64,000 bases of DNA from Candidatus Sulfotelmatobacter sp. (lineage in GTDB: Bacteria > Acidobacteriota > Terriglobia > Terriglobales > Acidobacteriaceae). Positions within the stretch are counted from its first letter, which is position 1; each line of letters begins with the position of its first letter. The notes beneath the pieces were generated by a model. The model saw nothing but the letters and a program-made list of their open reading frames with translations. It was not told the origin of the DNA and ran no database searches. Positions 1-64,000 of the stretch are shown piece by piece. A program made the translations under genes and the position numbers. The stretch spans positions 1-64,000 of the forward strand of contig JASHOH010000015.1 of the NCBI GenBank assembly GCA_030041215.1. The letters run 5' to 3'.

Positions 1-246
1 CCGGTTTCGCAGATGGATTCCCAGCTGCGAAGGCGGCTGTATCGGGCAATCTATGGATATCCTGCGCTGCAGAAGTATGCGATAGTTCCGCAGAAGCCGA
101 TACGCATCATCGTGAAGAATGGGCACGTCACGCTGGAGGGCGTGGTCGATAGCGAGGCGGACAAAAATATCGCCGGCATTCGCGCCAATGGCGTCTCAGG
201 TACGTTTTCGGTGGAGAATAATTTAAGGGCGGAGTCGGGGAAGTAA
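1..246 (+). CDS. BON-domain protein, 3' portion (frame open to window edge)
   Basis: Translation ...DSQLRRRLYRAIYGYPALQKYAIVPQKPIRIIVKNGHVTLEGVVDSEADKN... is BON-like; frame is open upstream of the first ATG. Confidence 0.75.
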   Translation, partial: PVSQMDSQLRRRLYRAIYGYPALQKYAIVPQKPIRIIVKNGHVTLEGVVDSEADKNIAGIRANGVSGTFSVENNLRAESGK

Positions 247-259
247 GAGTCGTGGAAAA

Positions 260-277
260 GCGGCCCTTTAGGGCCGC
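260..277 (-). terminator. Hairpin GCGGCCC-TTTA-GGGCCGC between convergent genes; T-run follows on the minus strand
   Basis: Perfect 7-bp stem, then TTTT when read on the minus strand. Confidence 0.45.
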
Positions 278-333
278 GCACGGGCAACGACCCGGTAGGG
301 CTTTAGCCCCGAGTGTGCCGCTCATCAAACAGC

Positions 334-1695
334 CTACCGTTTTCCAAACGGATCCTCCAGCGAAGGGCTCTGCGGCGTGAATAACTCGGCGCCATTTTCG
401 GTTACATGCATGTCGTCTTCCAGCCGGATGCCGAATTCTCCCGGAATATAAATGCCGGGCTCGTTGCTGGTGGTAATGTTGGGCTGAAGCTTGATTGTGT
501 TGCCGCGGACGAGATAAGGCCACTCGTGGCCATCCATGCCAAGGCCGTGGCCGAGGCGGTGGGTAAAATATTTGTAGTCGGGGCCGTAACCGGCGTCAGC
601 AATGACCTTGCGCGCGGCGGCATCGACGGTGCCGCATTCGACTCCCGGATGTGCCGTCGAGAGAGCGGCAGCCTGCGCGCCATGCACGATGTCAAACACT
701 TTTTTCATCTTGTCGCCACTTTGATTTGAGGGCACGTTGCCGAGCAAAAAGGTGCGCGTGATGTCGGACTGATAGCCTTCGACCGTGCAGCCATCGTCGA
801 TCATGATGATCGAGCCTTCGCGGATGATCTGCGGCGTGGCCGAGCCATGCGGAAGTGCCGTGTAAGCATCAACCTGAACGCTGGCTTCTCCCGGAAAACC
901 AAGTTGCTTATACGCCAGATCGATCAGGTCTGACACTTGATGCTGCGTCATGCCTTCCCTCAGCGCGTGATAGACCGCCTCGTAGGCGGCGAGCGTGACC
1001 TGCGCAGCAAGGCGCATGAGCGCAATTTCGTGAGCACTCTTGATCATGCGGCAGCCTGCGGTAACTGGAGTTGCGCTGGTAAATGTGGCTCGCGGTACGG
1101 CTTTGGCGATTCCATCGAAGAAGACGAAGCGAAAGGTTTCTTCCACGCCGATGCGGCCAGTGGCGAGCCCGCGATCTTTCAGTCCTTGCGCTAGGAGTTG
1201 GTATGGGCTTTCGCTTTCCTCCCAGGTACGAATGTCGGGCTTGTCTGCATCGGGGGCGTTGGCGATCTGCTCGCGAGCCCGGCTTTCCTCGAATGCAGGG
1301 CACACATAGTAAGACGACGCTTCCGCCGGCAGCACGAGCCCGAACATGCGCTCGCCGCCCCACCAGCGGATGCCAGTGAAGTAGCGCAGAGACGTGCCTT
1401 CCATCAAGATGATGGCGTCGAGTGAATTCTCGAACATCAGCTTGCGGGCGCGCTCGATTCGTTCCCGGCGTTCGTCGCGCGTGATGGGATTGGCTTCTGC
1501 CTTACGCGACTTTAAGGCCGCGATCGATGGCGGAAGCGAAGAGTTTTGCGGCGGCTCGAGGGCGCCGGCTGCGGCCAGACGCGCCGATGCTGAAGCGGCG
1601 GCTGTGACGCCGACTTGCAGAAGTTGCCGTCGTGAGATCACCAAATGCTCCGATTGGAAGGTCAGTCCAGCATCGATGAGAGATAATTGTCGCAC
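334..1695 (-). CDS. M24-family Xaa-Pro peptidase with Tat-like signal
   Basis: Motifs DDGCTVEGYQSDITRTF, HRLGHGLGMDGHEWP and NEPGIYIPGEFGIRLEDD; N-terminal SRRQLLQVG. Confidence 0.9.
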   Translation of the reverse strand: MRQLSLIDAGLTFQSEHLVISRRQLLQVGVTAAASASARLAAAGALEPPQNSSLPPSIAALKSRKAEANPITRDERRERIERARKLMFENSLDAIILMEGTSLRYFTGIRWWGGERMFGLVLPAEASSYYVCPAFEESRAREQIANAPDADKPDIRTWEESESPYQLLAQGLKDRGLATGRIGVEETFRFVFFDGIAKAVPRATFTSATPVTAGCRMIKSAHEIALMRLAAQVTLAAYEAVYHALREGMTQHQVSDLIDLAYKQLGFPGEASVQVDAYTALPHGSATPQIIREGSIIMIDDGCTVEGYQSDITRTFLLGNVPSNQSGDKMKKVFDIVHGAQAAALSTAHPGVECGTVDAAARKVIADAGYGPDYKYFTHRLGHGLGMDGHEWPYLVRGNTIKLQPNITTSNEPGIYIPGEFGIRLEDDMHVTENGAELFTPQSPSLEDPFGKR

Positions 1696-1913
1696 GGAAG
1701 GCGGATTTCGATGCGCGCTGTGGCGAGTGGAGCGCGACCACGGTTGATGAATCTGCCGGGGCGCGGCAGAACTACGTGGAAGACTGCCAGGTTACTGCAA
1801 ACCCAATGTGTTGCAAGTGGAATACGACTGGGAGTTGGAGGAATATTACATTGCCGCGGAGCTGGAGTAATTCGCGGTATAGTTAGGAGCGCAACCGGAA
1901 AGGGGGCATCGTA

Positions 1914-2276
1914 ATGGCAACGTATGCGAGCAGTGGTCGTATGGTAGCGCACAACATGGTCACGACGCAGTTTGAGATTGACGGCTTCCGCGTGACGCGC
2001 ACTCTCGGAGTGGTGCGCGGAATCGTGGTGCGCTCGCGCTCCATCTTCGGCACGATCGGCGCCGGATTACAAACGCTGGTCGGTGGCAATATCACGCTGT
2101 ACACGAATCTGTGCGAGAAGACGCGCGCGGAAGCCTTCGATCTGATGCTGCAACACGCGGCCGAGCTCGGTGGAAACGCAGTCGTGGGCGCACGCTATGA
2201 TGCGACCGAGATCATGCAAGGCGTTACAGAAGTGCTGGCGTACGGGACCGCGGTATATGTTGAGCCGGTGAAATGA
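1914..2276 (+). CDS. YbjQ/UPF0145-family protein
   Basis: [20 protein letters not shown]...[17 protein letters not shown] is typical of YbjQ. Confidence 0.85.
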
Positions 2277-2298
2277 AGACGCGTGTCGCCGAACTGAG

Positions 2299-2474
2299 TG
2301 TCATCCCGAACCTGTCGCCAGCCGCGAAAGGGACCTTACGACAGCTTGAACTCCCCATGTCGCGGATGGGAACTGAAATCGGCGCATGCCCCGAAAACGA
2401 TCTCTCTTGCGCGGCTGCCAGTGGGGGCGCATCGCAAGGTCCCTCCGAGAGTTGGCGCTCTCGTTGGGATGACA
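2299..2474. repeat. Inverted-repeat-bounded intergenic element (~42-bp arms)
   Basis: TGTCATCCCGAAC...GGGACCTTACG (2299-2340) is inverted relative to CGCAAGGTCCCTC...GGGATGACA (2433-2474). Confidence 0.75.
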
Positions 2475-2489
2475 TCGGTTGATGGAAAT

Positions 2490-2914
2490 CTATTCCTTGT
2501 ACAGCCAGCCTGCCACCAGCGCGGCGAAGATTGCTCCAAACCACATCTCGATCATCCAGCCGAAGGGAAGGCCGCGGTCCACAGCAGACCAGGTCGCCTG
2601 GCCAAAATTTTCCGGGAAGCCGCCGATGAAACCGGCGACGAAGCCCACTTTCAGCGCCGTCCCCGGACCGGGCCCCAGTCCAGCGCGTGCCCACGCATAT
2701 AGGTGAGATACCGCAATGGCGAGAATGAACACCAGGATAATCCACTGGCCCACGAAAAACGGATAACGCGGCGTTTTCAGGAACAGGCCAGCATTCTGCG
2801 CGGCGAGATAACGCGCGTTCGTGATGACGTACTGGTTCACGATGAAGCTCCAGACGTTCCAGACGACGCCCCCAGCCAAACCACCCAACCAAATCCTGCT
2901 CCGGTTCAGTTGCA
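2490..2914 (-). CDS. Small integral membrane protein
   Basis: MQLNRSRIWLGGLAGGVVWNVWSFIV... hydrophobic segments; internal start chosen over the longer ORF 2490..3011. Confidence 0.6.
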
Positions 2915-3283
2915 TAAGCGCCTCCGCTACTCGACTTTTGCTAAAACCGAGAGTGTACTCCTGCTTGCTGAAAAGGCAAAAGTAAAAGGCAAAGAAAAGC
3001 GCAGAGGACATGCGCGGGCGCGGAGGAAGTCGAATCGGTTCTTCCGTTGTCAGGGCGACCCCTCTTTGGGTGCCGTAATTCCCGAGAGAGGCTCGATTCC
3101 AGCTCGTTTATCCACAGCAAACTCCGCTCCCCGCGCGGCGTGCAAGCAAAATCTTGGCGAACAAATAGCGAATGAACAAAGTTCGTTAATCCAATCTATT
3201 GTGGTCGCCTCAGTGATTAACTACAACCAGTCGTAGTTTGGGTAGACCCTCGCGAAGTGGTAACCCAACCTTGAACTTTATGC

Positions 3284-3311
3284 TTGACAATAAAGGACTT
3301 ACAGGTAAGAT
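3284..3311 (+). promoter_or_regulatory. Sigma70-like promoter for mraZ (TTGACA-N16-TAAGAT)
   Basis: TTGACA 3284-3289, TAAGAT 3306-3311. Confidence 0.7.
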
Positions 3312-3335
3312 GTGGTCTAAAGTGGAGTTGAGTGG
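3312..3335 (+). promoter_or_regulatory. Candidate MraZ operator: three GTGG repeats at 10-bp period
   Basis: GTGG at 3312, 3322 and 3332, directly after the -10. Confidence 0.7.
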
Positions 3336-3479
3336 TAGCTGCTGTGAGGTTCTGGACCAAGAGGACTGTAAAAGAGGAGCCGGTGGAAAGCCGACCCAAT
3401 AGCACGACGAACAATCCGATCCAGCCGAGTTTGACCCGATTTTGCGCAGTTTTGATGCTCCTGTTGCTTTGCAACAAAA

Positions 3480-3920
3480 ATGTTTCGCGGCAATCACCCA
3501 ACTCGCGTCGACGAAAAAGGACGGCTCAAGGTCCCGGCCGAGTTCAAGCGGGTCATCGACGAGAAGTATGGCACGCAATTCTACATCACCAGCACCGATG
3601 GCAAGGTTGCCGAAGTTTATCCCTTCGAAGAATGGGAGCGCATCGAGCAGAAGCTGGCAGGCTTGTCGAACTACAACCCGACAAAAAAGAAGTTTCTGGA
3701 TCGCGTGAATTACTGGGGCCAGCAGGTGGAAATGGATGGCCAGGGCCGGCTGCTCATGCCGCAAATGTTGCGCGAAGCGGCCGACATCAAGGGCGAAGTT
3801 GCTGTAACCGGCAATTTAAACCGTTTATTGGTACGCAACCTGGAGGCCTACCGCAAGGAGATCGCGGAGCAGCCATTTACGCCTGAGGATGAGAAGACGC
3901 TCGACGAATTGGGCATCTAG
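3480..3920 (+). CDS. mraZ: Transcriptional regulator MraZ
   Basis: MFRGNHPTRVDEKGRLKVPAEFK... with second repeat DGQGRLLMPQMLRE. Confidence 0.96.
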   Translation: MFRGNHPTRVDEKGRLKVPAEFKRVIDEKYGTQFYITSTDGKVAEVYPFEEWERIEQKLAGLSNYNPTKKKFLDRVNYWGQQVEMDGQGRLLMPQMLREAADIKGEVAVTGNLNRLLVRNLEAYRKEIAEQPFTPEDEKTLDELGI

Positions 3921-4915
3921 TGGGCGGGGATTCAACAGACACCCCTCAGGGGGTTGGACATGGTGGTCGAGAAGCTATCCATGTCCCGGTTCTTTTAAAA
4001 GAAGCGATCGACTTTTTGAACGTGCGGCGTGGCGGGACCTATATCGATGCCACGGTGGGCCTTGGCGGGCACAGCTACGAAATCGCAAAACGCCTCGGCG
4101 CACCGGGACATTTGATTGGGGTCGATAAAGATCCGAAGGCGCTGGAGATTGCGCGTGAAAAGCTAACCCGAGGTCCCTCGACTGTGCTTTCATCCGCTGT
4201 CGCGGATGAAATGCTCGCTCGGGATGGCAAAGTTAAGGGCGATTGGCCGAGCATCGAGTTGCGGCAGGGATCGTTCGCCGAATTAGCCAACGACCAACGA
4301 CCAGCGACCATCGACGGCTTACTCGCCGATCTCGGCGTCAGCAGTTTGCAGCTTGACGACGCCGCACGCGGATTCAGTTTTCAGGCGGAAGGACCGCTCG
4401 ATATGCGTATGGACCCGCACTCCGAGCGAACCGCCGAACAAGTGGTAAACCACCTCGACGAGCGAGAGCTTGCCGATGTGATTTACGAATTCGGAGAGGA
4501 AAGGAGGTCGCGGAGAATCGCCAGAGCCATTGTCCGGTCGCGGCCGATACGAACGACTGCGCAACTTGCAGAGATCATATCCGCCGCGGCCCGGCCAATG
4601 AATCAGGCTGAACGCAGAATTCATCCCGCGACAAAAACCTTTCAAGCCCTTCGAATCTTCGTAAACCGTGAACTGGAAGATCTGAAGGCGCTGCTCGAAG
4701 TAGCGCCGCGGATTCTGAGGCCAGGCGGACGGGTGGTGATCATTAGCTTTCACTCACTGGAAGATCGCATCGTAAAGGATGCCTTCCGTGAGGGAGAAAA
4801 AAAGTACAAGTACTTCCGGGTGCTGACGAAAAAACCGGTGACGGCATCGGAAGAAGAGCAAGAGCGAAATCCGCGGGCGCGCAGCGCGAAGCTGAGAGCA
4901 GCGGAGAGAGTTTAG
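3920..4915 (+). CDS. rsmH: 16S rRNA m4C1402 methyltransferase RsmH
   Basis: HVPVLLKEAIDFL, DATVGLGGHS, DLGVSSLQLDDAARGFSF, IISFHSLEDRIVK. Confidence 0.96.
   Translation: MGGDSTDTPQGVGHGGREAIHVPVLLKEAIDFLNVRRGGTYIDATVGLGGHSYEIAKRLGAPGHLIGVDKDPKALEIAREKLTRGPSTVLSSAVADEMLARDGKVKGDWPSIELRQGSFAELANDQRPATIDGLLADLGVSSLQLDDAARGFSFQAEGPLDMRMDPHSERTAEQVVNHLDERELADVIYEFGEERRSRRIARAIVRSRPIRTTAQLAEIISAAARPMNQAERRIHPATKTFQALRIFVNRELEDLKALLEVAPRILRPGGRVVIISFHSLEDRIVKDAFREGEKKYKYFRVLTKKPVTASEEEQERNPRARSAKLRAAERV
4171..4228 (+). repeat. Palindromic repeat copy within the rsmH reading frame
   Basis: AGGTCCCTC...TTTCATCCGC-TGTC-GCGGATGAAA...CTCGGGATGGCA; same outer motif as the 2433-2474 and 13994-14030 repeats. 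Confidence 0.65.
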
Positions 4916-5028
4916 ATTCCGGAAAACCTGCCGGAGTCCCCGGCATAGCTGTAGTGGCCGTGCCGGGCCTTCAGGTTCAGGCGGACCAGATTTAGCAGGA
5001 CGAAGATCCGCCGAGTAAGGCGGTGGTA

Positions 5029-5069
5029 GGGCTTCAGCAAAAATTCATGGCTGGGTTTTGCTGAAGCCC
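5029..5069. repeat. 14-bp perfect stem-loop inside the dcw cluster
   Basis: GGGCTTCAGCAAAA (5029-5042) / TTTTGCTGAAGCCC (5056-5069). Confidence 0.8.
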
Positions 5070-5125
5070 GAAGCCGAAACGATGGGATGGGTTCCGTGGT
5101 GGGAATCCAAGTCTGAGGTCAGGAA

Positions 5126-5287
5126 ATGTACACCGGAACGTTGATTAAAGATCTGATGGCGACGGTAGAGCGGGCAGAGCGCGGAGCCCTGCAGAAACAG
5201 ATCGCCGAAGAACTGGAACTGCAGCGCATGTTCGAGCTGCAAGTTTCAGAAATGCAACGCGAGCGGATTTTCGCGGGAGCGGCGTAA
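5126..5287 (+). CDS. Small 53-aa ORF upstream of and overlapping ftsL (absent from ORF track)
   Basis: MYTGTLIKDLMATVERAERGALQKQIAEELELQRMFELQVSEMQRERIFAGAA*; TAATG overlap with the next ORF. Confidence 0.6.
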   Translation: MYTGTLIKDLMATVERAERGALQKQIAEELELQRMFELQVSEMQRERIFAGAA

Positions 5288-5751
5288 TGGCAACGGCAGC
5301 GGCAGGCTATAGTGCGATTCCGGCGGCGCGGCGAAGGGCCTTCTTCACCGGCACGCCGGAAATCTATTTCGCGAAAGCGATCGACAACTCGCGGCTGGTG
5401 AAAGTCGAAGATCCCCGCCGCAATCGCGAGATGAAGCAGTTCGGCACCGCGCTGGGCTGCCTGTTCCTCCTGGTATTTACGTACGCATGGCAGCATTTTC
5501 GAGCAATCGAATACGGTTATCAGATCGAATCGGCAAAACGCGAGCTAAACAATCTGACGGAAATGAATCGCGCTTTGCACCTGGAAGATGCTTCCTTGCG
5601 GGATCCGGAGCGCATTGACGTGATTGCGCGTCGTATGGGCCTGGTGCCGCCGCAGCCGGGGCAAGTCATTCGCATGGATAACGCCTCTGTGGATCCGAGT
5701 GAGCCGGTCATGGCGAGCGCGCAGCCCACGATCGAACTCGTAGGGCAGTAA
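5287..5751 (+). CDS. ftsL: FtsL-like cell division protein
   Basis: Single TM (GCLFLLVFTYAWQHF) then coiled coil; position between rsmH and ftsI. Confidence 0.7.
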   Translation: MATAAAGYSAIPAARRRAFFTGTPEIYFAKAIDNSRLVKVEDPRRNREMKQFGTALGCLFLLVFTYAWQHFRAIEYGYQIESAKRELNNLTEMNRALHLEDASLRDPERIDVIARRMGLVPPQPGQVIRMDNASVDPSEPVMASAQPTIELVGQ

Positions 5752-5820
5752 GCGCGCACGAGCGACTTTCATGGCGGCCGCTCTTAAGCAGGCCGCCAGA
5801 TTTGTCTAAACGTCAGCGAT

Positions 5821-5900
5821 TAGCAATTGGCGCTCAGCACTTAGATGGTATGTTTCCCGGAAAAATCAGGATTCCACTAAGTGCCAAATGCCAAGTACTA
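5821..5900. repeat. Imperfect inverted repeat upstream of ftsI
   Basis: TAGCAATTGGCGCTCAGCACTTAG (5821-5844) versus CTAAGTGCCAAATGCCAAGTACTA (5877-5900). Confidence 0.6.
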
Positions 5901-5922
5901 GATCGGATGTACGTCAGCGTTC

Positions 5923-8151
5923 ATGAGATCCAACCGCACTCCTGCAGCGAACTCCCGCCTCTACCTCCTCAGCGCGATCTTGTTAGCGTGGTGTCTCGCG
6001 ATCTGCGCGCGTCTGGTTTACCTGCAAATTTTCCGCTACGGATTCTTCGTCAAGCAAGCCGAGCACCAGCAACAGCGCGCGATTCCGCTCTCGGCGAAGC
6101 GCGGCATTATCTACGATCGCAACGGGCACGAGTTGGCGATGTCAGTGCTCGTGGATTCAGCCTTTGCTGTTCCTTCCGAAGTCAAAGATCTGCCAACTTC
6201 GATTTCGCTGATCACGCGCATCACCGGTGAAGACCGAAACGTCGTGCTGGCCGATTGCCAGAATCACAAGACCTTCTGCTGGGTTGCACGCAAGGCCGAT
6301 GACGAAACGATTGAACGCATCAAGTCATTAAATCTCCAGGGCATTCATTTTCAGAAGGAGCCGAAACGCTTTTATCCTGCCCGCGGCCTGGCGGCGCAGG
6401 TAGTCGGGTCTGTCGGGATGGAAGATGCCGGGCAGAGCGGCATCGAGCACGAGTTTGACGACGAACTGCGCGGTCGCGCCGGCAAAATGTTTATTTCTGT
6501 CGATGCGCGGAGGCAGTGGTTCTCTGATGTGGAGAAGCAACCCGAGCCCGGCGAAAACACTGTTCTGACTATTGACAAAAATATTCAGTACATCGCCGAA
6601 AAGGAACTCGATCAGGCGATTCACGATACGCAAGCCATTGCCGGCACAGTGATCGTAGAGAATCCGCACACCGGCGAAGTCCTGGCACTGGCGAACCGGC
6701 CAACGTTCAATCCCAATCTGCGCAGGGAAATTACGCCCGCCGCGCTGACGAATCGTGCGGTGAGCTACATCTACGAGCCGGGGTCCACATTCAAACTCGT
6801 CACGATTTCGGCGGCTCTGGAAGAGAAGCTGACGAATCCCAACGAAATTTTCGATTGCCAAATGGGATCGATTGTCTACAACGGCATGCGCATCCGCGAT
6901 TCGAAGCCGCATGGGCTCTTACCGGTGTGGGGCGTGCTGGCTGAATCGAGCGACGTTGGCGCGATCAAGATCGCGCTGCGGCTGGGCGAAGATCGCTTTT
7001 ACAAATACATTCGCGCCTATGGATTCGGTCAGCAAACCGGAATCGAGTTGCCGGGGGAAACCCGCGGCATGACCAGGCCCGTAAGCCGATGGTCGAAAGT
7101 TTCGATCGCGGCGATTTCCATGGGCCAGGAAATTGGCATTTCGCCGATTCAACTCGCCTCGCTCGTTTCGACGTTTGCGAACGACGGAGTGTGGATCTCG
7201 CCGCACATCCTTATGGGCAAAGTAGAGCCGCAGGGATCACCCAAGACGGTGGCGTTTCATCCCGGAGCTTCACATCGCGTGATCTCGAGTTACACGGCTG
7301 CCGAAATGCGCGCCATGATGCAGAAAGTCGTTCTCGAAGGCACGGGCCGCAAGGCAATTTTGGAAGGCTACACCTCCGCGGGGAAGACGGGGACGGCGCA
7401 AAAGGTCGACCCTGCGACGGGAGCATACTCAAAGACAAAATACATCGGATCATTCGCCGGATTTGCACCGCTGAACAATCCGCAGATCGTTGTGGCCGTG
7501 ATTCTGGATTCAGCCGTTGGCCTGCATCAAGGCGGACAGGTTTCTGCGCCAGTGTTTCATCGCATCGCGCAGCAGGTGTTGGAATACCTGCACGTGCCAC
7601 ACGATTTGCCACTGGCTCCGCAGCACCAGTTGCTGCTGGCGCAGGCGAAAATGAAAGATAATGATCTGGAAGAGGGAACGCCGGACCATCCGGGCGAGCC
7701 GCTCGAAACTGCCGACATTAGCAATTCGGCCGAGACTGCTAAATCCAGTGTGGCCCGGGCGCTCCCTTCGACTTCGCTCGGGGCTAGCCTGCCCGCGAAT
7801 GGGGCGTCCTCACCCGCAACCAGCGCCACGACGGGACCCGTCGTGCAGGCCGCGCTAAGACTGGTTGAGCCCACACCAAGTTCTGCCATACAACCTCAGT
7901 CGAATGTGCCTCCCCCAGGCACCCAACAATCCTCCACGCCCATGACTGGCACCGTTGTACTGGATGTCGAGCAGGGCGGCATTGTCGTGCCGTCATTTGT
8001 TGGCAAGACAGTGCGAGCTGCCATCGAAGCCGCTCAAGATGCAGGATTGGAACTGGAGGCCGTCGGCAGTGGTGTGGCCAGGCAACAGAACCCTCCGGCG
8101 GGGACGCATGTGGCCAGCGGCGCGCACGTAACTGTGCAGTTCGGGAGATGA
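5923..8151 (+). CDS. ftsI: Penicillin-binding protein FtsI/PBP2 class with C-terminal PASTA domain
   Basis: Transpeptidase motifs EPGSTFKLV, SSDVGAIK, SAGKTGTAQK; PASTA-like C-terminus VVPSFVGKTVRAAIEAAQDAGLELEAVGSG. Confidence 0.93.
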   Translation: MRSNRTPAANSRLYLLSAILLAWCLAICARLVYLQIFRYGFFVKQAEHQQQRAIPLSAKRGIIYDRNGHELAMSVLVDSAFAVPSEVKDLPTSISLITRITGEDRNVVLADCQNHKTFCWVARKADDETIERIKSLNLQGIHFQKEPKRFYPARGLAAQVVGSVGMEDAGQSGIEHEFDDELRGRAGKMFISVDARRQWFSDVEKQPEPGENTVLTIDKNIQYIAEKELDQAIHDTQAIAGTVIVENPHTGEVLALANRPTFNPNLRREITPAALTNRAVSYIYEPGSTFKLVTISAALEEKLTNPNEIFDCQMGSIVYNGMRIRDSKPHGLLPVWGVLAESSDVGAIKIALRLGEDRFYKYIRAYGFGQQTGIELPGETRGMTRPVSRWSKVSIAAISMGQEIGISPIQLASLVSTFANDGVWISPHILMGKVEPQGSPKTVAFHPGASHRVISSYTAAEMRAMMQKVVLEGTGRKAILEGYTSAGKTGTAQKVDPATGAYSKTKYIGSFAGFAPLNNPQIVVAVILDSAVGLHQGGQVSAPVFHRIAQQVLEYLHVPHDLPLAPQHQLLLAQAKMKDNDLEEGTPDHPGEPLETADISNSAETAKSSVARALPSTSLGASLPANGASSPATSATTGPVVQAALRLVEPTPSSAIQPQSNVPPPGTQQSSTPMTGTVVLDVEQGGIVVPSFVGKTVRAAIEAAQDAGLELEAVGSGVARQQNPPAGTHVASGAHVTVQFGR
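7746..7805 (+). repeat. Repeat-like segment within the FtsI linker coding sequence
   Basis: CAGTGTGGCCCGGGCGCTCCCTTCGACTTCGCTCGGGGCTAGCCTGCCCGCG resembles intergenic copies at 31464-31536 and 61299-61327. Confidence 0.5.
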
Positions 8152-8158
8152 AAAACCT

Positions 8159-8252
8159 TACCGCCGAGCACGCCGAGATCGCCGGACGAGGCCAAACCTC
8201 CGGGTCTATAAGGCTCTACCTCCTCGGCGTCCTCCGCGCTCTCGGCCGGTGA
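8159..8252. repeat. Imperfect inverted repeat of the ACCGC(A/C)GAG-type intergenic family
   Basis: ACCGCCGAGCACGCCGAG...CTCGGCGTCCTCCGCGCTCTCGGCCGGTG. Confidence 0.5.
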
Positions 8253-8346
8253 GTCCTTCCCGTTTGACCCACTGAAAAACCACGTGTTACGGTAAACAGT
8301 CGCTAATCCGGCAGGCTAGCCACTGCCCGCCCGACTGAGGTCTGAT

Positions 8347-9507
8347 TTGTCTTCGGTTGAATCCACTCCCGCCGGCGCCACAACCGTTCGCAAGACTGCG
8401 CTGAACGCTGTCCATCGCCAGATGGGCGCGAAGATGGTGGATTTCAATGGCTGGGAGATGCCGGTCGAATATCCCGCTTCGATCGGGGGCGGCATCATTA
8501 ACGAGCACATGGCGGTGCGCACCGGCGTTGGCATGTTCGACGTCAGCCATATGGGAGACATTCGGCTGGTCGGCCCTGAGGCGCTCGCGGCGGTGCAGCA
8601 TATTTCTATGAACGACGCTTCGCGGCTGGCGGTGGGCCAGGCGCAGTATTCGGCACTGCTCTATCCGCAAGCGACGTTCGTTGATGACGTGATCGTGCAC
8701 CGCCTCGGCGAAGAAGAATATCTACTGGTGATCAACGCCGGCACGCGCGAAAAAGATTTCAGTTGGGTGCGCGGCAATACGCGCCAGTTCGACTGCGACG
8801 TGGAAGATTTGTCGGATGCGTTTACGCAGATCGCGATTCAGGGCCCAAAGGGCGTTGATGTTCTGCAAAAGCTAACCGACGCTGACTTGAGTGCAGTCAA
8901 GTTTTACTGGCTCACGCGAGGAACGGTTTGCGGGCTGAGGAATATATTGATTGCCCGCACGGGTTACACCGCAGAAGATGGATTTGAGATATACATTCCC
9001 GCTGACGAGGCGACCAGCGCGCGGGTCTGGTATGAGATTCTGGCTGCGGGCAAAGAATTCGAGCTCGTGCCGTGCGGCTTGGGCGCGCGCAACACTTTGC
9101 GGCTTGAGGGCAAACTTCCACTCTACGGTCACGAGATTTCCGATACGATAAGCGTTTGGGAAGCTGGACTCGACCGCTTCTGCAAGATGGAGAAATCCGA
9201 GTTTGTCGGTCGCGATGCGCTCGTGAAGGCGAAAGCCGAGAGCGTGAAGCGTACGCTCGTCGGACTCGAAATGGTCGAGCGGGGAATCGCCCGTGATGGA
9301 TACAAAGTTTTGGATAGCAGCAGGCGCGAAATTGGATACGTGACTAGCGGTTCGCCTGCGCCGTTTCTGAAAAAGAATATCGCGCTGGCATATGTGCCGC
9401 CGGAGTTGTCGGAGGTTGGCACCGCATTGAAGGTGGAAATTCGCGGCCAGGGCGTAGGAGCGAAGGTAGTGCCGACGCCCTTTTATAAGAGGCCAAAAAA
9501 GGTTTAA
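8347..9507 (+). CDS. gcvT: Glycine cleavage system T protein (aminomethyltransferase)
   Basis: MVDFNGWEMPVEYP, MFDVSHMGDI, GLGARNTLRLEGKLPLYGHE. Confidence 0.96.
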   Translation: MSSVESTPAGATTVRKTALNAVHRQMGAKMVDFNGWEMPVEYPASIGGGIINEHMAVRTGVGMFDVSHMGDIRLVGPEALAAVQHISMNDASRLAVGQAQYSALLYPQATFVDDVIVHRLGEEEYLLVINAGTREKDFSWVRGNTRQFDCDVEDLSDAFTQIAIQGPKGVDVLQKLTDADLSAVKFYWLTRGTVCGLRNILIARTGYTAEDGFEIYIPADEATSARVWYEILAAGKEFELVPCGLGARNTLRLEGKLPLYGHEISDTISVWEAGLDRFCKMEKSEFVGRDALVKAKAESVKRTLVGLEMVERGIARDGYKVLDSSRREIGYVTSGSPAPFLKKNIALAYVPPELSEVGTALKVEIRGQGVGAKVVPTPFYKRPKKV

Positions 9508-9513
9508 ATTGAG

Positions 9514-9999
9514 ATGCGTCGCCTGCTTGTCAGTCTTCTCAGCTGTCTCCCACTGCTCAGCTGCTACGGCGGCTCGCGGCCGCCGCATATTGGCCAGCCT
9601 GCGCCCGATTTCACCGTTCGGGACGCCGATCGGACGGTATCGCTGAGGCAGTTTCGCGGGCAGGTTCTTGTGCTGAACTTTTGGGGAACCTTTTGCCCAC
9701 CTTGCGTCGAAGAAATGCCATCGCTGATCAGCATGGCGCAAAGTAGGAAGTCGAAAGGCGTGACTGTGCTTGGAATTAGCATCGATGTAGATACCGACGC
9801 CTACCACAGGTTTCTAGTGAATCACGGTGTGAGCTTCCTCACCGTGCAAGACCCTGGCCAGAAGACCGGCAACTTGTATGGAACACATGGTTGGCCGGAG
9901 ACCTATATCATCGACCGTGACGGCGTGGTTCGCCGTAAATTTATAGGGCCGGTGGACTGGAATGCCCGTCAAATTCGCGATTATCTGGAGAAACTTTGA
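9514..9999 (+). CDS. TlpA-like thiol-disulfide redoxin, probable lipoprotein
   Basis: Lipobox-like LPLLSC; FWGTFCPPCVEEMPSL (CxxC); AhpC/TSA-like fold. Confidence 0.9.
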   Translation: MRRLLVSLLSCLPLLSCYGGSRPPHIGQPAPDFTVRDADRTVSLRQFRGQVLVLNFWGTFCPPCVEEMPSLISMAQSRKSKGVTVLGISIDVDTDAYHRFLVNHGVSFLTVQDPGQKTGNLYGTHGWPETYIIDRDGVVRRKFIGPVDWNARQIRDYLEKL

Positions 10000-10139
10000 T
10001 AAATGTTGACCATTGTTGACGCTGGAGTCTGGAAAAGGTAGCCGCGGCCGACTTGGCCGTAGTGTTAGTGGAAGCGGATATCGGATTTAAGCTACAGAGC
10101 GCACGGAGTAACACGGTTTAGCTAGGAGCTAGAAGCTTT

Positions 10140-10529
10140 ATGCCTTATCCCACAGATCGCAAGTACACGAAGTCGCACGAGTGGATTCAGGCAAACGGAA
10201 AATCGGCCACGGTCGGCATCACTGACCACGCCCAGGAAGCGCTCGGCGACATTGTTTTCGTCGAATTGCCCAAGGTCGGGACCGAGCTCGCGGTCGGCAA
10301 GCCTTTTGGCACGGTCGAATCGGTGAAAGCGGTTTCGGATTTGTTTACTCCGGCTTCAGGGAAAGTCACCGAAATCAACGGCGAGCTAGCCACGTCACCC
10401 GAGAAAGTAAATAAGGATGCGCACTCAGCCTGGATGATCAAGATCGCTTTGAGCGATCCCAAGCAATTGGACGGGCTGCTCTCTGCTGCCGATTACGAGA
10501 AGTTTGTGGCGGAAGAAGGCGGGCATTGA
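10140..10529 (+). CDS. gcvH: Glycine cleavage system H protein
   Basis: Lipoyl motif FGTVESVKAVSDLFTPASGKV. Confidence 0.97.
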   Translation: MPYPTDRKYTKSHEWIQANGKSATVGITDHAQEALGDIVFVELPKVGTELAVGKPFGTVESVKAVSDLFTPASGKVTEINGELATSPEKVNKDAHSAWMIKIALSDPKQLDGLLSAADYEKFVAEEGGH

Positions 10530-10629
10530 AGGATTGCCAACTGACCTCCAACTGGCAACGTTAATCCGGCACGCCGGTGACGCAGGTCACAGTCGAAAGC
10601 GTTCTCTCTGACATCTAATTAAATTTATT

Positions 10630-12006
10630 ATGCGCTACCTACCCAAATCCCCTGCTGACCGGGAAGCCATGCTGAAGGCGCTGGGCCTGCGGTCGGTCGA
10701 CGATCTTTTTGCGCCCGTTCCGGCGGAGTACCGCCTGAATCGCGACCTGAAAATTCCGCGGCAGATGGCGGAATCGGAGATCATGGATTATTTCCGCCAG
10801 CGTTCGCGCGAGAACGGCGAGGGTTACATGAGTTTTCTCGGTGCGGGAGCGTACCTGCACTATCGGCCCGTCATTATAGATTCGCTGATCTCGCGCGGCG
10901 AATTTCTCACTGCCTATACGCCATATCAGGCGGAAATCTCGCAAGGCACCCTGCAATCGATCTTCGAATTTCAGACGATGATTTGCGAGCTGACCGGCAT
11001 GGAAGTGGCGAATGCTTCCATGTATGACGGCTCGACAGCCGCAGCTGAGGCCGTGATGATGGCGGTGCGGCTGACCGGGCGAAGGTCGGTTGTGGTCGCG
11101 CGGAGTCTGCATCCCGAGTATCGCGAGGTGCTGGCGACGTATGCCACGCATCAGGACATGCCACTGTCGGTAGCTAATTTCGGCGGCGATGGGCGGCTGA
11201 ATCTTCACGAGCTGGAAAATTCAGTTTCATCAGAAACCGCGGCAGTACTGATTCAATCCCCCAATTTCTTTGGAACAATTGAAGACGCAGCGGCAGTTGC
11301 AGATATCGCGCACAAGAATGGGGCGCTGCTTGTGGTTTCGATCGCCGAAGCGGTCTCGCTAGGAATTGTCGAGCCGCCGCGCGACGCTGCCATCATTGCC
11401 ATGGAAGCGCAGTCATTTGGCGTGCCGCTGGGCTTCGGCGGTCCATATTGTGGTGTAATCGCCACGCGCGAAAAATTTGTGCGCCAGATGCCGGGGCGGC
11501 TCGTGGGGCAAACAGTCGACAAGCAAGGCAGGCGAGGGTTCGTGCTGACGCTTGCCACCCGGGAACAGCACATTCGCCGCGAGAAAGCGACTTCCAACAT
11601 CTGCACGAACCAGGCTTTGGTTGCGCTGATGGTCAATATCTTCATGACGGTGTACGGCAAGGTTGGATTAAAGGAATTGGCAAAACAGAATTTGGCGAAA
11701 ACGGCGTATGCCGCAGGACAATTCGCGAGACATGGAAAGGTTCTGTTCAGCGATGCTCCGCGGTTTAACGAATTCGTTGTGGAGACAAGCGAAGATCCGG
11801 CGGCCATCAACTCTCGCCTGCTCGGTCACAAGATTGTCGGGGGCTTGCCGCTCAAGAAGTTTTATCCCGAGCTCGGCAATGCCGCTTTGTGGTGCTGCAC
11901 GGAGATGACCACGCGATCAGCAATTGACACAGCCGTCGGGTTGGTTGCTGAGAGCGAACGCTCGGTAAAGTCGGCGAAAGAAGAGGCCGAGGAGGTGGCG
12001 CGATGA
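10630..12006 (+). CDS. gcvPA: Glycine dehydrogenase (decarboxylating) subunit 1
   Basis: [19 protein letters not shown]...[39 protein letters not shown]. Confidence 0.97.
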
Positions 12007-13493
12007 AGGACATGATTCGCAAGGCCACGCGCCATGTCAATCAGAATGAAGGCTTGATCTTTGAGAAATCGTCTACCGGAAAAGCCGCGTGGAAGCTGCC
12101 GCCGCTCGATGTTCCTGAAATCGATGCCTCGAAACTTCTCGGCAGTACGGAACGAAAAGACCTCGGCAACATGCCTGAGGTCAGCGAGATCGAAATCATC
12201 CGCCACTTCACCCGGCTTTCGACTTGGAATTACGCAATCGATCTCGGCATGTATCCGCTCGGCTCGTGCACGATGAAATACAACCCGCGCGTGAACGAAG
12301 CGGTAGCGCGGGTAGAGGGAATCGCCAACGGGCACCCCTATCAGCCAGAGAAAATTTCGCAGGGCGCACTGCAAATTCTGAAAACTCTGAGCGATTGCCT
12401 GATCGAAATTACAGGCATGGATGCGATCACGCTGCAGCCGGCAGCGGGCGCGCATGGCGAACTGACGGGGCTACTGCTGGTCCGCGCCTATCACCATTCG
12501 AAGGGCAAACCGCGCAAAAAGGTTCTGATTCCAGACTCAGCTCACGGAACCAACCCGGCGACAGCGGCCATGGTCGGTTATGCGGTAGAGAACTTGAAGT
12601 CCGACGCTCGCGGCATGGTCGACATCTCCGCTTTAGCGGCGCAGATGAACGAAGAAGTGGCTGCGCTCATGCTGACTAATCCCAATACGCTGGGAATTTT
12701 CGAGCAGGACATTTACAAGATCGCTGACATTCTCCACGCTCGCGGCGGGTTGCTTTACATGGATGGCGCCAATATGAATGCGCTTGTGGGGAAAGTGCGG
12801 CCCGGAGATTTCGGCGTCGATCTGATGCACCTGAACTTGCATAAGACGTTTTCTACGCCGCACGGCGGCGGCGGGCCGGGATCTGGGCCCGTGGCGGTGA
12901 AGAAATTTTTGGAGGCATTTCTTCCTAAGCCGGTCGTGGTTACGAAGCCAGATGGCACCCTGGGTTTTGATTACAATCGTCCGCAGTCTGTGGGGCGAGT
13001 ACGCGCTTTCTACGGCAACTTCGGAATGTTCGTGCGCGCCTTGGCTTACATCCAGGCGAATGGCCCCGAGGGTCTGCGGCAAACCACTGAAGACGCCGTG
13101 CTCAACGCCAACTACATTCGCAAAGGGCTTGAGGGTGCCTACGATCTGCCTTACTCCACGCCCAATATGCACGAAGTCGTGTTCAGCGACAAGCTGCAAG
13201 CGAAAAAAGGCGTGCGCACCATGGACATTGCCAAGCGGCTCATCGATTACGGATTCCATCCTTATACGACTGCTTTCCCACTGATTGTCCCCGGCGCCAT
13301 GATGATTGAGCCGACCGAGAGCGAATCCATTGAAGAAATGGACTTGTTCATCGACGCGATGAAATCGATTGCCGAAGAAGTGGAACAAGATCCGCAGACC
13401 GTGCTCGATGCGCCGCATTCCACGCGAGTTTCGCGGCTCGACGAAACAGCAGCAGCGCGCAAGCCGGTGCTGCGGTGGAAGCCTACTGCATAG
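12003..13493 (+). CDS. gcvPB: Glycine dehydrogenase (decarboxylating) subunit 2
   Basis: [49 protein letters not shown] overlap with gcvPA. Confidence 0.97.
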
Positions 13494-13585
13494 TCCAAAT
13501 CAAGAACCAAAAACGACACGAAGTCGCACGAAGGCACCAATTCCGCTTCTTTGGCCTCGCTTGTTCCTGGAGCGGTTCGTTTCGG

Positions 13586-13750
13586 TTAGCTCTTCTTCGA
13601 GGTCACCGCAAAAAACGCCGCGGCTTCCTGCTCAACATTTTTGCTGCCGCATTTAGGGCACTTCGGGACCTCGTGGTCGTGTTCATTCAGGCTCAGGACA
13701 AGTTCGAAGGTCTTATGGCAATCGAGGCAGACATAATCGTAAACGGGCAT
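13586..13750 (-). CDS. FmdB-like zinc-ribbon protein, 54 aa (absent from ORF track)
   Basis: MPVYDYVCLDCHKTFELVLSLNEHDHEVPKCPKCGSKNVEQEAAAFFAVTSKKS*; two CxxC knuckles. Confidence 0.85.
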   Translation of the reverse strand: MPVYDYVCLDCHKTFELVLSLNEHDHEVPKCPKCGSKNVEQEAAAFFAVTSKKS

Positions 13751-13855
13751 GGGGAGACCTCCCGTGAGAAACTCTTTGAGAGAATTGTAACGCTGCGCAC
13801 AACCTTGTAAATCACAAAATCTCAGGATGCTGTCATCCTGCCTTTCAACTCATGA

Positions 13856-14030
13856 TGTCATCCCGATGGGAGAGCCAGCTCCCGGAGCCATCTTACGATG
13901 CACGGCAATTGCCGCGAAGGAGAAAAGAACATCTCAGTGCATGCGGCGTGGTGATTCCAACCCCGCTGCGGAAACGGTTTCCCGGGTGACATACAGTCCC
14001 TCTCGCGGCTTTCGCCGCGTTCGGGATGAC
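13856..14030. repeat. Second ~175-bp inverted-repeat-bounded intergenic element
   Basis: TGTCATCCCGA... (13856) paired with CAGTCCCTC...TTCGGGATGAC (13994-14030). Confidence 0.6.
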
Positions 14031-14087
14031 TCGGTGACGGGCACCGCATCGGTCCGCGCCCACAACGCGGAGCTGCCAGGTTGGGGT

Positions 14088-14615
14088 CTACGGCTTGATA
14101 TCCACCGAAGCGCGGGTGGTTTCCCAGTCCAGGTGCATCACGCATCCATCGGCGGTCTTCTCATAGGAAATCGTGAAATTCTCTACCGGCGAAGGCAACT
14201 TGGAAACCTTCATATCGACCCTTGCCAGTTCATCGCTTTCATACTTGTAGGGAATACCCCACTCTCCGGTTTTCTTGTTAATGATGAGCTTCCAACTGTC
14301 GCGGCCGGGTACAGTGAAAATCGTATAACTGCCCGCCGGCACCCGTTTGCCGCCGACGAGCGGGTCTGTGTTGGTCACGAACGTGCTGGCTTCGTTCGCT
14401 CCAGTACGCCAGACCTGATCGTAAGGCACCAGATCGCCATAAATCTTGCGGCCCCGCATGCGCGGACTGGAGTAATCCGTCTTGACGGTTTTGCCTCCGC
14501 CAAGATCGCAGCTCGCAGAAGCAGGAGGGCTGGGTTTGCCTCCGCTCATTTGGGCGAAAGCGGCGGAACTGAGAAAGACTGCTGTGACAGCGAGACAGAC
14601 GATTCGGTTTCGCAT
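14088..14615 (-). CDS. DUF2911-like secreted protein
   Basis: Signal peptide MRNRIVCLAVTAVFLSSAAFAQ; SSPRMRGRKIYGDLVPYDQVWRTGANEASTF. Confidence 0.85.
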   Translation of the reverse strand: MRNRIVCLAVTAVFLSSAAFAQMSGGKPSPPASASCDLGGGKTVKTDYSSPRMRGRKIYGDLVPYDQVWRTGANEASTFVTNTDPLVGGKRVPAGSYTIFTVPGRDSWKLIINKKTGEWGIPYKYESDELARVDMKVSKLPSPVENFTISYEKTADGCVMHLDWETTRASVDIKP

Positions 14616-14632
14616 GAAGTCTCCTTGTATTG

Positions 14633-14734
14633 AGCACTTAGCATTTGGCACTTGGCATTTTGCCATTTCAGGTCACGCCAGCTTCGGCACGAAACTCCAC
14701 CTGGCTAAATGCTAATGGCCAACTGCTAAGTGCT
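14633..14734. repeat. Inverted repeat, 17-bp arms
   Basis: AGCACTTAGCATTTGGC (14633-14649) / GCCAACTGCTAAGTGCT (14718-14734), 15/17 paired. Confidence 0.75.
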
Positions 14735-14801
14735 TGGACGCTCCGGCTGAAACATGGAAAGCAAATTATGACGCATCGATCGTGGCAGTTACAATTATTC
14801 A

Positions 14802-15056
14802 ATGCCCGTATTCGAAGAAAAGCAGGAAGAACTGGAACATTACGAGAGGATGATGGGCGTGCCGCGTGGACGCCTTGCTGTGACTATGGATACGATCACT
14901 GACGCTATGGCGCTGGTTGGACAGCACGGCGTCTATTGCCAGAGCCAGCGCTGGCCCGGCAGGCCAGTCATGGACATTCAGATCATCATGAAGAATCTAA
15001 GCGACGCGAAAGAGTTGATTCAGAGCGTCATGGAAGAGCTGAAGAAGAGCAACTAA
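14802..15056 (+). CDS. Conserved-looking 84-aa hypothetical protein
   Basis: MPVFEEKQEELEHYERMMGVPRGRLAVTMDTITDAMALVGQHG...; no competing ORF. Confidence 0.55.
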   Translation: MPVFEEKQEELEHYERMMGVPRGRLAVTMDTITDAMALVGQHGVYCQSQRWPGRPVMDIQIIMKNLSDAKELIQSVMEELKKSN

Positions 15057-15057
15057 A

Positions 15058-15101
15058 CCACAGAGGACACCGTACAACTTTGGCTAGTGTGCCCTCTGTG
15101 G
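15058..15101. terminator. Hairpin between convergent genes (CCACAGAGG...CCTCTGTGG)
   Basis: 9-bp perfect arms 15058-15066 / 15093-15101, inner ACAC/GTGT. Confidence 0.5.
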
Positions 15102-15109
15102 CTGATTTC

Positions 15110-16909
15110 CTAAGCCAGCGAATATTTTCCCTTTTCGATCATTCGCTGCGCGACCTGCTGGCGGAGTTCGATTGTATTGAATGGCTCATACTTCGCCAGC
15201 CGGCGAAGAATTGCAAGCTGAGTGCGCAGCATGTCACCGTCGGCGACGGCGGCGATGATCTTCTTCGCCGCAGATTCGATTTTCTCCATCGCCTGTGCAA
15301 GGTAAACGCGCGTCATGGCAATGGGCAAGGCCGCGGCGGATTCCCCCTTTGCTTCGGCGATCTTTTGTGCGCGCAGCACGGCTGATTCCATCGCATAAGT
15401 TTCAATCGTCATGTCGGCGATCGCACCCATGATCTCCTGCTGGTCTTGAATCGCCTGCATGTATTTTTGCGTAGCCGATCCCGCGGCGAACAGACCCAGT
15501 TTTTTCGCCTGATCCACCAGTTTCCGCTCTTCGGCGAGCGGCCCTTCGATATCTTCGCTCGTCGATGGTCCGGAAAGAACTTCATCCATTAATTTCTTTA
15601 TGGCCGGCATCAATGGCAACTGCCCGCTCATCGCGCGCTTCAGCAGGAAGCCTGTGATGATGAGGCGATTGATTTCGTTGGTACCTTCGAAGATGCGGTT
15701 GATGCGCGCATCGCGATACGCCCGTTCGGCGGGATATTCCTCGACGAAGCCGTAGCCGCCGTAAATCTGCAGTGTTTCGTCAACTACGTAGTCGATCATC
15801 TCCGAACCCCAAACTTTCAGAATGGAGCACTCGACTGCGTATTCCTCGATGGCCTTGCGGATTTCCTTGATCGCGTCGGGCCCTGACTTATCGACTTCGC
15901 TGAGGGCGACGTCCATCATGCCCACGGTCCGATAAACGAGCGATTCGCCCACGTAAAGCAGTATCGCCATATTGGCGATCTTTTCGCGCACCAGACCGAA
16001 ATCGGCAATGACTTTGCCGAATGCTTTGCGCTGTTTCGCGTACGAAACGGCGCTTTCAAGCGACACCCGGGCGCCGCCCACACACATTGCTCCGAGCTTG
16101 AAGCGGCCGACATTCAGGATGTTGAACGCGATGACGTGCCCTTTGCCTATTTCGCCGAGCAGGTTTTCGACAGGAACTTTGCAATCGTTCAGAATGATCG
16201 GGCAGGTGGATGATCCGCGAATACCCAGCTTGTGTTCCTCGTTGCCGACAGAAAAGCCTGGGAATGTCCGCTCGACCAGGAACGCACTGAATTTTTCGCC
16301 GTCGATCTTGGCAAAGACCGTAAACAGATCGGCGAAGCCGGCATTCGTGATCCACATCTTTTCGCCGTTCAGGATGTAGTTTTTGCCATCAGGTGAAAGT
16401 TGCGCGCGAGCGCGGCAATTCAGAGCATCGGAGCCGGAAGAAGCTTCCGACAACGCATAAGCGCCGACCATTTCTCCCGTTGTGAGGCGCGGCAAATATT
16501 TTTTCTTCTGATCTTCGGTACCGAAGTACACCAGCGGTAGCAACCCGATGCCTGTGTGCGCTCCCCACGTGGTGGCAAAACCGGCGTACTTGGCGATGTG
16601 ATCGGCGATCACGGCGGCGGTAACTTTGTCCATTTCAAGGCCGCCGTAAGCTTCAGGAACCTCGACCGAGCTCAGCCCAAGTTCGCCCGCTTTTTTCAGC
16701 AACTCGCGTGAGATGGAGTAATCCTTGTGCTCGATCTTCTCGGCATTAGGCAGGATTTCATTAACGCTGAATTCCTCGGCCGTTTGTCCGATCAACTGAT
16801 GCTGCTCGGTAAAATCTTCAGGGGTGAAAATTTCTTCGGGGCGGCGCGATTCGAGAAGGAAGCTGCCGCCAAGGATTCTGGTTTTAGGGAGTGCAGTGGT
16901 AGTGGCCAT
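15110..16909 (-). CDS. Acyl-CoA dehydrogenase (long form)
   Basis: YALSEASSGSDALNCRARA, ITNAGFADLFTVFAK, QIYGGYGFVEEYPAERAYRDARINRIFEGTNEINR. Confidence 0.95.
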   Translation of the reverse strand: MATTTALPKTRILGGSFLLESRRPEEIFTPEDFTEQHQLIGQTAEEFSVNEILPNAEKIEHKDYSISRELLKKAGELGLSSVEVPEAYGGLEMDKVTAAVIADHIAKYAGFATTWGAHTGIGLLPLVYFGTEDQKKKYLPRLTTGEMVGAYALSEASSGSDALNCRARAQLSPDGKNYILNGEKMWITNAGFADLFTVFAKIDGEKFSAFLVERTFPGFSVGNEEHKLGIRGSSTCPIILNDCKVPVENLLGEIGKGHVIAFNILNVGRFKLGAMCVGGARVSLESAVSYAKQRKAFGKVIADFGLVREKIANMAILLYVGESLVYRTVGMMDVALSEVDKSGPDAIKEIRKAIEEYAVECSILKVWGSEMIDYVVDETLQIYGGYGFVEEYPAERAYRDARINRIFEGTNEINRLIITGFLLKRAMSGQLPLMPAIKKLMDEVLSGPSTSEDIEGPLAEERKLVDQAKKLGLFAAGSATQKYMQAIQDQQEIMGAIADMTIETYAMESAVLRAQKIAEAKGESAAALPIAMTRVYLAQAMEKIESAAKKIIAAVADGDMLRTQLAILRRLAKYEPFNTIELRQQVAQRMIEKGKYSLA

Positions 16910-16931
16910 CGTTCAGTCCTTGAAATTAGAT

Positions 16932-16960
16932 TTCACCACGGAGATACGCAGGCACGGAGG
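16932..16960. repeat. ACCACGGAG-type intergenic repeat fragment
   Basis: TTCACCACGGAGATACGCAGGCACGGAGG. Confidence 0.4.
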
Positions 16961-17027
16961 AGCGTACTTATTGTAAGCGAACAGGCGCGAAAGCTCACAT
17001 TTTGATCGACGCATCAACGTCAAGCAT

Positions 17028-18209
17028 CTACAAGATGTTTTCAAAAATCCCAGCTGCCCCCATGCCGCCCCCGACGCACATAGTAACCATGCCATAGCGC
17101 CCGTTGCGTCGCTTCAAGTCGCGGATGATCGTCGCCGTCAATTTTGCTCCGGTGCATCCCAACGGATGGCCCAACGCGATCGCCCCACCATTCGGGTTTA
17201 TCTTCTCAAGATCGAGCCCCGCTTCTTTGATTACGGCGAGTGACTGCGCGGCGAAGGCTTCGTTCAGTTCAATGACATCGATATCGGGAAGCTTGAGTCC
17301 GGCTATCTTTAAAGCCTTTGGAATGGCGAAGACCGGCCCGAGTCCCATCTCTTCCGGTTTGTATCCGGCGGTGGCAAAAGAAAGATAGCGGAGGAGCGGT
17401 TTGATGCCAAGAACTTTTGCGCGCTCGGCGGACATGACTACAGACGCCGCCGCGCCATCGGACATTTGCGAAGAATTTCCTGCGGTGACGGTTCCTTTAA
17501 CGTGAAATGCCGGCTTCAGCGCAGATAAAGCTTCGAGCGAAGTATCGGCACGGGGTCCTTCGTCTATTCCGAAAATGATCTCCTGCCGCTTAGGCTTCGA
17601 GCCATTCGGAGTGCTAAAGCTCACTGGAACAGGTACGATTTCATCGTCAAATTTGCCGGCCCGTAATGCGGCGATAGCTTTTTGGTGGCTGCGCAGTGAA
17701 AATTCGTCGGCTTGCTCGCGAGTGATACCGAAGCGCTGTGCGAGACGTTCAGCGGTAAGACCCATGCCGAGGTAAGCGTCGGGATAATGTTCCACGAGCC
17801 AGGGATTGGGCGAAACTTTGTGCCCTCCCATCGGAATCATGGTCATCGATTCGGTGCCGCCGGCAACGATGACTTCAGCTCCGCCGCTCATGACGCGCTC
17901 GGCAGCCATGGCGATCGCCTGAAGACCGGAAGAACAGAATCGATTGATGGTGAGTGCCGAAACTTCCACTGGCAGGCCGGCCCGCAGTGAAGCGATGCGC
18001 GCAACGTTCATGCCCTGCTCGGCTTCGGGCATGGCACAGCCGAGGATCACATCTTCGATCTCTTTGGGGTCAAGTTGCGGCACGCGCTCCAGAGCGCCCT
18101 TGATAGCGATGGCCGCTAGTTCATCAGGACGTGTAGCGCGGAGGGTGCCTTTGTAGGCGCGCCCTACAGGGGTGCGAACAGAGGAAGCAATGACAACTTC
18201 TCGCATAGG
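17028..18209 (-). CDS. Acetyl-CoA acyltransferase / thiolase
   Basis: [58 protein letters not shown]. Confidence 0.95.
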
Positions 18210-18319
18210 TTTTCTCTTCTCGAACAATGATCTCGGTTCCGATCTTCAGGGACCCTAACTTTGATGCTTGTCATTCCGAACGGCTTCAGCCCTGAGGGAT
18301 CGGCTTTTTCAAGGCACTC

Positions 18320-18880
18320 TCATTTCGCCGGCGCATAAAAGTAGTAATCGGCACTGTAACTGCTCTTGGTTTCCGCACCCTTTTGCGCCTCATCGCAACC
18401 TTCCGCGGGCGGCTGACCGCCATGGGTACGTACGCGCTGAATGGTTGTGACGTTGCTAAGCTGGCCGTCACCCGAATGCCCGACAACTTTCACCAGCAGC
18501 CAGGGAATGGAACCTGGATCGAGCGCATCGACCTTGGCCGCGGCTTTTCCTGTGACCTCGCTGCCGTCCTTCAACTTCCACGAGGGCCCGACCGAGTGCT
18601 CGCCAATCACTTTGTCTTTACGGTCGAAGAGTTGAGCTTCTGGAGCCTTGAGCATCCATGCGTACTTACCGTCGTTGCCAGCCTGGCACGTATAGATCTG
18701 CGACCCAGTGGCATGCGCCAGCAGAACAACTTCTTCACCCGCCGGAGCTGCGATGGCATCAGGTACATCTGGCGGCGATTCTTTATAGGGGACGTCTTTG
18801 TTCTGCGCGATCCCAATCTGACTAGCCAAAAGAATTGTGAGGACCAGGACCGCAGGCCCGACTATCAGCCATTTCTGCAT
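18320..18880 (-). CDS. DUF3455-like secreted protein
   Basis: LLAHATGSQIYTCQAGNDGKYAWMLKAPEAQLFD...GPSWKLKDGSEVTGK. Confidence 0.85.
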   Translation of the reverse strand: MQKWLIVGPAVLVLTILLASQIGIAQNKDVPYKESPPDVPDAIAAPAGEEVVLLAHATGSQIYTCQAGNDGKYAWMLKAPEAQLFDRKDKVIGEHSVGPSWKLKDGSEVTGKAAAKVDALDPGSIPWLLVKVVGHSGDGQLSNVTTIQRVRTHGGQPPAEGCDEAQKGAETKSSYSADYYFYAPAK

Positions 18881-18986
18881 GAGCGCGATTGTAGCAGGCC
18901 TAAATCGCTCATTTTCTGCTTTCCCAATGAGTCGTATTGAATTGCTTGGGATCAAATGTTGGCCCAATCTTTCCACGAAACTAAGA

Positions 18987-21458
18987 TCAGTTTCTCAGTG
19001 TCTTCCCGGTCTTCAACGTGTACTGAATTCTTTCCTGCGTCTTCTTCTCGCCGCAGAGTGATTTGAAGGCTTCCCGCTCAAGATCAAGGATGTACTGCTC
19101 GCTCACGGGCGTCCCCGGAGTAATGTTGCCGCCGCAGAGCACCTCGGCGATCTTTGCTCCTAGCTTTACTTCGTAGTCGGTGATGTAACCGCCTTGGCGC
19201 ATGAGGTGAACGCCCATCTTGAGAGTCGCCAGAAGGCTCTCGCCTGGAGCGGGAATATCGTTTCGCGGAATTGGCGGTTCGTAGCCCGAGCGCGCCAGTT
19301 CGAGTGCACGATTCTTCGCGTCAGATAGGACGCGTTCGCGATTCATCGTGATGCGATCGCTATCGTTCAGAAAACCAAGTCCGCGAGCCTCGTGCGCCGA
19401 TGTCGCGACCTTCGCGGTCGCAATAGTTTCGAAGGCGCGCTTCATGGCCTGGAGCATTTCGATGGATCCAACCAGAGCGTCGCCGGAGACATTTCCCCCG
19501 CGATCTGACCCTGCGCTATCGACTGCGCGCAGCAGCATTTCTTTGCAGCCTCCGCCGCCGGGAAGCAGGCCGACTCCAACTTCGACCAGGCCGGTGTAAA
19601 GTTCGGCGTGGGGTTGGCGCGCCGCAGCGTGCAATGAGATCTCTGTGCCACCGCCGAGACATAATCCAAAGGGGGCGGAAACTACCGGCTTGGGCGAGAA
19701 CTTGATGGCTTGCGTCATCCCCTGAAATTGACGGATAGCAAGGTCAATATCGTCCCATTCTTCTTCCTGCACGCTCATCAGCAGCAGCATGAGGTTCGCG
19801 CCGACGGAAAAATTCGTCGCGTCGTTCGTGATGACGAAGGCGTCAAAATTGTCGCCGGGCCCGCCGGGCTTGAGAGTTTGCAGAATCAAACTGACGATGT
19901 CCGCGCCGAGCGCGTTCATTTTGCTGTGGAATTCGATGCAGCCCACGCCATCGCCCAGATCGACCAGCGACGCCCCGGAATTTTTCCTCACCACTCCGGC
20001 GAGCTTTTTTGCGACCGCGACCGACCAAACTCCAGCGGGAACGTGGACTGCCTCATAGCATTCAGCTTGCAGATTCCAGAACCTGCGGCCTGATGGCGAA
20101 ATCGCATCATCGGTATACCAGGTTTTCTGACCTGCCGCGAGCAGTTTTTCCACGTTGGCCGCCACTGGCCTGCCTTCTTTTCTCATGCGGGCGACCGTGG
20201 CTTCCACTCCGGCCGCGTCCCACAATTCGAATGGCCCGAGCTCCCAGTTAAAGCCAAGCCGCATCGCGCGATCGATCTCGACAATCGAGTCGGAAATCTC
20301 AGGCACGCGATTGGCCGAATACGTCCACAGATCGGAAAGCGAAGACCACAGGAACTGACTCGCTTTATCCGCTTTTTGCGGCGCCGGGCCCTCCAAGCCA
20401 AGCAGCATGCGCAGGCGCGCGCCGGTGTCTTCTTTATTTTTCGCCATATCGAGCGCAGCAAATTTCGGCTTTTGCCGGGGATGGTATTCGAGCGTTTTCC
20501 AGTCAAGGGCGAGGCGTTCCTCTTCTTTGGCAGTTTCGCTACCGGAACCCGACGCAGGCGAAGGCGCCCGCGCCACATTCTTCTTGTAGAAACCGCCTTT
20601 GGTTTTGTCGCCCAGCCAGTTGCGCTCGAGCATCTTCTTGAAAAAGTCTGGCAGGCGCAGCTCGCTACGCTCGTCGTGCACGTTCGCGGTCATATTGCTC
20701 ACTACGTGACCGAGAATGTCGAGTCCAACCAGGTCAATCGTGCGAAATGTCGCCGATTTCGGCCAGCCCACAGCTTGCCCGGTAAGCGCATCGACTTCTT
20801 CGATCGTCAGGTTCAGTTCCTGCATCAACCGCATCACGTTCAGCACCGAAAAAGTGCCGATGCGATTGGCGATGAAGTTGGGAGTATCTTTCGCGATCAC
20901 AACACCTTTGCCGAGCCGCATGTCGCAGAATTGCGAGACCGTGTCGATTAGCGATCGGTCCGCCTCCGGCGTGGGAATAAGCTCGAGCAGGCGCATATAG
21001 CGCGGCGGATTAAAAAAATGCGTTCCGAACCAAGAGCGGCGGAAGTCATCAGAAAAGCCCTCGGCGATTTTTCCCACCGGCAATCCGCTGGTGTTAGTCG
21101 TAATAATCGTTCCCGGCCGGCGAACCGATTCCACTTTGCGCAGCAGGGAACGCTTGATCTCGAGATTCTCAACCACGGCCTCGATAATCCAATCGACCTC
21201 GGCCAGTTTCTTCAGGTCGTCCTCAAAGTTGCCGAGCGTGACGAAGCGGGCAAGGGAAGCATCCATGAACGCGGCGGGCTTTGATTTCTTCGCAGCCTCC
21301 AGGCCCGCGGCAGCAATCTTGTTTCGCGCCGGGACGTCAGCATCGGGGGGGACGATGTCAAGCAAGTAACTGGGAATGCCAGCGTTGGCGAAGTGTGCGG
21401 CGATGCGCGCGCCCATAGTGCCGGCGCCGAGAATTGCGATTTTATTAATGCGTTTCAT
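18987..21458 (-). CDS. 3-hydroxyacyl-CoA dehydrogenase / enoyl-CoA hydratase, FadN-like domain order
   Basis: MKRINKIAILGAGTMGARIAAHFANAG...; C-terminal crotonase FGLCLGGGTEISLHAA; start 21458 chosen over the longer ORF. Confidence 0.92.
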   Translation of the reverse strand: MKRINKIAILGAGTMGARIAAHFANAGIPSYLLDIVPPDADVPARNKIAAAGLEAAKKSKPAAFMDASLARFVTLGNFEDDLKKLAEVDWIIEAVVENLEIKRSLLRKVESVRRPGTIITTNTSGLPVGKIAEGFSDDFRRSWFGTHFFNPPRYMRLLELIPTPEADRSLIDTVSQFCDMRLGKGVVIAKDTPNFIANRIGTFSVLNVMRLMQELNLTIEEVDALTGQAVGWPKSATFRTIDLVGLDILGHVVSNMTANVHDERSELRLPDFFKKMLERNWLGDKTKGGFYKKNVARAPSPASGSGSETAKEEERLALDWKTLEYHPRQKPKFAALDMAKNKEDTGARLRMLLGLEGPAPQKADKASQFLWSSLSDLWTYSANRVPEISDSIVEIDRAMRLGFNWELGPFELWDAAGVEATVARMRKEGRPVAANVEKLLAAGQKTWYTDDAISPSGRRFWNLQAECYEAVHVPAGVWSVAVAKKLAGVVRKNSGASLVDLGDGVGCIEFHSKMNALGADIVSLILQTLKPGGPGDNFDAFVITNDATNFSVGANLMLLLMSVQEEEWDDIDLAIRQFQGMTQAIKFSPKPVVSAPFGLCLGGGTEISLHAAARQPHAELYTGLVEVGVGLLPGGGGCKEMLLRAVDSAGSDRGGNVSGDALVGSIEMLQAMKRAFETIATAKVATSAHEARGLGFLNDSDRITMNRERVLSDAKNRALELARSGYEPPIPRNDIPAPGESLLATLKMGVHLMRQGGYITDYEVKLGAKIAEVLCGGNITPGTPVSEQYILDLEREAFKSLCGEKKTQERIQYTLKTGKTLRN

Positions 21459-21477
21459 TGATCGAGCCTCGTGAGAA

Positions 21478-21564
21478 TTTCCAATTGCCAATTTCCAATT
21501 GCCGATTTGAAAAGTTGCTAAAAGACTTCCAATCGGCAATTGACAATCGAAAAATTGGCAATCG
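21478..21564. repeat. (C)CAATTGCCAATTT-type inverted/direct repeat cluster
   Basis: TTCCAATTGCCAATTTCCAATTGCCGATTTG...CCAATCGGCAATTGACAATCGAAAAATTGGCAATCGG. Confidence 0.65.
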
Positions 21565-21570
21565 GTTATT

Positions 21571-22005
21571 CTATGGCAGTTTATCGACTGCCCAGTCGTT
21601 GTTGCCAGTGCTGACGACAATAATCGTGGAAAAATGCCGGCGGGCGTGATGGTTTGAACCGGTACCGATGAGCGCCACGGGAAATTCGTACCGTCCATGG
21701 CGTAAGAGTTTGCCGCGGGCGATTTCGTAACTAGAAGCGCCTGAGCTCGAAAAGAATTTTTCGACCTGATCGCTGGTCGCGGTTTGCTTGGCGTGAGTCG
21801 TAAGCAGCGCCACTCCATGCTCGATGTCACCAGTTTGCCAGGCTTGCAGCAGGCGGTCGGCGGCTGCCAGGGCAGAAATGTAACTCGAATCGAGAGAGCG
21901 AAACGACCGTGTCTTCGCCGCCGCGGACGACGGTGGCAGGGCAAGGCTCACCAAGCATAGCCAGCATGCCAGGATTGCGATGAGCAAAAACTTGGGGGAG
22001 AGCAT
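21571..22005 (-). CDS. Hypothetical secreted protein
   Basis: Signal-like N-terminus MLSPKFLLIAILACWLCLVSLALPPSSAAA. Confidence 0.65.
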   Translation of the reverse strand: MLSPKFLLIAILACWLCLVSLALPPSSAAAKTRSFRSLDSSYISALAAADRLLQAWQTGDIEHGVALLTTHAKQTATSDQVEKFFSSSGASSYEIARGKLLRHGRYEFPVALIGTGSNHHARRHFSTIIVVSTGNNDWAVDKLP

Positions 22006-22059
22006 GAGCCCATTATGCGGGAAAAACAGTTGGTAAGGGATTCACGAAGTGAGTTCCGC

Positions 22060-22584
22060 CTACAGTTCCGGGTGCGTCTCCAGATATTTCAGGGCGAGCA
22101 CGGCCATTTGTTTTTCTCCCTTGTATGAAAGCGCCGAGGGAGCCTCTTCCAGCGGGATCCAGAAGGCGCGCGCGACCTCGATCCGCATTTCCGGGCTTAT
22201 CTCATTGATTCGCCCTGACCGATAGCGCATCAGGTAGAAACTGACGATCTTAAAAACCCTCTGCTGATCGCCCCAGACGCGGGTATAGACGTACTTGATA
22301 TCACCGAGCTTGGCGATGAAATCCGTAACTATGCCTGTCTCTTCATACACCTCACGGATCGCAGTTTCCACTGCCTTTTCGCCGGGATCGACCAGGCCCT
22401 TGGGCAGAGCGACTATAGGCTTCTTGCTCTTACCAGTAGACCTCGATTTCCGGATACCGGGCTGACTTGCCCTCGGAGCATCCACGGCAGTCCCTGGGTC
22501 CGCGGCCGGCTCAATGGCGGCCATCCACCAGATGCCATCCCGCTTGCGAACTAAGACCCCGCCCGCTGATATTTCCCGCACCAT
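22060..22584 (-). CDS. NUDIX hydrolase
   Basis: Nudix box GLVDPGEKAVETAIREVYEETGI. Confidence 0.92.
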   Translation of the reverse strand: MVREISAGGVLVRKRDGIWWMAAIEPAADPGTAVDAPRASQPGIRKSRSTGKSKKPIVALPKGLVDPGEKAVETAIREVYEETGIVTDFIAKLGDIKYVYTRVWGDQQRVFKIVSFYLMRYRSGRINEISPEMRIEVARAFWIPLEEAPSALSYKGEKQMAVLALKYLETHPEL

Positions 22585-22770
22585 CTAAGGTAACTTAGCA
22601 GTATTACCAGGGTTAGTCACCGTAAGGAATGGGGAAGACTTCAGCGTGACCGGGCTGTATGGCCAAGAGTAATGGGATGTAGCACCAAAGTGGTCTGCAC
22701 ATTTATGGGGCAAATGGCATCCTATACATGAAGAAGTGCGCTGAAAGCCGGCTTTCGACGTGGGGTTCCG

Positions 22771-23697
22771 GTGAGAAGTCTAAACAAGATTATCCGCTCG
22801 GTGCAGGCCTTTGGCCGGGAGTTCTCCCGCAAGGCCGTCGCCCCCGAGCCACGTGTTCCCGCCATTGGGGTTGCCCTGGGCGGCGGCTTCGCGCGTGGCA
22901 TGGCACATATCGGGGTTCTGAAGGTACTTGAGGAAGAGGGCATTGCCGTACGCTGCATTGCCGGCACCAGCGTTGGTGCTCTGATCGGCGCCGTCTATTG
23001 CAGCGGCCTTTCCGCGAAGGAGCTTGAACGGGTTGCGCAGTCTTGCCGCTTCACAACGTTCGCCCGCTGGACCGTCTCGCGCTACGGCTTCGCTTCCAAC
23101 GACCGCATGGTGGCATTTCTGAGGCGCACGCTCAAGGTCACTAACTTCGAGCAGTTGCGCATTCCTCTGGGCGTTACGGCGACCGATTTTAATAGTGGCG
23201 AAGGCGTGGTTTTTCACTCCGGCTCGATCATCGACCCGGTGCGAGCCAGTTGTGCGTATCCCGGCATGTTTCTTCCCGTCGAAATTCGCGGACGCTACCT
23301 CGTCGATGGCATGTTGTCGCATCCCGTTCCCACGCAGCCCCTACTCGAAATGGGCGCCGACCGCGTGGTGGCAGTGCATCTGAGAGGAACCTGGACGAAA
23401 GAAGGGGCCCCGCGTCACCTGTTCGATGTGATTGGACAATCTTTCGCCATTGCGCAGGACCAGATGAGCCATCTTTGGCGAAGCGCCGCCGATGTGCTGG
23501 TCGAGCCCGATGTTTCCGGCTTTGCCTATGACGATTTCAAGCGCTGCGGCGACCTGATTCGCGCCGGAGAAGCCGCCATGAGAGCAGTTCTGCCGGAAGT
23601 GCGCAAGTGGATAGAAGCGCCGGCACCAACGCCAGTCGCAACCCAGCGAAAAAACAGCCCGGCCGTGGCGCGCCCTGCGCCCGTGCCCGCGGACTAA
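22771..23697 (+). CDS. Patatin-like phospholipase
   Basis: GVALGGGFARGMAHIGVLKVL, GTSVGAL, DGMLSHPVP. Confidence 0.92.
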   Translation: MRSLNKIIRSVQAFGREFSRKAVAPEPRVPAIGVALGGGFARGMAHIGVLKVLEEEGIAVRCIAGTSVGALIGAVYCSGLSAKELERVAQSCRFTTFARWTVSRYGFASNDRMVAFLRRTLKVTNFEQLRIPLGVTATDFNSGEGVVFHSGSIIDPVRASCAYPGMFLPVEIRGRYLVDGMLSHPVPTQPLLEMGADRVVAVHLRGTWTKEGAPRHLFDVIGQSFAIAQDQMSHLWRSAADVLVEPDVSGFAYDDFKRCGDLIRAGEAAMRAVLPEVRKWIEAPAPTPVATQRKNSPAVARPAPVPAD

Positions 23698-23855
23698 AAT
23701 GAAGACTGAATCCTGAGAAGGCCAAGAACTGCAAAGCTGGACAAGCGCAAATCCGATCAGTCGAAGAATGTCGTCGAGTTTTTCCGAACATCTCCCCTTG
23801 AAGGGTATTAAGCTTGACCTCGAACGTGGCCGCGACCCGGGCAGAGAAATTGATT

Positions 23856-25295
23856 TTAGTGACTTAGCTTCCCCGCCTCTTCGCAAATTCTCCTCCAAGC
23901 ATTGACCACGTGCCTTTCCTGCGTATTCGTCTGCCCTACACACAATCGCAACGTCAGTTTTCCATTCAGCTTCGTATGCGTGAGAAACAGATCGCCACTC
24001 CGGTTCAGACGATCCATAATCTTTTGATTCGCTTCATCGCCGGCTTTGTGGCGGAAACAAACTAGGTTCAGCGGGGCCGACGCGGCCAATTCGAAGCGCT
24101 CATCTTTTCGCACCCAGTCGCCAAACTGTTGTGCCAGCCGCACGTGCTCGCGAACGTGGTGCTGCAAGCCTTCGATTCCATAATGCCGGATCACAAACCA
24201 TAACTTGAGCGAACGAAATCGCCGGCCAAGCGGAATGTGCCAATCGCGATAGTCGATCACCGCGCCCGTCTCCGTTGCCTGATTGCGTAGATATTCCGGC
24301 AGAATACTCAACGTCTTGATCAGCGCCTTGCGGTCAGCTACCCAGAAGCAGTCGCAGTCAAAGTTGGTGAACATCCACTTATGCGGATTGAAGCAGTAAC
24401 TGTCAGCAAACTCGACTCCATTTTGCAGATGACGAAATTCCGGACACAACGCTGCAGTGCCTGACATCGCCGCATCCACGTGTAGCCAGAGATTGTGCTG
24501 GCGGCAGATACGGGCGATCTCAGCAATCGGGTCCATGGCGTTCGAAGATGTCGTGCCCATCGTCGCGCACACGAAGCAGGGAAGCAGTCCGGCGCGCTTG
24601 TCCGCTTCAATCTGCTTTGCTAGCGCCTCAGGGCGCATGGCGAAGTTTCCATCCACTTCGATCAATCGCAAATTGGAAACGCCAATGCCCGCAACCATCG
24701 CCGCTTTTTCCAAAGACGAATGCGTCTGCGTGGACGCATAGGCAACGATGCGGCCATCGCTCCCTGTTTGATTGCTCGTGTAGTTGGTAGCTCTTTCGCG
24801 CGCAGCCAGCAAAGCGCACAAACTGGAGCTGGAAGCCGTGTCCTGAATGACTCCGCCGCCCGTGCTCGACGAGAGGAATTTGTCCGGCAGGCCGAGCATG
24901 GGCACCAGCCAGTCGAGTACGTGCGTTTCAAGCTCCGTGCAGGCCGGGCTCGTCGACCACAGCATTCCCTGCACGCCAAGGCCCGAGGAGAGCAAATCGC
25001 CGAGGATTGCCGGTCCCGATGCGTTGCAGGGGAAGTAGGCAAAAAAGTTCGGCGATTGCCAGTGGGTGATGCCGGGAAGAATCAGCTTGTCCATGTCGTT
25101 AAGGATCGCATCGAATCGCTCGCCTTTTTCGGGTGCAACTTTAGGGAGCGACACACGAATCTGGCCTGGTTTCACCTGTGAAAGCACAGGGAATGACTCG
25201 ATCCGTGAATGGTAGTCGGCGATCCAGTCGACCACGGCGTGACCGTAGCAGCGGAATTCCTCGGGAGTCATGTGAAAGGATTTTTCGTCGGGCAA
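23856..25295 (-). CDS. PLP-dependent group II decarboxylase (aromatic-L-amino-acid decarboxylase-like)
   Basis: HWQSPNFFAYFPCNASGPAILGDLLSSGLGVQGMLW; NPHKWMFTNFDCDCFWVADR. Confidence 0.92.
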   Translation of the reverse strand: MPDEKSFHMTPEEFRCYGHAVVDWIADYHSRIESFPVLSQVKPGQIRVSLPKVAPEKGERFDAILNDMDKLILPGITHWQSPNFFAYFPCNASGPAILGDLLSSGLGVQGMLWSTSPACTELETHVLDWLVPMLGLPDKFLSSSTGGGVIQDTASSSSLCALLAARERATNYTSNQTGSDGRIVAYASTQTHSSLEKAAMVAGIGVSNLRLIEVDGNFAMRPEALAKQIEADKRAGLLPCFVCATMGTTSSNAMDPIAEIARICRQHNLWLHVDAAMSGTAALCPEFRHLQNGVEFADSYCFNPHKWMFTNFDCDCFWVADRKALIKTLSILPEYLRNQATETGAVIDYRDWHIPLGRRFRSLKLWFVIRHYGIEGLQHHVREHVRLAQQFGDWVRKDERFELAASAPLNLVCFRHKAGDEANQKIMDRLNRSGDLFLTHTKLNGKLTLRLCVGQTNTQERHVVNAWRRICEEAGKLSH

Positions 25296-25344
25296 GTGAG
25301 ACCTCGAAGCGTACGTCAGATCAGCTTAAGAACGACTCAGGCTT

Positions 25345-25422
25345 TCCTTCGTGTACCTTAGTGTCCTGGTTTCCAAATCTTCAGAAGGAAAAACCACAAA
25401 ACACACGAACGTACACAAAGGA
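25345..25422. repeat. Imperfect inverted repeat of the CCACnAAGGACAC family
   Basis: TCCTTCGTGTACCTTAGTGTCCTGGTTT (25345-25372) versus AAAACCACAAAACACACGAACGTACACAAAGGA (25390-25422). Confidence 0.65.
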
Positions 25423-25424
25423 CA

Positions 25425-26189
25425 TCACTTCAGCTTTCCAAAATACAATCTTGTTTTGTACTCGAAGGCCACTCGGCCATCAACCGCGCATGCATCATGA
25501 ATTCCCCGCAGCTCGCGCAGCATCGGCACATGCTTCCGATGTTCCGGCCCTGGCGCATACGACGATGACAGCAGACGCCCTTCCAGACCCCTGTAGTCGA
25601 ATTCCTGCCGCATCTCAAACGTTCGTTCTTCGTATCCTACAAGGTCGAAGAATTCGTTCACGGCCGCGGTCGTGCGTTCGTGGCGGACCTCTTCGTAATC
25701 AGTGCCGTAAGTCAGCAGCAGTTGCTCATACTCGCGCAGAAATCTGGTGGAATCGACAACCCGTTCGTTCCACAGCAGCACCAGCCAGCCTCCAGGCTTC
25801 AAAATGCGAACGAACTCGTCTCGCGCACGCGTGCGATCAAACCAGTGCGCAGCCTGAGCCGACGTCACAAAATCGACGTATTCATTCGGCAGAGTTGTAT
25901 CTTCGGCAGTCCCGGCAACGCTCGTGAACCTGGGAAACTCTGCCAGCAGACGCTCACCTGCCGCACGCATTTCCGCGTTGGGTTCAACTCCGAGAACCGG
26001 GTTGCCGTTTTCCAGCAGCACGCGCGTCCAAAGGCCTGTCCCGCTTGCGATGTCGGCGACGACGTGCTGGGACGTAAGTCCGCATTCCTCTTTTAGCGTT
26101 TCCATTACCTCAGCAGGGTATCCCGGCCGGTAGCGCACATAGTTCTCGACTCGATCTGAAAAGCGTCTGGTCGCGTTGGAAGCAGGCAT
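25425..26189 (-). CDS. Class I SAM-dependent methyltransferase
   Basis: VADIASGTGLWTRVLLENGNPVLGVEPNAEM...FVRILKPGGWLVLLWNERV. Confidence 0.9.
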   Translation of the reverse strand: MPASNATRRFSDRVENYVRYRPGYPAEVMETLKEECGLTSQHVVADIASGTGLWTRVLLENGNPVLGVEPNAEMRAAGERLLAEFPRFTSVAGTAEDTTLPNEYVDFVTSAQAAHWFDRTRARDEFVRILKPGGWLVLLWNERVVDSTRFLREYEQLLLTYGTDYEEVRHERTTAAVNEFFDLVGYEERTFEMRQEFDYRGLEGRLLSSSYAPGPEHRKHVPMLRELRGIHDACAVDGRVAFEYKTRLYFGKLK

Positions 26190-26385
26190 GAGCTGGTGCT
26201 GGCATTGTTTTCATCTTGCCAGCACAACGATTTTAATTGCAGGATAGTGCTGTTGTCCTTCTGCGCAGTCTTCCCGAGAATGCCAATCCTGAACGAACTG
26301 CGGCAATAATCATAAGGAAGGGAAGTTCGACTCCCCAGCCGGATGAGATACCATTCAAACTAAGCGCGGAGAGTTGTGGTCACAC

Positions 26386-27135
26386 ATGAGAATCGTCATT
26401 AAAGTCGGCACCAGCCTGATCGCTCCCAGCGGTCAGATCGACGCCAATCTGCTACGCGGGCTCGTCGATCAATTCGACCTCAACAGGAACGAGTACCTGA
26501 TTGTTACTTCGGGTGCAATCGCCGCCGGAATGTCGGGATTGGGGTTGCGCCGGCGTCCCAGAAATGTTGAAGGCATGCAGGCCTGCGCCGCCGTGGGCCA
26601 GAGCCAGCTGATGCACACCTACGAGCGTCTGTTCTTTGGGAAGAAAGTTGTGGCGCAACTGCTGCTCTCGAGTGACGATTTTACCTCGCCTGTGCGCTAT
26701 CGAAATTTACAAAATGCACTAGCTGAGTTGCTCTCCCTGGGAGTTGTGCCCATCGTGAATGAGAATGACAGTGTCTCGGTCCGCGAATTAGTAGGCGCTT
26801 TCGGCGACAACGACGAGCTAAGTGCGTTGCTGGCGACCGCCGTGAAGGCGCATTGGCTTTTGCTTCTCACCGACGTGGACGGCTTCTACATGCCCAACGG
26901 GCGCAAAAAGCCGAAGCTGGTCCGCGTGGTGCGCAAGCTCACTCCCGCCTTGGAAGCTCAATGCAACGGTAAAAACGCTCTGGGGCGCGGTGGCATGATT
27001 TCCAAATTGCGCGCCGCCAAGCTCGCCAGCGAAGGCGGCGTGCACGTGGCAATTGTGAACGGACGGCATCCTCACAGCATCAAGCTGGCGCTGGAACGCA
27101 AGATCGGAACGTATTTTCCTCCGAGAGAAAACTAG
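26386..27135 (+). CDS. proB: Glutamate 5-kinase, short form without PUA domain
   Basis: MRIVIKVGTSLI...VTSGAIAAGMSGLGL...NENDSVSVRE...GRGGMISKLRAAKLA. Confidence 0.95.
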   Translation: MRIVIKVGTSLIAPSGQIDANLLRGLVDQFDLNRNEYLIVTSGAIAAGMSGLGLRRRPRNVEGMQACAAVGQSQLMHTYERLFFGKKVVAQLLLSSDDFTSPVRYRNLQNALAELLSLGVVPIVNENDSVSVRELVGAFGDNDELSALLATAVKAHWLLLLTDVDGFYMPNGRKKPKLVRVVRKLTPALEAQCNGKNALGRGGMISKLRAAKLASEGGVHVAIVNGRHPHSIKLALERKIGTYFPPREN

Positions 27136-27137
27136 CG

Positions 27138-28391
27138 ATGGCCATAACAATTGCCAACTCGACTTCCACGCAGGAAAAACTGCTGCGCGCACGCGAAGCC
27201 GCATCAAAGCTGGCATTGCTTTCCACAGAAGAGAAAAATGCGCTGTTGCTTGCCATTGCCGACGCAATCGAGTCTCAGAGCGACTCAATTCTTGCGGCTA
27301 ACCGCGAGGACGTAGAAAGCTCTGGATTAGAAGGCGCCATGCGCGACCGGCTCCTGCTGACTCCGGCGCGAATAAAGGAAATGGTTCAGGGCGTCCGCGA
27401 AGTGGCTAAGCTGCCAGATCCAATCGGCGAAACTCTTGCCGAGTGGACGCGTCCAAACGGCTTGCACATCCGCAAGGTGCGCGTTCCGCTGGGTGTGGTG
27501 GGAATCATTTATGAATCCCGTCCGAACGTGACCGTTGACACGGCCGTGCTCGCTCTGAAAACCAGCAATGCAATTGTTTTGCGCGGCGGAAAAGAAGCGG
27601 CCGTAAGCAATCAGCGGCTCACCGAAATTATGGCGCGCGTTCCCGGTGTCCCCGACGGAGCGATTGCATTGCTCGATTCGAGATCGCGCCAATCGGTACA
27701 GGAGCTGATCAAGGCCCGCGGACTCGTCGATGTGATTATTCCTCGCGGTGGTGCAGGGTTGATTTCGTTTGTGACCGAGAATTCCGCTGTTCCGGTGATC
27801 GAAACTGGGGCAGGGAATTGCCACATTTTTGTAGACGAGTCCGCAGATTTCGAAATGGCCGATCGCATTATCATCAATGCCAAGACCTCGCGGCCCTCGG
27901 TTTGTAATGCAGCCGAGAAGCTGCTCGTGCACGAGCGAGTGGCTGCCTCGTACGTCCCGCGAATCGTGCAGAAGCTGATCGATGCAGGCGTTGAACTTAA
28001 AGGAGATGAAAAGTCACGCAGCCTGGCCGCCGGCTTGAGCGTTGCGCCAGCAAACGAACAGGACTGGTACGAGGAATATTTGCGATTATGCATGGCGGTG
28101 CGCGTAGTGGCGAATGTCGAAGAAGCCATCCGCCACATCAATCGTTATTCCACCAGGCACTCGGAGTCGATCGTCACGCGCAACGAGGCAAATGCACGCA
28201 AGTTCCTGCGCGGCGTGGATTCTGCCGCGGTCTACCGGAATGCCTCAACTCGATTTACTGATGGCGGCGAATTCGGCTTCGGGGCGGAAATGGGCATCAG
28301 CACGCAGAAACTTCACTGCCGCGGGCCCTTCGCTTTGGCCGAGTTAACTTCTTCGAAGTACGAAATCCTAGGGACTGGGCAGGTGCGGTGA
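27138..28391 (+). CDS. proA: Glutamate-5-semialdehyde dehydrogenase
   Basis: VPLGVVGIIYESRPNVTVDTAVLALKTSNAIVLRGGKEA; two bases after proB. Confidence 0.97.
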   Translation: MAITIANSTSTQEKLLRAREAASKLALLSTEEKNALLLAIADAIESQSDSILAANREDVESSGLEGAMRDRLLLTPARIKEMVQGVREVAKLPDPIGETLAEWTRPNGLHIRKVRVPLGVVGIIYESRPNVTVDTAVLALKTSNAIVLRGGKEAAVSNQRLTEIMARVPGVPDGAIALLDSRSRQSVQELIKARGLVDVIIPRGGAGLISFVTENSAVPVIETGAGNCHIFVDESADFEMADRIIINAKTSRPSVCNAAEKLLVHERVAASYVPRIVQKLIDAGVELKGDEKSRSLAAGLSVAPANEQDWYEEYLRLCMAVRVVANVEEAIRHINRYSTRHSESIVTRNEANARKFLRGVDSAAVYRNASTRFTDGGEFGFGAEMGISTQKLHCRGPFALAELTSSKYEILGTGQVR

Positions 28392-28563
28392 ACTCCTTTG
28401 GCGCAGGGTCTTTCGCGTCGGGAAATGCCAGATAGTAATCGTGGTTTATGCTGACGTCGCTCAGGCCCCCAAGCGGCGTAAGTCTCAACACTTTCCATTT
28501 TTCTTCATTTGCACGCTCCCGCATCCGCTATGCTACCTTACTTGCTTTTGGTGCACGAGTCAC

Positions 28564-30729
28564 ATGAGATTTGTTTCATTGGCCTTTGTATCCCTGGTAG
28601 TTCTAACAGCGAACCAGTCCACGAGCGGCCATTTATCCCCATCCGGCGTTGCACGGCCTATCTTCGGTTTCCGCGACTCCGCCGCCGAATCCGTTATCGA
28701 ATCGCGTTTCCTCGTTGTCCCCGATCCCAGGTCGGCAGAAGAACACCTGCGCACACTGACGCAGGCTCCCCACATGGCCGGCACACCCGAGGACAAGGCC
28801 ACAGCCGATTACGTCGCCCGCAAATTTCGCGAAGCGGGACTCGAGACCGAAATCGTTGAATACAGAGTATGGTTCAACCAGCCAAAAGAAATCAGCGTAG
28901 ACATTACTGCCCCAGCCGGAGTCGAAATGCACGGCCCGACCCGTGAGCACGTTGATGGCGATCCCTATGACAATGACCCACGGGTGGTTATGCCATTCAA
29001 TGCGATGTCTCCGTCTGGTGATGTTGCAGCCGATGTTGTCTATGGCAATTACGGCACGCCAGAAGACTTCGAGAAGCTGGAAAAACTGAAAATCGATGTG
29101 CGCGGCAGGATCGTGCTGATGCGATACGGCCAGAACTTTCGCGGAGTAAAGCTATTCATCGCACAGCAGCACGGCGCCGCCGGAGTCATTCTCTATTCCG
29201 ATCCGTTCGATGACGGCTGGCGCCGTGGCGATAAGTATCCCGATGGCCCATGGCGTCCCGATACCGGAGTGCAGCGCGGATCGGTGGGGTACATGTTCGA
29301 GTTTCCTGGCGACCCTACAACTCCGGGATTCCCGTCTCTGCCGTCGCTTCCGGAAAGCAAACGTATTTCTCCCGAGAAGTCGGCGCAAATGCCGAAAATT
29401 CCTGTGACCCCGCTCTCCTACCACGATGCCGCGCCCATTTTGCAACACCTCGGTGGGCCTGATTCGCCGCGCGAATGGCAGGGCTCGCTGCCCTTTACCT
29501 ATCACGTGGGGCCAGGGCCGGTGCGCGTGAAGATGCATCTCAAACAGGATTACCAGTACCGCACCATCTGGGATGTGATCGGCCGCGTTCGCGGCAGCGA
29601 ATGGCCGGACGAGTGGGTGATTGCAGGCAATCATCGCGACGCATGGGTTTACGGCGCAGTCGATCCCAACAGCGGCACGGCTGCCATGCTCGAGGCCGTA
29701 CACGGCGTGGGAGAGTTGCTCAAGTCCGGCTGGAAGCCGAAGCGCACCATGATCTTTGCAAGCTGGGATGGGGAAGAAGAGGGGCTGATGGGTTCGACCG
29801 AGTGGGCCGAGCAATACGAATCCGAACTCGAGGAAGCTGCAGCATACTTCAACATGGATGTGGCAGTTTCCGGTCCACGATTCGGCGCCTCAGCAGTTCC
29901 CAGTCTCAAACAGTTTGTGCGGGACGTGACGAAGGCTGTCGCCAGTCCCAAGGGCGGAACGGTGTACGAAGAGTGGCAGAAGCTGGATCAGCCGGGCGCT
30001 CCACTCACGTTATCACCTGCCGAAGCCAGTGCAGATTCGCGTCGCCAGCCCGCCGCTCCCACGCAGGGGGAGCTTCCGGTCGGCGATCTCGGCAGCGGAT
30101 CGGATTACAGCGCATTCCAACAGCATCTCGGCGTGCCCTCAGTTGATATTGGATCCAGCGGCGCCTACGGTGTATACCACTCGGTCTTCGACAACTTCGC
30201 CTGGTTCAAGAAATTTGCTGATCCTGATTTCTTCTATGAGCAGCAAATGGCGCGGGTTTTTGGTTTGGAAGCGCTGCGCATGGCCGATGCCGACGTGCTG
30301 CCCTACGACTATGAGGACTATGGAAAAGAGATTGTCGCCTACGTCGACATGGCCAGAAAAAAGGCGGAAAACAAGCTCGGCAAAAATGCACCCGATATGA
30401 CCGTACTGATAACTGCTGCGAAGCATCTCCAGGATGCAGGAGCGAAGATGCTGGCGAAACAAAAAAGTCCACCCGAGAATCCCGAAGCGTTGAATCGAGG
30501 CCTGCGTGGCACCGAACACGCTCTGCTGTTGAAGCAGGGACTGCCGCATCGTCCGTGGTTTCGGCACGCGATTTACGCTCCGGGCGAATACACTGGCTAC
30601 GCGGCTGTGGTGATTCCGGGAGTGAACGAGGCTCTGGATAAAGGTGATGTGGAAGCCGCAAAGCAGCAAATCGCCATCCTGGCCGCAGCACTGGAGCGTG
30701 CGGCATCGGAGCTGGAGGGGCATCAGTAA
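28564..30729 (+). CDS. M28-family peptidase, glutamate carboxypeptidase II-like
   Basis: GNHRDAWVYGAVDPNSGTAAMLE, ASWDGEEEGLMGSTEWAE; signal peptide; start chosen at 28564. Confidence 0.92.
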   Translation: MRFVSLAFVSLVVLTANQSTSGHLSPSGVARPIFGFRDSAAESVIESRFLVVPDPRSAEEHLRTLTQAPHMAGTPEDKATADYVARKFREAGLETEIVEYRVWFNQPKEISVDITAPAGVEMHGPTREHVDGDPYDNDPRVVMPFNAMSPSGDVAADVVYGNYGTPEDFEKLEKLKIDVRGRIVLMRYGQNFRGVKLFIAQQHGAAGVILYSDPFDDGWRRGDKYPDGPWRPDTGVQRGSVGYMFEFPGDPTTPGFPSLPSLPESKRISPEKSAQMPKIPVTPLSYHDAAPILQHLGGPDSPREWQGSLPFTYHVGPGPVRVKMHLKQDYQYRTIWDVIGRVRGSEWPDEWVIAGNHRDAWVYGAVDPNSGTAAMLEAVHGVGELLKSGWKPKRTMIFASWDGEEEGLMGSTEWAEQYESELEEAAAYFNMDVAVSGPRFGASAVPSLKQFVRDVTKAVASPKGGTVYEEWQKLDQPGAPLTLSPAEASADSRRQPAAPTQGELPVGDLGSGSDYSAFQQHLGVPSVDIGSSGAYGVYHSVFDNFAWFKKFADPDFFYEQQMARVFGLEALRMADADVLPYDYEDYGKEIVAYVDMARKKAENKLGKNAPDMTVLITAAKHLQDAGAKMLAKQKSPPENPEALNRGLRGTEHALLLKQGLPHRPWFRHAIYAPGEYTGYAAVVIPGVNEALDKGDVEAAKQQIAILAAALERAASELEGHQ

Positions 30730-30803
30730 GGTAGTGTTGCTCACTTCTACGTGCTACGTCGTGTTCTTTGATATTGTGAACAGTTCAAATTCTTCTCCCT
30801 TTC

Positions 30804-31451
30804 ATGAACACCACTCACGCTCTCGGACAGTTCCTGCGCACGCTGCCGCACTCGGCCGCAGCGACGTTTCTCGCTCTTTTCCCCATCGTCGACCCGTTCG
30901 GTGGCATCCCCATTTTCTTCAGTGTCACTTCCTCTTGGACCCCCGCTGACCGCCGCAAAACCGCCGTGAAAACCGGCCTCTGGGTCTTCGCAATTCTGGT
31001 CACATTCCTATTTTTCGGCCGTTTTGTGCTGCATTTCTTCGGCATCTCGCTTCCTGTGCTGAGGATTGCCGGCGGATTAATTGTCGCTAACACGGCCTGG
31101 GGCATGGTTACGTCTCACTCCCGCATTACTCCGGAAGAGACCGATGAAGCCCAGGAAAAAGAGGACATCTCCCTGACCCCACTCGCCATGCCTTTATTGT
31201 CCGGTCCGGGAGCTATCGGAGTCGTTATGGCCCTGGCGGCAGATGTGGATAGCTCTGCTTCCTACATCGGTATGGTCATCGGAATTGCAGCTATTGCGGT
31301 CAGCGTGACGCTGTTCCTTGTGCTGGGCGGACCACTGGTTCGCAGGCTGGGTCCGAACGCCGTCGGAGCCATCAACAAAATATTCGGCTTCCTGATTCTC
31401 GCCATTGCCGTCCAACTGGTCTGGGATGGTGTAGCCGACTTCAATACTTAG
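30804..31451 (+). CDS. MarC-family membrane protein
   Basis: FPIVDPFGGIPIFFSVT...TPLAMPLLSGPGAIGVVMAL. Confidence 0.92.
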   Translation: MNTTHALGQFLRTLPHSAAATFLALFPIVDPFGGIPIFFSVTSSWTPADRRKTAVKTGLWVFAILVTFLFFGRFVLHFFGISLPVLRIAGGLIVANTAWGMVTSHSRITPEETDEAQEKEDISLTPLAMPLLSGPGAIGVVMALAADVDSSASYIGMVIGIAAIAVSVTLFLVLGGPLVRRLGPNAVGAINKIFGFLILAIAVQLVWDGVADFNT

Positions 31452-31463
31452 TGGCGCGGTAAG

Positions 31464-31536
31464 AGTGTGGCGCGGGCATTCTTGCCCGCAACCCATGGAC
31501 TGACTCAGTGTGGCAAGGGCACTCCCGCCCGCGGCT
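31464..31536. repeat. Two tandem copies of a GTGTGGC-n-GGGCAYTC-n-GCCCGC hairpin repeat
   Basis: AGTGTGGCGCGGGCATTCTTGCCCGCA and CAGTGTGGCAAGGGCACTCCCGCCCGCGGC. Confidence 0.65.
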
Positions 31537-31632
31537 TGCCGGCTGCAGCGGCGGTAATTGCATTTTTTCCGAACCACGACCCTATCCCACACGTATCCGT
31601 AAATAAGCGCCTTTGCGCCCGGAGGTCTCCTA

Positions 31633-32286
31633 ATGCCCGGAAGATGGTTTCCCCGTTCAGCAGTGCTTCACAAGACAACGCTGGTCTGCCTGATCCTGGC
31701 GCCCCTATGTGCAGCCTCAGATCACTGGAAAAGCTGGGACTACGAGGAAAGCCGCAACGAGATCCGTGACTTCGTTTCCGGGGGATACATACACGTTCGC
31801 TTGAGAGTGGGCGATGTGCATATCCGCCCCAGCGGTTCCAACCAGATTCGCGTGCACTACACGGTCAGCTCGCGCAGCGAGAGCCACGTGAAAGATTCCC
31901 GCCTCGACATCGATATCCATGGGAACACCGCGGATCTTGATTTCCACACGACGGGCAACAATACGAGTGTCGATGTAGAGCTGGAAATTCCAAAAAATTC
32001 GAACCTCGATGTGCACGAAAAAGTTGGCGACCTTACCGTTGACGGCATTGAGGGCGACAAGGACCTGGATTTAGCAGTCGGTGATATTCGCATTGCAAGA
32101 GACGATTCCTCGTATCGCTTTGTGGATGCCAGCACCGGCATCGGAGACGTTGACGGAAGCGTGAACGGGAGAGACCGCGATGAGGTCAGCGGCTGGCTCG
32201 GCAAAACGCTCAAGTATCACGGAGATGGCAAGTATGAGCTGCACGCGCATGTGTCGGTTGGCGATATTACGCTCGGTGGGAAGTAG
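31633..32286 (+). CDS. DUF4097-like secreted protein
   Basis: Beta-repeat pattern VELEIPKNSNLDVHEKVGDLTVDGIEGDKDLDLAVGDIRI. Confidence 0.6.
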   Translation: MPGRWFPRSAVLHKTTLVCLILAPLCAASDHWKSWDYEESRNEIRDFVSGGYIHVRLRVGDVHIRPSGSNQIRVHYTVSSRSESHVKDSRLDIDIHGNTADLDFHTTGNNTSVDVELEIPKNSNLDVHEKVGDLTVDGIEGDKDLDLAVGDIRIARDDSSYRFVDASTGIGDVDGSVNGRDRDEVSGWLGKTLKYHGDGKYELHAHVSVGDITLGGK

Positions 32287-32313
32287 GCCGCCTGTATTTA
32301 ACCGCAAGGCCGC

Positions 32314-33081
32314 TTAAGCGGCTTCCAGCTTGCGATAGTCCCCAAGGATCTGCTTCAACTTCATTGCATTCTGCGCCGCGAATCCTGCCTGATCGTTATC
32401 GAAGTAGATGAAGACGTGCTTCAGTTTCTTACGCCAGGCTTGAATCTGCCGTGCCCAGGCGTGAAGCTGCTCATCGCTGTAGCTTCCCTGATATTTATTT
32501 CCCGGTCCGTGAAGCCTGATATAGGCGAAATCTGCTGTGATCTCCATCGGCGACTGAAAGCCTGCCAACTCAAAAATGCAATAGGCCGAGTTGTGGCGGT
32601 GAAGAGTTGCATAGATCTCAGGAACATTCCAGGTCGGGTTCCGGCATTCGACGACATAGCGATGTTTGCGGGGCAGAGCACGCAAAAACTCATCCAGGCG
32701 GTCCGCATTCAATTTCCAGCCAGGTGGCAGTTGAAAAAGAATGGGCCCCAGCTTTTTTCTCAGCTTGCGAATCTGGAGCATGAATCTCTTCACGCTCTCT
32801 TGGGGATCAGTCAACTTCTTGTTGTGCGTGATGTAGCGGCTTGCCTTCACCGCGAAACAAAAGTTCTCGGGGGTTTCCTTGCACCAGAGTTTGAGGGCCT
32901 CGGTCGTGGGCAAGCGGTAGAAGCTGTTGTTGATCTCCACCGAGTCGAAACGCTCGGCATAGAAGCGCAACATCTTCGCTGGCGGAAAGCCCGCGGGGTA
33001 AAAAGGCCCGCGCCAATGGGAGTAATGCCATCCGGAAGTGCCAATGTGTACGTGGCCGAAATTGGGATTCACGCTATTCAT
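32314..33081 (-). CDS. DUF72-domain protein
   Basis: HIGTSGWHYSHWRGPFYP...YVVECRNPTW...YIRLHGPG...YFDNDQAGFAAQNA. Confidence 0.92.
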   Translation of the reverse strand: MNSVNPNFGHVHIGTSGWHYSHWRGPFYPAGFPPAKMLRFYAERFDSVEINNSFYRLPTTEALKLWCKETPENFCFAVKASRYITHNKKLTDPQESVKRFMLQIRKLRKKLGPILFQLPPGWKLNADRLDEFLRALPRKHRYVVECRNPTWNVPEIYATLHRHNSAYCIFELAGFQSPMEITADFAYIRLHGPGNKYQGSYSDEQLHAWARQIQAWRKKLKHVFIYFDNDQAGFAAQNAMKLKQILGDYRKLEAA

Positions 33082-33360
33082 CTGTTCTATCGTTAAATGC
33101 GAGCGCCATACCTCCGGTTGTCGCCACAATCTCCGCCACAGAGCGAGGCAGCGAAGAGTCTAAGCCCAATACCACTATAGAACTTCTTATGTTATCGATA
33201 AGTGAGCCCTTTCACGCATTGCGATGAAGCGTGATATCCGAAGTGTGACATAAGTAACTTCTGGGCCTTCCAAAGTAACCCCCCCATTCGAGCCATTCTC
33301 AGGCGCTGCATCTTCGGTTGTACTAGTACCGGTGGACACTCCTAAGGAGATACCACAGTA

Positions 33361-33846
33361 ATGACCACTGATCTTCGCTCGAAGCTCACGTCGGCTGCCG
33401 CAATCATTTTTGCCATCATAGCTCTCTGCCCTTCTGCATTCTCACAACAGGTTTCTTACAATCTGCTACCGCCGGAGTTGGTTTCGCCCGTTTCCCCGGT
33501 AACTCCCGCCCAACCGCAAACCCTGCCGCAATTGCCCGGGCACGCCAAATTCTGGGACCGTGAAAACAGCCTCCTTTTCGCTGCCACCGCCGCGTTCAAC
33601 ATGTCTGACTTCATTGCTACGCGCAACAATCTTCGCAGCGGCGGGCACGAATTGAATCCGATCACACGCCCTTTCACTACCAGCACACCTCTGCTGGCGA
33701 TGAATTTCGCGGGTGAAACCGCCGGATCAATTGGACTGAGTTATTTCTTTCACAAAACCGGTCACCACAAACTCGAGCGGCTCACTTCTCTGGTGAACAT
33801 CAGCGCCTCCGGAGCTGCCATCACCTTCGATCTGACGCATCGGTAA
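33361..33846 (+). CDS. Hypothetical secreted/membrane protein
   Basis: Signal peptide and intact 161-aa ORF. Confidence 0.6.
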   Translation: MTTDLRSKLTSAAAIIFAIIALCPSAFSQQVSYNLLPPELVSPVSPVTPAQPQTLPQLPGHAKFWDRENSLLFAATAAFNMSDFIATRNNLRSGGHELNPITRPFTTSTPLLAMNFAGETAGSIGLSYFFHKTGHHKLERLTSLVNISASGAAITFDLTHR

Positions 33847-33945
33847 ACTCCGCGCCTTCCGTGGCAGTTCTCGGCGATTTCAATGCCGAAAGCAACCCTG
33901 AAACAACACTGAAACTAGTTCATGGCTCATAATGGAAGTTGCACT

Positions 33946-34503
33946 ATGATTCATCCCTGGCACGACGTCACACCCGGCGACAAACTTCCGCATGAGTTCG
34001 ATTGCGTCATCGAAATCCCGTTCGGCTCGAGCGTCAAGTACGAGCTCGACAAAGCCAGCGGACTGATCAAGTTGGACCGCGTGCTCTACTCTGCCGTCTA
34101 CTATCCCGCCAATTACGGTTTTGTGCCGCAGACGCTGGCCGAAGACGACGACCCGCTCGACGTGCTTGTGTTATGTCAGGAAACCGTTGTGCCGCTCACC
34201 ATCATCCACGCGCGCGTGATCGGACTGATGACGATGATCGACTCCGGCAAGAAAGACCACAAGATCATTTCGGTCGCGACCGAAGATCCAGAATTCAACA
34301 CGTACTACGAAGCTTCAGAAATGCCTCCCCATCGTCTGCTTATGCTGCGCCGCTTTTTTCAGGATTACAAACAGCTCGAAGGCAAGGCCGTCGAGGTCGA
34401 TGAGATACGCCCTGCCGCCGAAGCCTATCCCATCATCCTCGATGCTCTGCGCCGCTACAGCGAACAACGGCGGAGGGGTTTCAACATCGCCGAGAAGCAT
34501 TAA
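33946..34503 (+). CDS. ppa: Inorganic pyrophosphatase
   Basis: [54 protein letters not shown]. Confidence 0.96.
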
Positions 34504-34586
34504 GAAACAACATCATGCCACGGAAGCGGCTTGCGGCGCATCACCTGTGGAAATCAGACTCAGCCACTACGGTGCCGTGAACTCCC

Positions 34587-34614
34587 TTGACAAGGGCCAA
34601 TAAAGGACTATACT
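34587..34614 (+). promoter_or_regulatory. Sigma70-like promoter of SDR/MaoC-Pta operon (TTGACA-N16-TATACT)
   Basis: TTGACA 34587-34592, TATACT 34609-34614. Confidence 0.7.
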
Positions 34615-34621
34615 GCAATGT

Positions 34622-34638
34622 ATGCCGCAGTGCAGCAT
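34622..34638. promoter_or_regulatory. Candidate PhaR operator
   Basis: ATGCCGCAGTGCAGCAT; 15/17 identical to the site upstream of the phasin gene. Confidence 0.65.
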
Positions 34639-34802
34639 AAGTTGCAGAGGGGCTGCCGTGGGTCGGCTTTCGGGGACTGGGCTCTCGGCAAAAATTCTTC
34701 ACCAGTTTCGACCGCGCGCTTACGGTAGATTGTTTTCTACCGTTCTCGAACCTTCGTGGCTTACTCCCAAAACTGCTGTGGACTCATGTACGCAAGGTGG
34801 GG

Positions 34803-35684
34803 ATGAGTTTCGAATCCCCCACCGATGGTGATCGAATGCCCGAGAAAATTGAAATGCCATTTACGCTTGCCGGCAAGACTGCGCTGGTAACGGGCGCAGG
34901 CCGCGGTATTGGACGCGCCATCGCCAACAAACTGGCAACTTCCGGCGCCGCTGTCATGGTGAACGATCTCGATGACAGCGCCTTGTGTGAAACCAGATGC
35001 GCACTCCGCAACGCCGGCTACCGCGTCGAGCGCCTGCTCGGCGACCTGGTTGAGCCCTCGTTTCCCGATCAACTTGTTCAGGCTACGCTTTCCGCTTTTG
35101 GTTCGATCGATATTATCGTCAACAACGCCGGCTATAGCTGGGACAACGTCATTCAGAAAACCAGCGACGAGCAATTCCAGGCGATGCTGGAAATTCACCT
35201 GGTAGTTCCGTTCCGAGTCTTGCGCGCGGCTTCATCCTATATCCGCGAAACTGCCAAGAAGGAAATTGCGGCCGGAAAGCACGTCATGCGCAAGGTTGTG
35301 AATATCACCTCCATTGCTGGCACGGACGGCAATGCTGGACAATCCGGTTATTCCGCCGGCAAAGCCGGCGTGATCGGTTTGACCCGCACGTTGGCCAAAG
35401 AATGGGGCCGCTACAATGTCAACGTAAACGCCGTAGGTTTCGGCCTGATCGAAACCCGACTGGTGCAGCCGCTCACAAGCGGCCAATCGGAAATCGAAAT
35501 GCAGGGACACAAGATTCAGATCGGGGTGCAGCAGTCGATGCTGGATTCGATCAGAAACAGGTGCCCGCTGGGCCGACTGGGCACGCCGGAGGACGCGGCC
35601 GGTGCTGTGCTTTTTTTCTGCTCGCCGCTCTCCGACTATGTAACCGGCGAAGTCCTGATTTGCGGGGGAGGGTTTCACTTTTAG
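34803..35684 (+). CDS. SDR-family oxidoreductase (FabG/PhaB-like)
   Basis: TALVTGAGRGIGRAIANKLA, NNAGYSWDN, YSAGKAGVIGLTRTLAKEW. Confidence 0.92.
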   Translation: MSFESPTDGDRMPEKIEMPFTLAGKTALVTGAGRGIGRAIANKLATSGAAVMVNDLDDSALCETRCALRNAGYRVERLLGDLVEPSFPDQLVQATLSAFGSIDIIVNNAGYSWDNVIQKTSDEQFQAMLEIHLVVPFRVLRAASSYIRETAKKEIAAGKHVMRKVVNITSIAGTDGNAGQSGYSAGKAGVIGLTRTLAKEWGRYNVNVNAVGFGLIETRLVQPLTSGQSEIEMQGHKIQIGVQQSMLDSIRNRCPLGRLGTPEDAAGAVLFFCSPLSDYVTGEVLICGGGFHF

Positions 35685-35714
35685 CCTCGATGCCGCAAGC
35701 GGCTAGGGGGCAGC

Positions 35715-37121
35715 ATGAGTCGTATTGAAAACCGCACCTTTGACGAGCTCCACATTGGAGACTCGGCCAGCATTGTCCGCACCCTCACTCAGAAAGACAT
35801 CGAACTGTTCGCCATCATGTCGGGCGACGTCAATCCCGCCCATGTCGATGAGGAATTCGCTCGCAGCGACATGTTTCATCAAGTGATCGCGCACGGCATG
35901 TGGGGTGGTGCGCTGATCTCGACCGTCCTCGGCACTCAACTGCCCGGCCCCGGCGCTATTTATCTCACGCAGTCATTGCGCTTCCGTCATCCGGTTTGCC
36001 TCGGAGATACCATTACCGTCACCGTGAAAGTCGCGGAGAAAAGCGAAGAAAAGAAGCGTGTGACGCTTGATTGCGTAGCCACGAATGAGAAAGGCGAAGT
36101 CGTCATCAGCGGCACGGCAGAAGTTCTCGCACCCACGGAAAAAATTTCCCGTGAGCGTGTGATCTTGCCCGAAGTCAAGCTGCTCGAGCGTGGCCGGTAC
36201 TATCGCAAGCTGATTGAGATGGTCAAAGGACTTGCGCCCATCCGCACGGCTATCGTGCACCCTGTGGATAGTCTAGCGTTGCTCACAGCAATCGAAGCTG
36301 CCCGGGCGCAACTCATCATTCCCGTGCTCATTGGTCCCGAAGCAAAACTGCAAGCTGCGGCGCGGCAAATCAATCTCGATCTCTCAACCTATGAGGTTCT
36401 GCATACTCGGCACAGCCACGCTGCAGCCGAACTCGCGGTCGCACTTGCACGCGAGCGCAAGGTCGACGCCTTAATGCGAGGAAGTCTGGACCGCGACGAG
36501 TTGATGCATTTTGTCGATTCTCCACAGGGGCTGCGCACCGACCGTCGCATCAGCCACGTCTTCGCCGCCGATGTTCCAGCTTATCCTCAGCCGCTGTTTA
36601 TCACCGACGCCGCCTTGAACATTTCGCCAACGCTGGAGGAGAAGCACGACATCGTGCAGAACGCCATCGACTTGGTCCGCGCTTTGGGCATTGCGCAGCC
36701 CAGAGTCGCCATTCTCTCGGCGCGGGAAACGGTTTCCGCGCGCATGCCTTCCACGCTGGACGCGGCGGTGCTATGCAAAATGGCTGACCGCGGCCAGATC
36801 ACCGGCGCTCTGATTGATGGACCCCTCGGCTTCGATGTGGCCGTCTCTGAGCAGGCTGCAAAAGCGAAGGGAGTGGTTTCCCCCGTAGCGGGACAAGCGA
36901 ATATTTTTGTTGTTCCCGATCTCGAATCCGGCAACATGCTCACCAAACAACTCGAGCAGTTTGCTGATACGCAGGTGGCAGGCCTGGTGATTGGCGGATT
37001 GGTCCCGGTTATCCCCAGACGCCCCACAGACAATCCTCTCGCGCATCTTGGATCATGCGCGCTCGCCCTGGCGCTAGTCCGCTATAGACAAGGGATTTCA
37101 GCAAGCGCGGCAAGTGCCTGA
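35715..37121 (+). CDS. MaoC-type enoyl-CoA hydratase / phosphate acetyl(butyryl)transferase fusion
   Basis: N-terminal GDVNPAHVDEEFA...HGMWGGALIS; C-terminal Pta/Ptb-like ...FITDAALNISPTLEEKHDIVQNAIDL. Confidence 0.9.
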   Translation: MSRIENRTFDELHIGDSASIVRTLTQKDIELFAIMSGDVNPAHVDEEFARSDMFHQVIAHGMWGGALISTVLGTQLPGPGAIYLTQSLRFRHPVCLGDTITVTVKVAEKSEEKKRVTLDCVATNEKGEVVISGTAEVLAPTEKISRERVILPEVKLLERGRYYRKLIEMVKGLAPIRTAIVHPVDSLALLTAIEAARAQLIIPVLIGPEAKLQAAARQINLDLSTYEVLHTRHSHAAAELAVALARERKVDALMRGSLDRDELMHFVDSPQGLRTDRRISHVFAADVPAYPQPLFITDAALNISPTLEEKHDIVQNAIDLVRALGIAQPRVAILSARETVSARMPSTLDAAVLCKMADRGQITGALIDGPLGFDVAVSEQAAKAKGVVSPVAGQANIFVVPDLESGNMLTKQLEQFADTQVAGLVIGGLVPVIPRRPTDNPLAHLGSCALALALVRYRQGISASAASA

Positions 37122-37136
37122 ATCAAACCGGCTGCG

Positions 37137-37328
37137 CTACGCCGCTGCTTCTTGCGGCAAACTCGGAGAGTGAGCGAACGTTGAGTCTTCATCCGCGTCC
37201 TCAACCATGCACTGCAAAGCAATATAGTGTTGCTGGCTGTATTCGTAGCCCAAGTCGTAGGAAACAATAAATGGCTTGCGCGTCAATGCGCCCGTGCTTG
37301 CTGATTCGAATCCGCCGGAGTAAGTCAT
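37137..37328 (-). CDS. Possible small protein, 63 aa
   Basis: MTYSGGFESASTGALTRKPFIVSYDLGYEYSQQHY...; weak. Confidence 0.3.
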   Translation of the reverse strand: MTYSGGFESASTGALTRKPFIVSYDLGYEYSQQHYIALQCMVEDADEDSTFAHSPSLPQEAAA

Positions 37329-37457
37329 GAGGGCCCCACCTTTATTTTGACTGGCGGCAACTACTGTGGGAAAACAGGAGCCACTGCCTCTCCTGGAAAG
37401 CGTACTCCCAGCAGCGGCATTTTGTTTGTGCTGCACATCACGAGTTCGCGTGACTTA

Positions 37458-37994
37458 TTACCTCTTGCGTCGCGCTTTTGTTCCTGGCTTTTTTCGTTTC
37501 TTGTCCCGCGCCAGTTTTTGTACCAGAGCTTCCAGTTCGTCCACTCGTTGTTGCAGCTCCTTTTCGCGGGATCCGCCTGCTTCCTGCGGAGAAACCGTGG
37601 CGCTAGGCGCAGTGACGGGTGCAGTTGGCCGCGGCCGCATGAATTCAAAAGGACTCAGCGGGGGCGCAAGCGCGCGATAGGCGTTCTGATACATGTCGAG
37701 GAGCGCTTTCATATAACGCAGAGTGTTTTCCTGCGTGGCTTTGCCTGAGGCGACCACCATCTCGCGCAGAATGTTGACCGGCAGGGAGGAATCCGGTTCT
37801 TTCGCGTCTTCCACGATGATCTGAGTCAGCACCAGGCGCGTCAGATCTTCCCCCGTGGCCGCATCCAGCACCTGTACTTCGCGGCCTTCGCGGATCATCT
37901 GCGCGATCTCATCCTGGTTGATATAGCGGCTATTGGTAGTGTCGTACAGCCGCCGGTTCTCGTACTTCTTGATTATCACGGGCTTACGGGGCAT
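37458..37994 (-). CDS. phaR: Polyhydroxyalkanoate synthesis regulator PhaR
   Basis: VIIKKYENRRLYDTTNSRYINQDEIAQMIREGREVQVLDAATGEDLTRLVLTQII. Confidence 0.93.
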   Translation of the reverse strand: MPRKPVIIKKYENRRLYDTTNSRYINQDEIAQMIREGREVQVLDAATGEDLTRLVLTQIIVEDAKEPDSSLPVNILREMVVASGKATQENTLRYMKALLDMYQNAYRALAPPLSPFEFMRPRPTAPVTAPSATVSPQEAGGSREKELQQRVDELEALVQKLARDKKRKKPGTKARRKR

Positions 37995-38027
37995 GCAGTT
38001 TTTCCCAAAACAACTCTTATTTTTTGC

Positions 38028-38055
38028 TTGACAGGCCGCCGGAATGGGCTATGAT
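38028..38055 (+). promoter_or_regulatory. Sigma70-like promoter of phasin gene (TTGACA-N16-TATGAT)
   Basis: TTGACA 38028-38033, TATGAT 38050-38055. Confidence 0.75.
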
Positions 38056-38061
38056 CTAGCT

Positions 38062-38090
38062 ATGCTGCAATGCAGCATTAAATGCAGCAT
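38062..38090. promoter_or_regulatory. Candidate PhaR operator
   Basis: ATGCTGCAATGCAGCAT plus extra half-site ATGCAGCAT; contains CTGC-N3-GCAG. Confidence 0.75.
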
Positions 38091-38120
38091 AGCATAAATA
38101 CTCTCCACAAGGAGCAAACC

Positions 38121-38696
38121 ATGGCTACCCCCAAGAAGTCAACCGACGGCGCAGCCGCCAAAGCTGCCGCGTTTGAAAAGTTCATTCCCCTATACAAAAA
38201 GAACGTCGAACGGCTGGCGGAGCTGCAAAAGAAGTCGCTGGAAATCGCCGCCGAGCAGAATGCCGAATTCATCGACACCTGCAAGAAGGCCTTCGACTTC
38301 GCGCCCGAGACGCCGGGACTGTTCTTTTTCGACCTGCTCGGCCAGAGCTTCGATCGCGTCATTGAAACCGAGAAGGGCGCAATCGACCTCGCGCTCGAGC
38401 AAAGCCGCGCTATCGCTAACCTGGCGGAAGAGCGTGGAGGCTCAGCCAAGAAGGTTGCAGAAGGTGTGACCTCGCTGTTCGAGCAGGGCGTGCACCAGAC
38501 CGTCGCTGCCCAGAAGAAAGCTCTCGATTATTATTCTGAGCAGTACAAGACAGCGTATGAGACAGCGAAGAAGCAGTTCAAGATCGCGAATCCGGCGGCC
38601 GAAGCGTTCCAGACCGGACTCGATGTTTTGATCGAGACGCAGAAGTCGCTGCTCGACATCGCTACTAAGCCCCTGAAGCGCGCTACTGCCGCCTGA
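38121..38696 (+). CDS. Phasin-family protein
   Basis: Ala/Lys/Glu-rich helical protein between phaR and phaE/phaC. Confidence 0.85.
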   Translation: MATPKKSTDGAAAKAAAFEKFIPLYKKNVERLAELQKKSLEIAAEQNAEFIDTCKKAFDFAPETPGLFFFDLLGQSFDRVIETEKGAIDLALEQSRAIANLAEERGGSAKKVAEGVTSLFEQGVHQTVAAQKKALDYYSEQYKTAYETAKKQFKIANPAAEAFQTGLDVLIETQKSLLDIATKPLKRATAA

Positions 38697-38722
38697 AACG
38701 GCGCTATACTGCGATTTGAGTA

Positions 38723-38779
38723 GACAGCCCGGGGTAAGACAATTACCCAGGGTCTCGCTTCGCGGCTGTCCCCCCTTTT
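38723..38779 (+). terminator. Nested hairpin with T-run between phasin gene and phaE
   Basis: GACAGCC...GGCTGTC followed by CCCCCTTTTT; inner GGGTAA-GACAA-TTACCC. Confidence 0.55.
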
Positions 38780-38797
38780 TCTTGCTGGAGGTTTCGC

Positions 38798-39199
38798 ATG
38801 CCCGATGAGCGCGCGCCCAATGGCAAGGATTTTGATCCCGTGGGCGCATTTCGTGAAGTGCGTGACAATTATCTCGATGTCTGGGCCAAGACCATGGTGG
38901 ACGCGGTCAACAGCGAAGCGTACGCCAAGGCCACAGGCATGATGCTTGATACTTACCTGACAGCTTCTGCTCCGTTGCGCGAGGCGCTCGAAAAATCCAC
39001 GCTGCAGGCCTTGCAGCAACTAAACATGCCCTCGCGGCCAGATTTCATCAGCCTGGCCGAGCGCCTTACCAATGTGGAAATGAAGCTCGACGATCTCGAC
39101 GCCAAGCTCGACGAGATTGGAAATTCACTCAAGAAGCCGTCATCCGCGCGCCCGCGCAAACCTGCGGCCGCGCGCAATCGAGGGAAAGGGGCGAAGTAA
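38798..39199 (+). CDS. phaE: PHA synthase subunit PhaE (short form)
   Basis: Position 2 bp before phaC; MPSRPDFISLAERLTNVEMKLDDLDAKLDEI resembles the PhaE C-terminus. Confidence 0.75.
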   Translation: MPDERAPNGKDFDPVGAFREVRDNYLDVWAKTMVDAVNSEAYAKATGMMLDTYLTASAPLREALEKSTLQALQQLNMPSRPDFISLAERLTNVEMKLDDLDAKLDEIGNSLKKPSSARPRKPAAARNRGKGAK

Positions 39200-39201
39200 T
39201 C

Positions 39202-40269
39202 ATGGCGGAGGCGGCGGTAGTCGCGGAACAATTCCTGGAGTTGCCGGAAAAACTCAACGCCTTCAACAAAGCCGTCACCACGAAGGTCCCAATCGCGCAA
39301 ACTCCGAAAGAGGTAGTCTGGGCCTTGAACAAGGCGAAGCTCTATCGTTACATTCCAGTCGTTCCGGAAGAGAAACGCCTTCCCGTGCCACTTCTGCTTG
39401 TGTTTGCCCTAATGAACCGGCCGTACATTCTTGATTTGCGTCCCGGACACAGTTTTGTCGAATTCATGGTTAAGCAAGGTTACGATCTCTACCTGCTCGA
39501 TTGGGGATCTCCCGGCCCGGAAGACAAGAACCTTAAGTTCGACGATTACACGCTCGACTATATGCCGCGCGCCATTCGCAAGATGAAGGTGATCTCAGGG
39601 TCAAAGGAGTTCAGCATGTTGGGATGGTGCATCGGCGCCATTCTCGCCACGGTTTACGCCGCGCTTCGCCCGGACGACGGATTGCGCAACCTGATCCTGC
39701 TCACCGCTCCTCTTGATTTCTCCAACAAGCAGGGTATCACTTTCGCGCGCTGGGTTGACGAGCGCTACTTCGATGTCGACAAAGTTCTGGAGGCAACCGG
39801 CAACATGCCCGGCGAAATGATCGACTACGGCGCCAGAGCACTGAAGCCCGTCGACAACTACGTGCTCAATTATCTGAAGCTCTGGGACAATATCGATAAT
39901 CCGCAAGTGGTGGATGCCTGGATGGCGATGAACACCTGGGTTACGGATAACGTCCCGCTGGCCGGCGGCGCTTTTCGCCAGCTTGTTGTTGATCTTTACC
40001 GCAACAACCGCCTCATGCGGGGCGAGTGGATTATTCGCGGCGAGCGCGTCGATCTGAAAAAAATTCGCGCCAACATGCTCACAGTAATCGCGGAGGGCGA
40101 CCACATCACCCCTCCCTGCCAGTCAGAAGCGATCATGTCGAAGGTCGGCAGCAAAGATAAAGAGTTATTCCGCGTGCGCGGAGGCCATATTGGCATCATG
40201 GCTGGCAGCGGCGCCGACAAAATCACATGGCCGCACATCGAAGGTTGGCTGCGGCCGCGCTCCAAGTGA
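39202..40269 (+). CDS. phaC: Class III poly(R)-hydroxyalkanoate synthase PhaC
   Basis: GYDLYLLDWGSPGPEDKNL; lipase-like box MLGWCIGAI; GGHIGIMAGSGA. Confidence 0.93.
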   Translation: MAEAAVVAEQFLELPEKLNAFNKAVTTKVPIAQTPKEVVWALNKAKLYRYIPVVPEEKRLPVPLLLVFALMNRPYILDLRPGHSFVEFMVKQGYDLYLLDWGSPGPEDKNLKFDDYTLDYMPRAIRKMKVISGSKEFSMLGWCIGAILATVYAALRPDDGLRNLILLTAPLDFSNKQGITFARWVDERYFDVDKVLEATGNMPGEMIDYGARALKPVDNYVLNYLKLWDNIDNPQVVDAWMAMNTWVTDNVPLAGGAFRQLVVDLYRNNRLMRGEWIIRGERVDLKKIRANMLTVIAEGDHITPPCQSEAIMSKVGSKDKELFRVRGGHIGIMAGSGADKITWPHIEGWLRPRSK

Positions 40270-40435
40270 ATTTTCTTCGCGCTCTTTATCTTAGCAGCCT
40301 TTGCGGTTGAAAGGCTTTTAAGCTGCGAGTGTCCTAGTAGCGTGTGCTCCTACCTTACTCCCAAAGCCGACATGGTGTTACCATATCCGGCTGCTTCAAA
40401 CCTTCCTCGAGAGCTGAGAAAATGAGGATGCGTCC

Positions 40436-41623
40436 ATGACGAAACTCCAGCGTTCCGTCGCTTCTCCCAATGTCGTCTGCATTGAAGATTTCCGCCCCAT
40501 CGCCCGGCAGCGAATTCCCAAGTCTGTCTTCGACTATCTCGATGGTGGCGCCGAGGGCGAAATCACGCTGCGCGAGAATTGCAGGATTTTCAATGACGTT
40601 ACGTTTCGCCCGCGTCATGCGGTTGCGGTCGGCAAGGTCAATCTCGGGGTACGTGTGCTGGGCCTCGATCTCGCTCTGCCGTTTCTGCTCGCGCCTGTGG
40701 GCTACAGTCGTCTGATGCATCCCGGAGGCGAAGTTTCGGCCGCGCGCGCCGCCGGCCGCGCCGGCACGGGCTACATTCTCTCTACCATCTCCGGACACAA
40801 GCTCGAAGACGTCAGAGCGGGATCGACCGGCCCCGTTTTCTACCAGCTCTATCTAATGGGCGGACGTGGCGCTGCAGAAGGCGCCATCGACCGTGCTCGA
40901 ACTGCAGGGTTCAACGCGCTCGTGGTTACGATCGACACTCCCGTCTCCGGCATTCGCGAGCGCGATTATCGCAACGGTATGAAGGAATTAATCAGCGGCA
41001 CCCTGCTCCAAAAGATTCCCTTTCTTCCGCAAGTGCTTTCGCGGCCCGGATGGCTTTTCGACTATCTCCGCGACGGTGGCCTGCCCGGTCTGCCCAACGT
41101 CATTATTCCCGGCAAAGGCGAAATGCCGCTGGTCGATATCAACGCCGCGCTTGCTGAGTCGACCCCAACCTGGGCTGACCTGAAGTGGATTCGTGAACAC
41201 TGGAAGGGTCCCATCGTTATCAAAGGTGTACTGACAGCTGACGACGCTCGCCGCGCCATCGACGAAGGGGTTGTGGCGATTTCAGTTTCCAATCATGGCG
41301 GACGTCAGCTCGATGGCCTTCCCGCATCCCTCCGCGCGTTGCCCGAAGTGGTCGAAGCTGTGCAGGGCCGCATTGAGGTCTTTATGGATGGCGGCATACG
41401 CCGCGGCACCGACATTGTGAAAGCTCTTTGCCTCGGAGCCAATGCCGTGCTCTGTGGCCGCGCTTACGCCTACGGCCTTGCCGCGGCGGGCGAAGCTGGA
41501 GTCGATCGCGCCATCGAGATTCTACGCACCGACCTGGAACGCACCCTGCGCCTGCTAGGATGTGACTCTGTCGCAAACCTAGACCGGTCCTACGTAAATG
41601 TCCCTAAGAGCTGGGAAGCCTGA
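40436..41623 (+). CDS. FMN-dependent alpha-hydroxy-acid oxidase/dehydrogenase
   Basis: SVFDYLDGGAEGEITLREN, KGVLTADDARRAIDEG, VSNHGGRQLDG. Confidence 0.93.
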   Translation: MTKLQRSVASPNVVCIEDFRPIARQRIPKSVFDYLDGGAEGEITLRENCRIFNDVTFRPRHAVAVGKVNLGVRVLGLDLALPFLLAPVGYSRLMHPGGEVSAARAAGRAGTGYILSTISGHKLEDVRAGSTGPVFYQLYLMGGRGAAEGAIDRARTAGFNALVVTIDTPVSGIRERDYRNGMKELISGTLLQKIPFLPQVLSRPGWLFDYLRDGGLPGLPNVIIPGKGEMPLVDINAALAESTPTWADLKWIREHWKGPIVIKGVLTADDARRAIDEGVVAISVSNHGGRQLDGLPASLRALPEVVEAVQGRIEVFMDGGIRRGTDIVKALCLGANAVLCGRAYAYGLAAAGEAGVDRAIEILRTDLERTLRLLGCDSVANLDRSYVNVPKSWEA

Positions 41624-41798
41624 CGAATTCTGCTCTCGAGATCAGTCATGCTGAGCGTGACAATCACCAGCGCAAAGTCTCCTTCCACATAAGTCGAAGC
41701 GTCCCGATCGCGTCCCGACCACAGCACGCTGGCAGCGCTTGCCTAATCAAAAAAGATTAGCGGCCTTTCACTTGGGAATGAGCATCCTGCGGCATTTG

Positions 41799-41814
41799 TG
41801 TGACGAATATCACA
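41799..41814. promoter_or_regulatory. CRP/FNR-superfamily-like site upstream of cox operon
   Basis: TGTGACGAATATCACA, perfect TGTGA-N6-TCACA arms. Confidence 0.6.
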
Positions 41815-41995
41815 TGGGTACATGAGATTCATCACTGACAGCTTGTGGTGCCTATCGTAATATTTTGCGCACCGGTCGGAGCAGGTGAGGGCAGTTCACT
41901 TCTTAAATTCGGCTTCTTTATCTGTCAGTGAAAGTTCCGGAAAGTCTCAATTTCTCAGGTTCGATAACAAGTAGTCAACGAAGGAGAGTAACGCA

Positions 41996-42736
41996 ATGAA
42001 AGCAGGATGCAAAATCGCGGCAATGGCTGCTGCTTTAATGATTCTTGCAGCCGTTGTCTTGTATTCGGGCAGGACTGTGACTGCGGCTGCCGATGGGCAG
42101 ATTACGGGCACCATCAAACTGGACGGGCAAGCACCGCACCTGAAGCCCATCGACATGTCGAAAGACCCAAGCTGCGCCAAGACCGGTAGCGGCGGTCCCG
42201 CCGCTGGGGAGAGCGTGGTGGTCGGACCGAACGGCGGTCTGGCCAATGTTGTGGTTTACATTTCTCAGGGATTGACGGGAAATGAACCGATCGCGTCTCA
42301 GCCAGTGAAGATCGAACAAAAAGGCTGCCAGTATGTTCCGCATGTCGTGGCAATCAATGTGGGCCAGCATCTCAGCGTACTGAACGACGATAAGACGGCG
42401 CACAACATTCACCCCGAGCCGAAACCCGGCGGCGGCAACATTCCGTGGAACAAATCTCAGATGGAAGGCAGCCCGGCGATCGATGTGACTTGGTCGACTC
42501 CGGAAGTTGCCATTCCGGTCAAGTGCAACATCCATCCTTGGATGCACGCCTATATCGCGGTGGTGAAGGGACCGTACGGCGTGAGCAGCAATGCTGGCGC
42601 TTTTAAGCTGGACAACGTTCCACCAGGCACTTATACTCTGACCGCCTGGCATGAAACTTATGGAACGCAAACCCAAACCGTAACCGTTGCGGCCGGGAAA
42701 CCGGCGACGGCAGACTTCAGTTTCAAAGCAAAGTAA
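41996..42736 (+). CDS. Cupredoxin-like secreted protein
   Basis: Signal peptide; DDKTAHNIHPEP and VKCNIHPWMHAY (Cys-x2-His-x2-Met) resemble type 1 Cu ligands; C-terminal carboxypeptidase-regulatory-like segment. Confidence 0.8.
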   Translation: MKAGCKIAAMAAALMILAAVVLYSGRTVTAAADGQITGTIKLDGQAPHLKPIDMSKDPSCAKTGSGGPAAGESVVVGPNGGLANVVVYISQGLTGNEPIASQPVKIEQKGCQYVPHVVAINVGQHLSVLNDDKTAHNIHPEPKPGGGNIPWNKSQMEGSPAIDVTWSTPEVAIPVKCNIHPWMHAYIAVVKGPYGVSSNAGAFKLDNVPPGTYTLTAWHETYGTQTQTVTVAAGKPATADFSFKAK

Positions 42737-42754
42737 GGACCGAATAAGTCGTCG

Positions 42755-42784
42755 GGACGGCTGCAAACGCACTTGCAGCCGTCC
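42755..42784 (+). terminator. 12-bp perfect hairpin between cupredoxin-like gene and coxB
   Basis: GGACGGCTGCAA-ACGCAC-TTGCAGCCGTCC then TTAAAT. Confidence 0.6.
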
Positions 42785-42833
42785 TTAAATCGAACCGGGG
42801 CTGGGGCGCCGGTCGTTATGGGGGTGGGGAATA

Positions 42834-43634
42834 ATGGCAGGAAAAATTTTCGCGGTATTAGTCGTGCTCGTCACGCTGGCTACGGCTTATTGTGTCATCG
42901 CCCACGTGTGGTGGATGCCGATAGATATTTCTCTCCACGGTCCTAAGATCGACCAGCAGTTGGAAGAGACCATGTGGGTCGCTGGTCTTCTCTTTATTGC
43001 CGGCCAAATCGTGCTGGCGGCCTTTGTTTTTCTTTATGGGGGCGCAAAGAGCCGGACGAAGCAAATTCCTGGTGGCGCCAAATATCTGGTGATCTTCGCC
43101 TTTGCGATTGTCGGCCTCGAAGTGTTGGGGCTCTCCGTCGTCGGTTCCAAGGCCTGGGGTGCCGTCTACTTTGAAGCGCCCGACCCGAATTCACTGCATA
43201 TCGATGTGCAGGCAGGGCAGTTTGCCTATTATTTTCGCTATCCAGGACCTGATGGAACTTTTGGTGCCCTGCATCCCGAACTGATCAGTGAGGCCAACCA
43301 GAATTACTTTGGGCTCGACATCGACCACGACGCCGATGCGAAAGACGACATCGTCACTGCCGAGATCGCTATTCCCGTTAACAAACCGATTCTACTGACG
43401 CTTCATTCCAAGGATGTGGGGCACTCCTTCGACGTGCGGGAGTTGCGGGTACAGCAGGATTTTGTCCCTGGCCTGGTTATTCCCATCCACTTCACCGCAA
43501 CCCAGACCGGACGTTTCGAGATTGTGTGTACGCAATTATGCGGGTTGGGACATTACAACATGAAGGCTTATTTGAACGTGCTTTCGCAAGCAGATTACGA
43601 GGAGTGGCTCAAGAAACAGGCAGCGATGCAGTAA
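42834..43634 (+). CDS. coxB: Cytochrome c oxidase subunit II
   Basis: CuA motif CTQLCGLGHYNM; two TM segments. Confidence 0.93.
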   Translation: MAGKIFAVLVVLVTLATAYCVIAHVWWMPIDISLHGPKIDQQLEETMWVAGLLFIAGQIVLAAFVFLYGGAKSRTKQIPGGAKYLVIFAFAIVGLEVLGLSVVGSKAWGAVYFEAPDPNSLHIDVQAGQFAYYFRYPGPDGTFGALHPELISEANQNYFGLDIDHDADAKDDIVTAEIAIPVNKPILLTLHSKDVGHSFDVRELRVQQDFVPGLVIPIHFTATQTGRFEIVCTQLCGLGHYNMKAYLNVLSQADYEEWLKKQAAMQ

Positions 43635-43688
43635 GCAACGTTCGTCCGCTTCGCAAGGTGGACGAAAACTTCTCCCGGAGCGAGGACA

Positions 43689-45455
43689 ATGGCAGAAACG
43701 ACCGCGCACGCGGCGGTACATCACGCGCCGCCACAGGGGTTCATTAGAAAGTACATCTTCAGCATCGATCACAAAGTAATTGGGATTCAGTACACCACGC
43801 TGAGTCTGGTGGCGGCCTTCATCGGCATGGTTCTCTCGTGGGCCATGCGAATCCACCTGGCGTGGCCAAACGCGCATATTCCGATTCTGGGCTGGCTCTC
43901 TCCCAACGGAGCGCCCGGCGGCGTGATGACGCCCGAATACTACCTTTCTTTGATGACCATGCACGGCACGATCATGGCGTTTTTCGTGCTGACGGCCGCG
44001 CCAATGGCCGGGTACGGAAATTTCATGTTGCCCATTCAAGTAGGAGCGGCAGACATGGCGTTTCCCCGGCTGAACATGGCTTCCTTTTGGGTGACGTTCA
44101 TCGGCTTCTTGCTGGCCTGCGCTACATTTTTCATTCCGGATGGCCCGCCTCTCTCAGGCTGGACTGCCTATGCACCCTTAAGCGCCGTCGGCTCGGTTGC
44201 CGGCCCAGGCCAGGGGTGGGGGCAGAATCTTTGGGGACTGTCGATCGCGCTTTTCTGCGTCGCATCTCTGCTGGGATCTTTGAATTTCATCGTGACCACG
44301 CTTGACCTGCGCACGAAGGGAATGAAGCTATCGCGCATGGCATTGTCGACCTGGGCGTGGTTTATCAATGCGTGGGTGAGTTTGCTGGCTTTTGCCGTGT
44401 TGCTGCCGACTTGCTTGTTGCTGGTGCTGGATCGTCTTGCTGGAACCAGTTTCTTCATTCCCGGCGGGCTGGTTTTCAACGATCAACTCCAACCGCACTC
44501 AGGCGGCTCGCCGCTTCTGTTTCAGCACTTGTTCTGGTTCTTTGGACATCCCGAGGTCTACATCATCATCTTGCCCGCGTTCGGCATTGTCTCGCACATC
44601 ATGCCGACTTTCATTCGTAAACCTCTGGTGGGCGGCTGGAAGGTGATTACCTTCGCGGAAATCGCGGTTGGCACTCTCAGCTTCGTGGTGTGGGGACATC
44701 ACATGTTCGTCAGCGGCATGAGTCCTTACATGGCGATGGTGTTCTCAGTGCCGACCCTGTTCATCACTATTCCATCGGTCATTGCGGTTTTGGTATGGGT
44801 CTTCTCTCTGTACGGTGCCAACATTCGTTTTGACACTCCACTGCTCTACAGCTTAGGTTTCATTTCGCTGTTCATCACCGGTGGAATCGGCGGCTTTTTC
44901 CTCGCACAGCCCTCCACTGATTCCTACCTGCACGCTACCAGCTTCGTTGTCGGTCACTTCCACTTCACGATGGGGCTCTCCGCGATTTTCGCAACATTTG
45001 CAGGCTTCTATTATTGGTTCCCGAAAATGTTTGGCCGCATGCTGAACGAGAAGCTGGGCAAGCTGCATTTCTGGCTCAGCTTCATCGGCGTCTATTGCGT
45101 CTTCATTACCATGCAGTTGACAGGTATGACTGGAGCAGTTCGGCGCTATTCGGCCCTGGTCGATGACTTCATGGTGCCGTTGCTGCCCGCCTATCGCTTT
45201 ATGACCATCGCCGCGTTGCTGCTGGGCGCGGCGCAGTTGATCTTCCTCTATAACGCCATCTGGAGCCGCTTCAAAGGGCCGAAAGCGCCAGACAATCCGT
45301 GGGGCGCCACGACGCTGGAATGGGATACGACTTCGCCCCCACCGTTCGACAACTTCGGTGGACGCCAGCTCATCGTTTATCACGGCCCGATGCAGTACGA
45401 CGGCGAGAAAAGCGAGATGCAAACTTCGCCGGCGCCTTCGATCGCGGGAACGTAG
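43689..45455 (+). CDS. coxA: Cytochrome c oxidase subunit I
   Basis: FWFFGHPEVYIIILPAFGIVSHI, HATSFVVGHFHFTMGLSAIF. Confidence 0.96.
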   Translation: MAETTAHAAVHHAPPQGFIRKYIFSIDHKVIGIQYTTLSLVAAFIGMVLSWAMRIHLAWPNAHIPILGWLSPNGAPGGVMTPEYYLSLMTMHGTIMAFFVLTAAPMAGYGNFMLPIQVGAADMAFPRLNMASFWVTFIGFLLACATFFIPDGPPLSGWTAYAPLSAVGSVAGPGQGWGQNLWGLSIALFCVASLLGSLNFIVTTLDLRTKGMKLSRMALSTWAWFINAWVSLLAFAVLLPTCLLLVLDRLAGTSFFIPGGLVFNDQLQPHSGGSPLLFQHLFWFFGHPEVYIIILPAFGIVSHIMPTFIRKPLVGGWKVITFAEIAVGTLSFVVWGHHMFVSGMSPYMAMVFSVPTLFITIPSVIAVLVWVFSLYGANIRFDTPLLYSLGFISLFITGGIGGFFLAQPSTDSYLHATSFVVGHFHFTMGLSAIFATFAGFYYWFPKMFGRMLNEKLGKLHFWLSFIGVYCVFITMQLTGMTGAVRRYSALVDDFMVPLLPAYRFMTIAALLLGAAQLIFLYNAIWSRFKGPKAPDNPWGATTLEWDTTSPPPFDNFGGRQLIVYHGPMQYDGEKSEMQTSPAPSIAGT

Positions 45456-45502
45456 CCATCAAGGGTGCTTTAACCCGCTCACTAAATTCTGAAGGAGGAC
45501 GC

Positions 45503-46159
45503 GTGGATCATTCGGAACTGGCAGTAGCACAAGACGGCGCCCCAGTCGAGGTTTTGCGAAGAGAGCATGGCGTCTTGATGGAGGTTGACCCCTACCGCAT
45601 CGACAAAAAGAAGCTGGGGATGTGGATATTCATTATTTCCGATGCCTGCACGTTCGCTGCTTTTCTGTTCGCCTACGGCTACATGCGCATTGGGGCCCCG
45701 GTATGGGGAACGCCCTTCGGCCTGTCATCCATCGTGAATGGTGTGGTGATGACAGCCGTTCTGCTTTCCAGCAGTCTCACGATGCTGGCGGCGGTGCGGG
45801 CGGCGCAAACCGACAATAAGAACTCGGCCAAAAAGTGGCTGGGCGCAACCATGCTTTTGGGAGCCATCTTTGCTGCCTTGCACCTTCGCGAATGGGTCAG
45901 GTTGATCGACGAAGGCTGGCGCCTCTTCTACAACCCAACCGGAGGCGCAGCGCAGTTTGGGGCAACGTTTTTCAGCGTCACCGGTCTTCACTTAACGCAC
46001 GTCGTCACCGGTGTCATCGCACTGGCGTTTGTCACGCGCGGCTATAACCAGGGCCGCTACGATCAAGGCCACGTCGAAACCGCAGGCCTTTACTGGCACT
46101 TTGTCGATCTGGTGTGGATGTTCGTTTTCCCACTCATGTACCTGATGAATGCTCACTGA
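45503..46159 (+). CDS. coxC: Cytochrome c oxidase subunit III (copy 1)
   Basis: GMWIFIISDACTFAAFLFAYGYMR...GLHLTHVVTGVIAL...YWHFVDLVWMFVFPLMYL; GTG start after GAAGGAGG. Confidence 0.9.
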   Translation: MDHSELAVAQDGAPVEVLRREHGVLMEVDPYRIDKKKLGMWIFIISDACTFAAFLFAYGYMRIGAPVWGTPFGLSSIVNGVVMTAVLLSSSLTMLAAVRAAQTDNKNSAKKWLGATMLLGAIFAALHLREWVRLIDEGWRLFYNPTGGAAQFGATFFSVTGLHLTHVVTGVIALAFVTRGYNQGRYDQGHVETAGLYWHFVDLVWMFVFPLMYLMNAH

Positions 46160-46185
46160 AGCGAATGCAAGCGGAGAACAAATAA

Positions 46186-46488
46186 ATGTCATCGAATCGT
46201 GAATTGACTATGCGTTCTTATGTCGGCATCGGCATCGGTCTGATGGCGATTGTGGGGCTTGAGGTGATTCTCACTTTGCAGCATCTGCCAGTGCGCACCT
46301 TGCTCACCTGTTTGCTTTGCCTGGCGTCCCTGGAGGCTTTTGTGGCCGTCATGTACTTCATGCACGTCAAGTACGAGCAACCAATCTTGTTCTGGACAAT
46401 CTATCCGGCGGTGCTCTTTGTGCTGATTTTTCTTTGCTACTTTTTCCCCGATGCATTCCGCATGTTCAGCATGCGTCTGTTGAAGTAA
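46186..46488 (+). CDS. Cytochrome c oxidase subunit IV-like
   Basis: Three TM helices, FVAVMYFMHVKYEQP. Confidence 0.8.
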   Translation: MSSNRELTMRSYVGIGIGLMAIVGLEVILTLQHLPVRTLLTCLLCLASLEAFVAVMYFMHVKYEQPILFWTIYPAVLFVLIFLCYFFPDAFRMFSMRLLK

Positions 46489-46512
46489 TAGCGTTAACTA
46501 GAGATCAGGAGT

Positions 46513-47187
46513 GTGAAGTTCATGGCAACCACGATCCCGGAACCACCGCGAATCAGCGATCGTTTGCGCGATTATTCTGGAAATGGCGGAAAGAATTGGA
46601 TTCCTGCCGCAGGGAATGCGCGTGTTCTGCAAGACCGCCGCTTTAATCCTGCGCAAACTGGAATCTGGGTTGCGCTGGCGGCGATCACGATGTCGTTCGC
46701 CGCGCTCACCAGCGCTTTAGTGGTGCGGCAGGGCGTCAGCGTGGGCTGGGGGCATATCACTCTTCCCCCCATTCTCTTTTCGAATACCTTCGTGCTGCTC
46801 GCCAGCAGTGTGACTCTGGAGTTCGCTCGCCGCCGCGTCACATCCTACGCTCGCGGTATTGAAAGCAATAAAGCAGTCCCCATGGGCTGGTTGGCCGCAA
46901 CCCTATTCCTCGGTCTGCTTTTCATTGCCGGACAATACACCGCCTGGCTGCAACTGAAATCGCAGGGGCTGTATCTTGCCACCAACACGAACAGTTCATT
47001 TTTTTATTTATTCACTGGCGTACATGCGGCACATATTTTGGGAGGCCTGCTCGGCTTGGTTTATGTGATGAGCAAGCTTCACCGCTCGGTTCTTCGCCGA
47101 AGCACGTTTGCAGCGTGCGCGCAGTACTGGCATTTTATGGATGCACTTTGGCTGTATCTGCTCTTGTTGCTTTGGACGAGAATCTAG
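46513..47187 (+). CDS. Cytochrome c oxidase subunit III (copy 2)
   Basis: FTGVHAAHILGGLLGLVYV...AQYWHFMDALWLYLLLLLWTRI. Confidence 0.88.
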   Translation: MKFMATTIPEPPRISDRLRDYSGNGGKNWIPAAGNARVLQDRRFNPAQTGIWVALAAITMSFAALTSALVVRQGVSVGWGHITLPPILFSNTFVLLASSVTLEFARRRVTSYARGIESNKAVPMGWLAATLFLGLLFIAGQYTAWLQLKSQGLYLATNTNSSFFYLFTGVHAAHILGGLLGLVYVMSKLHRSVLRRSTFAACAQYWHFMDALWLYLLLLLWTRI

Positions 47188-47196
47188 GGAGCGCTT

Positions 47197-47481
47197 GTGT
47201 TTAGAGTAAGGGACAACCGAAGGCTATTTCGCCTGATCGCGATCGCAATAGTGATGGTGTGCGCGCTCACGCTTGCCCCGATGGCTCTTTCCCAGGGTTG
47301 CTCACTCTGTTACACGCAAGTGGCGAACTCTGGAGCGCGCATGATTCGCGCTTTGCGGAATGGCATTGTAATTCTTATCATTCCTCCTCTTTCCATGTGT
47401 ATCGCCGCCATGATTCTTACGTTCCGCAAGCGAAATCAGTTCCATGATGCCGATGGCAGCGAGCCTCGCTCGGACTGGTGA
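47197..47481 (+). CDS. Small membrane protein with CxxC motif in cox operon
   Basis: ...LSQGCSLCYTQVANSGARMIRALRNGIVILIIPPLSMCIAAMIL... Confidence 0.65.
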   Translation: MFRVRDNRRLFRLIAIAIVMVCALTLAPMALSQGCSLCYTQVANSGARMIRALRNGIVILIIPPLSMCIAAMILTFRKRNQFHDADGSEPRSDW

Positions 47482-47499
47482 GGGAGACTAACCTACACT

Positions 47500-48381
47500 G
47501 TGACGCAGCCTAACATTTCAGCCCAATCACGATCCAAGTTCCGCGACTATTGCACGCTCACCAAACCCGAAGTCAACCTGCTCGTCCTCATGACGACATC
47601 TGCTGGTTTCTATCTGGCCTGTCGTGGACCGCTGAACGTCGCCGGCCTGATTAACACGCTGATTGGCACGCTCCTGGTTGCCAGCGGCACGGCCACTTTG
47701 AACCAGTGGATGGAACGAGTCTGGGACGGTCAAATGCGCCGCACCGCCGGCAGGCCGCTTCCTTCAGGCAGACTGAATGCGCGCGAAGCGTTGGTGTTTG
47801 GAATTCTGCTAAGCGCCCTCGGCGGTGTGTACCTCAATTTTCTAGTCAACCGGATGGCATCTTTGCTCGCGCTGTCGACGCTGCTTTCGTACCTTCTCGT
47901 TTACACTCCGCTAAAACGCAAAACGCCGTTATGCACACTTATCGGCGCCATTCCAGGCGCAATGCCAGTGTTAATCGGATGGGCGGGAGCGTCCGGAAGC
48001 CTTGGGCCGCATGCCTGGTTCTTATTTGCCATTGTTTTTCTGTGGCAGTTCCCGCATTTTCTGGCGATTGCCCTGATGTATCGTGAAGACTATGACCGGG
48101 CCGGCTATAAAATGCTACCCGCTTTTGACCGCGATTCCCACTTTACTCTGGCAGAAATTGTCGCCTTCACTGTGATCCTCATCCTTATTACAATGCTGCC
48201 ACCGACCGGCCACGGCGACGCTATCTATTTCGGCGGAATGGCCTTAACCGGAGCGTTCCTGCTGTATCACGTGATCAAACTGGCAAAGTCAGCTTCCAGG
48301 GTTCTGGCAGGCCGCGTTCTACATGCCTCGGTCATTTACCTGCCCATCGTTCTTGGCATCCTCATCGCCCGCCGAGGCTGA
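47500..48381 (+). CDS. ctaB: Protoheme IX farnesyltransferase
   Basis: YCTLTKPEVNLLVLMTTSAGF, MRRTAGRPLPSGRL, FLWQFPHFLAIALMYREDYDRAGYKMLP. Confidence 0.95.
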   Translation: MTQPNISAQSRSKFRDYCTLTKPEVNLLVLMTTSAGFYLACRGPLNVAGLINTLIGTLLVASGTATLNQWMERVWDGQMRRTAGRPLPSGRLNAREALVFGILLSALGGVYLNFLVNRMASLLALSTLLSYLLVYTPLKRKTPLCTLIGAIPGAMPVLIGWAGASGSLGPHAWFLFAIVFLWQFPHFLAIALMYREDYDRAGYKMLPAFDRDSHFTLAEIVAFTVILILITMLPPTGHGDAIYFGGMALTGAFLLYHVIKLAKSASRVLAGRVLHASVIYLPIVLGILIARRG

Positions 48382-48518
48382 CAATCCAAACGCAATGCAG
48401 ATCTTAACCGCGGCAGCTAGAAATGAGTTGGGTCGTCATGGTTTCCTCACGCCTGAGACACGTATCTTTCAGCACGAGCGGATGGAGTCCAGCACTTTGA
48501 ATGGGCTTGAAACCGTAA

Positions 48519-48640
48519 TATCGAACGCCAGTTCTGCTAGTGAGTGCGGCCGGTATTCTCGCAATCGTCATTGCGGAATCGTCGGCCAGTCGTCCTTTCT
48601 CCGTGGATGTTCTTTACGTATTTCCCACTTTCATGATTAG
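48519..48640 (+). pseudogene. Possible remnant of a sensor-kinase N-terminal membrane segment
   Basis: PVLLVSAAGILAIVIAESSASRPFSVDVLYVFPTFMIS resembles LIVASILIAGIAAVDWWATHYISLGFLYLFPIIIL of the kinase at 55765; in-frame TAA just upstream; no downstream kinase. Confidence 0.35.
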
Positions 48641-50133
48641 CTCTTGGGAACGTCCGCGCGGTTCCACCACCCGCCACCAAGCGCCTGGAACAATGCTGCG
48701 GTATCCGCATACCGATTGGCCTGCGCCTGCACCAGGTTGATCACGGCTTGCTGATAGGCCTGTTCCGCGCTTAACAGGGCGAGATAGCTCACGTAGCCCG
48801 CCTGCATTTGCCGCGTCGTAAGGTCGAGCGTCACCTTCGCTGCATCGCGTGCAGCGACCGCAGCCTTCAGACCGTCGGCGTCTTGCTCAAGGGCATGGAG
48901 CGTGTCGGCAACATTCTGAAACGCGGTCAACACCGTGCTGCGATATTGTTCATCGGCCTGAACGTAGGCTGCCCTGGCGGCCCGCTCTTTGTGCATCAGA
49001 GTGCCGCCCTGGAAGATGGGCTGAGTAACGCTTGCGGTTGCGTCGCGAAAACCATTTCCGGCTGAAAATATGTTGCCGAACGCCAGAGCCATGCTGCCGA
49101 TATCGCCGGTCAGGTTAAAGCTGGGCAGGCGATTCGCGCGCGCGACTCCAATGACGGCGCTTGCGGAATGCAGGTTTTCCTCGGCCTGGAGCACATCGGG
49201 GCGCTGCTCTACGAGCTTCGACGGGAGGGTCAAGGGAAGTTCCTGCGGAAGCTGCAGACTGGACAACTCAAACTTCTCGATCAGATCTTCGTTGGGAAAT
49301 CCGCCCGATAGTACGGCCAGCAGATCACGCTGTTGAGCGAGTTGTTTTAGCAGCGGCGGCAATGTGGCGGTGACTTGAGCAAGCTGTGCTTCCTGCGCAG
49401 CTACATCGAGCCGACCGACATATCCTTTTTCGAATTGCTTGCGCAATACTTCCAGCATGTGGGTGCTGATTTCGACGAGTTGGTTGGTCGCGTCAATCTG
49501 CGCGCGTAAAGAGGCTTCCTGGATAGCTGCGGCGGCTACATTGGAACTCAAAGTGATATTCGTCGCGGCCACAACGTAACGCGCCTGCTCTTGCTGCGCC
49601 TTCAAGGACTCCACCGTGCGGCGGTTCAGGCCGAAGACGTCTGGTACAAATGAAACGCTAACCTCCGGGGTAAAGAGGCTGTATTGAAATGTGGTGAAGC
49701 TAGGCACCGGCGAGATTTCTTCGGATGTTTTCGCTCGGGTCGCAGAGAAGCTTCCCGAAATGCTCGGATAGTACGCGCCCCGCTGCGCCAAAACGTTTTC
49801 GCGCGCAACCAACAGCGCAGCTTGCGCCGATTTGAGATCGGGATTGTTCTTGAGAGAACGCTCAATCAAGTCGTTGAGCGGTTTCGAGTGAAATAACGTC
49901 CACCAGTCTCCGGGAATATCGCGCCCTTGGGCAAACGTTTGTGCTTCTCCGCCTGTGACGTTGGGACTGCTGCTCGTGGTCGCAGGCAGGCTGGGCGTAT
50001 AGCCGGGGACATTGGGTGCAGCTGGTCTTTTGTAGTTTGGACCGACCGCACAGCCCGCGGTGATTAGCATCGCCAATATCGCGGTGAGACCCGAGCTGAC
50101 ATCAATGATGCGTATTTTGCGATTAACACTCAT
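48637..50133 (-). CDS. RND efflux outer-membrane lipoprotein (NodT/OprM-like)
   Basis: TAGCAVGPNYKRPAAPNVP; FQALGGGWW C-terminus. Confidence 0.92.
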   Translation of the reverse strand: MSVNRKIRIIDVSSGLTAILAMLITAGCAVGPNYKRPAAPNVPGYTPSLPATTSSSPNVTGGEAQTFAQGRDIPGDWWTLFHSKPLNDLIERSLKNNPDLKSAQAALLVARENVLAQRGAYYPSISGSFSATRAKTSEEISPVPSFTTFQYSLFTPEVSVSFVPDVFGLNRRTVESLKAQQEQARYVVAATNITLSSNVAAAAIQEASLRAQIDATNQLVEISTHMLEVLRKQFEKGYVGRLDVAAQEAQLAQVTATLPPLLKQLAQQRDLLAVLSGGFPNEDLIEKFELSSLQLPQELPLTLPSKLVEQRPDVLQAEENLHSASAVIGVARANRLPSFNLTGDIGSMALAFGNIFSAGNGFRDATASVTQPIFQGGTLMHKERAARAAYVQADEQYRSTVLTAFQNVADTLHALEQDADGLKAAVAARDAAKVTLDLTTRQMQAGYVSYLALLSAEQAYQQAVINLVQAQANRYADTAALFQALGGGWWNRADVPKS

Positions 50134-50139
50134 AGCAAT

Positions 50140-50694
50140 CTAGGGTTTGTGCTTCATGTTGGTTCCGTTGATGGCTGCCGTGCCTCTGGGTGAAGTCGGG
50201 GGTCCTCCACTGACGGCCAAGCGCGCGCCTGGATCGCGGGAATTCTTAAACTGCTGTCCATTTAAGGGGACAGCGGATGGGGGCGCAGACGGGCGCCGGC
50301 TGACCGCTTTGTTTGGAACGTTAGTGACCGCCTTTGAGCCCGTCTGCTCTGGCGCGGCGCCGCTTCCGGGCGTGTCAGTGTGAGGGCTGTTCGTTGTTGG
50401 CGTCTTCGCTGGACGCGGTTGATGACTCGGAACCGGCTTGGATTGGCTCGCACTTGGACGACGTTTGGTTGTAATTCGCGTTACGCTTGCCGACTGTTCT
50501 TGACTCTGATCAGCTTCTTTCGGGCGCGCCTGGTCTTTCTCGTTACGAACCTCATCTTTCTGCTGGTCGGCAGATTTCTCACTGCTCTGCGCGGGCGCTT
50601 GTTGCGGTGCGGAACTTGCCTGAGCCGCGAGAGTTGCGCCTTGCAGCGAGACCGCAGCGATCATTATCGAGAAAAGAATTCGCACCGCCTTCAT
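50140..50694 (-). CDS. Secreted low-complexity Pro/Ser/Gln-rich protein in RND operon
   Basis: Signal peptide; ATGA overlap with the upstream RND pump gene. Confidence 0.65.
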   Translation of the reverse strand: MKAVRILFSIMIAAVSLQGATLAAQASSAPQQAPAQSSEKSADQQKDEVRNEKDQARPKEADQSQEQSASVTRITTKRRPSASQSKPVPSHQPRPAKTPTTNSPHTDTPGSGAAPEQTGSKAVTNVPNKAVSRRPSAPPSAVPLNGQQFKNSRDPGARLAVSGGPPTSPRGTAAINGTNMKHKP

Positions 50695-53600
50695 TCTGAT
50701 TCCTTCTTTTGGTTTTCTTTAGGCTCCGGCTGATGAGCAGTCAGGTGATGCTCACCGCCGAGGAAGATCAGCCGCAGGGCGGGCACCGCCACAAGCAACA
50801 TGATCGGACCAACTATCATGCCACCGACGATCACGGTGGCGAGCGGGCGCTGCACCTGGCTGCCGATCCCGGTGGAAATCGCAGCGGGCAAAAGGCCTAT
50901 GCCAGCCGAAAGCGCCGTCATCAACAGCGGGCGCATACGAGTCGATGCGGCGCGGTACATCGCATCGACCGGCTTGAAGCCGTGGTGGATTTCCTGATTG
51001 TAGAAAGTGATCATCAAGATGCCGTCCATGACGGACACACCGAACAGTGAAACGAAGCCGATGGCAGCCGATATGCTGAAATTCAGTCCAGAAACGTAGA
51101 GCGCAAGGATGCCGCCGACGATAGCATCAGGAATGCCTGCGAGCGCGAGGATGCAGTCTTTAAAATTGTTGAACAGGCTGTAGAGAAGTCCGGCGATCAG
51201 AATGAAGCTGATTGGTACGATGATCTCCAATCGCTTCTTCGCCTCCTGAAGATCGCCAAACTCACCCGCCCAGATCAGATGGTATCCAGGAGGAAGCTGG
51301 ACGTTCTTTGCGATTCGCGCCTGGGCTTCTTCGACCGTGCCGCCAAGGTCTCGGCCGCGGACGCTAAATTTGACGGGGATGAACCGCTGCACGCTCTCGT
51401 GATACACCCAGGATGCTCCGGTATCCAGGCTGATCGCGGCCAGTTCACTCAAGGGTATGTAGGCGTTGGCGCCGCTAGCGGTCGTGTAGGCAACCTTGAT
51501 GTTGCGGATTTTATCGATGCTGTCGCGGTATTCGGGCGTGTAACGCACCACGAGGTCGAATTGGCGGTCGCCTTCCAAAACTTCCGTGGCGACGGCGCCA
51601 CCCATAGCTGCCTGAACGACCGAGTTCACATCGCCCGAATTCAGGCCGTAGCGCGCGGCTTTTTCGCGATCTACTTTGATATTGAGGTTCGGCTGGCCGA
51701 GGACCGGGAAAATGCCAAGATCGGTCACGCCGCGAACCTGGCTCATCTGGTCGCGCACCTGGTTCGCAAGATTCGTCAGAACTTCAAGATTGGGACCAAC
51801 GATTTTTACTGAATTCACGCCTTTGACGCCGGAAATCCCCTCCTCGATGTTGTCCTCAATATATTGCGAGAAATTGAAGACGACACCCGGCAGTTCATTG
51901 TTGAACTCGGTTTGAATCTGCTCGGTAAGTTTGTCTTTAGTTAGTCCACGTGGCCATTTGTCAAAAGGCTTGAGTGGCGCGAACAGTTCGACATTGGAAA
52001 ATGGCGAGGCGTCGCTGCCATCATCGGGACGCCCGTGCTGCGAGACAACTGTGATTACCTCGGGATGGCGCAAGAGAACCTCGCGCATCTTTCGCGTAGC
52101 CGCTTCGCCATCTTCAAGCGAGAGGGTGGTCGGCATGGAAGCGCGAATCCAGAAGTTGCCTTCTTCGAGGTGGGGAAGAAATTCGCTGCCGAGCCGGGGC
52201 GCGATCAGGAAGAAGGTCCCGAGCGAAATGACCAGTTCGATTCCGACGACGAGTGCGCGATGGGTCAAAGAGAAGCGCAACGCTGGATTGTAGAGGCGGT
52301 GCAAAATCCGCACGACGAACGTCTCAGCTTCTTTAACGCGCTCGGGAAGCAGGAAAGAAGCAACGACCGGCGTGACGGTGAAGGTCGCGATGAGCGCCCC
52401 GGCGAGCGCGTAGCCATACGTTCGCGCCATTGGGCCGAAAATCTGCCCCTCGACACCCTGCATGGTGAACAGCGGCACGAAACCGGCGACCGTGATCAGT
52501 GCTGAGAACAGAACCGCCTTGTCCACTTGGAGCGCGCTGATTAGAATCAGCCGCAAGCGATCGGTCCAGCCAGGTACTTTAGTTATATGGTCCGGAGCAT
52601 GCGTCGGATCAGGTCCCCAGAAACCCTCCGCCAAACGCTGCAACAAGCCCCGTCTTTCTTCGGGCGTTCGTTGAAAATTCTTGAAGATGTTCTCGACCAG
52701 GATTACGGCCGAGTCGACAATGATGCCGAAATCCACCGCGCCCACGGAGAGCAAATTCGCACTTTCGCCAAGAATTACCATGAGGATCGTGGCGAAGAAC
52801 AGTGCAAACGGGATGTTGATCCCCACGATCAGCGCGCTGCGAAAATTGCCGAGAAAGATCCATTGGATCAGGAAAACCAGCAGGATTCCGAAAATCAGGT
52901 TGTGCAGAACCGTATGCGTCGTGAGTGCGACCAGGTGCGAGCGGTCATAGAAGGGCACCACGTGCACGCCCGGCGGAAGACTGCCATCATGATTGAGCGT
53001 GTCAATAGCCGCCTTGACCTTGGGAATCATGTCGGCGGTCTTTTCGGTTCGCCTCTGCACCACGATTGCGCCCACCACGTCATCGTGGTTGTCCCGCCCC
53101 AGGATGCCGAGCCGTGGCCGATATCCAACTGAGACCTTGCCGACGTCCTTGATCAGAACAGGGACGCCGTTCTCCTGGCTGAGAACAACATTTTCGATGT
53201 CCTCGACCTTGTAGCCTTGCCGCAAGTCGTCGCTGCCACCGTCATCGATCAGGCCGACCCCACGAATGTTGATCGACTGTTGACCGACGCGGATTTCGCG
53301 CCCGCCTACGTTGATATTTGCGTTGCCGAGCGCGTTGATGATCTGGGGCACGGTGACGCTGTAGGCTTCCAGCTTGTGCGGATCAACCTCAACCTGAAAG
53401 GTTTTCGTAGGCCCACCCCAGCTGTTGACGGCTGCAATGCCAGGAATGGTCAGCAAGCGGCGCGCAACAATCCAGTCTTGAACCGTACGCAGATTCGTAA
53501 TTCCAAAATGCGCCGGACCGACGACCTGGTAGCGGTAGATTTCGCCCGTCGAGCTATTCGCTTGAATTGTTGGTACCAGGCCACCAGGGAGGTTGACGTT

Positions 53601-53948
53601 CTGCTGAAGCGCAACCGAAGCTTGGCTATAGGCAAAGAAATAATCGACCCCGTACTTGAAACTGACTCGAACAAAAGACAGTCCATAGAACGAGGTCGAG
53701 CGGATAACATCGATGCCCGGTGTTGTATAAAGCCCGATCTCCATCGGGCGCGTGTAATAACGCTCCATCTCTTCGGCAGAAAGTCCGGGCGCCTGCGCGG
53801 TAATCTCAAGGATCACCGGCGTCGGGTTCGGGTACGCCTCGATATTGAGGAGCTTGAAGCAGACCAGACCCGCGCCGGTAAACAACAGAAGACCGAACAG
53901 CACAACGGGACGGCGGCTTAGGCAAAATGCTACGAGAGATCGGAACAT
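50691..53948 (-). CDS. CzcA/CusA-family RND efflux permease
   Basis: 1085 aa; LFGLLLFTGAGLVCFKLLNIEAYPNPTPVILEITAQAPGLSAEEMERYYTRPMEIGLYTTPGI. Confidence 0.94.
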   Translation of the reverse strand: MFRSLVAFCLSRRPVVLFGLLLFTGAGLVCFKLLNIEAYPNPTPVILEITAQAPGLSAEEMERYYTRPMEIGLYTTPGIDVIRSTSFYGLSFVRVSFKYGVDYFFAYSQASVALQQNVNLPGGLVPTIQANSSTGEIYRYQVVGPAHFGITNLRTVQDWIVARRLLTIPGIAAVNSWGGPTKTFQVEVDPHKLEAYSVTVPQIINALGNANINVGGREIRVGQQSINIRGVGLIDDGGSDDLRQGYKVEDIENVVLSQENGVPVLIKDVGKVSVGYRPRLGILGRDNHDDVVGAIVVQRRTEKTADMIPKVKAAIDTLNHDGSLPPGVHVVPFYDRSHLVALTTHTVLHNLIFGILLVFLIQWIFLGNFRSALIVGINIPFALFFATILMVILGESANLLSVGAVDFGIIVDSAVILVENIFKNFQRTPEERRGLLQRLAEGFWGPDPTHAPDHITKVPGWTDRLRLILISALQVDKAVLFSALITVAGFVPLFTMQGVEGQIFGPMARTYGYALAGALIATFTVTPVVASFLLPERVKEAETFVVRILHRLYNPALRFSLTHRALVVGIELVISLGTFFLIAPRLGSEFLPHLEEGNFWIRASMPTTLSLEDGEAATRKMREVLLRHPEVITVVSQHGRPDDGSDASPFSNVELFAPLKPFDKWPRGLTKDKLTEQIQTEFNNELPGVVFNFSQYIEDNIEEGISGVKGVNSVKIVGPNLEVLTNLANQVRDQMSQVRGVTDLGIFPVLGQPNLNIKVDREKAARYGLNSGDVNSVVQAAMGGAVATEVLEGDRQFDLVVRYTPEYRDSIDKIRNIKVAYTTASGANAYIPLSELAAISLDTGASWVYHESVQRFIPVKFSVRGRDLGGTVEEAQARIAKNVQLPPGYHLIWAGEFGDLQEAKKRLEIIVPISFILIAGLLYSLFNNFKDCILALAGIPDAIVGGILALYVSGLNFSISAAIGFVSLFGVSVMDGILMITFYNQEIHHGFKPVDAMYRAASTRMRPLLMTALSAGIGLLPAAISTGIGSQVQRPLATVIVGGMIVGPIMLLVAVPALRLIFLGGEHHLTAHQPEPKENQKKESE

Positions 53949-54003
53949 GGTTTATCTACGAACATGGTTTATGAACTCAATGAACACGCGCCGGCGGTCA
54001 CAC

Positions 54004-55209
54004 CTAATCGCTCGGCGGCGCCCCCAGCATGTTGCTAAGGAAGACCGCTCCATCGCTCACCACGAGTTCTCCCTGCTTGAGGCCATCGAGAATCTGAACG
54101 CGGTTATCTTTTCGCAGCCCAACCTTGATGATTCTTTCTGTAAACCTCTGCCGATCTGTAGTCACCCAGGCAGCCATAGTGCCATCAGGTTCACGGACCA
54201 CTCCGTTTGCCGGTATCGCAGTTGCTTCTACCGGAGCGTCGACTCGGATAACGAAGTTAGCCAGCATCCCAGGACGCAGGTCGTTCTTCGGATCGGTGAT
54301 TTCGGAACGGATCGTAATACGATGTGTGTTTGGGTCGACTGACTCGTAGATCTTGGAAACTTTTCCCTTGAAAACGCGGCCGTCGTAAGCCAATGTCCTA
54401 ACAGCCACCGGCTGCCCGAGATGAAACAACGCGCTCTCGCTTTCCGGCACACTCGCCAGCATCCATTTCAGGTGAACATCGGCTACCGAGTAGGGTGCTG
54501 GTGGATTCCCTGGCTGCACGAAAAACCCCGGCTGCGCGTTCTTGTATGTCACCTTGCCGCGAATGGGGCTGCGTACAACCAGCGCGGGATCAATCTTGCG
54601 GGATGCAATCATCTGATCGATTTCGCCATCCGTCTTGCCGAACACGAGAACCGCGTCACGCGCGGCTTTAAGTGCGCCCTCGGCAGTCTGTTGATCGGAA
54701 ACCGCCTGCTCCAACTCTCTCTGGGGAACGCCGACGCTCGTCGTGTAAAGGTCCTTGGCGCGTGCCAGTTCTTTGGTGGTCAGTTCGTAGGTGGCGGCAG
54801 CGCCAATCAGGTTTGACTCGGCCTGGATGAGGTCCGGGCTCTTGATCGTGTAGAGGGGCTGATCCTTCTGAACTTCCGCCCCAAGTTCCACAAACGTCTT
54901 GATGATGGTTCCCTGATAAGGCGGGAAGACCTGGACTGAGAGGTCCCCGTCATAGTCAATATTGCCAACCGCCTCTTTTTCAACGGGAAACGCGTAGCTC
55001 CCGACGGCTTCGATCTTGATCGAGTTCAGTTGGCTCGGCGATAGATCTACCGTCGGAGCGGACTGCGCGGAGTCCGTCGCTGAGCCGCTTCCACTTGGCG
55101 CATTCGCGGTCGCTGAGTGACCACAGCTGGATAGGAAAACCGCTGCCGCAATTCCCGCGAAGGTGACAAGTCCTGCAACCGTTATTCTGCTGGGTGCTGA
55201 ATCCTTCAT
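54004..55209 (-). CDS. RND efflux periplasmic adaptor (HlyD/CusB-like)
   Basis: PYQGTIIKTFVELGAEVQKDQPLYTIKSPDL...RSPIRGKVTYKNAQPGFFVQPG. Confidence 0.92.
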   Translation of the reverse strand: MKDSAPSRITVAGLVTFAGIAAAVFLSSCGHSATANAPSGSGSATDSAQSAPTVDLSPSQLNSIKIEAVGSYAFPVEKEAVGNIDYDGDLSVQVFPPYQGTIIKTFVELGAEVQKDQPLYTIKSPDLIQAESNLIGAAATYELTTKELARAKDLYTTSVGVPQRELEQAVSDQQTAEGALKAARDAVLVFGKTDGEIDQMIASRKIDPALVVRSPIRGKVTYKNAQPGFFVQPGNPPAPYSVADVHLKWMLASVPESESALFHLGQPVAVRTLAYDGRVFKGKVSKIYESVDPNTHRITIRSEITDPKNDLRPGMLANFVIRVDAPVEATAIPANGVVREPDGTMAAWVTTDRQRFTERIIKVGLRKDNRVQILDGLKQGELVVSDGAVFLSNMLGAPPSD

Positions 55210-55293
55210 GCTGTACTCGCTTGCCCCTCAATGCCCCGAAACCTTCTGGTCGCGCAATTCGCGAGCCATGACCCGATTCCGGGGACGCTATTT

Positions 55294-55551
55294 TTATTGC
55301 CATGGCTCTATGATAATCGGTGCCCTTAACTCCATAATACCGGCATAGAGCAAACCGCCATACAGGAGCACGCCAAACAGCCCTATGGCCACCAACACGT
55401 ACCGATTCCATGTCTCGTACTTCAACCAGGTGCTCCCGAAAACCCAGGATCCCTGTCCTTGGCGCCCCGGTCGCGACACTTCCGAGCCTTCGCGCGTCTT
55501 TTCGCGAACACCTGGCAACAGAGCGCGAACCGCAGAAGCCCGTGCCCTCAT
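55294..55551 (-). CDS. Possible small single-TM protein upstream of RND adaptor
   Basis: ...ETWNRYVLVAIGLFGVLLYGGLLYAGIMELRAPIIIEPWQ. Confidence 0.4.
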   Translation of the reverse strand: MRARASAVRALLPGVREKTREGSEVSRPGRQGQGSWVFGSTWLKYETWNRYVLVAIGLFGVLLYGGLLYAGIMELRAPIIIEPWQ

Positions 55552-55764
55552 GGAATGAGGCGTTGCGATTTCTAGTATTCGCTCTCAGTAGTTCCGCGGC
55601 TGATTTAAGTGTAAGTCCGCGCGTAGGTACGCACTTCGTATCTTTCAGTTGCTGCCCCATATCGTTTGGAACCCCTGGGAGCCTATCTTTTGGACACTCG
55701 GCAGGAAAACTGTTTTCAGAAGCTGGGAAAATAGCGCAAGATTTAGGAAGGGATTGACGACATC

Positions 55765-57144
55765 ATGGACCTGCTTTCGATGTATGCGCCGGCGAACTGT
55801 AGGAGAATGCTTATCGTCGCCAGTATTCTCATTGCAGGGATCGCAGCGGTCGATTGGTGGGCAACCCACTACATCTCATTGGGTTTCCTGTATCTGTTTC
55901 CGATCATTATCCTCGGAGGATTTCTGTCCCGTACGCAAATTGTCGGGATTGCTCTGCTTTGCGCAGTACTCCAGGAGGCTTTTAGCAATCTGCCTGAGAG
56001 TGAAGCAGTGATTCGCCTGGTATTCAGTTCTGTTGGATTTGTCGGCACAGGGCTCTTCATCTCTGAAATGGTCCGCAACCGGCGAATCGTCCTCAGGCAC
56101 TCTGAAGAACTGGAGGATGCCGAGCGGCAGCTGCGGTCGCTTGTCGAAAGCAGTCCGGCGGCGATTCTGACGATTGACTCTGATGGCAACGTTCTGTTGG
56201 CCAATGCGGCTGCGCAGCAGTTGCTTTCTCCCGGTGCCGCGCCCCTGCAGGGGCAGTCAATCAAGTCTTACCTTCCCGCTCTGCAAACGGTGCTCAAGAC
56301 ACAACCGGCGCGCTCATTTCGGACCACGCTGCAATGCACAGGGCAAAGAACTGATGGAGAGGTTTTCTTGGCTGGAGTGTGGTTTTCCACTTATAAAACG
56401 CTGTCTGGCCCGCGTTTAGCAGCAATCATCGTGGACCTATCCGAGGACCTCCGCAACCGCGAAGATCTTAGCTTGGACCATCTGTTAAAGAACTCCAGAA
56501 TTCTGATGAGTACCGTGGCCCATGAAATTCGCAACTTGAGTGGTGCGGTTCTGGTGGTTCACAAGAACCTGTCGCGAATCAAAGAACTTGAGACAAATGA
56601 AGACTTTCGGGCTCTGGGCGGATTGATCCAAAGCCTGGAACGCATCTCAGCCTTGGAGCTAGGGTCCACACCGGCGCAGAACGGAGAGGTGGTGGAACTT
56701 ACTTCGGTGTTGGATGAGTTACGAATTCTGATCGAAACCACCTATCACGAGTCGGAAATCAGGGTGGAGTGGGCTACTCAGGAACAACTGCCTCTGGTTT
56801 GGGCGGACCGGTATGGGCTGGTTCAGGTTTTCTTGAATTTGGCTAAGAACAGCCAGCGGGCCATGATGTCAACTCAGACAAAACTCTTGCGCATCGCTGC
56901 ACGGGAGGAGAACGGCAAGGTCATAATTCGATTCGAAGACACCGGCACGGGCGTTATCTCGTCTGAAAACCTATTCCGGCCATTTCAGCGGGGGGCCAAA
57001 TCTAGCGGTATCGGTCTCTATGTTTCGCGAGCAATCATGCGCAGTTTTGGCGGCGACCTCACTTTTGAACCTCGATCCGAAGGGTCCTGCTTTGCTGTCG
57101 TGTTGCCTTTGTACGTCGCTGCGGAGGAAGCCGTAAATGCCTAG
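55765..57144 (+). CDS. Membrane sensor histidine kinase with PAS domain
   Basis: N-terminal TM segments; HEIRNLSGAV; VFLNLAKNSQRAM; DTGTGV; SSGIGLYVSRAIM. Confidence 0.9.
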   Translation: MDLLSMYAPANCRRMLIVASILIAGIAAVDWWATHYISLGFLYLFPIIILGGFLSRTQIVGIALLCAVLQEAFSNLPESEAVIRLVFSSVGFVGTGLFISEMVRNRRIVLRHSEELEDAERQLRSLVESSPAAILTIDSDGNVLLANAAAQQLLSPGAAPLQGQSIKSYLPALQTVLKTQPARSFRTTLQCTGQRTDGEVFLAGVWFSTYKTLSGPRLAAIIVDLSEDLRNREDLSLDHLLKNSRILMSTVAHEIRNLSGAVLVVHKNLSRIKELETNEDFRALGGLIQSLERISALELGSTPAQNGEVVELTSVLDELRILIETTYHESEIRVEWATQEQLPLVWADRYGLVQVFLNLAKNSQRAMMSTQTKLLRIAAREENGKVIIRFEDTGTGVISSENLFRPFQRGAKSSGIGLYVSRAIMRSFGGDLTFEPRSEGSCFAVVLPLYVAAEEAVNA

Positions 57145-57796
57145 AACTGTGGAACAGGCGGCTCGGATCCTGTTGCTGGACGATCACGCGTTGTTTCGGG
57201 AAAGTGTAAGTCGGCTGCTCGGCGCCGAGCCCGGTTTCGAGGTTGTTGCCCACTGCGGAACGATCGTAGAAGCGCTAGAGGTCCTTCGTCGCAAACCCAT
57301 TGACCTGATCCTCCTTGACTTCGATCTGGGCGCCGAGCACGACGGACGAGAATTTCTCCGATTAGCGAAGGAACAGGGATTCAACGGAAAGGTTCTTGTT
57401 GTGACAGCAGGGATAGACCCCGGCGCTGTATCGGACTTGATTCGCTCCGGCGTTTCAGGAGTTTTTCACAAACACGATTCCGCTGGATTACTGGCCCAAG
57501 GAATCCGCGATGTGATGGCTGGCAAGGTTTGGCTGGATCAGGAGCAGTTGCAGACAGCTCTGGCGCCCGAAGTTGCCACTCCCAGAGTGGCCGGGCCTCG
57601 ACAATTTACGGATCGAGAGCGACAAGTTCTTTCTTTTGTGTTCGACGGTCTTGCGAACAAGGAAATTGCCGCCAGGATCGGGGTCTCTGAGGGCTCCGTG
57701 AAATCCACTCTTCAGCAGCTCTTTTCGAAGACCGGAGTCCGCACGCGTAGCCAACTGGTACGCGTTGTTTTGGAACAGTATAGGGACCAGATCTAG
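57137..57796 (+). CDS. NarL/FixJ-type response regulator (LuxR HTH)
   Basis: LLLDDHALFRESV; LTDRERQVLSF-like FTDRERQVLSFVFDGLANKEIAARIGVSEGSVKSTLQQLF. Confidence 0.94.
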   Translation: MPRTVEQAARILLLDDHALFRESVSRLLGAEPGFEVVAHCGTIVEALEVLRRKPIDLILLDFDLGAEHDGREFLRLAKEQGFNGKVLVVTAGIDPGAVSDLIRSGVSGVFHKHDSAGLLAQGIRDVMAGKVWLDQEQLQTALAPEVATPRVAGPRQFTDRERQVLSFVFDGLANKEIAARIGVSEGSVKSTLQQLFSKTGVRTRSQLVRVVLEQYRDQI

Positions 57797-57870
57797 CATC
57801 TCTCCGAGGTTTCGGCTGTGTTGGAGTGATCCGATTCCGATTCGCGCTTGTGGCAGCGTATATACCTTGA

Positions 57871-58009
57871 GAGTGGATGGCGCTCTTCCTTGCCGCGCAC
57901 GATCACCCAATCAGGCTTGATTTTTCCATTTCTTCCAACAGCAGGGTTTGCAGTAGCGCCACTGCTTGCCGATACGGACGTACTTCCAGACGGACACGCG
58001 TGTGTTCAT
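57871..58009 (-). pseudogene. Truncated, frameshifted phage-type integrase N-terminus
   Basis: MNTRVSVWKYVRIGKQWRYCK-P then shifted frame PAVGRNGKIKPDWVIVRGKEERHP; one extra C in the CCC at ~57944-57946. Confidence 0.65.
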
Positions 58010-58096
58010 GGGCGAATCCTTTCCGCCCTTAGAACGTATCCCGGAATACTAGGGGAGTACTAGGTGACGACCCTAATCGGTTGAAACCAAAGTTGC

Positions 58097-58186
58097 TGGT
58101 GCCGGGAGGGGGAATCGAACCCCCACAGGGCTTTTGGCCCCTGCGGATTTTAAGTCCGCTGCGTCTGCCAATTTCGCCATCCCGGC
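58097..58186 (-). tRNA. tRNA-Leu (anticodon UAA), CCA encoded
   Basis: GCCGGGATGGCGAAATTGGCAGACGCAGCGGACTTAAAATCCGCAGGGGCCAAAAGCCCTGTGGGGGTTCGATTCCCCCTCCCGGCACCA. Confidence 0.95.
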
Positions 58187-58280
58187 AACTTGTCTCTTGC
58201 CCTTGTCAGTATGGCATTCTGGGGCGACCACTTCCAAGTATGGCGGGCATTTTCACAAAAGGCCGCCGATGGAATTCCCT

Positions 58281-58640
58281 TCACTTTTTCTGCGCGTACT
58301 CGGCTGCGCCCATGAAATGCAGAGAAACGTAAGGCTCATCGCCCACCACCCAGCTATCGTGGCCGGGTTCAATGTAGAAGAGATCTCCCGCCTTCATCTC
58401 GACAATGCGGCCGTCATCCACGGCCGCGGTGGCGCGCCCCGAGACAACCAGGCCCACATGCTCGACGCTGCAACTCGTGGCGCCACTGGCCTTGCCCACA
58501 TGAAGCGACCACTTCCAGCCCGGCTGGTAAGTTGCACGCCCGATAGTCATGCCGCCGATTTTGACCACTTCGAATTTGCCTTTCTCGAAGGTGCGAACCT
58601 CGTCCGATTGCTCGAAGCGCTTCAGGATAACCTCGCACAT
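58281..58640 (-). CDS. Cupin-domain protein
   Basis: HVGKASGATSCSVEHVGLVVSGRATAAVDDGRIVEMKAGDLFYIEPGHDSWVVGDEP. Confidence 0.9.
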   Translation of the reverse strand: MCEVILKRFEQSDEVRTFEKGKFEVVKIGGMTIGRATYQPGWKWSLHVGKASGATSCSVEHVGLVVSGRATAAVDDGRIVEMKAGDLFYIEPGHDSWVVGDEPYVSLHFMGAAEYAQKK

Positions 58641-58750
58641 GAACACCTCCAATCCGAAAAGAAATTTTATCGCGCCCCGCATTCCATGCCATTCTCGGCC
58701 CCGCGCGGCAATGATGCCGCCCCGCCCTCGATTGACGGACGCCACAAGAA

Positions 58751-58772
58751 AGCCACGACTCGCGCCGTGGCT
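58751..58772 (-). terminator. Hairpin downstream of pnp
   Basis: AGCCACG...CGTGGCT with T-rich flank. Confidence 0.5.
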
Positions 58773-58813
58773 TTTTGCCTTGCTTTATCCGTGTAAATCC
58801 GTGGTGAAAAGGT

Positions 58814-61207
58814 TTAGTGTCTTCCGCCGCCAGGCCCCCGTCCGCGATCGCGGCCTCCGCCACCGTGACGGCGTCCGCCGCGTCCACGGTCACGGCCGCC
58901 CCGTCCTCCGCGACCGCCGCGATCTCCGCCATGAGGCCGATCACCGCCATACGATGCGTCGCGATTGAAGTTCGGCTCGTTCTCTTCTTCCGGAAAATCT
59001 CCGCCACCTTCAATCACCATTGTGCCGGTCGTCACAGGAGAAGTTTCGCTCATCGCCGCAACCGCAGTTCCGCCTTCGCCACCGCCACCCTGCTGTTGCG
59101 ACATTTTTGCGCGCTGCTCTTTCAAAATCGCCTTGCGCGACAGCCGAATGCGATTGCCCTCGACCGCCAGCACCTTGACCAGCACCTGATCGCCTTCCTT
59201 CAGCTCGTCGCGGATGTCACCAATGCGATGCTCCGCCACTTCGCTGATGTGCAACAACCCTTCTGTGCCAGGAATGATTTCGACGAATGCGCCGAAATCC
59301 GCCAGCCGCGTAACTTTTCCGAGATAGGTCTTGCCGACCTCGGGAGTCGCCGTCAGATCGCCAATAATTTGCAGCGCCTTCTGCGCCGAGGCCTGATCGT
59401 TCGAAGCAACTTTCACCAGGCCCGAATCTTCGACATCGATCTTCACTCCCGTTTGTTCGACGATCGAGCGAATCATCTTGCCGCCCGGCCCGATCAGGTC
59501 GCGAATCTTGTCGACCGGAATCTGAACGGTGTAGAAGCGTGGAGCGAAATCCGAAATCTTCGCGCGCCCCGTTGAAATCACCTCTTCCATTTTGCCAAGA
59601 ATGAACATCCGCCCCCGCCGCGCTTGCTCAAGCGCCTCGCGCATGATCTGCGGCGTGATGCCGATGACTTTAATATCCATCTGCAACGCGGTGATGCCAT
59701 CTTTCGTTCCGGCAACTTTAAAATCCATGTCGCCATAGTGATCTTCCGCGCCCGCGATGTCGGTAAGAATGGCGTACTGGTCGCCCTCTTTCACCAATCC
59801 CATCGCGACCCCAGCAACCGGAGCCTTCAACGGCACGCCTGCATCCATCAGCGAAAGCGACGCGCCGCACACCGTCGCCATCGACGACGACCCATTCGAC
59901 TCCAAAATGTCCGACACCACGCGCATCGCGTACGGCCAAGATTCTTCTGAAGGCAGCACGGCCGAAACCGCGCGCTCCGCCAACGCTCCGTGCCCAATCT
60001 CGCGCCGCCCGGCCCCGCGCAGGAACGCAACCTCGCCCACGCTGAATGGCGGGAAGTTATAGTGCAGCATGAAGCGCTTTTTGGCCTCGCCCTCGAATCC
60101 CTCCAGCCGCTGCATGTCTTCCGAGGTTCCCAGCGTTGTCGTGACCAGCGCCTGCGTCTCACCGCGGGTGAAGATCGCGCTGCCGTGCGTGCGTGGCAGC
60201 ACTCCCACTTCAATCCAGATTTCCCGAATCTCATCGAATGCCCGTCCATCCGGACGATGATGCTTCTCGATCACTTCCTCGCGGAAAATCCGCTCACGCA
60301 GCACTTCAAAATATTGCTTCAGCTTGGCCTGCGCCGCTTCATCTTCGGCCGGAATTTCGCCGACCAGCTTGTCCTTCAGCTCTTTGACCAGCGCATAGCT
60401 CTCGCTCTTCGGATGCTTCTTCGTATCCAGCCGTTCGGCCAAGTCGGCGCCAATCTTCGCCTTCAACTGATCGTAGTAAGCCTGGTCGAACTCCGGAGGC
60501 GTAACCTGCCGCTTCGGCTTGCCTACCTTGTCGCGCAACTGGTTAATTGCCGCACAAACTCTCTTGATCTCGCCGTGGCCGAACTCGATCGCTTCGACCA
60601 CAATCTCTTCGCTCACTTCCTTCGCGCCCGACTCGATCATCACGATGCCTTCCGACGTCCCGACCACCATGATGTTCAGCGTGCTCTCACGCATTTCGTC
60701 GTAGGTGGGATTAATAACGAAGCTGCCGCCAATCTGTCCCACGCGTACCGCGCCCACCGGCCCGAGAAACGGAATGTCAGAAATCGTCAGCGCGCACGAC
60801 GCGGCGTTAATGCTCATGACGTCGGGATCGTTATCCGTATCTGCCGACAGCACCAGCGCAATCACCTGCGTTTCGCAGCGAAACCCCTCGGCAAACAGCG
60901 GACGAATCGGCCGGTCAATCTGCCGGCTGGTCAGCACTTCGCGCTCACTCATCCGCCCTTCGCGCTTGATGAATCCACCGGGAAATCGCCCTCCGGCGTA
61001 AGTGTATTCGCGGTAATCGACGGTGAGGGGAAAGAAGTCGACGCCCTCGCGCGGCTCAGGATTGGCCACCGCCGTAGCCATCACAACGTTATCGCCCATG
61101 TGCACCACGGCCGCTCCGTGCGCCTGCTTGGCCAATTTTCCAGTTTCAAATGTGAGATGTTTCCCGCCCGCCAACTCGACGGACACTGTAGTTGCTTCTG
61201 GTTTCAT
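58814..61207 (-). CDS. pnp: Polynucleotide phosphorylase with Gly/Arg-rich C-terminal tail
   Basis: IGPGGKMIRSIVEQTGVKIDVED (KH), S1 domain GKVTRLADFGAFVEIIPGTEGLLHISEV. Confidence 0.97.
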   Translation of the reverse strand: MKPEATTVSVELAGGKHLTFETGKLAKQAHGAAVVHMGDNVVMATAVANPEPREGVDFFPLTVDYREYTYAGGRFPGGFIKREGRMSEREVLTSRQIDRPIRPLFAEGFRCETQVIALVLSADTDNDPDVMSINAASCALTISDIPFLGPVGAVRVGQIGGSFVINPTYDEMRESTLNIMVVGTSEGIVMIESGAKEVSEEIVVEAIEFGHGEIKRVCAAINQLRDKVGKPKRQVTPPEFDQAYYDQLKAKIGADLAERLDTKKHPKSESYALVKELKDKLVGEIPAEDEAAQAKLKQYFEVLRERIFREEVIEKHHRPDGRAFDEIREIWIEVGVLPRTHGSAIFTRGETQALVTTTLGTSEDMQRLEGFEGEAKKRFMLHYNFPPFSVGEVAFLRGAGRREIGHGALAERAVSAVLPSEESWPYAMRVVSDILESNGSSSMATVCGASLSLMDAGVPLKAPVAGVAMGLVKEGDQYAILTDIAGAEDHYGDMDFKVAGTKDGITALQMDIKVIGITPQIMREALEQARRGRMFILGKMEEVISTGRAKISDFAPRFYTVQIPVDKIRDLIGPGGKMIRSIVEQTGVKIDVEDSGLVKVASNDQASAQKALQIIGDLTATPEVGKTYLGKVTRLADFGAFVEIIPGTEGLLHISEVAEHRIGDIRDELKEGDQVLVKVLAVEGNRIRLSRKAILKEQRAKMSQQQGGGGEGGTAVAAMSETSPVTTGTMVIEGGGDFPEEENEPNFNRDASYGGDRPHGGDRGGRGGRGGRDRGRGGRRHGGGGRDRGRGPGGGRH

Positions 61208-61261
61208 ATTTCATCCTTCGTAGTTTCAATCGTTATCATCAGAAAATCGTGTGAGTAGAAA

Positions 61262-61392
61262 ATTGGTGCCCCACCCTTCGCGGTTTTCGAAGGGTGGGCT
61301 TGGCGGGCACTCCTGCCCGCGAAACCCGGTGAAGAGAACATGCCGCCTGGGTGCCCCGCCTTTCGCCGTTCTTGCGAAAGGTGGGAACACGA
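61262..61392. repeat. Tandem hairpins in rpsO-pnp intergenic region
   Basis: CCCACCCTTCG/CGAAGGGTGGG, GCGGGCA/TGCCCGC, CCGCCTTTCGC/GCGAAAGGTGG. Confidence 0.8.
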
Positions 61393-61516
61393 ATTTGTGA
61401 GGGAATCCACATTCATTTCGAGCGGCTGCGAGAGAGTTAGCCTCGGGACCCATCCCGAGTATCCGCACGGTGGAATGGCTCAATGCTCCATCAATTCAAG
61501 AGGAAGGTCGAGGGTG

Positions 61517-61584
61517 CCCCATCCTAACGTCGCCGGAAAATGGCCCATCGTTAACCTCGCACTCTGCGCGACGTTAGGGTGGGG
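61517..61584. repeat. 17-bp-stem hairpin in rpsO-pnp intergenic region
   Basis: CCCCATCCTAACGTCGC (61517-61533) / GCGACGTTAGGGTGGGG (61568-61584). Confidence 0.75.
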
Positions 61585-61651
61585 ATTTTGACTTCTTTCA
61601 CACCATTTTCCAAAGAAGGGGCGAAACGGTCTGAAACTCGGAAACAGACCG

Positions 61652-61918
61652 CTACTTCCGAATCCCCAGTTTCCCAATGACCGTCTTGTATCGCTCGGAA
61701 TCGTATCTCTTGAGGTAGTCAAGCAAGCGACGCCGCTTGCTGACCAGCATGAGCAGGCCGCGGCGCGAGCCGTGGTCCTTCTGGTGCGTTTTGAAGTGGT
61801 CCGTCAACTGCCCGATCCGTTCGCTGATGATGGCGATCTGGACTTCGGGGCTCCCCGTGTCCGTCGCATGCATCTGGTAGCGGTCAATCACGGACTTCTT
61901 TTGCTCTCTGGCTAACAC
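61652..61918 (-). CDS. rpsO: 30S ribosomal protein S15
   Basis: [50 protein letters not shown]. Confidence 0.97.
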
Positions 61919-62065
61919 TAACCGGTTGCACTCCTGTTCTGTTTTCGATTTATCTTGGTGACAGTACTGAGGTTATCACGCGGAGCGCAAAAGTGTAAAG
62001 GAGCTACGGAGCTCTCGTCTGGCGAGGAACCTGCTTTTGCTTCCGTGTGGGGCAGGCATTATGGA

Positions 62066-64000
62066 CTATTTTGTCATCACTGGCCCGCTGACCGACGATG
62101 GCAGGTTTTCGGCCACTGAATTGGCTACAATTGTCTCATGGAAGGATACGCTATCGTTGCCTGCATCAGCGTCGATAAGCACTGTGCCGGGTGTATTTCC
62201 GGCGGTGTAGCTGACCGTCGCCCTTCCACGGCTGTCGGTTGTGACGGGATTGGCGCTGAACGTACCCCCGGCACCGTTATCGGTGAAAGTTACTGAGATT
62301 CCCGATAAGCCATTACCGGCGACGTCGTGCACCTTGGCCACCAAGGGATCCGGCAATGTCGTTCCAACTGTCGCGGTCTGTTCGTTTCCACTTATTCTCT
62401 CCACGCCCGTCTCTGGACCCGGCAGCGCCGTTTCCGTAAAGTCTGCGATAGCATAGCCGGATGCAGTCGCAGTCAACCTCCAAGTGCCCGCTGTCTTGGG
62501 CAATGTATATGTAGTTGAAACCATCCCATTGGAATCTGTGACGCCGGTTGAGCTTCCGAACGTACCCCCGTCCTCCCCATCGCTGAAAGTCACCGTAACG
62601 CCTGGAAAGGGCGTCCCTGTGTACGGATTCACAGCCTGCACCTGAAGCGCGACCGGCAGGGTTGTCTCGATCGTTCCTGATTGCTGACTCCCCGCCACCA
62701 CGCTCAGCTCCGGAAACAGTCCGTATACCACCAAACTATTCTGTGTTCCGATGAACACCTCTCCGTCGGCGACAATCGGGCTGCCGAAATGCGCAATGGG
62801 AGACAGAGTATCCCGGCCATTCAGGGCCTTACCACTGCTGTACAGTTGGGCCAGAGTCACGGCATCCAGCGCGAGCAGATGGGTTCCGTTTATCAGCCAC
62901 AGAATCCCGTTCGTCGTGCCATTGGCGGTCACCACAGGGTGGGTTGTGTCTCCAATCGTTAGCGAGGTACCAAGGGTCAAAAGGCCGTTATTGAGCCAAT
63001 AAATTTGAATTTGGGCCGAACCCGTAATGTAAACCGAGCCGTTCCAGACAACCGGGGTGTAGCCCATCGTGGCTACTCGCTGTAGTTCCTGCACAATTTG
63101 TGGATCGCTGCCCACGCAGGTCGAGCAAAACTGCCCCATGTTGTCCCGGTTGAGCACGTAAATGGTCCCCTCTTTCCCCAAAGTGATAGCTTCGTTGGGT
63201 ACAGGGCCATCTTGGGTCGGCAGAATCACGACCGCGTTGTTAATGTCCACGTCATTTTCGGACAAGTACTGCCAATTCCAAGGGGTAAACCAGTCCGCCA
63301 GCGACATCTGGCTACCAGTTGCCGGGTTCAGTTTAAAAACGGTGATCGCGAGATCCACTCCCGACACCATGCCCCCCTCGCCGGTGTCGGCGTAAATGTA
63401 TCCGTCCGAGTCGGCAGACAGGCCAGCCCCCTTTTGCCATACAGAACCAAATCTGCTGCCCGGCTCCAGATCAAATGCATCCAGCTGGGCCGTCGCAGTA
63501 TTAAACGCCATCACCCAGCCTTGGTCGCCTCCGTTGCAACCAGGCGAGCCAAACCCCGCATAAACGTAACCGTTACTCAGCAGCAGTCCCGGCCGATTCA
63601 TTTCATGAGTGTCAACAAACGTGTAATCTTGTCCGTTGTAATTGTAGGTAGCCGTAACCGTAACCGGCCAGCCAACCTCTTCCATGCCGGTGGTAACGTC
63701 GAGCGCGTGCAGGCGGTGAACGACCCGCTCGTTTTCATAAGTTTCCGCCATCAGATAAATGATGTTCGCCACCGGATCGATTACAGGTGTCGAAATCACT
63801 CCCGTTTGCGTCCAACCTACCGTGGGTTTACACCCCTTTACATCGATCGGCACCGGCGTGGCTCCGGCAGGACTATAAGACAAGAGGCTGGTGGTCCACA
63901 GAGCGGGCGTACTCCCAGAATTTGCGTCAAACGCGTACACCGTGTCATTCATTGTTGCAACGTAGACGACGTTGTAAACACCAGCCCCAGGAATGGTGAC
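62066..64000 (-). CDS. PQQ-like beta-propeller protein with two C-terminal Big-1-type Ig domains (5' end outside window)
   Basis: Frame open to window edge (VTIPGAGVYNVVYVATMNDTVYAFDA...); two repeats of the type GTTLPDPLVAKVHDVAGNGLSGISVTFTDNGAGGTFS. Confidence 0.85.
   Translation of the reverse strand, partial: VTIPGAGVYNVVYVATMNDTVYAFDANSGSTPALWTTSLLSYSPAGATPVPIDVKGCKPTVGWTQTGVISTPVIDPVANIIYLMAETYENERVVHRLHALDVTTGMEEVGWPVTVTATYNYNGQDYTFVDTHEMNRPGLLLSNGYVYAGFGSPGCNGGDQGWVMAFNTATAQLDAFDLEPGSRFGSVWQKGAGLSADSDGYIYADTGEGGMVSGVDLAITVFKLNPATGSQMSLADWFTPWNWQYLSENDVDINNAVVILPTQDGPVPNEAITLGKEGTIYVLNRDNMGQFCSTCVGSDPQIVQELQRVATMGYTPVVWNGSVYITGSAQIQIYWLNNGLLTLGTSLTIGDTTHPVVTANGTTNGILWLINGTHLLALDAVTLAQLYSSGKALNGRDTLSPIAHFGSPIVADGEVFIGTQNSLVVYGLFPELSVVAGSQQSGTIETTLPVALQVQAVNPYTGTPFPGVTVTFSDGEDGGTFGSSTGVTDSNGMVSTTYTLPKTAGTWRLTATASGYAIADFTETALPGPETGVERISGNEQTATVGTTLPDPLVAKVHDVAGNGLSGISVTFTDNGAGGTFSANPVTTDSRGRATVSYTAGNTPGTVLIDADAGNDSVSFHETIVANSVAENLPSSVSGPVMTK

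Follow-up and report, generated by a model that had tools for sequence, protein, structure and literature searches.

The flanks of tRNA genes are a recurrent target of the tyrosine recombinases of mobile elements, and arm-binding domains together with their arm sites are established in these enzymes (PMC8138268). The mobilizable element NBU1 uses the 3' end of a tRNA-Leu gene as its integration site (Shoemaker 1996, cited in PMC8138268), and genomic islands with degenerate integrases and tRNAs have been described in Acidobacteria (PMC3174227). A literature search for the integrase family considered here returned no paper on it in Candidatus Sulfotelmatobacter. The window, the whole stretch of 64,000 nucleotides analyzed, lies on contig C94 of a draft Candidatus Sulfotelmatobacter genome of 251 contigs (G000) and harbors a broken integrase gene beside tRNA-Leu(UAA). 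We consider it highly probable that an integrative element of an acidobacterial lambda/Tn1549-like tyrosine recombinase family once integrated at the 3' end of this tRNA and then decayed to a stub. The locus would then be the fossil of an integration site in a soil lineage with few cultured members, an ordinary genome scar of a known kind.

The integrase remnant and its truncation

The features of the locus are the following.

58097..58186, minus strand: tRNA-Leu(UAA) gene (ARAGORN), whose 3' end is the probable attachment (attB/attL) core, as intact integrases lie at the same tRNA in G024 and G002
58010..58096, minus strand: putative fossil attL leader, from the tRNA 3' end to the integrase start codon (82% match over 50 bp in G001; CCA and ACTTT-like start)
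58043..58067, minus strand: tandem direct repeat TCACCTAGTACTCC / TCCCCTAGTATTCC, period 11 bp, candidate integrase arm-binding site (shuffle p 0.002)
57944..58009, minus strand: integrase remnant, piece 1, MNTRVSVWKYVRIGKQWRYCKP (similarity to relatives)
57874..57945, minus strand: integrase remnant, piece 2, PAVGRNGKIKPDWVIVRGKEERHP, in another frame; similarity to relatives stops here
57797..57873, no strand assigned: junction stretch from the last recognizable integrase codon to the response-regulator stop, without integrase similarity; the block similarity ends at 57792-57798
48637..57796, no strand assigned: five-gene efflux/two-component module (OMF, RND, MFP, histidine kinase and LuxR-type response regulator, from Pfam), judged to lie outside the element from its exact ends in relatives, where it sits elsewhere and without a tRNA

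The tRNA-Leu(UAA) gene is the only tRNA gene detected by ARAGORN in the window. The remnant opens with an ATG at 58009 on the minus strand, leaving 87 bp between the tRNA 3' end and the start codon, and continues to 57874 as a frameshifted 45-residue N-terminus that corresponds to ~12% of the integrase. The preliminary description had proposed a frameshifted integrase remnant resembling the N-terminus of tyrosine recombinases, with its start 88 positions from the end of tRNA-Leu(UAA) on the same strand. Both the identity and the coordinates were confirmed. The joined peptide matched same-genus full-length proteins carrying PF00589 with E values down to 1.9e-12 (G002; 6.8e-10 in G005). It also matched a decayed copy in G020 (E 1.1e-10) and three other loci in its own genome (E 1.5e-7 to 2.5e-4). 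The two halves aligned separately to intact integrases, with 53% identity to INT_L010 over residues 3-32 and 92% to INT_L125 over 12 residues, and the two pieces scored 2.8e-9 and 5.1e-7 against a profile of family N-termini in which the remnant is itself a row. A Pfam search with the 45-residue piece alone returned nothing, and the identification therefore rests on the full-length homologues. On these comparisons, the resemblance to recombinases is not one of chance.

The intact homologues carry the Phage_integrase domain PF00589 (E 4.8e-15 to 1e-25) and match a PHROG integrase family at 1e-49, and their profile matches XerC-like, XerA, XerD, Tn1549 Int and HP1 Int entries of the PDB. The predicted fold of an intact homologue resembles lambda Int and Tn1549 Int, and the residues R, K, HxxR, H and Y are invariant across a 12-row alignment. 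Homologues found by name come almost entirely from Terriglobia/Acidobacteriaceae, including Candidatus Sulfotelmatobacter, and the N-termini profile found matches in 43 of the 250 genomes of the class. Decay of these integrases looks common, with roughly one third of the profile-found copies lying in frames of ~200 codons or fewer, a hand count to which contig ends contribute.

The similarity check suggested for 57797-58010 gave a divided answer, with 58009-57874 matching recombinases and no such match detected from 57873 down to 57797, past the HP residues. Besides its frameshift, the gene therefore has a truncation, and ~88% of it is gone. A search of the whole of contig C94, window included, for the missing parts of the integrase found none, and the stub is the only recognized element gene. 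Since the catalytic domain (R, K, HxxR, H/W, Y) is absent, the window copy is a remnant of the PF00589 tyrosine recombinase family rather than a working member and is non-functional. We regard it as highly improbable that a chimeric contig or a sequencing indel made the gene look broken. A false join at 57797-57873 is conceivable in a draft of this kind, and the contigs of relatives often end at tRNA-Leu(UAA) (G002, G007, G010 and G016). However, the tRNA, leader and stub are single-copy in the assembly and thus offer no repeat to cause a misjoin, an indel is unable to remove ~88% of a gene, and the leader matches an independent genome (G001).

The tRNA target and the attachment leader

Of the 20 homologous loci examined first, 13 showed a tRNA (Ser or Asn) followed by the integrase on the same strand. 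Among the 80 named loci, a tRNA or a tRNA 3' motif was present just upstream in 39 (mostly Ser, also Pro and Leu), and those without an upstream tRNA were mostly more distant homologues. The start of intact relatives usually lies 70-200 bp beyond a Ser, Asn, Pro or Leu tRNA 3' end on the same strand. Intact members also occupy tRNA-Leu(UAA) itself, namely L124 (G024), with its start codon ~100 bp beyond, and L125 (G002), whose contig starts inside the tRNA 3' end. The window shows the arrangement of a tRNA-targeted element, in which the integrase gene follows immediately on the tRNA 3' end. In front of two integrase genes of the family (L009 and L011) lies no complete tRNA but just ~25 bp from the 3' end of a tRNA-Ser, the pattern expected of an att copy.

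The leaders of the family share a plan composed of the tRNA CCA, an ACTTT-like stretch and a pair of direct repeats followed by the integrase. The repeats are 6-14 bp long with a period mostly of 11-13 bp, and a repeat at p<0.05 against shuffles was present in 18 of 23 family leaders compared to 5 of 80 control stretches, although the leaders are partly related and a combined p value overstates their independence. The direct repeat of the window leader (TCACCTAGTACTCC / TCCCCTAGTATTCC) provides the arm-site-like feature of an attL and is likely an integrase arm-binding site. Over 50 bp, the window leader also shares 82% identity with the DNA following tRNA-Leu(UAA) in G001 (E 1.7e-7), where the integrase is wholly gone past the leader. 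The G001 leader appears to be a further scar of this type in a more advanced state of decay, and the window locus appears to be a fossil attL joined to the first ~12% of the integrase gene. The conserved leader plan allows scars of this type to be identified after the integrase has disappeared. The earlier proposal of a scar left by a tRNA-targeted integrated element is thereby upheld by the homology, the tRNA placement, the attL-like leader and the intact members at tRNA-Leu(UAA).

The candidate arm repeats differ by site, with TGATACC at many Ser tRNAs, TTTCTAATGTT at Asn and CCTAGTAYTCC or CCTACC at Leu-UAA. A tentative reading, which we hold to be possible though doubtful, is that the arm-site repeat changes with the integrase subgroup on a fixed leader architecture, forming a lineage-specific (mainly Terriglobia) set from which old scars could be typed by the leader alone. 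If so, the fixed attL layout with its subgroup-dependent repeat would offer a way to recognize scars after loss of the integrase, and past integrations could be read from them as in G001.

The tRNA-Leu(UAA) gene itself was found split or duplicated in G014 C13 (L086, L064), G012 C1 (L089), G004 C138 (L093) and G023 C93 (L090), with a 5' part (1-42) and a 3' part (~30-90) lying 0.16 to 19 kb apart. This pattern suggests that another type of element uses this tRNA as well and recombines close to its anticodon loop.

The efflux block and the far end of the element

The response-regulator gene, on the plus strand, stops at 57796 and closes a block containing a complete RND pump (ACR_tran, a CusB-like fusion protein and an outer-membrane factor), a PAS histidine kinase and a LuxR-type regulator, as identified by Pfam. 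The preliminary description had suggested that this block could be former cargo. That the block (48.6-57.8 kb) was carried by the lost element and left behind when the integrase died is a tempting reading, as it directly abuts the scar and has moved, its place differing in every relative examined, but we judge it very unlikely. The five-gene module recurs in G005, G006, G010, G013 and G016 with 72-83% DNA identity, and in all five the similarity runs out at the response-regulator stop codon (57792-57798). Beyond the regulator the sequence is unrelated among all six genomes, and the 1.7-4 kb covered in the five relatives contains neither a tRNA nor an integrase of the remnant's family. At the opposite end the similarity to G016 stops at 48638, where cox/cyoE genes flank the block in the window and a different ORF in G016. 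The G+C and base composition of the block also resemble its surroundings, giving no sign of foreign origin. Loci of the module (L098, L099, L100, L101, L102, L116 and L118) have different neighbors in each genome. Because of the exact ends and different neighbors in relatives, the five genes are most readily taken for an independent, relocating module that probably came to lie next to the scar at a later time or by accident. The adjacent efflux genes thus did not appear to arrive with the element.

Even when up to three mismatches were allowed, the window contained no second copy of the tRNA 3' end, and the proposed direct repeat to the left of the block was accordingly absent from the 48 kb on that side. 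Elsewhere in the assembly, a tRNA-Leu 3' end occurred in tRNA-Leu(CAA), as a displaced copy of the CAA type on C12 and as a single exact copy of the UAA type, 22 bp long, on C35. The C35 orphan (core C35:30739-30763, in L208, G000:C35:21000-40900) sits between an apparent arsR-arsM-arsC-aquaporin operon, named from translations, and host-like genes. It could be the lost right end (attR); nothing connects C94 and C35, no attR linked to the window was found, and the flanks of the orphan were seen beside tRNA-Leu in no relative examined. The displaced copy on C12 (L209, G000:C12:4807-4831) covers tRNA-Leu(CAA) from the anticodon region up to its 3' end, lies close to a contig end and resembles the distal boundary of a different island.

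Among the relatives examined, only G010 shares with G000 a cupin gene immediately before tRNA-Leu, and the G010 contig is interrupted within the tRNA. The G010 DNA downstream of tRNA-Leu gave scattered paralogue-like matches of 66-69% and a few short matches in G000, spread over six contigs other than C94. None of the relatives has the junction in its exact state before integration (cupin, tRNA-Leu, then G000-like DNA), and for this reason deletion is inferred rather than seen.

Proposed decay of the element and comparison with known systems

In the proposed course of events, a tRNA 3' end carried by the element would have recombined with the chromosomal tRNA, leaving the tRNA intact and placing the left end of the element (attL, with the ACTTT-like motif, the arm-site direct repeat and the integrase gene pointing away from the tRNA) immediately downstream. 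The integrase frame would later have shifted, and everything past about codon 45 would have been deleted or replaced, more probably by deletion than by another rearrangement. This loss would have brought the end of the unrelated efflux/two-component module to within 80 bp.

Other remnants accompany the one in the window. A third related remnant, in G010, has stops and an internal deletion and lies beside a decayed tRNA 3' fragment, and comparable stubs occur at other tRNA ends (L021, L009 and L026). Those of L021 (G016:C484) and L009 (G020:C342) end near codons 52-57, and the former is fused in frame to an unrelated ORF, giving an open frame of 222 codons. The stubs of G000, L021 and L009 all end near codons 45-57, a range in which detection is biased toward stubs retaining the conserved stretch. 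The similar length of stubs beside tRNAs in several relatives (L021, L009) and the still well-formed arm-like repeat of the window would fit a short peptide or regulatory stub that has been retained, for example an arm-site binder blocking related integrases, rather than merely decaying DNA. We nevertheless find such retention extremely improbable, since the frame is broken within the first 25 residues and the remnant ends before the conserved EGxYYxxW, lacking the last strands and the helix of the predicted N-terminal domain. Moreover, G001 has lost the stub completely, and the G010 copy is itself disrupted. Decay of an integrated element to a stub remains the preferred explanation.

The intact relatives of the remnant share with the arm-binding-domain, PF00589 integrases lambda Int and Tn916/Tn1549 Int an N-terminal beta domain, a SAM-like core-binding domain, the catalytic R-K-H-R-H-Y set, tRNA placement and arm-like repeats, whereas the window copy retains ~45 N-terminal residues, frameshifted and without the catalytic domain. 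The integrases of G024 (MAG bog_174, PMXH01000090.1) and G002 (palsa_277, PKXU01000156.1) at tRNA-Leu(UAA) have the same tRNA, strand and a similar leader start, with a start codon ~90-100 bp beyond the tRNA. However, they are intact and do not contain the VIVRGKEERHP segment kept by the window remnant, and so are not its closest relatives in sequence. The likeness to NBU1, a Bacteroides element, is one of target, both attachment sites lying at a tRNA-Leu 3' end. Finally, the Acidobacteria islands of PMC3174227, for which we know of no description of att sites or arm repeats, belong to the same phylum and have tRNA-linked, partly degenerate integrase regions, as found here.
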